62,299 nt of DNA from Blastococcus sp. TF02A-35 (GTDB lineage: Bacteria > Actinomycetota > Actinomycetes > Mycobacteriales > Geodermatophilaceae), in the NCBI RefSeq assembly GCF_004571075.1, contig NZ_SPQP01000023.1:1-62299 (forward strand), given 5' to 3'. Shown here one piece after another: positions 1-62,299 of the stretch (within the stretch, counting starts at the first letter, position 1; every line of letters begins with the position of its first letter). The notes under the pieces were generated by a model, which worked only from the letters and a program-made list of their open reading frames with translations, had not been told where the DNA came from and searched no databases. The position numbers were made by a program, and so were the translations under genes.

Positions 1-306
1 CTGGACCTGGGCGCCCCGTTCGGCGGCCTCGACGTCATCGGTGGCGTCGTCGCCGTCGGGCTGTGGCTGTTCGTGCTGCACCTGGTCGTCGTCATCGGCT
101 GGCTGGTCACCCGGGCCCTGGACGGTCTGGCCCGCCACCACGGCGCCGGCCCGGACCCCGCCGGGCGGGCGGGGCTCGTCCTCGGCTTCGCCGCCCCCGA
201 CCGGGAGGCGCTGCGCGGGGCGCTCGCCGTCGTCACCGCGGTGCTCGCCCGGAACGGCCGCGGGCCCGCCTCCCCGGAGGGAGACGGGCCCGCGGCCGTG
301 ACCTGA
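1..306 (+). CDS. C-terminal end of a membrane protein (partial)
   Basis: The frame is open from the first base to a TGA at 304-306, so about 101 C-terminal residues of a gene starting upstream are visible. Roughly residues 12-38 of the visible part are strongly hydrophobic (V, L, G, W rich), consistent with one membrane segment. A soluble, Ala/Arg/Gly-rich tail of about 60 residues follows. I do not recognise the family; the arrangement would suit a small membrane or sensor-type protein, but that is a guess. The stop lies two bases from the end of the convergent korB gene, and a hairpin is embedded in its last codons. Confidence 0.6.
   Translation: MDLGAPFGGLDVIGGVVAVGLWLFVLHLVVVIGWLVTRALDGLARHHGAGPDPAGRAGLVLGFAAPDREALRGALAVVTAVLARNGRGPASPEGDGPAAVT
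255..298. terminator. Hairpin inside the last codons of the left gene, probable bidirectional terminator
   Basis: A perfect 14-bp stem (255-268 with 285-298, arm CGGCCGCGGGCCCG) encloses a 16-nt loop. It sits just before the convergent stop codons at 306 and 309. With only two bases between the genes there is no room for a terminator elsewhere, so the coding sequence appears to double as the terminator. Confidence 0.5.
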
Positions 307-308
307 GG

Positions 309-1399
309 TCAGGCGTCGACGGTCCAGGTGTCGCCGCCGGCGAGCAGGGCGCCGAGGTCGCCGGGGCCCTGCAGGCGGGCCTCGTCGAGCTGCTCGGCCA
401 TCATCGCCTCGTAGCTGGGCTTCTGGACCTTCCGGAACACGCCCATCGGCGTGTACCGGAGGTCCTGCGAGGACAGCCGGGAGAGCGCGAACGCGTAGGA
501 CGGGTCCTCGCGGGTGGCGTCGTGGACGACGATCTCGCTCGGGTCGACCTGGTTGGTCTCGGCGATCCGCAGGCCGCCGAACTCCTCGCGGACCACGCAG
601 GAGGCGCCGTCGGGACCGAACACGAGCGGCTTGCCGTGCTCGAGCGGGATGGTCCACATCGGGCCGGTCGCCGGGTCCTTGAGCAGCTCGAACGCGCCGT
701 CGTTGAAGATGTTGCAGTTCTGGTAGATCTCCACCAGCGACGTGCCCTTGTGCTCCGCCGCCTGCCGCAGCACCTCGGTGAGGCCCTTGCGGTCGGAGTC
801 CATCGCGCGGCCGACGAACGTGGCGTCGGCGCCGATGGCCAGCGAGACCGGGTTGAACGGGTGGTCCAGCGAGCCCATCGGGGTGGACTTGGTGACCTTG
901 CCGACCTCGGAGGTGGGCGAGTACTGGCCCTTGGTGAGGCCGTAGATCCGGTTGTTGAACAGCAGGATCGTCATGTCGACGTTCCGCCGCAGCGCGTGGA
1001 TCAGGTGGTTGCCACCGATGGACAGCGCGTCGCCGTCACCGGTCACGACCCACACCGACAGGTCCGGGCGGGACGCGGCCAGGCCGGTCGCGATCGCCGG
1101 GGCGCGGCCGTGGATCGAGTGCATCCCGTAGGTGTTCATGTAGTACGGGAAGCGCGACGAGCAGCCGATGCCCGAGACGATGACCATGTCCTCGCGGGCG
1201 ATGCCGAGGCTGGGCAGGAAGCTCTGGACCGCGTTGAGGATGACGTAGTCACCGCACCCGGGGCACCAGCGCACCTCCTGGTCGGTCTTGAAGTCCTTGC
1301 CCTTGAGGTCGGTCACCTTGGGGCCGTGCTGCTCGAGCGAGCGGGCGATGGCGGCGTCGATGGGGGTCGGCGCGTCCGGCATGCCGAGTTCGACGGTGG

Positions 1400-1403
<4 letters not shown>
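309..1403 (-). CDS. korB: 2-oxoacid:ferredoxin oxidoreductase, beta subunit (TPP-binding)
   Basis: 364 residues, the usual size of KorB-type subunits. With KorA it should oxidatively decarboxylate a 2-oxoacid (most likely 2-oxoglutarate) to the acyl-CoA, reducing ferredoxin in the cytoplasm. CPGCGD (residues 47-52) and a third Cys in GIGCSS (about 81) fit the cysteines that hold the 4Fe-4S cluster. GDGDALSIGGNH (about 122-133) followed by NNRIYGLTKGQ is the thiamine-diphosphate/Mg site. It begins with GTG, and its first four bases overlap the korA stop (GTGA), so the two are translationally coupled. Actinobacteria commonly use this enzyme in place of, or beside, 2-oxoglutarate dehydrogenase. 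The substrate cannot be proven from sequence. Confidence 0.93.
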
Positions 1404-3409
<2,006 letters not shown>

Positions 3410-3433
3410 CAGGGGGTCTACCTCCACCGGGCG

Positions 3434-3439
3434 AGGTTA
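3434..3439 (-). promoter_or_regulatory. -10-like box for korAB
   Basis: TAACCT on the minus strand, six bases before the GTG at 3427, so transcription would begin at or near that GTG. No convincing -35 is visible. Placement implies a very short or absent 5' UTR for korA. Confidence 0.4.
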
Positions 3440-3605
3440 CGTGCGTGTGTCCGCGCCCGGGATGTGCAACCGGACACGCTGTGCAGCGGCGAGGATCCCA
3501 CCGCGTCCAGGGGTGCCAACCAAGGCAGCCCTTATCTCATTCCGCCGGGTGACGGGTGGGCCGGCGGCGGGGAACGGGCGGTCGGCCGACGGCGTTGGAC
3601 CGGAC

Positions 3606-4475
3606 GTGCAGCGCTGGAACAACGGACTGAAGACCGCCCTGCTCCTGGGGCTCATGGGCGGTCTGATCCTCATGGCCGGGGCGCTCATCGGCGGGCGCGG
3701 TGGGCTGTTCATCGCCCTCGTCCTCGCGCTCGGCATGAACGGCTACGCCTACTTCAACTCCGACAAGCTGGCCCTGCGGTCCATGCGGGCCTTCCCGGTG
3801 ACCGAGACGCAGGCGCCCCAGCTCTACGCGATGGTCCGCGAGCTGGCGACGTCGGCCCGCCAGCCGATGCCCCGGCTCTACGTCAGCCCGACCGACCAGC
3901 CCAACGCCTTCGCGACCGGGCGGAACCCGCGCAATGCCGCGGTGTGCGTGACCCAGGGCATCCTCGAGCTGCTCGACCGGCGGCAGCTGCGGGCGGTGCT
4001 GGCCCACGAGCTCTCGCACGTCTACAACCGCGACATCCTGATCAGCTCGGTGGCCGGCGCGATGGCCACGGTGATCACCTACCTGGCGCACATGGCGATG
4101 TTCGCGTCGCTGTTCGGGGGCCGCTCCGACGAGGACCGCGGTGGCGGCAACGCCCTCGGGGGCCTGCTGCTGATGCTGCTCGGCCCCCTCGCGGCGGGGC
4201 TGGTGCAGATGGCGGTCAGCCGCAGCCGCGAGTACCAGGCCGACGCCTCCGGTGCCGAGCTCTCCCAGGACCCGCTGGCGCTCGCCGACGCCCTGCGCGT
4301 CATCGAGCGCGGCACGGCGGTGCGGCCGCTCCCGCAGGAGGAGCGCCTGGTGACGCAGAGCCACCTGATGATCGCCAACCCGTTCCGCGGTCGGGGGATG
4401 GCGTCGATGTTCGCCACCCACCCCCCGATGGCCGACCGGATCGCCCGGCTGGAGCAGATGGCCCGCGAGCGGTAG
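3606..4475 (+). CDS. htpX: Membrane zinc metalloprotease HtpX (M48 family)
   Basis: 289 residues, normal for HtpX. Two N-terminal membrane segments (about residues 9-28 and 32-48) precede the M48 core with the zinc motif HELSH (134-138), helix [10 protein letters not shown] and the downstream ligand region [11 protein letters not shown] further hydrophobic stretch (about 180-200) precedes that region. It is an inner-membrane protease that degrades misfolded membrane proteins. The start is GTG; the open frame continues far upstream, but only from here does the sequence match the family. No strong ribosome binding site is visible before it. It converges on the yajQ-type gene with a hairpin between them. 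Confidence 0.92.
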
Positions 4476-4478
4476 GAG

Positions 4479-4505
4479 GGCCCGGCCGCCCCCTGCGGCC
4501 GGGCC
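4479..4505. terminator. Convergent terminator between htpX and yajQ
   Basis: 11-bp stem GGCCCGGCCGC / GCGGCCGGGCC with a five-base loop, directly after the htpX stop and before the end of the minus-strand gene. There is no U-tract, as is usual in this GC-rich genome. Confidence 0.65.
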
Positions 4506-4517
4506 GGCTCCGCCAGG

Positions 4518-5009
4518 TCAGCGGTAGTTGTCGAACTGCAGGGCGACGTCGAGGTCGGCACCGCGGAGCAGCTGCTGGACCGCCTGGAGGTCGTCGCGCT
4601 TCTTGCCGCTCACCCGCAGCTGGTCGCCCTGGATCTGCGCCTGGACGCCCTTGGGGCCCTCGTCGCGGATGAGCTTGGCGATCTTCTTGGCGACGTCGGA
4701 CTCGATGCCCTGCTTGATCGTGGCGCCGATCTTGTAGCTCTTGCCCGAGGCCTGCGGCTCACCGGCGTCGAGCACCTTGAGCGAGATGCCCCGCTTGATG
4801 AGCTTCTCCTTGAACACCTCGAGCGCGGCCGAGACGCGCTCCTCGGTGTCGGCCTGCAGGGTGACCCCGTCCTCGCCGGCCCAGGCGATGGTGGCGTTGG
4901 TGCCGCGGAAGTCGAACCGCTGCGACAGCTCCTTGCCGGCCTGGTTCAGGGCGTTGTCCACCTCCTGGCGGTCCACCTTGCTCACGACGTCGAACGATGC
5001 GTCGGCCAT
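4518..5009 (-). CDS. YajQ family nucleotide-binding protein (UPF0234/DUF520)
   Basis: 163 residues, the family length, beginning [13 protein letters not shown] and containing RFDFRGTNA and a C-terminal QFDNYR typical of the family. YajQ proteins have two RRM/ferredoxin-like halves. Some proteobacterial members bind cyclic di-GMP; others are nucleic-acid associated. The ATG at 5009 is chosen because AGAGGAAG lies at the right distance before it, although the frame is open further upstream. An EAL-domain protein that would hydrolyse cyclic di-GMP lies 1.3 kb away, so a signalling role is conceivable but unproven. Confidence 0.9.
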
Positions 5010-5122
5010 GTCTTCCTCTCCGTGGGGGCGGTTCCGCCACCGGGACTCGTCACGGGGACCCGTCACCGCCGGTACCCCGCGTCTTGTAGTCTCTCCCGCG
5101 TACCGAGCAGCACGCACCGCAG

Positions 5123-5204
5123 GGCGGGTTGCCCGAGTGGCCAATGGGAGCGGACTGTAAATCCGTCGGCTTAGCCTTCGAAGGTTCGAATCCTTCACCC
5201 GCCA
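5123..5204 (+). tRNA. tRNA-Tyr (anticodon GTA)
   Basis: An 82-nt class II tRNA. The acceptor stem GGCGGGT/ACCCGCC closes perfectly with discriminator A. The anticodon GTA sits in CTGTAAA, there is a long variable arm (GTCGGCTTAGCCTTCG region), and the T-loop is GGTTCGAATCC. No CCA is encoded. A TAGTCT box at 5087-5092 may be its -10 element. Confidence 0.97.
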
Positions 5205-5216
5205 CGTTCGGTACGG

Positions 5217-5244
5217 CGGCCCCCGACCTGCAGGTCGGGGGCCG
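5217..5244. terminator. Terminator after tRNA-Tyr
   Basis: A perfect 28-base palindrome (arm CGGCCCCCGACCTG) begins 12 bases after the tRNA. It can also end the minus-strand TadE-like gene, so it is probably bidirectional. Confidence 0.75.
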
Positions 5245-5278
5245 TCACCTTCTCCGCACCGCGCGTTGCCCCCGCCGG

Positions 5279-5710
5279 TCAGGGCAGGGTCGGGGCCCGC
5301 GCGCTCGCGACGGCGGTGCGCTCCAGCGGCTCCCCGCCGAGGAAGAGCCAGTCGAAGGCGATCGCGACGTACCGCGTGCAGCGCACGGTGACCTCGGCGC
5401 CGTCGGTCTCCGCCGACCAGCTGTCCAGCTGCACGCCGCCGTCGGCGAGCTGGTCGGCGACGGCGGCCTGGGCGGCGGCCCGGGTGAGCGGCAGCTCGGT
5501 CCCCACCCCGTGGGCGTAGACGGCCGCCTCGTCGGCCTGGTTCGCCGCGGCGAGCGCGGCGCCGTCGCAGACCGACTGGACCTCCTGCTGCTCCAGGAAG
5601 GCGTCGGAGGCGGCGATGCCGCCGAAGCACATCAGCGCGGCGACGAGCCAGCAGACCAGGACGAACGGCAGCGTCGAGCCGCGTTCCGGGTCGTCGGTCG
5701 GCCAGCGCAC
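5279..5710 (-). CDS. Small TadE/TadG-like membrane protein
   Basis: 143 residues from the GTG at 5710. An N-terminal [19 protein letters not shown] segment is a single membrane anchor of the Flp/Tad minor-pilin type (acidic residue, then hydrophobic helix). It is followed by a helix rich in A and Q ([13 protein letters not shown]) that is very typical of TadE/G-like proteins. The remainder is a short beta-rich domain with two Cys. No other tad genes adjoin it. The open frame reaches another GTG at 5749, but TACGCT at 5718-5723 ends exactly seven bases before the 5710 GTG, the geometry of a leaderless start. The function beyond a Tad-like exported protein is unknown. Confidence 0.7.
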
Positions 5711-5717
5711 GCGGGGG

Positions 5718-5723
5718 AGCGTA
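5718..5723 (-). promoter_or_regulatory. -10-like box giving a leaderless start for the TadE-like gene
   Basis: TACGCT on the minus strand, followed by exactly seven bases and then GTG (5710-5708). The same geometry (TAGGGT, seven bases, GTG) occurs before the gene at 37771. No strong -35 is visible. Confidence 0.4.
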
Positions 5724-5738
5724 GGCAGGCCCCTCCGG

Positions 5739-5825
5739 TTATCCACCACCTGTGGACACGATCTGTGGACATTGTGGACGAGCGGTCACCCGGTCCCGTG
5801 ACGTGCGGTCGGCCCCTGTGGACGA
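5739..5825. promoter_or_regulatory. Cluster of five DnaA-box-like 9-mers
   Basis: Five sites each one mismatch from the high-GC DnaA box TTGTCCACA or from TTATCCACA. They are TTATCCACC (5739-5747, plus strand) and, on the minus strand, GTGTCCACA (5751-5759), ATGTCCACA (5764-5772), TCGTCCACA (5773-5781) and TCGTCCACA (5817-5825). They lie directly upstream of the TadE-like gene. No dnaA, dnaN or AT-rich unwinding region is nearby, so this is not an obvious oriC. A DnaA-titrating or DnaA-regulated promoter site would fit. The remaining 5826-6078 stretch shows no gene or clear promoter. Confidence 0.45.
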
Positions 5826-6078
5826 CGGCGGCCGCGGGCGGTGCCGGCGGGCGGTCCTCCAGGCGTCGCGAAACGGCCGCGGACTCACTGTTCGTGCGGC
5901 CCGAGTGGCGGAAGGTCACGACATGACGTAGACGCCCGGCGTGTCGTCACGGACATGCTTGTGGCCGCCGGTCACGGGAAGCATTGTCTCCCGCGCGGTC
6001 CGTATTCGACGACGCTCTGCCCCCGCGCGTGGATGGCTGCCGCAGCCAGCCTTTCTTTCGTGCCCAGAGGGAGTCGCC

Positions 6079-6162
6079 ATGAACACCATGCAGCGTGAGG
6101 GTCAGTCGGGTCGCGGGTTCCGGTGGACGCGTGGCTTCAGGTGGACCCGCCAGGCGGGCTGA
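6079..6162 (+). CDS. 27-residue small ORF with tandem GFRWTR repeat
   Basis: ATG at 6079 follows a strong ribosome binding site (AGAGGGAG, five-base gap). The peptide has six Arg and one acidic residue, so it is strongly basic, and ends GFRWTRGFRWTRQAG. The two GFRWTR hexapeptides are encoded by 18-nt units differing at four third or synonymous positions and at no amino acid, which suggests selection on the peptide. A stable hairpin (6191-6220) follows, then the EAL-domain gene 183 bases downstream. I do not recognise a family. It could be a regulatory leader peptide (Trp/Arg-rich), a cationic secreted or modified peptide precursor, or a small regulatory protein. Confidence 0.55.
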   Translation: MNTMQREGQSGRGFRWTRGFRWTRQAG

Positions 6163-6190
6163 CCAGCCCGGTCCTGCGGTTCACCCGTGC

Positions 6191-6220
6191 GGGGCAGTCG
6201 TTCTGCGGAACGGCTGCCCC
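6191..6220 (+). terminator. Hairpin after the small ORF (terminator or attenuator)
   Basis: 12-bp stem GGGGCAGTCGTT / AACGGCTGCCCC (one U-G pair) with a six-base loop, 28 bases after the small ORF stop and 125 bases before the EAL gene. There is no U-tract. It could end the small transcript or control read-through into the EAL gene. Confidence 0.5.
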
Positions 6221-6344
6221 GACTCATGTCCGGCCTCCGAGGTGCCGAGGATGCTTCTGATCGGATCCATCCGCGGGTCCGAACGCGTCGCGCCGGCTGG
6301 TTTCGCTGCTAGCCTTCGCCCGCCCGACCACCCGGGGAGTCCAT

Positions 6345-8888
6345 GTGCAGGCCGCTGAGCAGCAGGTCCGCGAGCCAGGAGACGGTCGCGCACCGCGCAG
6401 CCCCTGGCTCGTGGCGCTGCTCGGGCTCGCCGTCGGCGTGCCGGTCGGGGTGGCGGTCTTCCTCGCCGGGCCCTGGCGGGTGGACGTGCCGGTGCTCGTC
6501 GCCGTCTTCGGCATCGCGGTGGTCGCCGAGCGCCTCACCGTGCACGTCGAGTTCCGGCGGCAGAGCTTCCACAGCTCCGCGAGCGAGCTGGCGTTCGTGC
6601 TCGCCCTGCTGGAGGTCGGCGGCGCCTGGACGGCCGTGACCCGCGCGGTCGCGGTCGCGCTGGTCCTCACGGCGCAGCGGCTCCCGGCGCCGAAGGTCGT
6701 CTTCAACGCGGCCGTGGCCGTCCTCGAGGCCGGCGTCGCCGTGGCCGTCCTCGGGCTGCTGCCCACCGGTGGGATCACCGACCCGGTGACGTGGCTGTCC
6801 TGCCTGGCCGCCGTGTTCGCGGCCAACGTCGTCTCCGCCGGCCTCGTCGGCGGCGCCATCACCATGGCGCAGGGCTACCCGGGACGCGCCCTGTGGGCCG
6901 GGATCCTGGTGCCCCTGGTCGTGGTCGGGCCGGTGGCCGCGCTGATCGGCCTGGCCATCCTGCTGCTGCTGCACACCACCGTCTGGGCGTGGCTGATCAT
7001 GACGCCGCTCGCCGCGGCGGTCGTCCTCCTCCACCGCCGGTTCGCGGGGGTCACGCGGGAGAGCCAGTCGCTCGAGCAGGTCTACGCGTTCGCGCGGCGG
7101 GTCGAGGAGGTGCAGCCCGACGAGGCCGGCACCCACCAGATCGTCCAGGCCGTGCGCGAGCTGCTCAACGCCGAGCGCGTGGCCCTCTGGCTGCCGCCCT
7201 ACCTGGACGAGGGCCCGCGGCTCGTCGTCGCCACGGAGGACGGGGCCGACTGGTACGACGGCCCCGGGGACCCCGACGACCTGCTCCGCCGGCGGGCCGT
7301 GGCCTCCACCGACGGCGTCGTCCACGTGACGGCGGCCCGCGCCGGTGCGGCCGAGCGCGCCGCCCTCGCCCGACGCGGGGTCTCCGACCTGCTGGGTGCG
7401 CCGGTCACGACGGCGGCCGGGGAGCCCGGCTACCTCGAGGTGTGCGACCGGCGCAGCGACCTGGTCTCCTTCAGCAGCAGCGAGCGCGGCGCCCTGGACT
7501 CGATGCTCACCCACGTCAACGCCGCGATCCGCCAGCAGCAGCTGCTGACCCGCATCCGGTACGACGCCGACCACGACCGGCTGACCGGCCTGCCCAACCG
7601 GCAGCGGCTCTCCGCCGAGATCGACCAGCTGCTGGCCGGTGGCGCGGCGGGTGCCCGGGCCGGGCTGATCCTGGCCTCCCTCGGCACCTACGCCGACGTG
7701 ACCGACACCCTCGGCCACGCGGCGAGCGACGAGCTCCTGCTGGTCATCGCCGGGCTGCTGCGCGAGCACGCGCCGCCCACCGCCCTGCTGGCCCGCATGG
7801 AGCGCGAGCAGTTCGCCGTCCTCCTCCCGGGGCTCTCGCTGGCGGCCACCGAGCAGGCCGCGCGGCGGCTGCGCGAGGCCGCCGCGACGCGGGTGCGCGT
7901 CGCCGGGCTCGACCTCGAGGTCTCGCTGACCATCGGCGTCGTCGCGGCGCCGGTCCACGGCACGGACTCCGGCATCCTCATGCAGCGGGCCGACGTCGCC
8001 CTGCTCGCCGCCGAGTCCTCCGGCGGGGTGGCCAGCTACCACCCCGTCCTGGACCAGCAGAGCCTCCGGCGGCTGCAGCTGGCCTCCGAGCTGGAGCAGG
8101 CGATGGCCGACGGGCAGATCAGCGTGGTCTTCCAGCCGGTCATCGACGCCCAGACCAACGACATCGTCTCCGTGGAGACGCTCATCCGGTGGGTCCACCC
8201 GCGCTACGGCAACGTCCCGCCGGAGGAGGTCATCGGCCTCGCCGAGCAGATCGGCCGGATCGGCCTGGTGACCGACCACGTCCTCGACCTGGCGCTGGCC
8301 CGGTGCCGCCGCTGGCTGGACCAGGGCATCGCCCTGTCGGTCGCGGTGAACGTGTCGGCGCGCTCCCTGGCCGAGCCTGACCTGGTCGAGCGCATCCGCG
8401 GCGCGCTGCAGCGCCACGAGGTGCCGGGGGAGCTGCTCATCCTCGAGCTCACCGAGAGCAGCGTCGTCGACGACGCCGTGCGGGAGAGCTCGGTGCTGGA
8501 CGACCTGCACGACCTCGGGCTGCGGCTGTCCATGGACGACTTCGGCACCGGCTACTCGTCCCTGTCGCAGCTGCGCCAGCTGCCCATCGACGAGCTGAAG
8601 ATCGACAAGTCCTTCGTGCTGACGATGGCGACCAGCCAGGGGGAGTCCTTCATCGCGCGCTCGATCATCGAGCTGGCCCACAACCTGGGGCTGTGCGTGG
8701 TCGCCGAGGGCGTCGAGGACGAGATGACCCGCAACCAGCTGGCCACGATGGGCTGCGACAAGCTGCAGGGCTTCCTGATCAGCCGCCCGCTGCCCGAGGA
8801 CCGGCTGGAGAGGTGGCTGCTCGCGCGGGCCGGCGTGCGCTCCGCCACGCCGGGCGCCCCGCACCGCCGGCTGTTCGTCCGGACCTGA
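6345..8888 (+). CDS. Membrane GAF/degenerate-GGDEF/EAL protein, probable c-di-GMP phosphodiesterase
   Basis: 847 residues. Residues about 20-230 hold six to seven membrane segments. A GAF-like region follows (about 245-390), then a GGDEF domain (about 405-565) and an EAL domain (about 575-835). The GGDEF signature is replaced by EREQF (about 485-489), so cyclase activity is very unlikely, although DRLTGLPNR is kept. The EAL domain keeps the catalytic set: ETLIR (611-615), NVSARSL, ELTES, DDFGTG (731-736), KIDKSF and AEGVED. It should therefore hydrolyse cyclic di-GMP, perhaps gated by GTP at the dead GGDEF. The GTG at 6345 has GGGGAG six bases before it; an overlapping ATG at 6343 is out of frame. 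Confidence 0.9.
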   Translation: MQAAEQQVREPGDGRAPRSPWLVALLGLAVGVPVGVAVFLAGPWRVDVPVLVAVFGIAVVAERLTVHVEFRRQSFHSSASELAFVLALLEVGGAWTAVTRAVAVALVLTAQRLPAPKVVFNAAVAVLEAGVAVAVLGLLPTGGITDPVTWLSCLAAVFAANVVSAGLVGGAITMAQGYPGRALWAGILVPLVVVGPVAALIGLAILLLLHTTVWAWLIMTPLAAAVVLLHRRFAGVTRESQSLEQVYAFARRVEEVQPDEAGTHQIVQAVRELLNAERVALWLPPYLDEGPRLVVATEDGADWYDGPGDPDDLLRRRAVASTDGVVHVTAARAGAAERAALARRGVSDLLGAPVTTAAGEPGYLEVCDRRSDLVSFSSSERGALDSMLTHVNAAIRQQQLLTRIRYDADHDRLTGLPNRQRLSAEIDQLLAGGAAGARAGLILASLGTYADVTDTLGHAASDELLLVIAGLLREHAPPTALLARMEREQFAVLLPGLSLAATEQAARRLREAAATRVRVAGLDLEVSLTIGVVAAPVHGTDSGILMQRADVALLAAESSGGVASYHPVLDQQSLRRLQLASELEQAMADGQISVVFQPVIDAQTNDIVSVETLIRWVHPRYGNVPPEEVIGLAEQIGRIGLVTDHVLDLALARCRRWLDQGIALSVAVNVSARSLAEPDLVERIRGALQRHEVPGELLILELTESSVVDDAVRESSVLDDLHDLGLRLSMDDFGTGYSSLSQLRQLPIDELKIDKSFVLTMATSQGESFIARSIIELAHNLGLCVVAEGVEDEMTRNQLATMGCDKLQGFLISRPLPEDRLERWLLARAGVRSATPGAPHRRLFVRT

Positions 8889-8894
8889 CGGCGA

Positions 8895-8929
8895 CCCGTC
8901 CGGCACGGCCCGGCGAGCCTCCGGACGGG
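8895..8929 (+). terminator. Possible terminator after the EAL gene
   Basis: 9-bp stem CCCGTCCGG / CCGGACGGG with a 17-base loop, beginning seven bases after the stop codon. The large loop makes it weaker than the other hairpins here. Confidence 0.4.
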
Positions 8930-9014
8930 GTCCTCCAGGGCGGCTGTTACAGTTCTCCACGCACGGTTCGGAGGGGACCTGCGCCCCGGCGCAGACCCGG
9001 CCAGCACGGCCAGG

Positions 9015-9020
9015 TACAGT
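9015..9020 (+). promoter_or_regulatory. -10-like box for tRNA-Thr
   Basis: TACAGT, 20 bases before the tRNA, so transcription would start about 13 bases upstream of it. A weak -35-like CAGACC (8992-8997) is 17 bases upstream. A second TACAGT occurs around 8949. Confidence 0.4.
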
Positions 9021-9039
9021 CTTCGACGGCTCCGAGCAC

Positions 9040-9112
9040 GCCCCTTTAGCTCAGTCGGCAGAGCGTCTCCATGGTAAGGAGAAGGTCTACGGTTCGATTC
9101 CGTAAAGGGGCT
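9040..9112 (+). tRNA. tRNA-Thr (anticodon GGT)
   Basis: 73 nt. Acceptor stem GCCCCTT/AAGGGGC with discriminator T, D-arm TAGCTCAGTCGGCAGAGC, anticodon loop ATGGTAA (GGT, reads ACC/ACT), T-loop GGTTCGATTCC. CCA is not encoded. It heads the tRNA-Thr/tRNA-Met/rpmG order also seen in mycobacteria. Confidence 0.97.
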
Positions 9113-9168
9113 CTGGCAGTAAGCTGACCAGCCGGTCCTGTCGCGAGACCGGGCCGCACGGTCATCCC

Positions 9169-9242
9169 GGCGGTGTAGCTCAGCCTGGTAGAGCAAGCGG
9201 CTCATAATCGCTGTGTCACCGGTTCAAGTCCGGTCACCGCTA
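9169..9242 (+). tRNA. tRNA-Met, elongator (anticodon CAT)
   Basis: 74 nt. The acceptor GGCGGTG/CACCGCT closes with one G-T pair and discriminator A. The anticodon loop is CTCATAA, and the body closely follows the actinobacterial elongator tRNA-Met pattern (GCGGCTCATAATCGCTGTGTC). It lacks the three G-C pairs beside the anticodon that mark initiator tRNA. CCA is not encoded. Confidence 0.93.
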
Positions 9243-9246
9243 CTCC

Positions 9247-9275
9247 CGACGGACCCCGCACCCCGGGGTCCGTCG
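9247..9275 (+). terminator. Terminator after tRNA-Met
   Basis: 11-bp perfect stem (CGACGGACCCC / GGGGTCCGTCG) with a seven-base loop, four bases after the tRNA. It separates the tRNA transcript from rpmG. Confidence 0.75.
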
Positions 9276-9351
9276 TCGTGTCGGCACCGACCGGCGCAGG
9301 CAGTACCAGGTCCCGGCCCCGGGGCCTGCACTACAAGGCTAGGAGCGCCCC

Positions 9352-9516
9352 GTGGCAGCCACCGATGTCCGTCCGAAGATCACCCTGGCCTGCCAGGAGT
9401 GCAAGAACCGCAACTACATCACCCGCAAGAACCGTCGGAACGACCCCGACCGTCTCGAGCTGATGAAGTACTGCCCGCGCGAGCGCAAGCACACGCTGCA
9501 CCGCGAGACCCGCTGA
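9352..9516 (+). CDS. rpmG: 50S ribosomal protein L33
   Basis: 54 residues starting GTG ([17 protein letters not shown]), the standard actinobacterial L33 length, with AGGAG before the start. The first zinc-type pair CQEC (residues 14-17) is present, but the second pair is reduced to CPRE (41-44), so only three cysteines remain. This may be an intermediate between the zinc (C+) and zinc-free (C-) forms. It sits upstream of hadA as in mycobacteria. Confidence 0.95.
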
Positions 9517-9547
9517 CGGTCTCCGGCAGCTGAGCGAGGGCGGGAGC

Positions 9548-9991
9548 ATGGCGCTGGACCGGGAACTGGTCGGGCGCAGCTACCCGCCCTCTGCCGTCTA
9601 CGAGGTGGGCCGCGCCAAGATCGCGGAGTTCGCGACGGCCGTCGGCGCGCAGGACCCGGTGCACTTCGACGTCGACGCCGCCCGCGCGGCCGGCCACCCC
9701 GACGTCATCGCGCCGCCCACCTTCGCCATCGTGGTGAGCCTGGAGGCCGCCTTCGTGGTGCTGGGCGACCCGGAGGTCGGCCTGGACTACAGCCGCGTGG
9801 TGCACGGCGAGCAGAGGTTCACCCACCACCGCCCGATCCGGGCCGGTGACCGGCTGGTCGCCACGACGACCATCGACGCCGCCCGCAGCGTCGCGGGCAA
9901 CGACCTGCTGACCGCCCGGGTGGAGCTGGCCGCCGAGGACGGGGAGGCCGTCTGCACGACGGCGTCGATGCTCGTGGCGAGGGGCGCATGA
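9548..9991 (+). CDS. hadA: HadA-type (3R)-hydroxyacyl-ACP dehydratase subunit
   Basis: 147 residues with the FAS1-like/MaoC N-terminal hot-dog fold: SYPPSAVYEVGRAKIAEFATA, DPVHFD, and VHGEQRFTHHRPIRAGDRL. In mycobacteria HadA is the substrate-binding partner of catalytic HadB in the fatty-acid (mycolate) elongation dehydratase. Here it lies in the same place, after rpmG. Its stop overlaps the next start (ATGA), so the pair is coupled. A weak GGGAG precedes the ATG. Without hadC or a mycolate setting, a general fatty-acid synthase II dehydratase role is more likely. Confidence 0.87.
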   Translation: MALDRELVGRSYPPSAVYEVGRAKIAEFATAVGAQDPVHFDVDAARAAGHPDVIAPPTFAIVVSLEAAFVVLGDPEVGLDYSRVVHGEQRFTHHRPIRAGDRLVATTTIDAARSVAGNDLLTARVELAAEDGEAVCTTASMLVARGA

Positions 9992-10395
9992 CCGTCGAGG
10001 TGGGCACCGAGCTGCCGGAGCAGGTCCTGCGCGTCACCCGTGCGGACCTGGTCCGCTACGCCGGTGCCTCCGGTGACCTCAACCCGATCCACTGGAGCGA
10101 CCGGACGGCCCGCGAGGTGGGGCTGCCCGGCGTCATCGCCCACGGCATGTTCACCATGGCGCTGGCCGGCCGGGCGGTGACCGCCTGGACCGGTGACCCG
10201 TCGGCGCTCGTGGAGTTCCAGGTCCGCTTCGGCCGCCCGGTGGTCGTCCCCGACGACGACGAGGGCGCCGAGGTCACCGTGCGCGGCAAGGTCGCGGCGC
10301 TGCTGGACGACGGCCGCGCGCGGGTCGACCTCACCGTCACCAGCGACGGCGAGAAGGTCCTCTCCCTCGCCCGCGCGGTCGTTCGGCTCCCGTGA
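9988..10395 (+). CDS. hadB: HadB-type MaoC dehydratase, catalytic subunit
   Basis: 135 residues with the hydratase-2 motif, catalytic Asp30 and His35 in SGDLNPIHW, then GLPGVIAHGMFTMAL. It dehydrates (3R)-hydroxyacyl-ACP to the trans-2-enoyl form together with HadA. It overlaps hadA by four bases upstream and the lipoprotein gene by four bases downstream (GTGA), so three genes form one coupled unit. The HadC partner that follows in mycobacteria is absent. Confidence 0.9.
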   Translation: MTVEVGTELPEQVLRVTRADLVRYAGASGDLNPIHWSDRTAREVGLPGVIAHGMFTMALAGRAVTAWTGDPSALVEFQVRFGRPVVVPDDDEGAEVTVRGKVAALLDDGRARVDLTVTSDGEKVLSLARAVVRLP

Positions 10396-11822
10396 CCGCC
10401 CGCCGGTCGGTGGGGGCGCTGCTCGGCGCGCTCCTGCTCACCGGCTGCACGTCCTTCGCCGAGGGGCGCCCCACCGCCGGCTCGGCGGCGCCGGAGACCG
10501 GGGAGGAGAGCGCCGACCCGGGCGCCTGCCCCGCGGAGCGGGCCGAACCGGACCCGGACCGGCCCACGGTCTCCTACGACTTCCGGCTGGCCGACGACCT
10601 GCGCACGGTCACCGGCAGCGAGACCGTCGTCTTCACCCCGGACCTGCCCACGGACGAGCTGGTGTTCCGGCTGGTGCCCAACGCCCCGGAGTCGGCCCCC
10701 GCCGGCAACCGCCTGGTCGTGGACGGCGTCCGCGGCGACGACGTCGAGGAGGGCGGCTACGAGGCGGCGGGTGGCAGCGGGCCCGGCGGCCTCTACGTCG
10801 TCCGGCTCGACGCCGAGCTGGAGGCCGGGGAGGCCACCGAGGTGCGCCTGGACTTCACGCTCACCATCGGCGAGGGCGGCTTCGAGCGGTTCGGCGTCGC
10901 CGACGGCGTCACCTGGTGGGCCAGCGGCGCCCCGCTGCTGGCCTGGGAGCCCGGGACCGGCTGGGCCCGGGACCCCTTCGTCGGCCTGACGGGGGAGACG
11001 GCGAGCAGCCCGGCCGCGGACACCGAGATCACCGTCTCCGCGCCTGAGCAGCTGACCGTGCTCATGACCGGCGCGCGGGCCCGCCCGTCCGACCCGCGCG
11101 ACGGGCGGCGGACCTGGCGGGCGACCGAGCCGGTCGCCCGGGACGTCGCCGTCGCCGCCGGGCTCTTCGGAACCGCCGAGCAGGAGACGCCGGGCGGGGT
11201 GCTCGTCCGCGCCGGCGCCCTGGTCGGCGGCGACCTCGAGCCGGGGGAGCTGCTGGAGGACACGATGGCGGCGATCGCCGAGCTGGAGGCGTTCCTGGGG
11301 CCGTTCCCCTACGGGACGCTCAGCGTCGCGCTGCTCCCGGACTACGGGGGCGGGATCGAGTACCCCGGCATGATCCTGCAGGCCACGCCGAGCCGCGAGG
11401 TGCTCGTGCACGAGGTCGCCCACATGTGGTTCTACGGGATGGTCGGCAACTCGCAGTTCCGCGACCCGTGGCTGGACGAGGCGTTCGCCACCTGGGCGGA
11501 GTCCATGACCGACCCGCCGCCGGCGTCCTCGGTGGAGTCCGCCCTGGCCCGCGAGGGCGACGTCGGCGGCGCCATGGACGAGTTCACCGGCGACCGCCCG
11601 TACGTGAGCACCGTGTACGGCAAGGGCGGGGCGGCGCTGCTGGCCGCCCGGGAGGCGGCGGGGGCGGAGGCGTTCGACGCCGCGGTCCGCTGCTACGTCG
11701 ACGCCACCGCCTGGTCGATCGCGACCCCGGCGGACGTCGGTGCCGCCCTGGCCGACCTGCCCGCCGCGGTCGCCGTCCTCGTCGATGCCGGGGCGCTGGA
11801 CGAGGACGACCTCCCCGGCTGA
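10392..11822 (+). CDS. M1-family metallopeptidase lipoprotein
   Basis: 476 residues. The N-terminus carries a lipoprotein signal with lipobox LLTGC (Cys19). The M1 zinc site is complete: HEVAH (340-344), then 18 residues to Glu363 in LDEAF. A GGGIEYPGM motif occupies the place of the usual GxMEN substrate-binding loop. It should be anchored on the outer face of the membrane and trim peptides. The C-terminal part is shorter than in large aminopeptidase N. It starts with GTG overlapping the hadB stop, so it is probably cotranscribed with the dehydratase genes. It runs to within one base of the convergent aminotransferase gene. Confidence 0.85.
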   Translation: MTARRSVGALLGALLLTGCTSFAEGRPTAGSAAPETGEESADPGACPAERAEPDPDRPTVSYDFRLADDLRTVTGSETVVFTPDLPTDELVFRLVPNAPESAPAGNRLVVDGVRGDDVEEGGYEAAGGSGPGGLYVVRLDAELEAGEATEVRLDFTLTIGEGGFERFGVADGVTWWASGAPLLAWEPGTGWARDPFVGLTGETASSPAADTEITVSAPEQLTVLMTGARARPSDPRDGRRTWRATEPVARDVAVAAGLFGTAEQETPGGVLVRAGALVGGDLEPGELLEDTMAAIAELEAFLGPFPYGTLSVALLPDYGGGIEYPGMILQATPSREVLVHEVAHMWFYGMVGNSQFRDPWLDEAFATWAESMTDPPPASSVESALAREGDVGGAMDEFTGDRPYVSTVYGKGGAALLAAREAAGAEAFDAAVRCYVDATAWSIATPADVGAALADLPAAVAVLVDAGALDEDDLPG

Positions 11823-11823
11823 G

Positions 11824-13071
11824 CTACTCGGCCGAGCCGAGGAGCCGCTGCATGCGGGTGACGCCCTCGACGAGGTCGTCGTCGCCCAGGGCGTAGGACA
11901 TCCGGATGTAGCCCGGCGTGCCGAACGCCTCGCCGGGGACGACGGCGACCTCGGCCTGCTCCAGGACCAGCTCCGCGAGCTCGGCGCTGGTCGCCGCGGT
12001 GCGACCGCCGATCGGCCGGCCCAGCAGGCCCTTCACCGAGGGGTAGACGTAGAAGGCGCCCTGGGGCTCGGGGCAGGCGATCCCGGGGATCTCCCGCAGC
12101 ATCTGCACGATGGTCCGGCGCCGGCGGTCGAAGGCCTCGCGCATGGTGGCGACGGCCGACAGGTCACCGGTGAGCGCCGCGATCGCGGCGGCCTGCGAGA
12201 CGTTGGCGACGTTGGACGTCGCGTGCGACTGCAGGTTGGTGGCGGCCTTCACCACGTCGGCCGGCCCGGCGATCCAGCCCACCCGCCAGCCGGTCATCGC
12301 GTAGGTCTTGGCGACCCCGCTGACGACCACGCAGCGGTCGGCCAGCTCGGGGACGAGGACTGGCAGCGACGGCGCGGTGACGCCCCCGTAGGTGAGGTGC
12401 TCGTAGATCTCGTCGGTCAGCACCCACAGGCCGGCCTCCAGCGCCCAGCGGCCGATCTCCTCGACCTGCTCCGGGGGGTGCACCGCCCCGGTGGGGTTGG
12501 ACGGCGAGCAGAAGAGCAGCGCCTTGGTGCGCGGGGTGCGGGCGGCCTCCAGCTGGGCGGCGGAGACCAGGTAGCCGCTCTGCTCGTCGGCCACGACCGG
12601 CACGGGGACGCCGCCGGCCAGCCGGATCGCCTCGGGGTAGGTGGTCCAGTACGGCGCGGGCACCAGCACCTCGTCGCCCGGGTCCAGCATCGTCGCGAAC
12701 GCCTCGTACACGGCCTGCTTGCCGCCGTTGGTGACCAGCACCTGCGCGGGGGTCAGCTGCAGCCCCGAGTCGCGGGCGGTCTTCGCGACGATGGCCTCCT
12801 TGAGGGCCGGCAGCCCACCGGCGGGGGTGTAGCGGTGCATCGCCGGGGTGCGGGCGGCGGTGATGGCGGCCTCGACGACGTAGTCCGGCGTCGGGAAGTC
12901 CGGCTCGCCGGCACCGAAGCCGATCACCGGCTTGCCGGCGGCCTTGAGCGCCTTCGCCTTCGCGTCGACGGCCAGCGTCGCGGACTCCGCGATCGCGCCG
13001 ATGCGGCGGGAGACGCGGCGCGCGGCGGGCGGCAGCCCGGACGAGGGGGCGGCGGGCTCCGGGGCGGTCAT
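11824..13071 (-). CDS. Aspartate aminotransferase, class I PLP enzyme
   Basis: 415 residues. Fold-type I aminotransferase with SPSNPTGAV (about 189-197), D220 and Y223 in LTDEIYEHL, and the PLP lysine K255 in [16 protein letters not shown]; Arg266 lies nearby for substrate binding. Gamma-subclass (Ib) aspartate aminotransferases share this pattern and length; they move the amino group between aspartate and 2-oxoglutarate. The ATG is preceded by GAGG. It faces the lipoprotein gene tail to tail with one base between them. The substrate could also be another amino acid. Confidence 0.9.
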
Positions 13072-13298
13072 GGCCTCATCGTGTCAAAGGCCGTGGCCCC
13101 GGCCGTGCCGCCGGTCAGCGGGGCGGTCGCCCCACCGGGAGGGGAGCGGGTCGGTGGGACGTTGGCTGCGCACCCGGGCGGTCCCGTACACTTGCTGGCC
13201 TGGGGCAGTTGACCCCGCCACCGGCGTGCCCCGGATCTCCTCGGAGGTCGGGGCGTGGCTGCGGCGAGGCGACCGTCCCGGGGCCCTTCCCAGGGCAC

Positions 13299-13371
<73 letters not shown>

Positions 13372-13477
13372 CCCGTGCCGCCGGTCCGCCGGCGACGAGC
13401 ACGACCAGCACGACACCGGCACCACCGACCGACGGCCCTCGTGCGAGCGGCCACCACCACGAGGCGAGCGAGGCGCA

Positions 13478-14014
13478 GTGAGCGACGAGAAGCCGGGCCG
13501 CGAGGACGACGCGCGCGCCGCCTCCGACGCCGAGCTCACCGACGAGCAGCTCGACCGCGAGGCGCCGGGCGTCGACGACGCCGAGGCCCTCGAGGCGGCC
13601 GAGGACGAGGTCGCCGGCGACGCGGAGTCCGAGGAGGGCAAGGTCGTGGCCCCCCGGTCCGGCCAGCGCGGCCGGCGTGGCCGGATCACCGCGGACGCCG
13701 AGGACGAGGACGACGAGCCGGCCGCCCGCACCCGCCGGGCCGCGCGCAGCGCCTCGACCCCTGCCCGCGAGGGCACCGGCACCCGCTCGCGTGCCGCCGC
13801 CGAGCGCGCCCGGGCCCAGGAGATGCGCCCGCGGCGGTCGATCCTGCGGTTCCTCCGCGAGGTCGTGGCCGAGCTGCGCAAGGTCATCTGGCCGGGCCGG
13901 CGCGAGCTCATCACCTACACCACGGTCGTCATCGTCTTCGTGACCTTCATCGTCGCCCTGGTGGCCGGGCTGGACCTGCTCTTCGCACGGGGCGTGATCG
14001 CCGTCTTCGGCTGA
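13478..14014 (+). CDS. secE: Preprotein translocase subunit SecE
   Basis: 178 residues. The conserved SecE domain is the last 60: amphipathic [20 protein letters not shown] (about 124-143) and one membrane helix (about 147-170). It clamps SecY in the inner membrane. About 118 N-terminal residues are a low-complexity extension, first acidic, then Arg/Ala rich, longer than the 60-residue minimal SecE. GTG at 13478 is chosen as the start after the tRNA; GAGG-type sequence precedes it. It is followed by nusG after 47 bases in the conserved secE-nusG order. Confidence 0.92.
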
Positions 14015-14061
14015 CCTCCGCCCACCGTGCCGCTCCGCCCCCTGACAAGGAAGAGATCCCT

Positions 14062-14952
14062 GTGACCGACCCCCGCGAGCCCTTCGAGACCGACAACGCG
14101 GTCGAAGGCACCGACCTGGACGACGCCCGCTTCGACGTGCGCGGCTCCGCCGACGTCGAGACCGGTGTCGGCGAGACCGGTGCGGCCGAGGGGTCCACCG
14201 AGACCGCCGACCTGCAGACCGGCACCGAGGTCGCCGACGTGACCCCGGAGGTCGAGGACGGCGACCCCGCCAGCCTGGCGAGCGACCCGCTGGCCGCCCC
14301 GGCCGCCGACTCCGACGTCGCGGTGGAGGAGGACGAGGACCCGGCCGAGGCGATGAAGAAGGCGCTGCGGATCGCTCCCGGCGACTGGTACGTCGTCCAC
14401 TCGTACGCCGGCTACGAGAACAAGGTGAAGACCAACCTCGAGGCGCGCATCCAGTCCCTCGACGTGGAGGACTACATCTACCAGATCGAGGTGCCCACCG
14501 AGGAGGTCACCGAGATCAAGAACGGCAAGCGCTCGCAGGTCAACCGCAAGGTGCTGCCCGGCTACCTGCTGGTCCGCATGGAGCTCAACGACGAGTCGTG
14601 GGGCGCGGTCCGCAACACCCCCGGTGTCACCGGCTTCGTCGGCGCGACCTCCAAGCCCTCGCCGCTCACGATCGACGAGGTCGTGAAGATCCTCGTGCCG
14701 GCCACCGCCCCGCAGGCGCCCCGGGCCGCCGAGGCCGCCGCGTCCGGTGGCGGTGCCGCCGCGGCCGCGCCGGCTGCCGTCGTCGACTTCGAGGTCGGCG
14801 AGTCGGTCACCGTCATGGACGGCCCGTTCGCGACGCTGCCCGCCACCATCAACGAGATCAACGCCGAGCAGCAGAAGCTGCAGGTGCTGGTCTCCATCTT
14901 CGGCCGCGAGACGCCCGTCGAGCTGTCGTTCAACCAGGTCAGCAAGATCTGA
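14062..14952 (+). CDS. nusG: Transcription termination/antitermination factor NusG
   Basis: 296 residues from GTG 14062, preceded by AAGGAAGAG. The first ~100 residues are an acidic, probably disordered extension. The NGN domain follows (about 106-205; [20 protein letters not shown], then [10 protein letters not shown]), then an Ala/Pro/Gly-rich linker (about 213-240) and the KOW domain (about 243-296; [12 protein letters not shown]). NusG binds RNA polymerase and links it to Rho or to ribosomal S10. The long linker and N-terminal extension are actinobacterial features. Confidence 0.95.
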
Positions 14953-15005
14953 GCGCTCGACGGCGCTCCGTGCACCAGCTGATCCACCAGAGATAGAAGG
15001 AAGTC

Positions 15006-15434
15006 ATGCCCCCCAGGAAGCGGTTGACCGCGGTCATCAAGCTCCAGATCAAGGCCGGTGCGGCCACCCCCGCGCCGCCCGTGGGTCCGGCGCTCGGCCA
15101 GCACGGCGTCAACATCATGGAGTTCTGCAAGGCCTACAACGCGGCCACCGAGTCGCAGCGTGGCGACGTGGTCCCGGTCGAGATCTCGGTCTTCGAGGAC
15201 CGGTCCTTCACCTTCATCACCAAGACCCCGCCGGCGGCGCGCATGCTGCTCAAGGCCGCCGGTGTCGAGAAGGGGTCGGGCGAGCCGCACAAGACCAAGG
15301 TCGCCACGGTCACCCGTGACCAGGTCCGCGAGATCGCCACCACCAAGATGGCCGACCTCAACGCCAACGACATCGACCAGGCCGAGAAGATCATCGCCGG
15401 CACCGCCCGGTCGATGGGCATCACCGTCGTCTGA
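15006..15434 (+). CDS. rplK: 50S ribosomal protein L11
   Basis: 142 residues, the usual length. It has the N-terminal [22 protein letters not shown] segment, where thiopeptide antibiotics bind with 23S rRNA, and the C-terminal RNA-binding domain around ARSMGITV. It forms the stalk base and is required for RelA activation in other bacteria. AAGGAAG precedes the ATG. Confidence 0.98.
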
Positions 15435-15535
15435 CACTCGCTCCACCAGTACCAGTGGGAGGGCCTCGCCAGGCCCGTTCACCACGTGACCGGGGTCCTG
15501 TCCGTGAAGGACCGGGCCCCCGGAAGGACACCACC

Positions 15536-16255
15536 ATGGCGAAGCACGGCAAGAAGTTCCGCGCCGCGGCCGAGAAGGTCGACCGCGACAACCTGTACAG
15601 CCCGCTCCAGGCCGCCACCCTGGCCAAGGAGACGTCGACGACCTCCTACGACGCCACCGTCGAGGTCGCCATGCGCCTGGGCGTCGACCCGCGCAAGGCC
15701 GACCAGATGGTCCGCGGCACGGTCAACCTGCCCCACGGCACCGGCAAGACCGCCCGCGTCATCGTGTTCGCGACCGGTGACAAGGCCGCCGAGGCCGAGG
15801 CCGCCGGCGCCGACGTCGTGGGCTCCGACGACCTGATCGAGCGCATCCAGGGCGGCTTCCTGGACTTCGACGCCGCGATCGCGACGCCGGACCAGATGGC
15901 CAAGGTCGGTCGCATCGCCCGCATCCTCGGCCCCCGCGGCCTGATGCCGAACCCGAAGACCGGCACCGTGACCCCCGACGTCACCAAGGCCGTCAACGAC
16001 ATCAAGGGCGGGAAGATCAACTTCCGCGTCGACAAGCAGGCCAACCTGCACCTGGTCATCGGCAAGACCTCCTTCGACGAGACGAAGCTGGTGGAGAACT
16101 ACGCCGCCGCGCTCGACGAGGTGCTGCGCGCCAAGCCCGCCGCCGCCAAGGGCCGGTACCTGAAGAAGGTCACCGTCTCCACGACGATGGGCCCGGGCAT
16201 CCCGGTCGACCCGAACCGCACCCGCAACCTGACGGTGGACGAGCCCACCGCCTGA
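15536..16255 (+). CDS. rplA: 50S ribosomal protein L1
   Basis: 239 residues, normal for L1, with [14 protein letters not shown] and the final [17 protein letters not shown] block. It forms the mobile L1 stalk at the E site. In many bacteria L1 represses the rplK-rplA mRNA. The ATG at 15536 follows GGAAGG; the open frame extends upstream without family similarity. A small hairpin (GGTCC...GGACC near 15494-15514) lies in the rplK-rplA gap. Confidence 0.97.
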
Positions 16256-16280
16256 CAGCAGGCCCCGTCCAGGGGCTCCA

Positions 16281-16318
16281 CGGAGGCCCCGTCGCGCACC
16301 AGCGCGGCGGGGCCTCCG
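16281..16318 (+). terminator. Terminator after rplA
   Basis: A 17-bp stem (16281-16297 with 16302-16318) with one T-G pair and an ACCA loop, 25 bases after rplA. It is one of the strongest hairpins in the window and separates rplK-rplA from rplJ-rplL. Confidence 0.85.
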
Positions 16319-16382
16319 TCGTCCCGCCGCCCGTCCGGGTGGTCACCGGGGGACCGGCTACCGCCTCCGCCGGTGGATCGCG

Positions 16383-16613
16383 TACTCTTGGCGTCGTTCC
16401 CCCCAAGACCGCTGGTCGTCGCACGTCCGCGTGCGATCGAAGGTCCGCAGACTGCGGACGACCCGCGCAGGAGGACGGTTCGATCGCCGGGCGCTTCTCC
16501 GCGCCCGCCTGTCGCCCCGTGCGCCCTGCGCCGGGGCGTTCTCCGTCTCCGGGGCCTCGATCGCCCGTCGTCGTGCAGCGTCCAGTGGTCGCCCGACAGA
16601 CGAGAGGAGGCCC
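16383..16613 (+). promoter_or_regulatory. Long rplJ leader, probable L10 autoregulatory region
   Basis: About 230 bases without a gene precede rplJ. A -10-like TACTCT (16383-16388) may start the transcript near 16395. The leader contains the hairpin GTCCGC-AGACT-GCGGAC (16443-16459) and further GC stems. In many bacteria an rplJ leader of this length binds the L10(L12)4 complex to repress translation. I infer the same here from position and length; the binding motif itself was not proven. Confidence 0.5.
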
Positions 16614-17225
16614 ATGCCCACGCAGGCGAAGGCCGCGGTGATCGACGAGATCACCGAGCGGTTCCAGAACTCGAGTGCGGCGGTGCTCACCGAGTACCGC
16701 GGGCTGACCGTGGCGCAGCTGACCCAGCTCCGCCGTTCCCTCGGTGAGGGCAGCAGCTACGCCGTCGTCAAGAACACCCTGACGAAGCGGGCGGCGGACT
16801 CGGTCGGTTTCTCCGACCTCGCCCCGCTGCTCAACGGCCCCACCGCGATCGCCTTCATCGAGGGCGACCCGGTGAACGCGGCCAAGGCCATCCGTGACTT
16901 CGCGCGCGCCAACCCGCTGCTCGTCGTCAAGGGTGGCGTGGTCGAGGGCCGCACCGTCGACGCCGCCGAGGTCACCCGCCTCGCCGACGTCGAGAGCCGT
17001 GAGGTGCTCCTCGCCAAGCTCGCCGGCGCGATGAAGGGCAACCTGACCAAGGCTGCCGGGCTGTTCCAGGCCCCGCTGTCGCAGGTCGCCCGCCTGGCTG
17101 CCGCGCTGCAGGAGAAGAAGGCGGCCGACGCACCGGCCGCCGAGGCTCCGGCCGCCGACACCGCTGCTGCTGACACCACCCCCGACACGACCGACGCTGC
17201 CGCCGACGCGGCCAGCGACGCCTGA
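16614..17225 (+). CDS. rplJ: 50S ribosomal protein L10
   Basis: 203 residues: the L10 core (about 1-165; [26 protein letters not shown]) and a C-terminal helix that holds L7/L12 dimers. It then has a ~35-residue Ala/Asp/Thr tail beyond the usual length. The start ATG at 16614 has GAGAGGAGG directly before it. It is cotranscribed with rplL 16 bases on. Confidence 0.97.
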
Positions 17226-17241
17226 TCCAGAAGGAGACACC

Positions 17242-17634
17242 ATGGCCAAGCTTTCCAGCGCCGAGCTGCTCGACGCGTTCAAGGAGATGACCCTCCTCGA
17301 GCTGTCCGACTTCGTGAAGCAGTTCGAGGAGACCTTCGAGGTCACCGCGGCTGCCCCCGTCGCCGTCGCGGCCGCCCCGGCCGCCGGTGGCGGCGACGGT
17401 GGCGCTGCCGCCGCCGAGGAGCAGGACGAGTTCGACGTCATCCTCGAGGCTGCCGGCGACAAGAAGATCCAGGTCATCAAGGAGGTGCGCGGCCTGACCT
17501 CGCTCGGCCTCAAGGAGGCCAAGGACCTGGTCGACAACGCGCCGAAGCCGATCCTGGAGAAGGTCGCCAAGGACGCTGCCGAGAAGGCCAAGGCCGCTCT
17601 CGAGGGCGCCGGCGCCACCGTCACCGTCAAGTGA
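17242..17634 (+). CDS. rplL: 50S ribosomal protein L7/L12
   Basis: 130 residues. N-terminal dimerisation domain, Ala/Gly-rich hinge (about 36-56), and the factor-binding C-terminal domain with [24 protein letters not shown]. It recruits EF-G, EF-Tu and IF2 to the ribosome. AGAAGGAG precedes the start. Two hairpins follow, separating it from the mce locus. Confidence 0.98.
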
Positions 17635-17638
17635 CCCC

Positions 17639-17666
17639 CTGCCCGGCGGCTTAGGCCGCCGGGCAG
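17639..17666 (+). terminator. First terminator after rplL
   Basis: 12-bp perfect stem CTGCCCGGCGGC / GCCGCCGGGCAG with TTAG loop, four bases after the rplL stop. Confidence 0.8.
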
Positions 17667-17681
17667 TGCACCACCTCGCTC

Positions 17682-17714
17682 AGGGACCGTCCTCCGTCAC
17701 GGAGGGCGGTCCCT
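17682..17714 (+). terminator. Second terminator after rplL
   Basis: 15-bp stem beginning AGGGACCGTCCTCCG with TCA loop and one T-G pair, 15 bases after the first hairpin. The tandem pair should insulate the mce locus from very strong ribosomal-protein transcription. Confidence 0.75.
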
Positions 17715-17774
17715 GTCGCGTGTCGGGGTGGTTTGCAACCCGGAGACGAGATCGGGGTCACCCAAACCGCGTGA

Positions 17775-17818
17775 CACACGTAACCTTGCCTCCACACGTT
17801 CGTTACTGACCGGTAGTG
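17775..17818 (+). promoter_or_regulatory. Possible control region of the mce operon
   Basis: TAACCT (17781-17786) is a plausible -10 box. Direct repeats of CACACGT start at 17775 and 17793, 18 bases apart. TTACTGACCGGTAGTG (17803-17818), with an ACCGGT core, lies just past the expected start site. A repressor binding there would suit mce operons, which are often under TetR- or GntR-type control, but no regulator gene is present in the window. This is inference from layout. Confidence 0.3.
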
Positions 17819-17936
17819 GTGCGGACCACCCGGACCTCCGGATGCGGAGATCCCCGGGTTGCCGCACACTGCCGGGGCCTGCCACTGCGGCGGGGTGGGG
17901 ACCGGCAGCTGAGCCGGAACGGGAGGCGGGAGACAC

Positions 17937-19073
17937 GTGGGCGTCGCAGTCGAGGTCTCGGGGCTGACCAAGTCGTTCGGTAGCCAGAACATCTGGAGCG
18001 ACGTCACGCTGACGTTGCCCCCGGGGGAGATCTCGGTGCTGCTGGGCCCCTCGGGCACCGGCAAGTCGGTGTTCCTGAAGTCCCTGGTCGGTCTGCTGAA
18101 GCCCGAGAAGGGCTCGATCATCATCAGCGACACCGACATCGTGACCTGCAGCGAGCACAAGCTGTACGACGTCCGCCGGCTGTTCGGCGTCCTCTTCCAG
18201 GACGGCGCGCTCTTCGGGTCGATGAACCTCTACGACAACATCGCCTTCCCGCTGCGCGAGCACACGAAGAAGAGCGAGAACGACATCCGCAACATCGTCC
18301 TGGAGAAGATGGAGATGGTCGGTCTCCAGGGCGCCGAGGGCAAGCTGCCCGGCGAGATCTCCGGCGGTATGCGCAAGCGCGCCGGCCTGGCGCGCGCACT
18401 GGTGCTCGACCCCGAGGTCATCCTCTTCGACGAGCCGGACTCCGGCCTGGACCCCGTCCGCGTCGCCTACCTCAACCAGCTCATCGTCGACCTGAACGCC
18501 CAGATCGACGCCACCTTCCTGATCGTCACGCACGACATCGGCACGGCCCGCACGGTGCCCGACAACCTCGGCCTGCTCTTCCGTCGGCACCTGGCGATGT
18601 TCGGGCCGCGCGAGCAGCTGCTGACCTCGCAGGAGCCGGTCGTCCGGCAGTTCCTCAACGGTCGCCGCGAGGGCCCGATCGGGATGAGCGAGGAGAAGGA
18701 CGTCGCCCAGGTGGAGGCCGAGATGGCCGCCCTGGAGGCCCGCGGCGGCGACGCCCACAACGGCGTGGGCCCCAAGGGTGCCTCCGGTGGCGACGCCGTC
18801 CCGCCGCAGCTCGAGCCCTCGCCCGGCCTGCCCGAGCGCAAGGCCGTCCGCCGCCGCCAGGAGCGGGTCGCGCGGATGCTGCACGAGTTCGACCCCGACA
18901 CCGCCGAGGCGATCCGCGCCTCGCTGCCCGAGGACCTGCTGGCGCAGGCCGACGCGGGTGCCTTCACCCCGACCCGGGGCTCCGGTGGCCGGCACTGGGC
19001 GCCGGAGGCCGACGCCGCTGCCGGCGGCTCCACCGCCACGGCCGTGCTGCCCCGGTCGGGCGGTGAGGGGTGA
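17937..19073 (+). CDS. Mce-system ABC transporter ATPase (Mkl/MceG type)
   Basis: 378 residues. Walker A GPSGTGKS (37-44), Q-loop LFQDG, signature ISGGMRKRAGLARAL (from about 140), Walker B VILFDEPDSGLDP and switch His in VTHD (about 198). A C-terminal extension of ~130 residues beyond the ATPase core matches MceG/Mkl, where it contacts the Mce complex. It energises lipid import through the YrbE permeases. The GTG start has GGGAGGCGGGAG before it. In mycobacteria this gene also lies near rplL-rpoB but away from its mce operons; here it leads the operon. Confidence 0.93.
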   Translation: MGVAVEVSGLTKSFGSQNIWSDVTLTLPPGEISVLLGPSGTGKSVFLKSLVGLLKPEKGSIIISDTDIVTCSEHKLYDVRRLFGVLFQDGALFGSMNLYDNIAFPLREHTKKSENDIRNIVLEKMEMVGLQGAEGKLPGEISGGMRKRAGLARALVLDPEVILFDEPDSGLDPVRVAYLNQLIVDLNAQIDATFLIVTHDIGTARTVPDNLGLLFRRHLAMFGPREQLLTSQEPVVRQFLNGRREGPIGMSEEKDVAQVEAEMAALEARGGDAHNGVGPKGASGGDAVPPQLEPSPGLPERKAVRRRQERVARMLHEFDPDTAEAIRASLPEDLLAQADAGAFTPTRGSGGRHWAPEADAAAGGSTATAVLPRSGGEG

Positions 19074-19885
19074 CCGCTACCGACAAGCCGAAGGCGCCGG
19101 GCCTCCTCGACGGCAAGTACTCGCCGACGCGCCCCGTCGCCGCCAGCGGGAAGCTCTTCGCCTTCGCCCTGGACGTGATCCGGGCGCTGCCCAAGCGCCC
19201 CTTCCAGGTCCGTGAGTTCATCCAGCAGACCTGGTTCATCGCCAGCGTCACGATCCTGCCGACGGCGCTGGTCGCGATCCCGTTCGGCGCGGTGATCGCG
19301 CTGCAGCTCGGCTCGCTCACCCGCCAGCTCGGCGCGGAGTCGTTCACCGGCTCCGCCGCGGTGCTGGCGGTGCTCCGCGAGGCGAGCCCGATCGTGACCG
19401 CGCTCCTGATCGCCGGCGCGGGCGGATCGGCGATCTGCGCCGACCTGGGCGCCCGCAAGATCCGCGACGAGATCGACGCGATGGAAGTGCTGGGCATCAG
19501 CCCCATCCAGCGCCTCGTGGTGCCGCGCGTCCTCGGCGCGATGCTCGTCGCGGTCTTCCTCAACGGCCTGGTCAGCGTCGTCGGCGTCGCCGGCGGCTAC
19601 TTCTTCAACGTGGTGCTCCAGGGCGGTACACCCGGTGCCTACCTGGCCTCGTTCAGCGCGCTCGCGCAGGTGGCCGACTTCTGGTCCGGCGAGCTCAAGG
19701 CGCTGGTCTTCGGGCTGATCGCCGGCATCGTCGCCTCCTACAAGGGGCTGAACGCCGGCGGTGGCCCCAAGGGCGTGGGGGACGCGGTGAACCAGTCCGT
19801 GGTCATCACGTTCCTGCTGCTGTTCGCGGTCAACTTCGTCATGACGGCGCTGTACTTCCAGCTCGTCCCGCCGAAGGGGGCGTGA
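19070..19885 (+). CDS. yrbEA: MlaE/YrbE-type permease A of the mce transporter
   Basis: 271 residues with the MlaE/YrbE permease fold: about five membrane helices and the conserved GSAICADLGARKIRDEIDAMEVLGI loop that couples to the ATPase. It forms half of the membrane channel under the Mce hexamer. It begins GTG inside the stop of the ATPase gene (GTGA overlap). The N-terminal 50 residues are cytoplasmic. Confidence 0.93.
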   Translation: MTATDKPKAPGLLDGKYSPTRPVAASGKLFAFALDVIRALPKRPFQVREFIQQTWFIASVTILPTALVAIPFGAVIALQLGSLTRQLGAESFTGSAAVLAVLREASPIVTALLIAGAGGSAICADLGARKIRDEIDAMEVLGISPIQRLVVPRVLGAMLVAVFLNGLVSVVGVAGGYFFNVVLQGGTPGAYLASFSALAQVADFWSGELKALVFGLIAGIVASYKGLNAGGGPKGVGDAVNQSVVITFLLLFAVNFVMTALYFQLVPPKGA

Positions 19886-20754
19886 TGGCGCTCCTCTCGC
19901 CCACCGACCGGATCCGGGTCGGTGCCCGCAAGGTGGTCAACACCGTCTACCGGCGTCCGATGGACACCCTCGACGACCTCGGCGACCAGCTCAGCTTCTA
20001 CGGCCGGGCGCTCGGCTGGGTGCCGCGCACCCTGCGCCGGTACAAGCGGGAGACCTTCCGGCTGCTGGCGGAGGTCACCTTCGGCTCCGGGGCGCTGGCG
20101 GTCATCGGCGGCACCGTCGGCGTCATCGCCTTCCTCTCCTTCTTCACCGGCACCGAGGTGGGGCTGCAGGGCTACGCGGCGCTGGACCAGCTGGGCACGT
20201 CGGCGTTCACCGGCTTCCTCTCGGCGTACTTCAACACCCGGGAGATCGCCCCCCTGGTCGCCGGTCTCGCCCTCTCGGCGACGGTCGGCTGCGGCTTCAC
20301 CGCACAGATCGGCGCGATGCGCATCAACGAGGAGATCGACGCCCTCGAGGTGATGGGCGTGCCGTCCCTGCCGTTCCTGGTGACCACGCGCATCGTCGCC
20401 GGCTTCATCGCCGTCGTCCCGCTCTACGTGCTGGGCCTGCTGAGCAGCTACTTCGCGACCCGGACGATCACCACGCAGGCGTACGGGCAGTCGGCCGGCA
20501 CCTACGACCACTACTTCAACCTGTTCCTGCCACCGCAGGACATCTTCTGGTCGTTCCTGAAAGTCCTGGTCTTCGCGGTGGTGATCATCCTCAGCCACTG
20601 CTACTACGGCTTCCGGGCCGGCGGTGGCCCGGCCGGTGTCGGTCTGGCCGTGGGCCGGGCCGTGCGTTTCTCGATCGTCGCGGTGATGGTCATCGACCTC
20701 TTCCTCTCGCTGGCGATCTGGGGCTCCACGACGACCGTGCGGATCGCGGGGTGA
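19885..20754 (+). CDS. yrbEB: MlaE/YrbE-type permease B of the mce transporter
   Basis: 289 residues, second permease with the matching coupling loop (TAQIGAMRINEEIDALEVMGV) and about five membrane helices. The ATG at 19885 shares its A with the yrbEA stop (TGATG); a GTG three bases earlier is the alternative. It pairs with YrbEA to carry lipid across the inner membrane. Confidence 0.92.
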   Translation: MALLSPTDRIRVGARKVVNTVYRRPMDTLDDLGDQLSFYGRALGWVPRTLRRYKRETFRLLAEVTFGSGALAVIGGTVGVIAFLSFFTGTEVGLQGYAALDQLGTSAFTGFLSAYFNTREIAPLVAGLALSATVGCGFTAQIGAMRINEEIDALEVMGVPSLPFLVTTRIVAGFIAVVPLYVLGLLSSYFATRTITTQAYGQSAGTYDHYFNLFLPPQDIFWSFLKVLVFAVVIILSHCYYGFRAGGGPAGVGLAVGRAVRFSIVAVMVIDLFLSLAIWGSTTTVRIAG

Positions 20755-20761
20755 GGGCGAG

Positions 20762-22147
20762 ATGAGCAAGCGGGGACTGGTCGTCCGTCGGCGGCTGCAG
20801 GGACTGGCCTTCCTGGTCGTCCTGGCGCTGCTGCTGGGCCTGGCCGTGGCGACCTACCAGAAGGCGTTCACCGACTTCGCCGAGGTGACGCTGCGGGCGG
20901 ACACGGTGGGCAACCAGCTGAAGGAGGCCTCCGACGTCAAGGTGCGCGGCGTGATCGTGGGCGAGGTGCGAGCCGTGGACGCCGACGTCGACGGCGCGGT
21001 CATCGAGCTGGGCATCCGGCCGGAGTACCTCGAGCAGATCCCCGCCGACGTCACCGCCCGGCTGCTGCCCAAGACGCTGTTCGGCGAGCGCTTCGTCTCC
21101 CTCGAGCTGCCCGAGAGCCCCGGCTCGGCGCGGCTGGCCGACGGCGACGTCATCGGCCAGGACCGCAGCGAGAACGCCATCGAGCTGCAGCGGGTGGTCG
21201 ACGACCTGCTGCCGCTGCTGCAGGCCGTGAAGCCCGAGGACCTCTCCTACACCCTCGGCGCCGTGGCCGAGGCGCTGCGCGGCCGCGGCGACAAGCTGGG
21301 CGAGAACCTCGCCGCGGTGGGGGAGTACACGACCCAGATCAACACCGTGCTGCCGGAGCTCCAGGCCGACATCAGCGCCATCGCCGACGTCGCCGACACC
21401 TACGACGCCGCCGCCGAGGACCTGCTCGGGGTCCTCGACAACCTGGCGGTCACCAGCACGACGCTGGTCGACCAGCAGGAGCAGCTCCGCCGCACGTTCA
21501 CCGTGGGCGCCGGCACCGGCGACGTGACCGCCGGCTTCCTCGAGGCCAACGAGCGCAACATCATCTCGCTGGCCGAGACCTCGCGCCCGGTGCTCGGCGT
21601 CTTCGCGGAGTACTCCCCGGTCTACCCGTGCCTGCTCAACGGACTGACCCGGTTCAACCCGATGATCAGCGAGGCGTTCGGCGCCGACGGCGACCCGTCG
21701 CTGAACCTGAACATCGTCGTCAGCCTGCCGCCGCGGAACCCCTACGTCCCGGGCGACCAGCCGGAGTACCTGGACCAGAGCGGGCCGGACTGCCAGGGGC
21801 TGGGCGACATCGACGGGATGATCGCCGCCGCGGAGCGCGGGGAGTACTACTGCCCGGCCCCGCCGGAGGACGGCGTCGACTCCGTGGACAACCCCGTCTC
21901 GGGGAACCCGGTCTGCATCGGCGGGCGGAACCCGGACGACGCGCCGGAGGGGGCCGGCGAGCCGAACCCCGGCTCGCCCACGGCGGGCAACTCGCTGCCG
22001 TACGACCTCGCCGGGTCGACGGCGGAGCTGGACCTGGTGCGCAACATCCTGAGCTACCAGACCGGCGTCGAGCCCGGGAAGGTCTCGGACCTGTCGGCGT
22101 CGGTCATGGCGCCGCTGCTCCGAGGTACACAGGTGGCACTGCGATGA
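20762..22147 (+). CDS. mceA: MceA-type lipid-transport protein
   Basis: 461 residues. One N-terminal membrane helix (about 13-33), then the MCE domain (about 40-120; VTLRADTVGNQLKEASDVKVRG) and a long helical region (about 150-290) expected to form part of the hexameric needle across the envelope. The C-terminal 150 residues are Pro/Gly/Asp rich with several cysteines. It is first of six mce genes in the standard A-F order. The ATG follows GAGGGCGAG. Confidence 0.92.
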   Translation: MSKRGLVVRRRLQGLAFLVVLALLLGLAVATYQKAFTDFAEVTLRADTVGNQLKEASDVKVRGVIVGEVRAVDADVDGAVIELGIRPEYLEQIPADVTARLLPKTLFGERFVSLELPESPGSARLADGDVIGQDRSENAIELQRVVDDLLPLLQAVKPEDLSYTLGAVAEALRGRGDKLGENLAAVGEYTTQINTVLPELQADISAIADVADTYDAAAEDLLGVLDNLAVTSTTLVDQQEQLRRTFTVGAGTGDVTAGFLEANERNIISLAETSRPVLGVFAEYSPVYPCLLNGLTRFNPMISEAFGADGDPSLNLNIVVSLPPRNPYVPGDQPEYLDQSGPDCQGLGDIDGMIAAAERGEYYCPAPPEDGVDSVDNPVSGNPVCIGGRNPDDAPEGAGEPNPGSPTAGNSLPYDLAGSTAELDLVRNILSYQTGVEPGKVSDLSASVMAPLLRGTQVALR

Positions 22148-22209
22148 CGGGGCGTGGCGTGCGGACGACGGGGGCGACCATGGGCTTCGACGCGGGGGTG
22201 GCGTCGTGA
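22144..22209 (+). CDS. 21-residue micro-ORF coupling mceA to mceB
   Basis: ATG at 22144 overlaps the mceA stop (ATGA), and its own TGA overlaps the mceB GTG start (GTGA at 22206-22209). It encodes 21 residues, Gly/Thr rich, starting MTGRGVRTT. AGGTGG lies upstream of the ATG. Elsewhere in this operon adjacent genes overlap directly, so a ribosome that ends mceA can reach mceB only by crossing this ORF or by fresh initiation. It may set the MceA:MceB ratio or be a fortuitous relic. The peptide itself resembles nothing I know. Confidence 0.4.
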   Translation: MTGRGVRTTGATMGFDAGVAS

Positions 22210-23273
22210 AGGGCGCGATGCGCGGGCTGGCCGGCCCGCTCACCAAGCTCCTGGTGTTCGGGCTGGTGACCGTGCTGGCCAGCTACGTGCTGGTCAGCAC
22301 CATCACCAACGCCGGCTACGGCGAGCAGCTCACCTACCGGGCCGAGTTCGCCGACGTCGCCGGGCTGGTCGAGGGCGACGAGGTGCGCATCGCCGGCGTC
22401 CGCGTCGGCCAGGTGACCGGCATCGGGCTGGGGGAGCGCACGGACCGGCCGACCGCGGAGGTCGAGCTCGAGGTGAGCGCCGACGTGCCGCTGCCCGCCG
22501 GGGTCCAGGCGACCATCCGCTACCGCAACCTCGTCGGCCAGCGCTACATCGCGCTGGTGGAGGGCGACGGCTCGTCCGGTCGCACGCTCGAGGAGGACGC
22601 GCTCATCCCGCTGGCCCAGACCAAGCCCGCGCTGGACCTCACCGTCCTGTTCGGCGGCTTCCAGCCGCTGCTGCAGGCGCTCTCGCCGGCGGACATGAAC
22701 CGCCTCTCCTTCGAGATCATCCAGGTCTTCCAGGGCGAGGCCGGGACCGTGGAGAGCCTGCTCGGCCACGTGGCGTCGCTCAGCAGCTCCCTGGCCGACA
22801 AGGACGCCGTCATCGGCGAGGTGATCGAGAACCTGAGCACCGTGCTGGGCAGCGTGGCCGCCCGCGACGAGCAGCTGTCGGGGCTGATCGTGAGCCTGCA
22901 GCAGTTCGTGACGGGCCTGGCGGGGGACCGGGACGCGATCTTCGACTCGCTGCAGACCATCGACGGGCTGGCGCGGTCGACGACCGACCTGCTGGTCGAC
23001 GCCCGTGCGCCGCTGGCCGCCGACATCCGGGCCCTGGGCGACCTGTCCACCAACCTGGCCGAGACCGGCGACGTGGTCGAGGACTTCCTCCAGCTGGCGC
23101 CCACCAAGATCGACCTGATCACCCGGACCGCGGTGAACGGCAGCTGGTTCAACTTCTTCCTGTGCGGGGCGTCGGGCAACGTCGTCCTCCCGGTCACCGG
23201 GCCCGACGGCGGGGACACCGAGGTCGAGGTGCCCACCGGCGGCCTGCGCAACGGTGAGCGGGGGTGCAGCTGA
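22206..23273 (+). CDS. mceB: MceB-type lipid-transport protein
   Basis: 355 residues. N-terminal helix (about 12-32), MCE domain (about 38-118; YRAEFADVAGLVEGDEVRIAG), then a long helical region with the QPLLQALSPADMNRLSFEIIQVFQGE block typical of MceB, ending in a short tail with Cys. The GTG start has GGGGGTGG before it. It assembles with MceA and C-F in one hexamer. Confidence 0.92.
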   Translation: MKGAMRGLAGPLTKLLVFGLVTVLASYVLVSTITNAGYGEQLTYRAEFADVAGLVEGDEVRIAGVRVGQVTGIGLGERTDRPTAEVELEVSADVPLPAGVQATIRYRNLVGQRYIALVEGDGSSGRTLEEDALIPLAQTKPALDLTVLFGGFQPLLQALSPADMNRLSFEIIQVFQGEAGTVESLLGHVASLSSSLADKDAVIGEVIENLSTVLGSVAARDEQLSGLIVSLQQFVTGLAGDRDAIFDSLQTIDGLARSTTDLLVDARAPLAADIRALGDLSTNLAETGDVVEDFLQLAPTKIDLITRTAVNGSWFNFFLCGASGNVVLPVTGPDGGDTEVEVPTGGLRNGERGCS

Positions 23274-24301
23274 TGGCCCGGTACTCCAAGCCCTTCCGCG
23301 ACCGGAACCCGGTCACCGTCGGCGCGGTCAGCCTGGCGGTCATCGCGACGATGGTGTTCCTCGCCTTCAACGCGCAGTCGCTGCCGCTGATCGGCGGGGG
23401 CACGGTCTACAAGGCCCAGTTCTCCGAGGCGGCCGGCCTGCTGCCCGACGACCCGGTGCGGGTGGCCGGCGTCAAGGTCGGGACGGTCGAGAGCCTGGCG
23501 CTGGAGGACGGTGCCGTCACCGTCGAGTTCCGGGTGGAGGACGCCTTCGTGGGCAACCGCTCGGAGGCGGCGATCAAGATCGAGACGGTGCTGGGCGCGA
23601 AGTACCTGGCCCTGGTGCCCCGCGGGTCCGAGGAGCTCGACCCCGAGGACCAGATCCCGCTGGAGCGGACCGCCTCGCCCTACGACGTCGTCGAGGCGTT
23701 CGCCGACCTCTCGACCACCGTCGAGGACCTGGACACCGCCCAGCTCGCCAGCTCCTTCGAGGTGCTGGCCGAGACCTTCGCCGAGACCCCCGACGAGGTG
23801 CGGACCTCGCTGGAGGGGCTGGCCCGGCTGTCGGACACCATCTCCTCCCGCGACGCCCAGCTCCAGCAGCTGCTGACGGCGACCCGCACGGTCACCCAGG
23901 TGCTGGCCGACCGGAACGGTGAGTTCACCCAGCTGATCCTGGACTCCAACACGCTGCTCACCGAGGTGCAGGAGCGCCGGGCGCTCATCGACTCGATCCT
24001 GACCAGCACCCAGGAGCTGTCCACGCAGCTCTCCGGGCTGGTGACCGACAACCGCGAGGCGCTGACGCCGGCGCTGCAGCAGCTGTCGACGGTCACCGAC
24101 ATCCTGGCCCGCAACCGCGACAACCTGGCGCAGACGATCGACAACTTCGCGCCGTTCGTCCGGGTCTTCACCAACACCCTCGGCACCGGCCGGTGGTTCG
24201 ACAGCTTCGTGGACAACCTGCTGCCGGGCGTCGTCGGCAGCGTGGTGTGCGGCGGGCCGGGCGTCGTCGGTCTCCCGGTCGACTGTGCGGAGGGCAACTG
24301 A
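23273..24301 (+). CDS. mceC: MceC-type lipid-transport protein
   Basis: 342 residues. N-terminal helix (about 16-36), MCE domain (YKAQFSEAAGLLPDDPVRVAGVKVG), helical region to about 310, and a short Cys-containing end (SVVCGGPGVVGLPVDC). The ATG at 23273 shares its A with the mceB stop (TGATG); an in-frame start three codons earlier is less likely. Confidence 0.92.
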   Translation: MARYSKPFRDRNPVTVGAVSLAVIATMVFLAFNAQSLPLIGGGTVYKAQFSEAAGLLPDDPVRVAGVKVGTVESLALEDGAVTVEFRVEDAFVGNRSEAAIKIETVLGAKYLALVPRGSEELDPEDQIPLERTASPYDVVEAFADLSTTVEDLDTAQLASSFEVLAETFAETPDEVRTSLEGLARLSDTISSRDAQLQQLLTATRTVTQVLADRNGEFTQLILDSNTLLTEVQERRALIDSILTSTQELSTQLSGLVTDNREALTPALQQLSTVTDILARNRDNLAQTIDNFAPFVRVFTNTLGTGRWFDSFVDNLLPGVVGSVVCGGPGVVGLPVDCAEGN

Positions 24302-25569
24302 TGAGCGGCTCGCTGCAGCGCGGCGTCGCGGTCGCCGCGGCGCTGGTCCTGGTGGGTGCGCTGGGCTGGACGGTCCTCCGCCCGGCCGGGCAGTACCGGG
24401 TCACCGCGTGGTTCGACCAGACCGTCGGCCTGTACCAGGGCTCCGACGTGCGGATCCTGGGCATCGACGTCGGTGAGGTCACCGAGGTGACGCCCGAGGG
24501 CGACCGGGTGCGCGTGGAGATGCTGCTCGAGGAGGACTACGACGTCCCGGCCGACGCGAACGCCGTCGTCCTGGCGCCCTCCCTGGTCTCCGACCGGTAC
24601 GTCCAGTTCTCCCCGGTCTACGACGGCGGCCCGACCATGCAGGACGGCGCCGAGGTGCCGATGGAGCGCACGGCCACCCCGGTGGAGCTCGACGCGGTCT
24701 ACGGGGCGCTCGACGAGCTGTCGGCCGCCCTGGGCCCGACCGGCGTCAACGAGAACGGCGCCCTGTCGGACCTGATCGACGTCGGGGCCGCGAACCTCGA
24801 GGGCACCGGCGACGACCTCAACCGCACGCTGACCGGGTTCAGCCAGGCGGTGGAGACGCTGTCGAACAACCGCGACGGCCTGTTCGACTCCGTGGACAAC
24901 CTGCAGACCTTCACCAGCGCGCTGGCCACGATCGACGCGCAGGTGGGCCAGTTCAACACCAACATGGCCGCCGTCGCCGACATCCTCGAGGGGGAGCGGG
25001 AGGACCTCGCCGCCGCGATCCAGATGCTGTCGCAGGCGCTGGGCCAGGTGGCCGGCTTCGTGCAGGACAACACCGACCTGCTGCGCTCGAACGTCGACAA
25101 GCTGGCCGACATCACGCTCGTCCTGGTGCAGCAGCGCGACGCGCTGGCCGAAATCATGGACGTCGCGCCGGCGGCCCTGGGCAACCTCGCCCACGCCTAC
25201 AACCCGGACTACGGGACGCTGGACACCCGCGACAACTCGCTCGGTGCCACCAGCCCGGAGGTCATCGTCTGCCAGATCCTCGGTGCCACGGGCCGGCTGC
25301 GGCTGGACCTGGACCTCGTCCCCGACGTCGAGGACGAGACCCCCGGGATCATCGACTCGATCACCGAGGGCCTCCAGCTGCCGCGGATCGAGCAGATCTG
25401 CACCCGGCTGCTGTCCGGGGACACCGACGGCGACTCGGTCCCGGACGACTTCAACGAGAACGGCATCTCCGACCTGCAGGAGCTGCTCACCGCCCTCTAC
25501 GGCGGCGCCGCGCCCGGCGCCTCCGGCCGCCCCCTGGTCGGCATGCCGAACGTCGGAGGTCCGCGATGA
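24301..25569 (+). CDS. mceD: MceD-type lipid-transport protein with C-terminal calcium-loop-like motif
   Basis: 422 residues. N-terminal helix (about 5-24), MCE domain (about 30-110; AWFDQTVGLYQGSDVRILGIDVG), long helical region (to about 300). The tail contains DTDGDSVPDDFNENGISD (from residue 374), spaced like a thrombospondin type-3 or EF-hand-type Ca2+ loop (DxDxDxxxD, then DxNxxGxxD). I do not know this motif as a usual part of MceD. The ATG shares its A with the mceC stop. Confidence 0.9.
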   Translation: MSGSLQRGVAVAAALVLVGALGWTVLRPAGQYRVTAWFDQTVGLYQGSDVRILGIDVGEVTEVTPEGDRVRVEMLLEEDYDVPADANAVVLAPSLVSDRYVQFSPVYDGGPTMQDGAEVPMERTATPVELDAVYGALDELSAALGPTGVNENGALSDLIDVGAANLEGTGDDLNRTLTGFSQAVETLSNNRDGLFDSVDNLQTFTSALATIDAQVGQFNTNMAAVADILEGEREDLAAAIQMLSQALGQVAGFVQDNTDLLRSNVDKLADITLVLVQQRDALAEIMDVAPAALGNLAHAYNPDYGTLDTRDNSLGATSPEVIVCQILGATGRLRLDLDLVPDVEDETPGIIDSITEGLQLPRIEQICTRLLSGDTDGDSVPDDFNENGISDLQELLTALYGGAAPGASGRPLVGMPNVGGPR

Positions 25570-26831
25570 CCCGGCCCCTCACCCGCGTCGCGGCCCTGGC
25601 CGGCGGCGTGCTGCTGCTCACCGGCTGCGGGTTCCGCGGCGCCTACTCGTTCAGCCTGCCCGGCGGGGCGGACCTGGGCGACGAGCCCTTCACGGTCGAG
25701 GTCGAGTTCCTCGACGTGCTCGACCTGGTGCCGCAGTCCGGTGTCCGGGTGGCCGACGTGCCCGTCGGGCGGGTGACCGGCATCGAGCTGGCCGACGACT
25801 GGACGGCGGTGGTGGAGCTCGAGGTCAACGGCGACGTGGAGCTGCCGGAGAACGCCGTCGCGATGATCCAGCAGACCTCGCTCCTGGGCGAGAAGTTCGT
25901 CGAGCTGGCCGCCCCGGGCAACGAGCAGCCGCGGGGCGAGCTCGGCGACGGCGACCGCATCGGTCTGGAGCGCACGAACCGCAACGTCGAGGTGGAGGAG
26001 CTGCTCGGTGCGCTCTCCCTGGTCCTCAACGGCGGCGGGCTCACCCAGCTGACCACGATCACCCGGGAGCTGGGCGAGGCCATGGAGGGCCGCGAGTCGG
26101 CGATCCGCAACACCCTCGAGCAGCTGGACACCCTCGTCGGCGGTCTGGACGAGCAGAAGTCCGAGATCAACCGGGCGCTGGACAGCGTGAACGCGCTCGC
26201 CTCCAGCCTCGCCGAGCGCACCCAGACCATCGAGACGGCGCTGGACACGATCGGCCCCGGCCTCGACGTCATCAACCAGCAGCGCGACCTGCTGGTGTCG
26301 ATGCTGGAGAGCCTGGCCCGCCTCGGCGACGTCGGCACGCGGGTCATCAACCAGGCCGGCGCCAACACCGTCGAGGACCTCAAGCTGCTCCAGCCGATCC
26401 TGACCCAGCTGGCGGCCGCCGGACCGGACCTCGCCGGGTCGCTGGACCTGCTGCTGACCTACCCCTTCCCGGCCAGCTCGCTGTCGGCGCTGAACTACCG
26501 GCAGGACCTGCGGACCGGTGGCTACGGGCTGTTCACGAACATGACCGCGACCCTGGACCTCGACCTCACCGAGGTGCTCTGCCGCTACGTGGTCGACCCC
26601 GTCACGGGGGGCCTGGAGATCATCGAGCCGCCGGACCTCACCGGCGAGGAGTGCGGCGTGCCGGGCACCCCGCCGGGCAACCAGCGCACCGCCGACGGCT
26701 CCACGCAGCAGCAGGAGCAGCCGACCACCACCCAGAGCTTCGGCTTCGGGCTGCCCGACGACGCGATCTCGGGGGTGCCCGTCGACCCGGGCACGATCGG
26801 GATGCCCGACTTCCTGGGAGGCCGGCCGTGA
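25566..26831 (+). CDS. mceE: MceE-type lipoprotein of the mce transporter
   Basis: 421 residues. The signal peptide ends in lipobox LLTGC (Cys21), as in MceE/LprN proteins, which are the lipid-anchored member of each mce set. The MCE domain follows (about 44-125; VEFLDVLDLVPQSGVRVADVPVGRV), then helices and a Gln/Thr-rich low-complexity tail (about 375-390). The ATG overlaps the mceD stop (ATGA). Confidence 0.92.
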   Translation: MTRPLTRVAALAGGVLLLTGCGFRGAYSFSLPGGADLGDEPFTVEVEFLDVLDLVPQSGVRVADVPVGRVTGIELADDWTAVVELEVNGDVELPENAVAMIQQTSLLGEKFVELAAPGNEQPRGELGDGDRIGLERTNRNVEVEELLGALSLVLNGGGLTQLTTITRELGEAMEGRESAIRNTLEQLDTLVGGLDEQKSEINRALDSVNALASSLAERTQTIETALDTIGPGLDVINQQRDLLVSMLESLARLGDVGTRVINQAGANTVEDLKLLQPILTQLAAAGPDLAGSLDLLLTYPFPASSLSALNYRQDLRTGGYGLFTNMTATLDLDLTEVLCRYVVDPVTGGLEIIEPPDLTGEECGVPGTPPGNQRTADGSTQQQEQPTTTQSFGFGLPDDAISGVPVDPGTIGMPDFLGGRP

Positions 26832-28096
26832 TCACCCGCACCACGAAGCTGCAGCTGCTGGCGTTCGCCGTCGTCGCCGTGCTCGGCATGGCCTACCTCG
26901 GGTTCAAGTACGTCGGCCTGGACCGGCTCGTCCTCGGCACGGGGTACGAGGTGGCAGCCGACTTCCGCGACTCCGGCGGCATCTTCGTCAACGCCGAGGT
27001 CACCTACCGCGGTGTCTCCGTCGGCCGGGTGAGCGACATGGAGCTCGTCGACGACGGCGTCCGGGTCACCCTCACCATCGACCCGGACACCGAGCCGATC
27101 CCCGCCGACACCACGGCGCTGGTCGCCACCCGCAGCGCGGTGGGGGAGCAGTACGTCATCCTCGAGCCCGACGACGACGAGGGCCCCTACCTGGAGGACG
27201 GCGCGGTCATCCCCCAGGAGCGGACGTCCATCCCGATCCCGGTGGAGCAGCTGCTGCTCAACGTCGACCGGCTGGCGAACTCCATCGACAAGGAGAACCT
27301 GCGGATCGTCGTCGACGAGCTGGGGCAGGCCTTCGCCGGCTCCGGGGACGACCTCGGGCGGCTGATCGACAACGGGAACCTGCTGCTCGCCCGGGCCCAG
27401 GAGTCCCTGCCGCAGACGCTGGACCTCATCACCGACGGCCAGACCGTCCTGCAGACGCAGATCGACAGCCGCACGGCGATCCGCCAGTGGGCCGCCGACC
27501 TGCGGCTGGTGACCGACACCCTGGTGCAGAGCGACCCCGACCTGCGCAGCCTCGTCGTCAACGCCCCGGACGCCGGCGACGCGCTCACCCGCCTGGTCAC
27601 CGAGGCCGGGCCCGGGCTGGGGTCGCTGATCCGCAACCTGGACGTGCTCAACGGCGTGACCATCCCGCGCCTGGACGGCGTCGAGCAGCTGCTCGTCACC
27701 TACCCCGACGTGGTCTCCGGTGGCTTCACCGTCGTCCGCAACGACGGCGGTGTCATGCGCGCCCACTTCGGCTTCGTCCTGAACGCCAACGACCCGCACG
27801 CGTGCACGAGCGGCTACGTCTCCACCGGCCAGGTGCCGAGCCCGGGCGCGGTGCAGGCGCTGGACGTCGACGCCGTCCGCTGCGACGTCGTCAACGGCGT
27901 CGACCCCAACCCGGGCGACGACGTGGACGAGCAGGGCTCCAACATCCGTGGTGAGCAGAACATCGGCCGCAGCGGCGGGGTGGGCAGCACCGGGCCGCAG
28001 AGCGGCGCGGTCGGCCAGCCGCCGGCGCTGGCCGGGCTGGACGAGCTGCTCGGGCGGCTGCTGCACGCCAGCCCGTTCGCCCGCACCAGCGGCTGA
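26828..28096 (+). CDS. mceF: MceF-type lipid-transport protein
   Basis: 422 residues from GTG 26828, which overlaps the mceE stop (GTGA). N-terminal helix (about 8-27), MCE domain (about 40-120; ADFRDSGGIFVNAEVTYRGVSVG), helical region and a Gly/Gln-rich C-terminal tail with two Cys. It completes the A-F set. The frame is open far upstream inside mceE but only as a shadow. Confidence 0.92.
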   Translation: MITRTTKLQLLAFAVVAVLGMAYLGFKYVGLDRLVLGTGYEVAADFRDSGGIFVNAEVTYRGVSVGRVSDMELVDDGVRVTLTIDPDTEPIPADTTALVATRSAVGEQYVILEPDDDEGPYLEDGAVIPQERTSIPIPVEQLLLNVDRLANSIDKENLRIVVDELGQAFAGSGDDLGRLIDNGNLLLARAQESLPQTLDLITDGQTVLQTQIDSRTAIRQWAADLRLVTDTLVQSDPDLRSLVVNAPDAGDALTRLVTEAGPGLGSLIRNLDVLNGVTIPRLDGVEQLLVTYPDVVSGGFTVVRNDGGVMRAHFGFVLNANDPHACTSGYVSTGQVPSPGAVQALDVDAVRCDVVNGVDPNPGDDVDEQGSNIRGEQNIGRSGGVGSTGPQSGAVGQPPALAGLDELLGRLLHASPFARTSG

Positions 28097-28183
28097 CCCC
28101 GCCGGACCGACCGGCACCACACCTTGGGCTGACCGCGGAACGCCGCGTGCCCGCAGCACGACCGGACAGGAGAGGATGCGCGG

Positions 28184-28900
28184 GTGATCAGTGACGCGCG
28201 GGGCCGCCCGCACGACGGCGACCAGGCAGGTGCCACCGCCTCCGTCGCCGAGGACGACGCCGTGACCACGGTCGCCGGTCCCACGGGCACCGGCGAGGAC
28301 CCCGACGCCGGCACGGGCACCGGTGCGGCCGTCGGCACGGGTGCCGACGCACCCGAGGACGCGACGCCCGCCCGTCGCCGTGGCCGCCGCTCGCGCGCGG
28401 ACGACGACGAGGGCGCCCGCCGGCCGGTGCTGCCGCTCGTGCCGGTCCTGGCCGGCCTGCTCCTGCTGCTGGTCGCGGCGGCGACGTTCCTCTTCCTCAC
28501 CCGTGACGAGGGGTCGCCCATCGCCGTGGGGGAGTACGGGCCGGTGCTGCAGGCGGCCCGCTCGAACGTCGTGGACCTGACGTCGTTCGACCACCTGACC
28601 CTCGACGACGACATCCGGCAGATCGAGCAGGTGACGACCGGCGAGCTCTCCGAGGAGTCGGTCGCCCAGCTCGACGAGCGCCGCCAGGAGATCCTCGACG
28701 CCGAGGCCGTCGTCAGCACCGAGGTGGTCGGCGCCGGGGTGACCCGCGCCGAGGGCGACGAGGCCACCGTCCTGCTCGTCATCGAGTCCACGCAGAAGAG
28801 CAAGGACAGCCCGCAGGCCCAGGCGCTGCGGTACCGCATCGAGGTCGAGCTCGAGAAGATCGACGACCGGTGGCTGCTGTCCGCCATCCGGGGAGGGTGA
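28184..28900 (+). CDS. Mce-associated membrane protein 1
   Basis: 238 residues. An Asp/Gly/Thr-rich cytoplasmic N-terminus (1-80, with an Arg cluster near 64-70), one membrane helix (about 82-105), then an external domain of the Mas type (about 110-238). Genes of this kind usually follow mceF; some mycobacterial ones stabilise the complex. GTG 28184 follows GGAGAGGATG; 87 bases separate it from mceF. Confidence 0.8.
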   Translation: MISDARGRPHDGDQAGATASVAEDDAVTTVAGPTGTGEDPDAGTGTGAAVGTGADAPEDATPARRRGRRSRADDDEGARRPVLPLVPVLAGLLLLLVAAATFLFLTRDEGSPIAVGEYGPVLQAARSNVVDLTSFDHLTLDDDIRQIEQVTTGELSEESVAQLDERRQEILDAEAVVSTEVVGAGVTRAEGDEATVLLVIESTQKSKDSPQAQALRYRIEVELEKIDDRWLLSAIRGG

Positions 28901-28906
28901 GCCCGC

Positions 28907-29767
28907 GTGACCGAGACACCTGACGAGCGCCCCCGCCCCACCCCGCGCCCCCGGCCCACCGCCGCCGCGCGGCCCAGCCCGCGCCCCCGCGTGGCCGGGA
29001 GCCGCCGCGAGCGCGAGGAGGCCGCCACGGCCGCCCAGCAGCCCGCGACCGCCCAGCAGCCCGCGACCGCCCAGCAGCCCACGACCGCCGAGCAGCCGGC
29101 GGCGAGCGAGCAGCCCCCGACCACCGAGCAGCCCCCGACCACCGAGCGGCCCGCCGCCACGGCGTCCCGGCGCCCGGCGCGGACCGCCACCGCGGCGCGG
29201 CCCGCCGGCGACCCCGTCGTCCCGGCCGCCCGCCGCAAGGCCTCGGCCCTGGTCCTCGTGCTGGCGCTGCTGTGCGCCCTCGCCGCCGCGGGGGTCGGGG
29301 TGCTGCTGTGGCAGCGGCTGGACCCCCGCTACGTCGACGGGTCGGTCCTGGCGGCCGCGCGCGACGGCGTCCAGGCCCTCTACGCCTACGACTACAAGGA
29401 CTCCGAGGGCAGCATCGAGGGCAAGCTCGACGTCCTCACCGGGGAGCTGCGCGACCAGTACGAGCAGGACCTCTCGCAGGGCGGCATCGTCGAGACCTAC
29501 GAGCAGGTCTCGGCCACCACCAGCTACGAGATCGCCGACGTCGGCCTGCAGCTGATCAACGAGGCGCAGGACACCGCGACCCTCGTCGTCTTCGGCCAGT
29601 ACGTGGTCAAGTCGGTCAACAGCGGGGAGCAGCCCGCGCCCGAGGGGTCGGAGTGCTCGACCACGCCGGAGGGCGCGCAGTCCTGCGTGCAGACCATCCA
29701 GCTCCGGATGGTCACGGTCGACGGCGAGTGGAAGATCAGCGAGGTCACGCTGCTCACCACCAGCTGA
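28907..29767 (+). CDS. Mce-associated membrane protein 2 with hexapeptide repeats
   Basis: 286 residues: a Pro/Arg-rich N-terminus (1-42), seven hexapeptide repeats of AQQPAT type (43-84), a membrane helix (about 113-136) and an external domain similar in layout to the preceding gene (YVDGSVLAAARDGVQALYAY onward). The repeats would lie in the cytoplasm if the N-terminus is inside. It follows the first Mas gene by six bases and ends the mce locus. Confidence 0.8.
   Translation: MTETPDERPRPTPRPRPTAAARPSPRPRVAGSRREREEAATAAQQPATAQQPATAQQPTTAEQPAASEQPPTTEQPPTTERPAATASRRPARTATAARPAGDPVVPAARRKASALVLVLALLCALAAAGVGVLLWQRLDPRYVDGSVLAAARDGVQALYAYDYKDSEGSIEGKLDVLTGELRDQYEQDLSQGGIVETYEQVSATTSYEIADVGLQLINEAQDTATLVVFGQYVVKSVNSGEQPAPEGSECSTTPEGAQSCVQTIQLRMVTVDGEWKISEVTLLTTS
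29033..29158 (+). repeat. Seven tandem 18-bp repeats inside the second Mas gene
   Basis: Unit GCCCAGCAGCCCGCGACC. Copies 1-2 are identical and copy 3 differs by one base. Copies 4-7 diverge but keep a Q-P (R-P in the last) core, reading AQQPAT, AQQPTT, AEQPAA, SEQPPT, TEQPPT, TERPAA. The gradient suggests recent slippage at the 5' side and older copies downstream. Copy number may vary between strains. Confidence 0.9.
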
Positions 29768-29774
29768 CGGCGGC

Positions 29775-29804
29775 CGCCGGACCGCCCGCGGGGCCGGTCC
29801 GGCG
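29775..29804 (+). terminator. Terminator after the mce locus
   Basis: 10-bp stem CGCCGGACCG / CGGTCCGGCG with a ten-base loop, eight bases after the last stop. Confidence 0.6.
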
Positions 29805-29942
29805 CCGGCCGTCCGGCGTGGCGGGCACCGCCGGCGCCACCGGCTGGCATCATGGACGGGGCACGCACCCCGTCCGGCCCCGGAGTCCCGGGAGGCCGAG
29901 CGTCCTGCGGATGTGGTCCCTGTCGCACAGGCACCCCCGACG

Positions 29943-29971
29943 TGGACACGGCTCGGGAGCAGGGGTAGGGT
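29943..29971 (+). promoter_or_regulatory. rpoB-rpoC promoter
   Basis: TGGACA (29943-29948), a 17-base spacer and TAGGGT (29966-29971) form a near-consensus principal-sigma promoter for an actinobacterium. Transcription would start near 29978, leaving a 5' UTR of about 205 bases before rpoB. The rest of 29768-30184 holds the preceding terminator and no gene. Confidence 0.7.
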
Positions 29972-30184
29972 CTCCTGTTGCGCTGCCCTCTGACTGCCTG
30001 CCCGCCGAGACGGGTCACGACGGGTGCCCGGGAATCCTCCGGGCCATCCCCACGCTGACCGGTCCAGCGGGCGATCGCGGCCGTCGCGGACAGCCTCGCC
30101 ATTACCGACGACGACCCGGAGTCGACACCGCCGAACCCGCCCCGTTCACATTGGCACGTCGTGAGGTCCTTGGAAGGACGCATC

Positions 30185-33691
<3,507 letters not shown>

Positions 33692-33697
33692 TCGTCC

Positions 33698-33730
33698 GCC
33701 GGCCGGCCCCGAGCACAGGGGCCGGCCGGC
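33698..33730 (+). terminator. Hairpin in the rpoB-rpoC gap
   Basis: 13-bp perfect stem GCCGGCCGGCCCC / GGGGCCGGCCGGC with a seven-base loop, six bases after the rpoB stop. Since no promoter is visible before rpoC, it is probably an attenuator or an RNA processing site, not a full stop. Confidence 0.55.
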
Positions 33731-33781
33731 CACCACACCACAGACATAGAAGCGAAGAACTAGCCCCTGAAAGGGGTCACC

Positions 33782-37687
<3,906 letters not shown>

Positions 37688-37709
37688 TCCCCTAGCCACG
37701 CAGTGACGA

Positions 37710-37743
37710 AAGGGCCCCCAGGTCGGACGACCTGGGGGCCCTT
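37710..37743 (+). terminator. Terminator after rpoC
   Basis: 16-bp stem AAGGGCCCCCAGGTCG / CGACCTGGGGGCCCTT ending in a short T run, 22 bases after rpoC. It is the most classical intrinsic terminator of the window. Confidence 0.9.
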
Positions 37744-37757
37744 CCGCGTCCGCCGCC

Positions 37758-37763
37758 TAGGGT
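37758..37763 (+). promoter_or_regulatory. -10 box for a leaderless transcript
   Basis: TAGGGT followed by exactly seven bases and then the GTG at 37771, so the mRNA would start at the start codon. No clear -35 is visible; the rpoC terminator lies just upstream. Confidence 0.5.
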
Positions 37764-37770
37764 GCCGGTC

Positions 37771-38423
37771 GTGAGCGCAGGGAACGCCGACGTCACGCGC
37801 GCCATCCGGCGCCTGGTGCGCCCGCAGCTCGCGGCCGCCGGGTTCGACGACTTCACCGGGCGCAAGGCGTGGCGCCGCACCGGGGACGTCGTCGAGGTCG
37901 TGGACTTCCAGGGCCTCGGGGGTGGCCTGCACGTGGGGGTGGGTGCCACGTCGTTCTCGTTCGGCGTCTTCGCCGGGGTCCGGCACCCCGCCTGCGAGGA
38001 GCCGCCCGTGGCCGGGCCGCGCCCGGGCTACCACCAGTGCACCTTCGTCGTGCAGCTCGGCAAGGGCGTGCAGCAGCCTGGGGCCTTCCATCCCTGGGCC
38101 GGGAGGTGGGGGAGGACCGGCCGGACGTCTGGGCGGTGGACCCGGACGGCGGGAACCTCGACGTGCTGGTCCGGGACGCCGCCGAGGTGCTGCTCCGCAC
38201 CGGTCTGCCGCTGCTGGCGCAGCTGGCCTCCCCGCAGGGCGCCTACGCGGCCCTGCTCACCCGGGAGTCGACGTCAGCAGGCCTCGGCAGGCCAGGGGTG
38301 CAGCTCCCCGGCGGCCTCGGCTCCCCGCGCCGCACGGAGGCGGTGAGGGGGCTGGCTGCCGCGCTGGGGCGGGACCCCGACGCGGACCTGGCCGCGGCGG
38401 GGGCCGGGCGGTTGCCGGGCTGA
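37771..38423 (+). pseudogene. Frameshifted DUF4304-like gene
   Basis: The first part reads from GTG 37771 (MSAGNADVTRAIRRLV) to about 38100. After FHPWAG the frame loses sense, while the frame one base earlier continues with REVGEDRPDVWAVDPDGG to a stop at 38421-38423. Restoring one base near 38100 would give about 217 residues. The N-terminal half (GFDDFTGRKAWRRTGDVVEVVDFQG, then YHQCTFVVQLG) resembles the DUF4304 type, function unknown. It could be a real one-base deletion, a sequencing error in a G-rich run, or less likely a programmed shift. Confidence 0.65.
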
Positions 38424-38429
38424 CGACGA

Positions 38430-38460
38430 AGGGCCCCGCCGACCGGGTCGTCGGGGCCCT
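38430..38460. terminator. Convergent terminator
   Basis: 9-bp stem AGGGCCCCG / CGGGGCCCT with a 13-base loop between the frameshifted gene and the minus-strand oxidoreductase gene. Confidence 0.6.
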
Positions 38461-38479
38461 CCGTGGGGGTGGGGCCGGG

Positions 38480-39520
38480 TCAGCCGGCGAGGCGCTTCAT
38501 CGTCTCCACCGTGCGCAGACGGCCCTCGCGGGTGCCGTCCAGCGGCTGCAGCATCAGCGTGGTGACGCCGGCCTCGCGGAACGCGGCGATCCGCTCGGCC
38601 ACGTAGCCCTCGGGGCCGATGAGCGAGGACGCCCGCACCAGCTCGAGGGGGACGGCGGCCGCGGCCTCGTCCTTCCTGCCGTCCAGGTAGAGGTCCTGGA
38701 TGGTCTTCGCCTCCGCCTCGTAGCCGTACCGGACGGCGAGGTCGTTGTAGAAGTTCTTGCCGCGGGCACCCATGCCACCGATGTAGAGGGCCAGCGCCGG
38801 GCGGACGAGCTCCAGCAGCGGCTCGACGTCGTCGCCGATGGCCACCGGGACACCGGTGACGATCTGCAGGTCGCCCAGCTCCGGGGGGCGCTTGGCCTTC
38901 CCGGCGGCCAGGGAGTCGCCCCAGACCGAGGCGGCCTTCTCCGGGTAGAAGAAGATCGGCTCCCACGCCTCGGCGATCTCCGCCGCCAGCTCGACGTTCT
39001 TCGGGCCCAGCGCGGCCAGCATGACCGGCACGCGCTCGCGCACGGGGGTGTTGATCAGCTTGAGCGGCTTGCCCAGGCCGGTGCCCTGGTCGGCCGGCAG
39101 CGGCACCGTGTACTTCTTGCCCTGGTGGTCCAGGCGCTCCCGGCGCCACACCTGGCGGCAGATCTCCACGACCTCGCGGGTGCGCTGCAGCGGGGCGTCG
39201 TAGGGAACGCCGTGCCAGCCCTCGACGACCTGGGGCCCCGAGGCGCCCAGCCCCAGGGTGAACCGCCCGCCGGAGACGAAGTCCAGGCCGGCGGCCGTCA
39301 TGGCGGTGAGCGCGGGCGTGCGGCTGTAGATCGGGAAGATGGCGCTGAGCAGCTCGACCCGCTCGGTCACCGCCGCGAGGTAGCCCAGCTGGCTCACCGC
39401 GTCGAAGGTGTAGACCTCGGCCACGGCGGCGACGTCGAGGCCGGCCTGCTCGAGGTCGCGGATCTCCGCCGCCGTCTCCTGGAAGCCGCCGCTGTAGCTG
39501 GCCTGGATGCCGATGCGCAC
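38480..39520 (-). CDS. LLM-class F420-dependent oxidoreductase
   Basis: 346 residues with a luciferase-like TIM barrel: RIGIQASYSGGFQET at the start, SRTPALTAMTAAGLDFVSGGRFTLGLGASG (in two blocks, about 68-97) and HGVPYDAPLQRTREVVEICR. This pattern is typical of actinobacterial F420-using enzymes, not flavin luciferases. It should transfer hydride between F420 and an unknown substrate. GTG start with AAGGAG before it. It is a single gene, not linked to the neighbouring operons. Confidence 0.85.
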   Translation of the reverse strand: MRIGIQASYSGGFQETAAEIRDLEQAGLDVAAVAEVYTFDAVSQLGYLAAVTERVELLSAIFPIYSRTPALTAMTAAGLDFVSGGRFTLGLGASGPQVVEGWHGVPYDAPLQRTREVVEICRQVWRRERLDHQGKKYTVPLPADQGTGLGKPLKLINTPVRERVPVMLAALGPKNVELAAEIAEAWEPIFFYPEKAASVWGDSLAAGKAKRPPELGDLQIVTGVPVAIGDDVEPLLELVRPALALYIGGMGARGKNFYNDLAVRYGYEAEAKTIQDLYLDGRKDEAAAAVPLELVRASSLIGPEGYVAERIAAFREAGVTTLMLQPLDGTREGRLRTVETMKRLAG

Positions 39521-39687
39521 CGTGCACTCCTTCGTCTCCCGGCACCACGGTTGGCGCCGCCCGCACGCTATCGGGCGGCGGCACGCGGGGGAGCGGGGGA
39601 GCTGCCGCCCGGCGCCGGCCGGGGGTACCGTGCGTGGACCCGATGCGGTCCCAGGTCGACCTGTCGACGAGTGTGAGGGACCCGGCT

Positions 39688-39716
39688 TTGACCGGCTCCG
39701 AGGGCACGGGTATCGT
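39688..39716 (+). promoter_or_regulatory. str operon promoter
   Basis: TTGACC (39688-39693), a 17-base spacer and TATCGT (39711-39716). Transcription would start near 39723, giving a ~330-base leader before rpsL. The leader holds several inverted repeats (CCCAGGGTGCCCTGGG near 39726, GGTCC-TTCATC-GGACC near 39877) and no convincing ORF. In other bacteria the str mRNA is controlled by S7, but at the rpsL-rpsG junction, so this leader may serve another control. Confidence 0.7.
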
Positions 39717-40053
39717 GGTCAGCCGTGCCCAGGGTGCCCTGGGCCTGCTCCCGTTCGCGGTGCGCCTGGGTGACCAGAGGCCAAGCCTCCTGGTCGCCGG
39801 GGACCGCCCGCCGGACCGCCTCCCGAGGCGGTGACCGGAGGGTGGCGGCGCCGAGTCGCGAGGGGCAACCGAGTTCGGTCCTTCATCGGACCGGTCCCGG
39901 GAAGGGCGACACGCCCGACCGCGTGGACCGGAGGTGGAACACGGCCGGGATCGGGAAGGTTCCCTCGCGGGAAGCGGCACCCAGCAGAGCAACGAGCAGT
40001 CGGGAAATACCGGACAGCACCACCCCAGCGCAGGTAGGAGATCCAGGCCACCC

Positions 40054-40428
40054 ATGCCCACGATCAACCAGCTGGTCCGCAAGGGCCGCGAGGACAAGGT
40101 CGAGAAGACCAAGACTCCGGCGCTGAAGGGTTCGCCCCAGCGTCGCGGAGTCTGCACGCGCGTCTACACGACGACGCCGAAGAAGCCGAACTCGGCGCTG
40201 CGCAAGGTCGCTCGCGTCCGCCTCACCAGTGGCATCGAGGTGACCGCCTACATCCCGGGCGTCGGCCACAACCTGCAGGAGCACTCGATGGTGCTCGTGC
40301 GCGGTGGTCGTGTGAAGGACCTCCCGGGTGTGCGCTACAAGATCATCCGCGGCTCGCTGGACACCCAGGGTGTCCGCAACCGCAAGCAGGCTCGTAGCCG
40401 CTACGGCGCGAAGAAGGAGAAGAGCTAA
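40054..40428 (+). CDS. rpsL: 30S ribosomal protein S12
   Basis: 124 residues, the standard length. Streptomycin-related lysines are wild type: [13 protein letters not shown] (K43 region) and [12 protein letters not shown] (K88 region). It sits at the decoding centre. The ATG at 40054 is used; the open frame upstream is leader sequence. GGAG lies rather far (13 bases) upstream. It is followed directly by rpsG. Confidence 0.98.
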
Positions 40429-40898
40429 TGCCTCGCAAGGGCCCCGCCCCGAAGCGTCCGCTCGTCGCCGACCCGGTGTACCAGTCGCCGCTGGTGACCC
40501 AGCTGGTGAACAAGGTGCTCGTCGACGGCAAGCGCTCGGTCGCCGAGGCGATCGTGTACGGCGCCCTCGAGGGCTGTCGCGCCAAGAGCGACACCGACCC
40601 GGTCGTCACCCTCAAGCGCGCGCTGGACAACGTGAAGCCGGCCCTCGAGGTCCGCAGCCGCCGTGTCGGTGGCGCGACCTACCAGGTCCCGGTCGAGGTC
40701 CGCGCCTCCCGCAGCACGACCCTCGGTCTGCGCTGGCTGATCCAGTACAGCCGGGCCCGTCGCGAGAAGACGATGACCGAGCGCCTGATGAACGAGCTGC
40801 TCGACGCGAGCAACGGTCTGGGTGCCGCCGTGAAGCGGCGCGAGGACACGCACAAGATGGCCGAGTCGAACAAGGCCTTCGCGCACTACCGCTGGTGA
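40428..40898 (+). CDS. rpsG: 30S ribosomal protein S7
   Basis: 156 residues, normal, beginning [20 protein letters not shown] and ending AFAHYRW. It organises the 16S 3' major domain near the E site. Its ATG shares the last base of the rpsL stop (TAATG), so the two are coupled. In E. coli S7 represses at this junction. Confidence 0.98.
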
Positions 40899-40985
40899 CA
40901 TCCGTCCACCAGCGCCCGCGGCCGGCGGGCACCCCGGGCGAACCCCGGGACCCGTACGCGGACCAGAACAAAGAGGAGTAAGGGA

Positions 40986-43085
<2,100 letters not shown>

Positions 43086-43092
43086 CCGGAAT

Positions 43093-43110
43093 GCGGGCCG
43101 GCCGGCCCGC
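43093..43110. other. Palindrome in the fusA-tuf gap
   Basis: An 18-base perfect palindrome (GCGGGCCGGCCGGCCCGC) seven bases after fusA. It could form a small hairpin that modulates read-through to tuf, or simply be a GC-rich accident. Confidence 0.35.
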
Positions 43111-43175
43111 GCTCCTGCGAGCACAGCCCACCCCAGAGCACGCACCACCTGCGTAACCACGAGGAGAGGAACCCA

Positions 43176-44369
43176 GTGGCCAAGGCCAAGTTCGAGCGGA
43201 CCAAGCCGCACGTCAACATCGGCACCATCGGGCACATCGACCACGGCAAGACGACGCTGACCGCGGCGATCACCAAGGTCCTGCACGACAAGTACCCGGA
43301 CCTCAACGAGGCGTCCGCCTTCGACCAGATCGACAAGGCGCCCGAGGAGAAGGCCCGCGGCATCACGATCTCGATCGCGCACGTCGAGTACCAGACGGAG
43401 AACCGTCACTACGCGCACGTCGACTGCCCCGGGCACGCCGACTACATCAAGAACATGATCACCGGTGCCGCCCAGATGGACGGCGCGATCCTGGTGGTCG
43501 CCGCCACCGACGGCCCGATGCCGCAGACCAAGGAGCACGTCCTCCTGGCCCGCCAGGTCGGCGTCCCCTACATCGTCGTGGCGCTCAACAAGGCCGACAT
43601 GGTCGACGACGAGGAGATCCTCGAGCTCGTCGAGCTGGAGGTCCGCGAGCTCCTCAGCGAGTACGAGTTCCCGGGCGACGACGTCCCCGTGGTCCGCGTC
43701 TCGGCGCTCAAGGCTCTCGAGGGCGACGCCGAGTGGGGCGACAAGCTCATGGAGCTGATGAACGCCGTCGACACCGCGATCCCCGAGCCGGAGCGCGAGA
43801 TCGACAAGCCGTTCCTCATGCCCGTCGAGGACGTCTTCACGATCACCGGTCGTGGCACGGTCGTCACCGGCCGCGTCGAGCGTGGCATCGTCAAGGTCTC
43901 CGAGGAGATCGAGATCGTCGGTATCCGCGAGGGTTCGACGAAGACGACCGTCACCGGCGTCGAGATGTTCCGCAAGCTGCTCGACCAGGGCCAGGCCGGC
44001 GACAACGTGGGTCTGCTCCTCCGCGGCATCAAGCGCGAGGACGTGGAGCGCGGCCAGGTCGTCGTGAAGCCCGGCTCGATCACCCCGCACGTCAACTTCG
44101 AGGGCTCGGTCTACATCCTCTCGAAGGACGAGGGTGGCCGTCACACGCCGTTCTTCAACAACTACCGTCCCCAGTTCTACTTCCGGACGACGGACGTCAC
44201 CGGCGTCGTGACCCTGCCCGCGGGCACCGAGATGGTCATGCCCGGCGACAACACCGAGATGACGGTGGAGCTCATCCAGCCCATCGCCATGGAGGAGGGC
44301 CTGCGGTTCGCCATCCGTGAGGGTGGCCGTACCGTCGGCGCCGGCCGGGTCACCAAGATCCTCAAGTAA
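43176..44369 (+). CDS. tuf: Elongation factor Tu
   Basis: 397 residues, GTG start with GAGGAGAGG before it. G1 [14 protein letters not shown], effector region [16 protein letters not shown]3 [13 protein letters not shown]4 NKADMVDD, and domain 2-3 sequence ending [11 protein letters not shown]. It delivers aminoacyl-tRNA to the ribosome. It is the last gene of the str operon, followed by two hairpins. Confidence 0.98.
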
Positions 44370-44376
44370 CACCCCC

Positions 44377-44413
44377 TGACGGGCGGCGGCCGTGAGCCGG
44401 CCGCCGCCCGTCA
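44377..44413 (+). terminator. Terminator after tuf
   Basis: 16-bp perfect stem (TGACGGGCGGCGGCCG / CGGCCGCCGCCCGTCA) with a five-base loop, seven bases after tuf. Confidence 0.85.
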
Positions 44414-44415
44414 CC

Positions 44416-44437
44416 GGGGCGGGATCGCACCCGCCCC
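44416..44437 (+). terminator. Second hairpin between tuf and rpsJ
   Basis: 8-bp stem GGGGCGGG / CCCGCCCC with a six-base loop, two bases after the first. Together they separate the str and S10 operons. I see no clear -35/-10 pair in the remaining 61 bases before rpsJ. Confidence 0.55.
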
Positions 44438-44498
44438 ACCCCCGGTCAGCAGACCCACTCGAACTTTCACAACCGATCGGCAGGAGCAGAAGACAGCG

Positions 44499-44804
44499 AT
44501 GGCGGGACAGAAGATCCGCATCCGGCTGAAGGCCTATGACCACGAGGCGATCGACGCCTCGGCGCGGCGCATCGTGGAGACGGTCACCAAGACCGGAGCG
44601 CGTGTGGTCGGCCCGGTGCCTCTGCCGACGGAGAAGAACGTGTACGCGGTGATCCGTTCGCCGCACAAGTACAAGGACTCGTTCGAGCACTTCGAGATGC
44701 GCACGCACAAGCGGCTCATCGACATCCTCGACCCGACGCCGAAGACGGTCGACGCGCTCATGCGCATCGACCTGCCGGCCTCGGTCGACGTGAACATCCA
44801 GTAA
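44499..44804 (+). CDS. rpsJ: 30S ribosomal protein S10 (NusE)
   Basis: 101 residues, the standard length ([19 protein letters not shown]). It is a component of the 30S head and, as NusE, the NusG-bound link between ribosome and RNA polymerase. It is first gene of the S10 operon; CAGGAG precedes it. Confidence 0.98.
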
Positions 44805-44819
44805 GGGCAGTCAGCAGAC

Positions 44820-45485
44820 ATGGCGAGCACATTTCGTGGTCTCCTCGGCGAGAAGCTGGGGATGACCCAGGTTTTCGACGAGAACAACCGCCTCGTGCCG
44901 GTGACCGTCGTCAAGGCGGGCCCGTGTGTGGTGACCCAGGTGCGCACCCCCGAGGTCGACGGCTACTCCGCCGTCCAGCTCGGGTTCGGTGAGATCGACC
45001 CGCGCAAGGTGAACAAGCCCGAGGGTGGGCACTTCACCAAGGCGGGCGTCACGCCGCGGCGCCACCTGGTGGAGCTGCGCACGAAGGACGCCGGCACCTA
45101 CACGGTCGGCCAGGAGCTGACCGCCGACGTGTTCGACGGCGTGGCCAAGGTCGACGTCATCGGCACCAGCAAGGGCAAGGGCACCGCCGGTGTCATGAAG
45201 CGTCACGGCTTCAAGGGCCTCGGCGCGGCGCACGGCACCCAGCGCAAGCACCGGTCTCCCGGCTCCATCGGTGGCGCGTCCACCCCGGGCCGCGTCTTCA
45301 AGGGCCTGCGCATGGCGGGCCGCATGGGCGCGGTGAAGACCACGACCCTGTCGCTGAACGTCCACAAGGTGGACGCCGAGCGCGGTCTCCTGCTGATCAA
45401 GGGCGCCATCCCCGGCCCGAAGGGCGGCCTCGTGCTCGTCCGCTCGGCCGTCAGGGGTGGCCCCGTGGGGAGTGACACCAAGTGA
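44820..45485 (+). CDS. rplC: 50S ribosomal protein L3
   Basis: 221 residues with [21 protein letters not shown] and the central loop around [18 protein letters not shown] that reaches toward the peptidyl-transferase centre. Early 50S assembly protein. 15 bases after rpsJ; overlaps rplD by four bases (GTGA). Confidence 0.98.
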
Positions 45486-46261
45486 CGACGTCCACCAACG
45501 AGACGCGCACCGACCGCCAGGTCGACGTCCGCACCCCGGCGGGGGAGACCTCCGGCAGCGTCACGCTGCCCGGTGAGCTCTTCGACGCCAACGCGAACGT
45601 CTCCCTGATGCACCAGGTGGTCGTGGCCCAGCTGGCCGCCGCCCGCCAGGGCACCCACGCGACGAAGACGCGTGGCCAGGTCAGCGGTGGTGGCGCGAAG
45701 CCGTACCGCCAGAAGGGCACCGGCCGCGCCCGCCAGGGCTCGACCCGTGCGCCGCAGTTCGCCGGCGGTGGCACCGTCCACGGCCCGCAGCCGCGCGACT
45801 ACACGCAGAAGACCCCGAAGAAGATGAAGGCCGCCGCCCTGCGCGGTGCCCTCTCCGACCGGGCCCGCGAGGGCCGGGTGCACGTGGTCTCCGCGTTCGT
45901 CGACGGCGACGCGCCGAAGACCAAGGCCGCCCTGGCGACCCTGAACGCCGTCACCCAGGCCAAGCGCGTGCTCATCGTGCTCGACCGGGACGACGTGCTG
46001 AACTGGGTCAGCCTGCGCAACGTGCCCGAGGTCCACCTGATCGAGGCCGGCCAGCTGAACACCTACGACGTGCTGGTGTCCGACGAGGTCATCTTCACCG
46101 AGGCCGCGCTGGCCGAGTTCGTCGCCGGGCCGGCGAAGGGCAAGCGCTCCGGCGCCGAGCTGCCCGACCTGGCCACCTCGGAGATCTCCGGTGGCATCCC
46201 GTCCATCGCCCCCGCCGCCGGCGAGGGCACCGTCGAAGAGACCACCGAGGAGAAGGCATGA
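45482..46261 (+). CDS. rplD: 50S ribosomal protein L4
   Basis: 259 residues, about 40 longer than usual owing to N- and C-terminal additions; the end is acidic (VEETTEEKA). The tunnel loop ([20 protein letters not shown]) is intact. In E. coli L4 represses this operon; no equivalent leader is obvious here. GTG start overlaps rplC, and the stop overlaps rplW (ATGA). Confidence 0.97.
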
Positions 46262-46560
46262 GCGTCCGCGACCCCCGGGACGTCCTGCTCGCCCCGGTCA
46301 TCTCCGAGAAGAGCTACGGGCTGCTGGACAGCAACCAGTACACGTTCATCGTGCTGCCCGAGGCCAACAAGACGCAGATCAAGATCGCGGTCGAGCAGAT
46401 CTTCAACGTGAAGGTCCTCGGCGTGAACACGATCAACCGCCAGGGCAAGCGCAAGCGCAGCCGGGGCGCACAGATGGGCAAGCGCAAGGACACCAAGCGC
46501 GCCATCGTGTCGCTGGCCGCGGGCGACCGCATCGAGATCTTCGGGGGCCCGGGCGCCTGA
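46258..46560 (+). CDS. rplW: 50S ribosomal protein L23
   Basis: 100 residues ([21 protein letters not shown]). It sits at the tunnel exit and docks trigger factor, SRP and the translocon. Coupled to rplD by an ATGA overlap. Confidence 0.98.
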
Positions 46561-46634
46561 CGGCGGGCACTCCAGCCCACCCCATCACCCCGGACCTCAC
46601 GGACCAGAGATAGAAGACAGGGACTGAGTCAGCA

Positions 46635-47468
46635 ATGGCTATCCGCAAGTACAAGCCGACGACGCCGGGCCGCCGCGGCTCCAGCGTCGCCGACTTCGCC
46701 GAGGTCACCCGCGACCACCCCGAGAAGTCGCTGGTCCGACCGCTGCACGGTCGTGGCGGGCGCAACGTGCACGGGAAGGTCACCGCTCGCCACCAGGGCG
46801 GTGGTCACAAGCGCGCGTACCGGGTGATCGACTTCCGTCGTGCCGACAAGGACGGCGTGCCGGCCAAGGTCGCGCACATCGAGTACGACCCCAACCGCAC
46901 GTCGCGCATCGCGCTGCTGCACTACGCCGACGGCGAGAAGCGCTACATCATCGCGCCGGCCCGCCTGAAGCAGGGCGACACGGTGGAGTGCGGCCCCGCG
47001 GCCGACATCAAGCCGGGCAACAACCTGCCGCTGCGGAACATCCCGGTGGGCACGGTGGTTCATGCCATCGAGCTCCGTCCGGGTGGCGGCGCGAAGATCG
47101 CCCGTTCCGCGGGCACCAGCGTCCAGCTGGTCGCCCGTGAGGGTCGCTTCGCGCAGCTCCGCATGCCCTCGGGGGAGATCCGCAACGTCGACGTGCGCTG
47201 CCGCGCCTCCGTCGGCGAGGTGGGGAACGCCGAGCAGTCGAACATCAACTGGGGCAAGGCCGGCCGCATGCGGTGGAAGGGCAAGCGCCCGACCGTCCGC
47301 GGTGTCGCCATGAACCCGGTCGACCACCCGCACGGTGGTGGTGAGGGCAAGACCTCCGGTGGTCGTCACCCGGTGAACCCGAACGGCAAGCCCGAGGGCC
47401 GGACGCGCAAGCGGAAGGCCAGTGACGCCCTGATCGTGCGCCGCCGGCGCGCCAACAAGAAGCGCTGA
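46635..47468 (+). CDS. rplB: 50S ribosomal protein L2
   Basis: 277 residues with the C-terminal [20 protein letters not shown] block, which approaches the peptidyl-transferase centre, and a basic C-terminus (RRRRANKKR). 74 bases separate it from rplW. Confidence 0.98.
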
Positions 47469-47491
47469 GCGGGAAGAGGAGTCCGACAGAG

Positions 47492-47773
47492 ATGCCACGC
47501 AGCCTGAAGAAGGGCCCGTTCGTCGACGACCACCTGCTCAAGAAGGTGGACGCTCAGAACGAAAAGGGCACCAAGAACGTGATCCGCACCTGGTCGCGTC
47601 GTTCGACGATCATCCCGGACATGCTGGGTCACACCCTCGCGGTGCACGACGGCCGCAAGCACGTCCCGGTGTTCGTGACCGAGGCGATGGTCGGGCACAA
47701 GCTCGGCGAGTTCGCCCCCACGCGCACCTTCCGTGGGCACATCAAGGATGACCGCCGCTCGCGGCGGGGCTGA
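47492..47773 (+). CDS. rpsS: 30S ribosomal protein S19
   Basis: 93 residues ([19 protein letters not shown]), normal length, 30S head protein partnering S13. The C-terminus is basic (DDRRSRRG). Weak AGAGGAG before the ATG. Confidence 0.98.
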
Positions 47774-47793
47774 CCAGGTAGAGAGAGATTCAG

Positions 47794-48258
47794 ATGACTT
47801 CCCAGTTGGGACAGGAGGCGCCGGTCGCCCGGGCTACGGCCCGGTTCGTCCGCGTGACCCCCATGAAGGCCCGCCGGGTGGTGGACCTGATCCGCTACCT
47901 GCCCACCGACGAGGCCCTGGCCCTGCTGCGCTTCGCGCCGCAGTCGGCCAGTGAGCCGGTCGCCAAGGTCGTCGCCAGCGCGGTGGCCAACGCCGAGCAC
48001 AACCTGCAGCTGGACCCCGCTGCACTCGTGGTCAGCGCCGCCTACGTCGACGAGGGCCCCACGCTGAAGCGGATCCGTCCGCGTGCGCAGGGCCGGGCGT
48101 TCCGCATCAACAAGCGGACCAGCCACATCACCGTCGAGGTCAGCGAGGTCGCCACCAGCGACGTCCTCGCGCAGAAGTCGCGCAAGGCGCGTCGGGACAC
48201 CGGCATGTCGGGCCCGGCCACGCAGCAGACGAACAACACGAGGGGAGGGACCCGCTAG
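47794..48258 (+). CDS. rplV: 50S ribosomal protein L22
   Basis: 154 residues, with core [16 protein letters not shown] and the tunnel hairpin [24 protein letters not shown] where macrolide resistance can arise. The C-terminus extends ~35 residues beyond the core. Its TAG shares a base with the rpsC start. Confidence 0.97.
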
Positions 48259-49169
48259 TGGGTCAGAAGGTCAACCCGCACGGGTTCCGACTCGGGATCA
48301 CCACCGACTACAAGTCCCGGTGGTACGCGGACAAGCTGTACAAGGACTACGTCAAGGAAGACGTCGCGATCCGCAAGCTCATGTCCAAGGGCATGGAGCG
48401 GGCCGGCATCTCCAAGGTGGAGATCGAGCGCACCCGTGACCGGGTCCGCGTCGACATCCACACCGCCCGGCCGGGCATCGTCATCGGCCGTCGCGGTGCC
48501 GAGGCCGACCGCATCCGCGGCGAGCTGGAGAAGCTCACCGGCAAGCAGGTGCAGCTGAACATCCTCGAGGTCAAGAACCCCGAGTCGGACGCGCAGCTGG
48601 TCGCCCAGGGCGTCGCCGAGCAGCTCTCCAGCCGGGTCAGCTTCCGTCGTGCCATGCGCAAGGCCATGCAGTCGGCCCAGCGCAGCCCGCAGGTCAAGGG
48701 CATCCGGGTGCAGTGCTCCGGTCGCCTCGGCGGCACCGAGATGAGCCGCTCGGAGTTCTACCGCGAGGGTCGCGTGCCCCTGCACACGCTCCGCGCGAAC
48801 ATCGACTACGGCATCTACGAGGCCCGCACGACCTTCGGTCGCATCGGCGTCAAGGTGTGGATCTACAAGGGCGACGTCAGCGGCTCGCGCGCCGAGCGGG
48901 AGGCCCTCGAGGCCCTCGCCCAGCGTCAGCAGCGCCGTGAGCGCGCCCAGCGTCCGCAGCGTCGCTCCGGCTCCTCCGGCACCACCGCCGGTGGCACCGA
49001 GGCCGGCCGCGCCGCCGCGGAGTCCACGACCGGGCCGGTCGTCGACACCACCGAGGCGGTCGTCGCGCAGACCTCCGGCGAGGTCGCGCCCGAGCAGACC
49101 GTCGCCGAGGCCGCCGGCCCGCAGGGTACGGCCGCCGCCGAGGCGACGACCGAGAACACGGAGAGCTGA
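48258..49169 (+). CDS. rpsC: 30S ribosomal protein S3 with acidic C-terminal tail
   Basis: 303 residues. The core (1-215) is normal: [13 protein letters not shown], the KH-domain [14 protein letters not shown] loop, and [10 protein letters not shown]. After residue ~220 an Arg-rich linker leads into a ~65-residue Ala/Thr/Glu/Gly tail with no structure. S3 shapes the mRNA entry channel, so the tail would lie outside it. GTG start. Confidence 0.97.
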
Positions 49170-49172
49170 GCC

Positions 49173-49589
49173 ATGCTCATCCCACGACGCGTCAAGCACC
49201 GCAAGCAGCACCACCCGAGCCGTTCCGGCCGGGCCAAGGGCGGCACCGAGATCAACTTCGGCGAGTACGCCATCCAGGCCCTCGAGCCGGCGTACGTGAC
49301 GAACCGGCAGATCGAGTCCGCTCGTATCGCCATGACCCGTCACATCCGTCGTGGCGGCAAGGTGTGGATCTCGATCTACCCCGACCGTCCCCTCACCAAG
49401 AAGCCCGCCGAGACCCGCATGGGTTCCGGTAAGGGTTCGCCCGAGTGGTGGGTGGCCAACGTCAAGCCCGGCCGCGTGCTGTTCGAGCTGTCCGGTGTCG
49501 CCGAGCCCGTGGCCCGCGAGGCCATGCGCCGCGCGATCCACAAGCTGCCGATGAAGTGCCGCTTCATCACGCGTGAAGGAGAAGTGTGA
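49173..49589 (+). CDS. rplP: 50S ribosomal protein L16
   Basis: 138 residues ([19 protein letters not shown]), normal length. Late assembly protein that helps place A-site tRNA. Three bases after rpsC; its stop abuts rpmC (TGATG). Confidence 0.98.
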
Positions 49590-49822
49590 TGGCCGCCGGT
49601 CTGACCGCTCCCGAGCTGCGCGAGCTTTCGGCTGACGAGCTCGCCTCGCGGCTGCGCGAGTCCAAGGAAGAACTGTTCAACCTGCGGTTCCAGTCGGCCA
49701 CCGGCCAGCTGGACAACAACCGGCGACTGCAGACCGTCCGCCGCGACATCGCCCGGATCTACACGATCATGCGCGAGCGCGAGCTGGGTCTCTCGGTCGC
49801 CCCGAACGAGGGTGTGGCATGA
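49589..49822 (+). CDS. rpmC: 50S ribosomal protein L29
   Basis: 77 residues, two long helices ([27 protein letters not shown]). Tunnel-exit neighbour of L23. The ATG shares its A with the rplP stop; a GTG three bases earlier is the alternative start. Confidence 0.97.
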
Positions 49823-50109
49823 GCGAGACCCAGCAGTCGACCGGGCCCGGCCTGGCCGGCCGGGGCTACCGCAAGGTCCGTGAGGGCCTCGTCGTCAGCG
49901 ACAAGATGGAGAAGACCATCGTCGTCGAGGTCGAGGACCGCGTGAAGCACGGGCTCTACGGCAAGGTCATCCGCCGGACCAGCAAGCTCAAGGCGCATGA
50001 CGAGCAGGGCGTCGCCGGCATCGGCGACCGCGTGCAGATCATGGAGACCCGCCCGACGTCGGCCACCAAGCGGTGGCGGCTCGTGCAGGTCATCGAGAAG
50101 GCCAAGTAA
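49819..50109 (+). CDS. rpsQ: 30S ribosomal protein S17
   Basis: 96 residues with the OB-fold [31 protein letters not shown], preceded by a ~20-residue extension. Overlaps rpmC by four bases and is the last gene before the rpsQ-rplN gap. Confidence 0.97.
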
Positions 50110-50219
50110 CACCTGCACCAAGCGGTCCTCCGGGGCCGCGGTACGGCGGTCCAGCAGCAACGAGTACGCTGGACCACTGGCACGCCCTCGGGCGCGCCGC
50201 ATCCCGGTTCCCGTGCTTC

Positions 50220-50252
50220 GGACGCACCGGCGGCTCAGCCGCCGGTGCGTCC
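50220..50252 (+). terminator. Hairpin between S10 and spc clusters
   Basis: 15-bp perfect stem GGACGCACCGGCGGC / GCCGCCGGTGCGTCC with TCA loop, 110 bases after rpsQ and 69 bases before rplN. A -10-like TACGCT (50165-50170) lies upstream, so the hairpin may lie inside the rplN leader and act as an attenuator. Confidence 0.65.
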
Positions 50253-50321
50253 GCACGCGGGTCCCGGACAGCCGGTTCACCGTCTCGGCCCGGCTGTCAC
50301 CACAAGTTTTGGGAGTAGGAC

Positions 50322-50690
50322 GTGATCCAGCAGGAGTCGCGGCTGCGAGTCGCCGACAACACCGGTGCGAAGGAGATCCTCTGCATCCGGGTGCTCGGCG
50401 GCTCCGGGCGACGCTACGCGGGCATCGGTGACGTCATCGTCGGCACCGTCAAGGACGCGCTGCCCGGCGCCGGCGTGAAGAAGGGCGACGTGGTCAAGGC
50501 CGTCGTCGTCCGCACGGTGAAGGAGCGCCGTCGTCCGGACGGTTCCTACATCCGCTTCGACGAGAACGCCGCGGTCATCATCCGCGACAGCGGCGACCCG
50601 CGCGGCACGCGCATCTTCGGCCCCGTGGGCCGTGAGCTCCGCGACAAGCGCTTCATGCGGATCATCTCGCTCGCTCCGGAGGTGCTGTGA
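50322..50690 (+). CDS. rplN: 50S ribosomal protein L14
   Basis: 122 residues ([20 protein letters not shown]), standard length, at the 50S-30S interface. GTG start with GGGAGTAGG before it. First gene of the spc cluster. Confidence 0.98.
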
Positions 50691-50692
50691 TC

Positions 50693-51040
50693 ATGGCTCA
50701 GGCAGCCAGCGGGAAGACCCCGTCGATGAAGGTCAAGAAGGGCGACACCGTCCTCGTGCTGTCCGGCAAGGACAAGGGTGCGAAGGGCCGCGTCATCGCC
50801 GCCTACCCGAAGGACCAGAAGGTCCTCGTCGAGGGCGTGGGCCGGGTGAAGAAGCACACCCGGATCAGCTCCAACCAGCGCGGTGCCCAGCAGGGCGGGA
50901 TCGTCACGCAGGAGGCTCGCATCCACGTGAGCAACGTGATGGTCATCGACTCCGAGGAGAAGCCGACCCGGGTCGGCTACCGCAAGGACGAAGAAGGCCG
51001 CAACATCCGGGTCTCGCGGCGCACCGGTAAGGACCTCTGA
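50693..51040 (+). CDS. rplX: 50S ribosomal protein L24
   Basis: 115 residues with KOW motif [20 protein letters not shown]. The ATG at 50693 is chosen because GGAGG is ten bases upstream; a GTG at 50687 overlapping the rplN stop is too close to that site. Early 50S assembly initiator. Confidence 0.97.
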
Positions 51041-51045
51041 TCACC

Positions 51046-51630
51046 ATGAGCGCACCCACCCGTGAGCTGCCCCGCATGCTCGCCCACTACCGCGAGGCCA
51101 TCGTGCCGGCCCTCCAGCAGGAGTTCGGCTACGACAACGTCATGCAGATCCCGCGTCTGACCAAGATCGTGGTCAACATGGGCGTCGGCGAGGCCACCCG
51201 CGACGCGAAGCTGATGGACGGCGCGGTCCGCGACCTCACCGCCATCACCGGCCAGAAGCCGGCCGTCGTCCGCGCCCGGAAGTCCATCGCGCAGTTCAAG
51301 CTGCGCGAGGGCATGCCGATCGGCGCGAAGGTCACCCTCCGCGGCGACCGCATGTGGGAGTTCCTCGACCGCCTGCTGGCCCTGGCCCTGCCGCGCATCC
51401 GCGACTTCCGCGGCCTGAACGCCAAGCAGTTCGACGGCCACGGCAACTACACGTTCGGCCTGACCGAGCAGTCGATGTTCCGCGAGATCGACGTCGACAA
51501 GATCGACCGGCCGCGCGGTATGGACATCACGCTGGTCACCACCGCCACGACCGACGAGGAGGGTCGCGAGCTGCTCCGCCAGCTCGGCTTCCCCTTCGCC
51601 GGCCTGACCGTCGTGAACACGACCCGCTGA
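51046..51630 (+). CDS. rplE: 50S ribosomal protein L5
   Basis: 194 residues with [16 protein letters not shown] and the conserved RDFRGLN and [13 protein letters not shown] segments. Binds 5S rRNA and contacts P-site tRNA. Five bases after rplX. Confidence 0.98.
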
Positions 51631-51649
51631 GCCGGGGCAGGAGAGACAG

Positions 51650-51835
51650 ATGGCCAAGAAGGCTCTGATCAACAAGGCGGCCCGCAAGCCGAAGTTCGCG
51701 GTCCGCGGTTACACCCGCTGCCAGCGGTGCGGTCGCCCGCACTCGGTCTTCCGCAAGTTCGGCCTGTGCCGGATCTGCCTGCGGGAGATGGCGCACGCCG
51801 GGGAGCTCCCCGGCGTGAAGAAGTCGTCCTGGTAA
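51650..51835 (+). CDS. rpsN: 30S ribosomal protein S14, type Z (zinc)
   Basis: 61 residues with two CxxC pairs ([20 protein letters not shown]), the zinc-binding short form, not the ~100-residue zinc-free form. AGGAGAG precedes the ATG. A 125-base gap without recognisable signals follows. Confidence 0.98.
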
Positions 51836-51960
51836 CCAGCACGACTCCGGCCCACCCGGGCCACTGACCACCCAGGCACCACCGATCGCCGAGAGGCCCG
51901 CGCGCCAAGTCCCCGAGACCCGGCGCATGAGGAACCGCGGCGAGAGAGGCAACACCCGAC

Positions 51961-52371
51961 ATGACGATGACCGACCCGATCGCGGACATGCTCACGCGTC
52001 TGCGTAACGCCAACCAGGCGTACCACGACGCCGCGGTCATGCCGTCTTCCAAGCTGAAGACGCACATCGCCGAGATCCTCCAGCAGGAGGGCTACATCGC
52101 CGGCTGGAAGGTGACGGACGTCGAGAAGGACGGCTCCACCTTCAAGCAGCTGCAGATCGACCTGAAGTACGGCCCGAACCGCGAGCGGAGCATCGCCGGT
52201 GTCCGGCGCGTCTCCAAGCCCGGTCTGCGCGTGTACGCGAAGTCCAACTCGCTGCCCAAGGTCCTCGGTGGGCTCGGTGTCGCGATCATCTCGACGTCGA
52301 CCGGGCTGCTGACCGACAAGCAGGCGAACAAGAAGGGCGTGGGTGGGGAAGTCCTCGCCTACGTCTGGTAA
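51961..52371 (+). CDS. rpsH: 30S ribosomal protein S8
   Basis: 136 residues ([20 protein letters not shown]) with the C-terminal [12 protein letters not shown]. Central 16S domain binder and, in E. coli, the repressor of the spc operon. Confidence 0.98.
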
Positions 52372-52385
52372 GGGAGCGAACGACA

Positions 52386-52925
52386 ATGTCACGGATCGGA
52401 CGACTCCCGATCGCCGTGCCCAGTGGTGTGGACGTCGCCATCGACGGCCAGACGGTCAACGTGAAGGGCCCCAAGGGCACCCTGAGCCACACCGTCGCGG
52501 CCCCGATCACCGTCGAGCGCGACGAGGACGGCACGCTGCGGGTGCAGCGCCCCAACGACGAGCGGCAGAACCGCGCCCTGCACGGGCTCTCGCGGACTCT
52601 GATCGCCAACATGATCACCGGCGTCACCGAGGGCTACACCAAGACCCTCGAGATCGTCGGCGTCGGCTACCGCGTCCAGGCGCGTGGCTCGGACCTCGAG
52701 TTCGCCCTGGGCTTCAGCCACCCGGTTCCCGTGAAGGCGCCCGAGGGCATCACCTTCGCCGTCGAGTCCCCGACCCGCCTGCGGGTCAGCGGCATCGACA
52801 AGCAGCTGGTCGGCGAGGTCGCAGCCAAGATCCGCAAGATCCGCAAGCCCGACCCGTACAAGGGCAAGGGCGTGCGGTACCAGGGCGAGGTCATCAAGCG
52901 CAAGGTCGGGAAGACGGGTAAGTGA
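52386..52925 (+). CDS. rplF: 50S ribosomal protein L6
   Basis: 179 residues ([17 protein letters not shown]) with the duplicated fold and the final [14 protein letters not shown] block near the factor-binding site. The stop shares a base with rplR. Confidence 0.98.
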
Positions 52926-53332
52926 TGGCTCAGGCAGAGAAGGCCGTTCGGGTCCACAAGCCCGTGGGCACGGACGTCAGCACGGCGCGCCGCACCTCGC
53001 GGCTGCGTCGCCACAACCGGCTGCGCAAGCGGGTCTCCGGTACGCCGGAGCGTCCGCGCCTGGCGGTCAAGCGCAGCTCGCGGCACATCCACGTGCAGCT
53101 GATCGACGACACCGTCGGTCGCACCGTGGCCAGCGCCTCGACGATGGACGCCAGCCTGCGCGGCGCCGAGGGCGACAAGTCCGCCCTGGCCCGCCAGGTG
53201 GGTGCCCTGATCGCCGAGCGCGCCAAGGCCGCCGGCATCGCGGCGGTCGTCTTCGACCGCGGTGGCAACCGTTACGCCGGGCGCATCGCCGCTCTGGCCG
53301 ACGGTGCCCGCGAGGGTGGGCTGGACTTCTGA
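52925..53332 (+). CDS. rplR: 50S ribosomal protein L18
   Basis: 135 residues; core [23 protein letters not shown] and the C-terminal [24 protein letters not shown]. 5S rRNA binder. The ATG shares its A with the rplF stop (TGATG). Confidence 0.97.
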
Positions 53333-53381
53333 TGACCACCCACCCCACCAGCACGAGCGAGCAGATCGAGAGGGACGTCTG

Positions 53382-53996
53382 ATGCCAGGACCACAGCGAC
53401 GCGGCGGCGGCGCCGGCGGCGGTAACGACCGCCGCGACCGTCGTGACGGCGGGCGGGGCCCCGGAGGCGCTCCCGCCGAGAAGAGCAACTACATCGAGCG
53501 CGTGGTCGCCATCAACCGCGTGTCCAAGGTCGTCAAGGGTGGTCGGCGCTTCAGCTTCACCGCCCTGGTGATCGTGGGCGACGGTGACGGCACCGTGGGC
53601 GTCGGCTACGGCAAGGCCAAGGAGGTGCCCGCGGCGATCGCCAAGGGCGTCGAGGAGGCCAAGAAGCACTTCTACAAGGTGCCTCGCATCGCCAGCACGA
53701 TCCCGCACCCGGTGCAGGGCGAGGCGGCTGCCGGTGTCGTGCTCCTCAAGCCGGCCAGCCCGGGTACCGGTGTCATCGCCGGTGGTCCGGTGCGCGCCGT
53801 CCTCGAGTGCGCCGGCATCCACGACGTGCTCTCGAAGAGCCTCGGCTCGTCGAACCCGATCAACATCGTCCACGCGACCATGCAGGCGCTGAAGGACCTC
53901 GTCCGCCCCGAGGAGATCGCGGCTCGCCGTGGTCTGCCGCTCGAGGACGTCGCCCCGGCCGCCATGCTGCGTGCCCGCGCGGGTCAGGGGGTCTGA
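53382..53996 (+). CDS. rpsE: 30S ribosomal protein S5
   Basis: 204 residues from ATG 53382 (GAGAGGGA upstream), with a Gly/Arg-rich N-terminus (about 6-32) before the double-stranded-RNA domain ([20 protein letters not shown]). The KVVKGGRR loop, where spectinomycin resistance maps, looks wild type. The frame is open upstream within rplR as a shadow. Confidence 0.97.
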
Positions 53997-53997
53997 C

Positions 53998-54177
53998 ATG
54001 GCGCAGCTGAAGGTCACCCAGATCAAGTCGGCGATCGGCACCAAGCCCAACCAGCGCCAGACGCTGCGTTCCCTGGGCCTGAAGCGGATCAACGACTCGG
54101 TCGTCCAGGAGGACCGTCCCGAGATCCGCGGGATGGTCGCAACGGTGCCGCACCTGGTCACCGTCGAAGAGGTCTGA
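53998..54177 (+). CDS. rpmD: 50S ribosomal protein L30
   Basis: 59 residues ([20 protein letters not shown]), standard short form. It begins one base after the rpsE stop. Confidence 0.97.
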
Positions 54178-54189
54178 GGAAGACTCGCT

Positions 54190-54633
54190 ATGACTCTGAA
54201 GGTCCACCACCTGCGCCCGGCCCCGGGTGCCCACACCGCCAAGACCCGCGTGGGTCGCGGTGAGGGCTCCAAGGGCAAGACGGCCGGTCGCGGTACCAAG
54301 GGCACCGGCGCGCGCGGCAACACCCACGCGCGGTTCGAGGGTGGGCAGACCCCGCTGCACATGCGGCTGCCCAAGCTCTCGGGCTTCAAGAACCCGAACA
54401 AGGTCGTCTTCCAGGTCGTCAACCTGGACCGCATCGCCGCCCTCTTCCCGCAGGGTGGTGCGGTCAACCCGGACACCCTGGCGGAGGCCGGCGCGGTCCG
54501 TCGCGGCCACCCGGTCAAGGTGCTCGGCACCGGCGAGCTCGGTGGCGTGAAGGTCGACGTCCAGGCGCACGCCTTCTCCTCGTCCGCCGCCGAGAAGATC
54601 GGCGCGGCCGGGGGCAGCACCACCCGCATCTGA
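54190..54633 (+). CDS. rplO: 50S ribosomal protein L15
   Basis: 147 residues with the Gly/Arg-rich [20 protein letters not shown] segment. Binds 23S rRNA and stabilises the subunit late in assembly. Last gene before the secY terminator. Confidence 0.98.
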
Positions 54634-54640
54634 TGTAGAA

Positions 54641-54679
54641 CCGCTGCCCCCTGCTGTCCTGGACAGCAGGGGGCAGCGG
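54641..54679 (+). terminator. Terminator between rplO and secY
   Basis: A palindrome of 39 bases (arm CCGCTGCCCCCTGCTGTCC, one central base; about 17 bp can pair around a five-base loop), seven bases after rplO. A -10-like TAACCT (54723-54728) before secY suggests that secY has its own promoter. Confidence 0.85.
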
Positions 54680-54753
54680 GGACTCCGGCCCGCCCTGCGC
54701 GATCGCGGGGCGGGCCGATTGCTAACCTCACTCGACCGATCAGGGGAGGGCAC

Positions 54754-56064
54754 GTGCTGCAGGCGTTCGCCGCGGCGTTCCGGACGCCAGACCTCCGGCG
54801 CAAGCTGCTGTTCTCCCTGGCGATCATCGCCGTCTACCGGCTGGGCGCCCAGGTGCCCGGACCCGGTGTCTCGGTGGAGGCCATCAACAGCTGCCTCGAG
54901 CAGGCGCAGGCCTCCGACCAGCGGGACATCTACTCCCTGGTCAACCTGTTCTCCGGTGGCGCGCTGCTGAAGCTCTCCGTCTTCGCGCTCGGCATCATGC
55001 CGTACATCACCGCGAGCATCATCGTGCAGCTGCTGGTGGTGGTCATCCCGCGGTTCGAGACGCTGAAGAAGGAAGGGCAGTCGGGTCAGGCCAAGCTGAC
55101 CCAGTACACCCGCTACCTGACGATCGCCCTGGCCATCCTGCAGAGCACCGGCATCATCGCCCTGGCGCGCAGCGGCCAGCTCTTCCCGAACTGCAGCGAG
55201 TCGATCATCCCGTCGAGCTCGGTCTGGTCGACGGTCATCCTCGTCGTCGCCCTGACGGCGGGCACCGCGCTGATCATGTGGCTGGGCGAGCTGCTGACCG
55301 AGAAGGGGATCGGCAACGGCATGTCCGTGCTGATCTTCACCTCGATCGCGGCCCGGGTCCCCGCCGAGGGCGGCGCCATCCTGCAGTCGCGCGGTGGCCT
55401 GGTGTTCGCCGTCGTCTGCGTCATCGCGGTCGTGATCATCGGGACGGTCGTCTACGTCGAGCAGGCGCAGCGCCGCATCCCGGTCCAGTACGCCAAGCGC
55501 ATGGTCGGCCGCCGCATGTACGGCGGTACCTCGACCTACCTGCCGCTCAAGGTGAACCAGGCCGGCGTCATCCCGGTCATCTTCGCCTCGTCGCTGCTCT
55601 ACCTCCCGCAGCTGATCACCCAGCTCCAGGGCAACGAGACCGGCGCGGTGCGGCGGTTCTTCGAGAACCACATCATCGACCAGAGCAGCCCGGTCCACGT
55701 GGCGCTCTACTTCGCGCTGATCGTGTTCTTCACGTACTTCTACGTGTCGATCACGTTCAACCCCGAGGAGCGGGCCGACGACATGAAGCGCTACGGCGGC
55801 TTCATCCCCGGCATCCGCCCCGGCCGGCCGACCGCCGAGTACCTGCAGTACGTGCTGTCCCGGATCACCCTGCCGGGGTCGATCTACCTGGGCCTGGTCG
55901 CCGTCCTGCCCAACCTGTTCCTGTCGCTGACGCAGCCGGGGCAGAACCAGAACTTCCCGTTCGGTGGGACCGCGGTCCTGATCATGGTCGGAGTGGGGTT
56001 GGAGACTGTGAAGCAGATCGAGACGCAGCTGAACCAGCGCAACTACGAAGGGTTCCTGAAGTAG
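54754..56064 (+). CDS. secY: Preprotein translocase subunit SecY
   Basis: 436 residues with ten predicted membrane helices; [16 protein letters not shown] in the plug region, [15 protein letters not shown], and [30 protein letters not shown]. It is the protein-conducting channel paired with SecE. GTG start, with GGGGAGGG upstream. Its TAG shares a base with the adk start. Confidence 0.97.
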
Positions 56065-56678
56065 TGCGCATCGTCCTCCTGGGCCCTCCCGGAGCGGGCA
56101 AGGGCACCCAGGCTCAGATCATCGCCGGCAAGCTCGGCGTCCCGGCGATCTCGACGGGCGACATCTTCCGCGCGAACGTCAGCGGGCAGACCGAGCTCGG
56201 CAAGCAGGTCAAGACCTACCTGGACGCCGGCAACCTCGTCCCCGACGAGATCACCGTCGCCATGGTCAAGGACCGGCTGGCCGAGCCGGACGCCGAGTCC
56301 GGCTTCCTGCTCGACGGGTTCCCGCGGAGCATCCCGCAGGCCGAGCAGCTCCGTGACTCGCTCACGGACCTGGGCCAGAAGCTGGATAGCGTGCTCGAGC
56401 TCGTCGTGGACGAGGACGAGCTGGTCCGCCGCCTGTCCGGCCGTCGCATGATCGTGGACGGCAAGGAGGTCCAGCGGGACGACGACAAGCCCGAGACCGT
56501 CCGGCACCGGCTGAACGTGTACCGGGAACAGACCGCTCCGGTGGCCGGGTTCTACGAGGGTGAAGGCCTGCTGGCGCGGATCGACGCGATCGGTTCCGTC
56601 GAGGAGGTCACCGCCCGGGCGATGCAGGCCCTGGGCGTGGACGGTGACGGCGATGCGGGGCAGCCGGCTGCGCTCTGA
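56064..56678 (+). CDS. adk: Adenylate kinase
   Basis: 204 residues from GTG 56064. P-loop [10 protein letters not shown] (7-16), STGDIFR, and FLLDGFPRS. The LID is the short form ([19 protein letters not shown]) without zinc cysteines. Converts AMP + ATP to 2 ADP. A ~20-residue Gly/Asp-rich C-terminus extends past the usual end. Coupled to secY (TAGTG). Confidence 0.97.
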
Positions 56679-56771
56679 GCAGCCGGCCCTCGGGCCCGTG
56701 GAGGGGCGGCGGGGCTGATGGCGACAGGGATCCTCGGTCGTCTCCCGCTGATCGCGAAGTGGAGTGGACGC

Positions 56772-57575
56772 ATGATCCAGATCAAGACGGCGCAGGAGAT
56801 CGAGCTCATGCGGGCGTCGGGCCTGATCACGGCCGGCGCGCTGAAGGCGGTCCGCGCGGCCGTGGCCCCGGGTGTCACCACCGGTGAGCTCGACGCCGTG
56901 GCCGAGGACTACATCCGGTCCCACGGCGCGGTGCCCAACTTCCTCGGCTACCACGGCTTCACTGGCACGATCTGCGCGTCGGTCAACGACGAGGTCGTCC
57001 ACGGCATCCCGAACCGCGAGCGGCGGCTCGCCGCCGGGGACAACATCTCCATCGACTGCGGCGCCGTCCTCGACGGCTGGCACAGCGACTCCGCGATCAC
57101 CGTGACGGTGGGGGACCCCTCGCCCGAGGACGCCGCACTTCTCGAGGTGACGGAACGCTCGATGTGGGCCGGGCTGGCCCGGGCGATCGCCGGGGGCCGG
57201 CTCACCGACATCAGCCACGCGGTCGAGGAGTCGATCCGCTCGCACGAGCACCCGTACGGGATCGTCGACCACTACGGCGGTCACGGCATCGGCACCGAGA
57301 TGCACCAGGACCCGCACGTCCTCAACTACGGCCGGCCCGGGCGCGGCCCGAAGCTGGTGCCGGGCATGGCGCTGGCGATCGAGCCGATGGTGACCGTCGG
57401 CGACCCGGCGACGGCCGAGCTCGACGACGGCTGGACGGTCGTGACCAAGGACGGGTCGCGCGCCGCGCACTTCGAGCACTCCGTCGCCATCACCCCCGAG
57501 GGGCCCTGGGTCCTGACGGCGGAGGACGGCGGCCTGGCGGGGCTCGCCCCGTTCGGGGTCACCCCGCGCCAGTAG
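56772..57575 (+). CDS. map: Methionine aminopeptidase, type I
   Basis: 267 residues from ATG 56772 (MIQIKTAQEIELMRASG) with GGAG seven bases before it. An upstream ATG at 56718 would add 18 unrelated residues. The five metal ligands are present: two Asp (ISIDCGAVLDGWHSDSA), His (GGHGIGTEMH), Glu (AIEPM) and Glu (HFEHSVAI). It removes initiator Met. In the conserved secY-adk-map order. Confidence 0.96.
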   Translation: MIQIKTAQEIELMRASGLITAGALKAVRAAVAPGVTTGELDAVAEDYIRSHGAVPNFLGYHGFTGTICASVNDEVVHGIPNRERRLAAGDNISIDCGAVLDGWHSDSAITVTVGDPSPEDAALLEVTERSMWAGLARAIAGGRLTDISHAVEESIRSHEHPYGIVDHYGGHGIGTEMHQDPHVLNYGRPGRGPKLVPGMALAIEPMVTVGDPATAELDDGWTVVTKDGSRAAHFEHSVAITPEGPWVLTAEDGGLAGLAPFGVTPRQ

Positions 57576-57616
57576 GGGCGCCCCCCGCTGTGTAGCCCAC
57601 CCCTCACCGGGGCGGG

Positions 57617-57646
57617 TTGGTGACGGGTGTGGCGTCGATGTACGAT
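57617..57646 (+). promoter_or_regulatory. Probable promoter of the infA-rplQ operon
   Basis: TTGGTG (57617-57622), an 18-base spacer and TACGAT (57641-57646), giving a leader of about 165 bases before infA. No ORF is recognisable in 57576-57817. Confidence 0.5.
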
Positions 57647-57817
57647 CTTCTGTGGCGCTAGCGCCGTCTCGTCGTCGTGCTGTGGCCGCATGACCCGGGA
57701 CGCCCTCTGCGAGAGCGTCAGCACCACCTGTTCTGCAATCTCCGAGCGCGCCCTGCCGGGTACCGGCGTGGGCGCACGAGGATCCAGTACCACCGAGTCA
57801 AGGAGCGCGTGTAGGGC

Positions 57818-58039
57818 ATGGCGAAGAAGGACGGGGCCATCGAGGTCGAGGGTCGCGTCGTCGAGCCGCTGCCCAATGCGATGTTCCGGGTCGAGCTGCA
57901 GAACGGGCACCGGGTGCTCGCCCACATCAGCGGCAAGATGCGGCAGCACTACATCCGCATCCTGCCCGAGGACCGCGTGGTCGTGGAGCTCTCGCCCTAC
58001 GACCTGACGCGCGGTCGCATCGTCTACCGCTACAAGTGA
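57818..58039 (+). CDS. infA: Translation initiation factor IF-1
   Basis: 73 residues, single S1-type OB fold ([40 protein letters not shown]). It occupies the A site of the 30S subunit during initiation. Confidence 0.98.
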
Positions 58040-58109
58040 CAGCCGACGGCTCGCGCGCTGCGCGAGGCTCCAGGCACACATCGATTTCGAGGAATGAGGG
58101 GCGGCACCG

Positions 58110-58223
58110 GTGAAGGTCCAGCCGTCGGTGAAGAAGATCTGCGACAAGTGCAAGGTGATCCGCCGGCACGGCCGGGTCATGGTCATCTGCGACAACGCCC
58201 GGCACAAGCAGCGCCAGGGCTGA
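58110..58223 (+). CDS. rpmJ: 50S ribosomal protein L36
   Basis: 37 residues from GTG ([20 protein letters not shown]) ending NARHKQRQG. The zinc site is complete: CDKC (11-14), a third Cys and a His. GAGGGGCGG lies before the start. Confidence 0.96.
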
Positions 58224-58237
58224 GGGAGTACCTGAAC

Positions 58238-58618
58238 ATGGCACGACTGGCTGGCGTCGACCTGCCCCGCGAGAAGCGGATGGAGATCGCGCTCACCTAC
58301 ATCTATGGCATCGGCAAGCACCACGCCAAGGAGGCCCTGGCGGCGACGGGCGTGAGCCCGGACCTGCGCGCCAAGGACCTCGGCGACGAGGATCTGCTGA
58401 AGCTCCGCGACTACATCGACGAGCACTTCCGCGTCGAGGGTGACCTCCGCCGCGAGGTGGCGGCCGACATCCGTCGCAAGGTCGAGATCGGCTGCTACCA
58501 GGGTCTGCGGCACCGCCGTGGTCTCCCGGTGCACGGTCAGCGCACCAAGACCAACGCGCGCTCGAGCAAGGGCCCGCGCAAGACCATCGCCGGCAAGAAG
58601 AAGGCCGGCAAGAAGTAG
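58238..58618 (+). CDS. rpsM: 30S ribosomal protein S13
   Basis: 126 residues ([20 protein letters not shown]) with [20 protein letters not shown] and a Lys-rich tail. 30S head, bridging to the 50S subunit. The ATG at 58238 follows GAGGGAG; the open frame upstream belongs to no protein. Confidence 0.97.
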
Positions 58619-58715
58619 GCCGCGTCCAGGCGCCGTCGCGCATCCCTGAGGGGGGAACGACGACGCCACGCGTGCTGCCTCTCTAGGCCACGAAGAGAAG
58701 GAACCCCACAGACAC

Positions 58716-59123
58716 ATGCCTCCCAGGGCTCGCGCCGCGGCCGGCGCCAAGAAGGTCCGCCGCAAGGAAAAGAAGAACGTCGCTCACGGTGCTGCGCACA
58801 TCAAGAGCACGTTCAACAACACGATCGTCTCGATCACCGACCCCAACGGGAACGTGATCAGCTGGGCCTCCGCCGGCCACGTCGGCTTCAAGGGCTCCCG
58901 CAAGTCGACCCCCTTCGCCGCCCAGATGGCCGCCGAGAACGCGGCCCGCAAGGCGCAGGAGCACGGCATGCGCAAGGTCGACGTCTTCGTGAAGGGTCCC
59001 GGCTCCGGCCGCGAGACCGCGATCCGCTCCCTCCAGGCCACCGGCCTCGAGGTCGGGCAGATCCAGGACGTCACGCCGCAGCCGCACAACGGCTGCCGCC
59101 CCAAGAAGCGCCGCCGGGTCTGA
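58716..59123 (+). CDS. rpsK: 30S ribosomal protein S11
   Basis: 135 residues; core [20 protein letters not shown] and the basic C-terminus [13 protein letters not shown]. It forms the 30S platform by the E site. GAAGGA precedes the ATG. Confidence 0.98.
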
Positions 59124-59158
59124 CCGGCCACCGACGAGATCGAACGAGGTAGATAGAC

Positions 59159-59785
59159 GTGGCCCGTTACACCGGAGCCGACTGCCGCATGTGCCGGCGC
59201 GAGAAGATGAAGCTGTTCCTCAAGGGCAGCAAGTGCGAGTCCCCGAAGTGCCCGATCGAGATCCGGCCGTACCCGCCGGGCGAGCACGGCCGGGGTCGCA
59301 GCAAGGACAGCGAGTACCTGCTCCAGCTCCGTGAGAAGCAGAAGGCCCGCCGCATCTACGGCGTGCTGGAGAAGCAGTTCCGCGGCTACTACGAAGAGGC
59401 CAACCGCAAGACCGGCAAGACCGGTGAGGTTCTCCTGCAGATCCTCGAGTCGCGGCTGGACAACGTGGTCTACCGGGCCGGCTTCGCCGAGTCCCGCGAC
59501 ATGGCCCGCCAGCTGGTGCGCCACGGCCACATCCGGGTGAACGGCCGCAAGGTCGACATCCCGTCGTACCGCGTCAGCGAGAACGACATCATCGAGGTGG
59601 CCGAGAAGTCGCGCACGATGATGCCGTTCGAGGTCGCCCAGGCCCGCGCCGGCGAGCGCCCCGTGCCCCCGTGGCTCGAGGTCATCAGCAGCCAGCTGCG
59701 CGTCCTGGTCCACGGCATCCCGGCCCGGCAGGTCATCGACACGCCGGTCCAGGAGCAGCTGATCGTCGAGCTCTACTCCAAGTAA
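59159..59785 (+). CDS. rpsD: 30S ribosomal protein S4
   Basis: 208 residues, GTG start. The N-terminus has the zinc-type cysteines ([18 protein letters not shown] then C four residues on). The S4 RNA-binding domain is around [20 protein letters not shown]. It nucleates 30S assembly and in E. coli represses this operon. The 36-base palindrome after it lies before rpoA. Confidence 0.97.
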
Positions 59786-59793
59786 CACCTCGC

Positions 59794-59829
59794 CCCTGAG
59801 GGCCAGAATGGCCATTCTGGCCCTCAGGG
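59794..59829. terminator. Perfect palindrome between rpsD and rpoA
   Basis: 36 bases, symmetric throughout (arm CCCTGAGGGCCAGAATGG), nine bases after rpsD and 92 before rpoA. It would form a long hairpin with a small loop. Because rpoA has no other clear promoter, it may attenuate, setting RpoA below ribosomal-protein output. Confidence 0.7.
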
Positions 59830-59921
59830 ACAGGCTCCGGCGGGCGGACAGATGCCTGCCGGGGCCCGCACCACCCTCACGGCGTCATATGGCGGGTGCC
59901 GGAGGACATGAAGGAGAAGCA

Positions 59922-60998
59922 ATGCTCATCGCACAGCGCCCCACGCTGACCGAGGAGATCATCTCGGAGCAGCGCTCGCGGTTCGTCATCGAGCCGCTCG
60001 AGCCGGGTTTCGGCTACACCCTCGGCAACTCCCTGCGGCGCACGCTGCTGTCGTCCATCCCCGGTGCGGCTGTCACCAGCATCCGCATCGAGGGCACCCT
60101 GCACGAGTTCACGACCGTGCCGGGCGTCAAGGAGGACGTCACCGAGATCATCCTCAACCTCAAGGGTCTGGTCGTCAGCTCCGACTCCGACGAGCCGGTG
60201 ACGATGTACCTGCGCAAGCAGGGCCCGGGTGAGGTCACCGCCGCGGACATCGCTCCGCCGGCCGGTGTCGAGGTGCACAACCCCGACCTGCACATGGCGA
60301 CCCTGAACGGCAAGGGCCGTCTCGAGGTCGAGCTGGTCGTCGAGCGCGGGCGTGGCTACGTGCCGGCGCCGCAGAACAAGCAGCCCGGCCAGGAGATCGG
60401 CCGCATCCCCGTGGACTCGATCTACTCGCCGGTCCTCAAGGTCACCTACGCCGTCGAGGCGACCCGTGTCGAGCAGCGCACGGACTTCGACCGCCTCGTG
60501 GTGGACGTCGAGACCAAGCCGTCGATCGCCCCGCGCGACGCCATCGCCTCCGCCGGCTCCACGCTGGTCGAGCTGTTCGGCCTGCTCCGCGAGCTGAACG
60601 TGGACGTCGAGGGCATCGAGGTCGGGCCCAGCCCGGCCGAGGCCGCCGACATCGCGAACTTCTCGATGCCGATCGAGGACATGGACCTCACCGTCCGCTC
60701 CTACAACTGCCTCAAGCGCGAGGGCGTGCACACCGTCGGTGAGCTCGTCACCCGCTCCGAGGCCGACCTGCTCGACATCCGGAACTTCGGGGCCAAGTCG
60801 ATCGACGAGGTCAAGATGAAGCTGGCCGCCATGGGCCTCGCGCTCAAGGACAGCCCGCCCGGGTTCATCCCCACCTCGGTGGAGAGCTACGACGAGGGCT
60901 ACGAGACCGACGCCTACCAGGGCACCGGCGAGTACGCCGCGGGCTACGACCAGGCCCAGTACGACGAGGGCTCCTACCAGGAGACCGAGCAGCTCTGA
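59922..60998 (+). CDS. rpoA: RNA polymerase alpha subunit
   Basis: 358 residues from ATG 59922 with AAGGAGAAG before it. N-terminal dimerisation domain ([20 protein letters not shown]), C-terminal DNA-binding domain (about 250-315; [18 protein letters not shown]). A Tyr/Glu/Gly-rich tail (about 322-358, eight Tyr) ends ETEQL, as in actinobacteria. The upstream open frame to 59808 runs through the palindrome and is not used. Confidence 0.98.
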
Positions 60999-61045
60999 GG
61001 CCGTGTGCCGGACGGCGGGGTGCACCCGCCGTCCGTCACGGCCTC
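60997..61045 (+). terminator. Two-stage hairpin between rpoA and rplQ
   Basis: Outer 9-bp stem GAGGCCGTG / CACGGCCTC and inner 10-bp stem GGACGGCGGG / CCCGCCGTCC, starting within the rpoA stop codon. Another in-operon hairpin, probably an attenuator or processing site. Confidence 0.6.
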
Positions 61046-61147
61046 GCGGGCAGCGACACTGAACGCGAGCACCACCGCAGCACGGACGACAGCAGCACCA
61101 CGACGCAGCCGCGCACGCAGCGCCCGGCCGCCTGAGGAAGGACCGAC

Positions 61148-61744
61148 ATGCCCACCCCCACCAAGGGACCCCGTCTCGGCGGCGGCCCGGCGCACGAGCG
61201 GCTGATGCTGGCCAACCTGGCCACCTCGCTGTTCGAGCACGGCCGCATCACCACGACCGAGGCGAAGGCGAAGCGGCTCCGCCCGCTGGCCGAGAAGCTG
61301 GTCACCTTCGCCAAGCGCGGCGACCTGCACGCCCGTCGTCAGGTGATGACCACCATCCGTGACAAGGACGTCGTCCACACCCTCTTCGCCGAGATCGGTC
61401 CTCGCTTCGAGAACCGTCCCGGTGGCTACACCCGCATCACCAAGGTCGGTCCGCGCAAGGGCGACAACGCCCCCATGGCGGTCATCGAGCTGGTCGAGGC
61501 CCTGACCGTCGCCCAGCAGGCCGTCGGCGAGGCCGAGCGCGCCCGTGGCACGCAGTTCGCCTCCGGCGCCGGTGCTGCCGCTGCCTCCGGTGAGGTCACC
61601 GCGGACGCCGTCGAGGAGGCCCCGGCCGCCGACGACAGCGCCGAGGCCCCCGCCGCCGAGGAGACCGAGGCCACCGAGGCCCCGGCCGAGGCTGCTGCCG
61701 ACGAGACGGCCTCCGACGAGGCCGAGGGCACGGACGCGCGATGA
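61148..61744 (+). CDS. rplQ: 50S ribosomal protein L17 with acidic tail
   Basis: 198 residues. The core (1-125) is normal ([37 protein letters not shown]). Residues about 135-198 form an Ala/Glu/Asp/Thr tail of low complexity that roughly adds half the usual length. GAAGGA precedes the ATG. The stop overlaps the next ORF (ATGA). Confidence 0.96.
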
Positions 61745-62115
61745 GCTCCCCCCAGGACGTCCCGGGCGCGGGTGCGGCCGGCGTCTCCGCCGGTGGCGGC
61801 GACCAGGGGGCGACGTTCGAGGGTGAGACGACCGGCCCCGGCGGCGACACCTCGCCGGCCGTGACCGACGGCAGCGTCACCGACGAGGCGCAGGAGATCG
61901 TCACCGACGTCTTCAACCCCGACGGCGAGCGGCAGGACGACTCCGACGTCACCCCGCAGCCGGAGCGGCAGAACGTCGCCGTCGTCGAGGACCCGGCTCT
62001 CTCGCCGGAGCTCGCCGCGGCCGCGGCGGCCGAGATCCAGGCCGCCGAGATCGGCGACGCCGCGACCGCCAGCCAGCAGTACCAGGGCGGCGACGCCGCC
62101 CCGGACCCGAAGTGA
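61741..62115 (+). CDS. Acidic low-complexity protein of unknown function
   Basis: 124 residues, coupled to rplQ by an ATGA overlap. Composition is dominated by A, D, E, G, P, Q and T with almost no hydrophobic core, Cys or Trp, and no membrane segment or signal peptide, so it is probably disordered. A short segment around [20 protein letters not shown] could form a helix. It lies between rplQ and truA. I do not recognise it; it may be a recent or lineage-restricted gene, and translation is supported mainly by the overlap. Confidence 0.5.
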
Positions 62116-62122
62116 CGCGTCG

Positions 62123-62299
62123 CTGACCAGTCAGCACGTCCAGGACGAGCCCGCCACCGATGCCGGTGGCGGGCTCGTCCGTCTTCGTCTCGCGGTCCAG
62201 TACGACGGGACCGCCTTCCACGGGTGGGCGCGCCAGCCGTCCCTGCGCACGGTCCAGGAGGAGCTGGAGCGGGGGCTGGCCACCGTGCTGCGCCGACCC
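62123..62299 (+). CDS. truA: tRNA pseudouridine synthase TruA (5' end only)
   Basis: The last ~40 codons of the window encode the TruA N-terminus: VRLRLAVQYDGTAFHGWARQ followed by PSLRTVQEELE. The catalytic Asp lies beyond the window. TruA makes pseudouridine at tRNA positions 38-40. No ATG, GTG or TTG in this frame precedes the conserved part before the upstream gene; CTG at 62123 is the only plausible start I found, with no good ribosome binding site. The true start is therefore uncertain. Confidence 0.75.
   Translation, partial: MTSQHVQDEPATDAGGGLVRLRLAVQYDGTAFHGWARQPSLRTVQEELERGLATVLRRP
62143..62180 (+). terminator. Hairpin overlapping the truA 5' end
   Basis: 17-bp perfect stem (arm GGACGAGCCCGCCACCG) with ATGC loop, followed by a T-containing tract (GTCTTCGTCTC). 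It looks like the terminator of the rplQ operon but lies inside the deduced truA N-terminal region. Confidence 0.65.

Follow-up and report, generated by a model that had tools for sequence, protein, structure and literature searches.

Co-variation of a tandem-hexapeptide small ORF with the membrane sensor of an adjoining predicted phosphodiesterase suggests an undescribed peptide signal and receptor in Geodermatophilaceae

We analysed a 62,299-nt stretch of DNA (the window) from a Blastococcus genome of 3.93 Mb. The window contains a real 27-aa small ORF (sORF) with two consecutive GFRWTR units, and the gene after it encodes a membrane protein with GAF, GGDEF and EAL domains, here called the receptor (Table 1). 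The original prediction had claimed a ribosome binding site, two 18-nt units that differ at four codons and encode identical hexapeptides, and the order sORF, hairpin, EAL gene. All of these were read in the window, and every one of the four codon differences is synonymous. The window genes upstream encode a DUF520 protein and an M48 peptidase, and those downstream encode a MaoC-like pair, an M1-peptidase-like protein and an aminotransferase. To place the repeat against a background, we counted ORFs of 15–60 aa with a Shine-Dalgarno-like motif in the window and 40 further loci (745,650 bases). An exact tandem hexapeptide was found in 36 of the 1,315 ORFs, 34 of them with W-units fitting the family motif; the 40 loci had been chosen for holding hits, and the informative figure is the background of two other ORFs. 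Within the window, the sORF is the sole ORF with an exact tandem hexapeptide.

Table 1. Features of the sORF-receptor locus (window coordinates)
Feature	Position	Strand	Remarks
Conserved leader (promoter/5' UTR region) of sORF	5983..6078	+	Covariance model match 5983-6081, E 3.0e-24
Shine-Dalgarno AGAGGGAG	6066..6073	+	5 nt ahead of ATG; comparable site in aligned homologues
27-aa sORF, putative peptide precursor	6079..6162	+	ATG...TGA = MNTMQREGQSGRGFRWTRGFRWTRQAG
Unit 1, GFRWTR	6115..6132	+	
Unit 2, GFRWTR	6133..6150	+	
GC-rich terminator-like hairpin	about 6191..6220	+	Can form, read from window sequence
Promoter-like element CGCTGCTAGCCT before receptor gene	6304..6315	+	GCTGnTA-type; putative promoter role
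Receptor gene, membrane domain-GAF-GGDEF-EAL	6345..8888	+	847 aa; next gene after sORF
Membrane sensor domain	6387..7049	+	aa 15-235; predicted S-component-like; co-varies with unit
GAF domain	7134..7529	+	Pfam PF01590
GGDEF domain	7566..8024	+	Pfam PF00990; degenerate motif MEREQF
EAL phosphodiesterase domain	8088..8789	+	Pfam PF00563, E 2.2e-66; catalytic motifs kept

A W-repeat ORF behind a common conserved leader was found in 101 of 112 Geodermatophilaceae genomes. The covariance model of the leader was built on a subset of 54 of 60 leaders (another subset, of ORFs, held 26 of 35 entries). It matched 103 of the 112 genomes at E ≤0.1; the E value was below 1e-9 for 101, and the matches in the other two, G068 and G071, were weak. 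Absence of homologues, or homologues with a broken frame, had been named as the outcome that would speak against the sORF; neither was found in the 101 leader-bearing genomes, and the other 11 of the 112 gave no strong match to the leader model. Two helices are possible in the leader, with weak covariation: RNAalifold indicated little, and a hand-set two-helix structure contained one pair with compensatory changes, in eight sequences. Because the covariation is small, we call the leader conserved and not a proven RNA. An Rfam search of positions 5700–6500 returned two miRNA families far under their thresholds, which we attributed to chance.

In three genomes, a second leader copy lies 0.6–2.2 kb upstream of the main leader (L092 in G039, L256 in G044 and L262 in G062). 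In G039 and G044, the ORFs behind the extra leader are 70 and 77 aa long, contain hydrophobic stretches and lack a W repeat; in G062, no clear ORF follows it. One genome bin (G036) holds two leader-sORF loci, L349 and L315, with the units RTARWG and RTAKWG, and these may represent two strains in the bin. In G010, two contigs (L085, L086) stop inside the repeat ORF, apparently at an assembly break.

Protein and DNA searches on the correct strand revealed tandem units in many genomes, for example GFKWTR, GVKWGR, GWRWNR and GHKWSR. After reading the ORF behind every strong leader, we widened the unit definition to the consensus R-x-x-[K/R, rarely S or M]-W-[T/S/G/N/A]. The first units alone are of 67 different kinds in 102 W-repeat ORFs. 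At least two canonical units occur in 93 of the 102, and all units are identical in 90 of these 93, the exceptions being G111, G051 and G036a. The other nine ORFs have one canonical unit, and in seven of the nine a second W copy begins with another residue; in G101, PWKSG stands next to PWKWG, and G065 has a single unit. Insertions separate the unit copies in G003 and G081. A scan of named genomes located the sORF in 2 of 115 stretches among the matches listed. Candidates outside the family picked up by DNA pattern (G139, G372, G114) had neither a receptor homologue nor such an sORF and were judged to be chance matches.

Codon differences between neighbouring units were then counted, taking only units that start with R, hold W and lie six residues apart, a rule by which decayed copies are missed. 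The 185 neighbouring pairs showed 286 synonymous versus 5 nonsynonymous differences (pS 0.369, pN 0.0078, dN/dS 0.015), which strongly supports the protein-level selection on the hexapeptide claimed from the window sequence. At the position preceding K/R, neighbouring copies share the residue in 99.5% of cases, whereas different ORFs share it in only 10%. The residue differs from lineage to lineage, and a change is then carried by every copy, indicating that the copies are kept identical at the protein level. Recent duplication is disfavoured as the cause by serine codon pairs such as TCT beside AGT or AGC.

The receptor is the next gene for 101 of the 102 W-repeat ORFs, and the remaining ORF lies at a contig end; the position before the EAL gene, which the original prediction had proposed to check, is thus kept. 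The distance from the sORF stop to the receptor start is 83–278 nt (median 146). Genes beyond the receptor are likewise in conserved order in the core family of homologues, and upstream order varies more between genera; adjacency to the receptor is therefore not specific in the core family. In the homologues, the 90 nt that follow the sORF stop fold more stably than their mononucleotide-shuffled versions (mean z −2.7, with 80 of 101 below −1), and 86 of 101 spacers contain a GCTGnTA-type element at a median of 45 nt before the receptor start. The leader, the post-stop hairpin and a distinct promoter-like element for the receptor are compatible with transcription of the small gene as a unit of its own.

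The catalytic residues of the EAL domain are well conserved: ExL and N are present in 97 of 97 receptors, and DDFGTG and VAEGVE in 96 each. The GGDEF motif reads MEGEQF, MEGGQF, MEREQF and similar. Judged from these motifs, the receptor should break c-di-GMP down and should not synthesise it. The membrane domain was modelled with a pLDDT of 83. Foldseek gave ECF S-components such as RibU and FolT as the best matches (probability 1.00, TM by target 0.57–0.70, E 0.015 at best) and no match of the membrane domain at E ≤0.001; the membrane part is tentatively predicted to resemble ECF S-components. Partipilo and Slotboom describe receptors in which the S-component fold is linked to GGDEF and EAL domains, and report 5TMR domains connected to GAF, GGDEF and EAL domains (PMC11109136). 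Our receptor resembles these 5TMR-type receptors in its predicted S-component-like membrane domain with GAF, GGDEF and EAL, but differs in having a candidate peptide partner encoded next door and no match to Pfam 5TMR (PF07694), since EAL, GGDEF and GAF alone were reported for it. The GAF-GGDEF-EAL order and the kept EAL residues are shared with membrane GGDEF-EAL c-di-GMP phosphodiesterases in general, from which the receptor is distinguished by a hypervariable sensor that co-varies with the adjoining peptide.

For the co-variation analysis, we used 97 of 104 receptors, setting aside those that belong to the additional leader loci and any protein shorter than 740 aa. Unit distance correlated with membrane-domain distance (r 0.38, 97 pairs). 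The partial correlation of unit and sensor was 0.31–0.36 given any other domain, and none of 300 permutations, whose model does not include the tree, reached such a value. Given the membrane domain, the partial correlations with the unit were 0.014 for GAF, −0.003 for GGDEF and 0.005 for EAL; GAF and unit gave 0.16–0.21 given GGDEF or EAL. We then compared 26 mutual-nearest receptor pairs. The sensor distance was 0.128 for the 8 pairs with the same unit versus 0.423 for the 18 pairs with different units (Mann-Whitney p 0.0005), and the GAF-GGDEF-EAL distance was 0.038 versus 0.043 (p 0.47). In the pair G100/G101, the catalytic side differs by 1.4% and the membrane domain by 48.2%. Unit and sensor thus tend to vary in step, a pattern suggestive of a peptide signal and cognate receptor that have not been described before.

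Synonymous divergence in different-unit pairs was 0.43 in the sensor versus 0.19 in GGDEF-EAL, and in same-unit pairs 0.26 versus 0.19. Because synonymous divergence is raised too, block exchange is indicated more than fast protein change alone. The divergence forms an island that comprises the spacer (p 6e-5) and the membrane domain (p 2e-4); outside it lie the upstream stretch (p 0.41) and GGDEF-EAL (p 0.98), and the leader is borderline (0.08). In distant pairs (catalytic distance ≥0.16), the same-unit pairs (3 and 2, five in total) were no closer in the sensor than the others. Since peptide and sensor adjoin and the spacer diverges too, linkage in an exchanged block could give the association without binding, and linkage by itself could account for part of the unit-sensor pattern. 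The matching of unit and sensor is a firmer claim than cell-to-cell signalling.

The receptor family extends beyond the leader-bearing genomes. Among the 11 family genomes that lack a strong leader match, five (G067, G071–G074) have receptors at 44–51% identity; G066, G068, G069, G070 and G094 showed none at E 1e-90, and G035 gave more distant hits only. Upstream of the receptors in G067, G072 and other families we found RNGRWG x3, RAGRWG x3, DGNTWT x5, DGGSWT x4, GALWG x2 and DGAGWG x2, and also a secreted-looking peptide with EGVSWN. When genomes sampled from the class were searched with a membrane-part profile, 48 of 296 (G000 included) proved to carry the receptor family. Upstream of receptors found in this way lie secreted-looking peptides (GTRWG x2, GASWN x3), TPGTGWHLI repeats or larger proteins with repeat tails (GSSWR x19, GLRWN x9 and x11, GLTWR x9, GAGWR x22). 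All five of the larger proteins scanned are S8 subtilases, and two also match the GETHR pentapeptide-repeat model. In these five, found outside the core family, the GxxWx repeats make up the C-terminal end of a subtilase encoded ahead of the receptor, unlike the core-family units, which stand on a free peptide without a protease. A hydrophobic N-terminus was present in 7 of 11 outside peptides tested.

We counted upstream ORFs for 36 testable outside receptors, namely those with at least 400 nt of upstream sequence and a sensor that does not start late. An automatic count gave an ORF repeating a W four-mer at least twice for 20 of the 36; two of these (L431, L442) were judged to be chance. For five more, the only find was a small ORF with W as its penultimate residue, and no W-repeat or C-terminal W ORF was found for 11. 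At least three W copies occurred beside 13 of the 36 receptors versus 9 of 230 control frames, overlapping frames included, and 8 of those 9 frames lie beside such a receptor; two copies occurred in 26 of the 230. These counts indicate that W-repeat peptides or repeat-tailed S8 subtilases often, but not always, precede outside receptors.

Several further loci were noted. Large upstream proteins with homogeneous C-terminal GxxWx repeats (GSSWR, GLRWN, GLTWR, GAGWR, GATWS, GSRWT) are found at L428, L429, L433, L434, L439, L440 and L445; five of the seven, those scanned, are S8 subtilases. Long N-terminal extensions of some outside receptors (seven loci) were other-frame readings of the upstream W-repeat genes, and no receptor-subtilase fusion was seen. 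A secreted-looking peptide with GASLT x18, a unit without W, lies upstream of a receptor-family gene at L444 (G462). The membrane-domain profile also matched a Chloroflexi MAG, outside Actinobacteria (L207, E 1.2e-36), with no W-repeat ORF recognised beside the match.

The best reading of these data, and one that we consider probable, is a specificity cassette, made up of a polymorphic peptide and its receptor, that acts on c-di-GMP. The sORF would encode a precursor carrying tandem identical copies of a short peptide ligand specific to the species, and the adjoining gene would make its membrane receptor, in which an S-component-like sensor would act through GAF and a degenerate GGDEF on the EAL phosphodiesterase. 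As in pheromone systems, peptide and sensor would be exchanged or diversified jointly, whereas leader and catalytic part would remain conserved. Arg stands between the units, suggesting that cutting next to Arg may yield hexapeptides; where a unit-bearing subtilase is present, it may do the cutting. Binding of the peptide in the S-component-like pocket would set the phosphodiesterase activity, on or off. Expression, hexapeptide processing, export, binding and the direction of regulation are steps that we infer.

A cytoplasmic role was weighed as the main alternative. Here the peptide would be a small-protein partner that binds the membrane domain of the receptor from inside and tunes the phosphodiesterase, with no cell-to-cell signal. 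The same unit-sensor co-variation fits this reading. In addition, a hydrophobic stretch or signal sequence was found in none of the 102 core-family peptides, whose net charge is +3 to +9; they would have to exit by another route or act inside the cell. No dedicated processing or export gene was recognised among the scanned neighbours, and M48 and M1-type peptidases are near. The earlier suggestion of a cationic peptide that is secreted or modified, or of a small regulatory one, pointed in the right direction; neither the co-variation of the sensor nor how widely the system occurs could be seen from the window sequence. The pocket of S-components opens outward, which argues against binding from inside, as do the outside relatives with a hydrophobic N-terminus or in the form of S8 subtilase tails. 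We regard the cytoplasmic partner as unlikely.

It is rather improbable that the sORF, spacer and sensor are simply a recombination hot spot, with co-variation from linkage alone and a separate function of the peptide. The adjacency of the genes, a spacer that diverges as much as the sensor and the distant same-unit pairs are consistent with it; however, a repeat peptide also precedes receptors of only 35–51% identity in other lineages, and sister pairs alter unit and sensor with the leader and catalytic side unchanged. Slightly less probable still is a RiPP-like reading, in which the peptide is a multi-core product, modified or antimicrobial, and the receptor serves to sense it or to confer protection from it. 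Identical cationic Trp units in tandem and the repeat-bearing subtilase elsewhere would suit such a product, but Pfam recognised no typical modifying enzyme in the ten neighbouring window genes (the M48 and M1-type peptidases are near, and an unlinked enzyme is possible), and the positive charge is lost outside the family, as in the acidic DGNTWT repeats. The originally predicted Trp/Arg-sensing leader, by which ribosome-mediated attenuation (Trp or Arg charging) would control the receptor gene, is the least probable and accounts for little of the data: the order of sORF, hairpin and gene and the conserved leader agree with it, but the W codons lie six apart with no run of adjacent codons, the remaining unit residues are also held equal between copies, down to the residue before K/R whose equality tRNA sensing does not need, the relatives look secreted or are subtilase tails and one is a GASLT repeat without W, and a conserved promoter-like element of its own precedes the receptor gene.

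Returning to the specificity cassette, we compared it with Staphylococcus agr and Bacillus ComQXP, which are polymorphic peptide pheromone-receptor cassettes. As in those systems, a small precursor gene lies beside a membrane receptor, and peptide and sensor are variable with a constant output. In contrast to them, several identical units are present, the output is an EAL phosphodiesterase instead of a histidine kinase, and no dedicated export or maturation gene was identified in the core family. The peptide had no match in Pfam or NCBIfam, agr and ComX families included, very short peptides being hard to match. Because no homology of parts was found and no processing gene was identified in the core family, we did not assign the locus to agr or ComQXP. 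No description of the repeat peptides or of this gene pair was found in the open-licence PMC literature, and one may exist elsewhere. We give an even chance to a broader, hitherto undescribed actinobacterial class of peptide signalling, in which tandem-unit precursors would be read by a polymorphic, S-component-like, c-di-GMP-hydrolysing receptor and peptide and sensor would be swapped as a cassette to give 'pherotypes'. The precursors in such a class would be free peptides, secreted peptides or S8 subtilase tails that may cut themselves.

To our knowledge, the ligands of most membrane GGDEF/EAL proteins are unknown. Here, the likely ligand would be encoded next door, and natural unit variants are paired with matching sensor variants, so that specificity is testable by swaps. 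If the reading is true, peptide self-recognition would be tied to c-di-GMP, which is described as controlling Streptomyces development (PMC6205966). In the window, the DUF520 gene (4518–5009, minus strand) lies about 1 kb upstream of the sORF, and such a gene is a frequent neighbour in the core family. We take the window gene to be of the YajQ type, and YajQ is a c-di-GMP binder.
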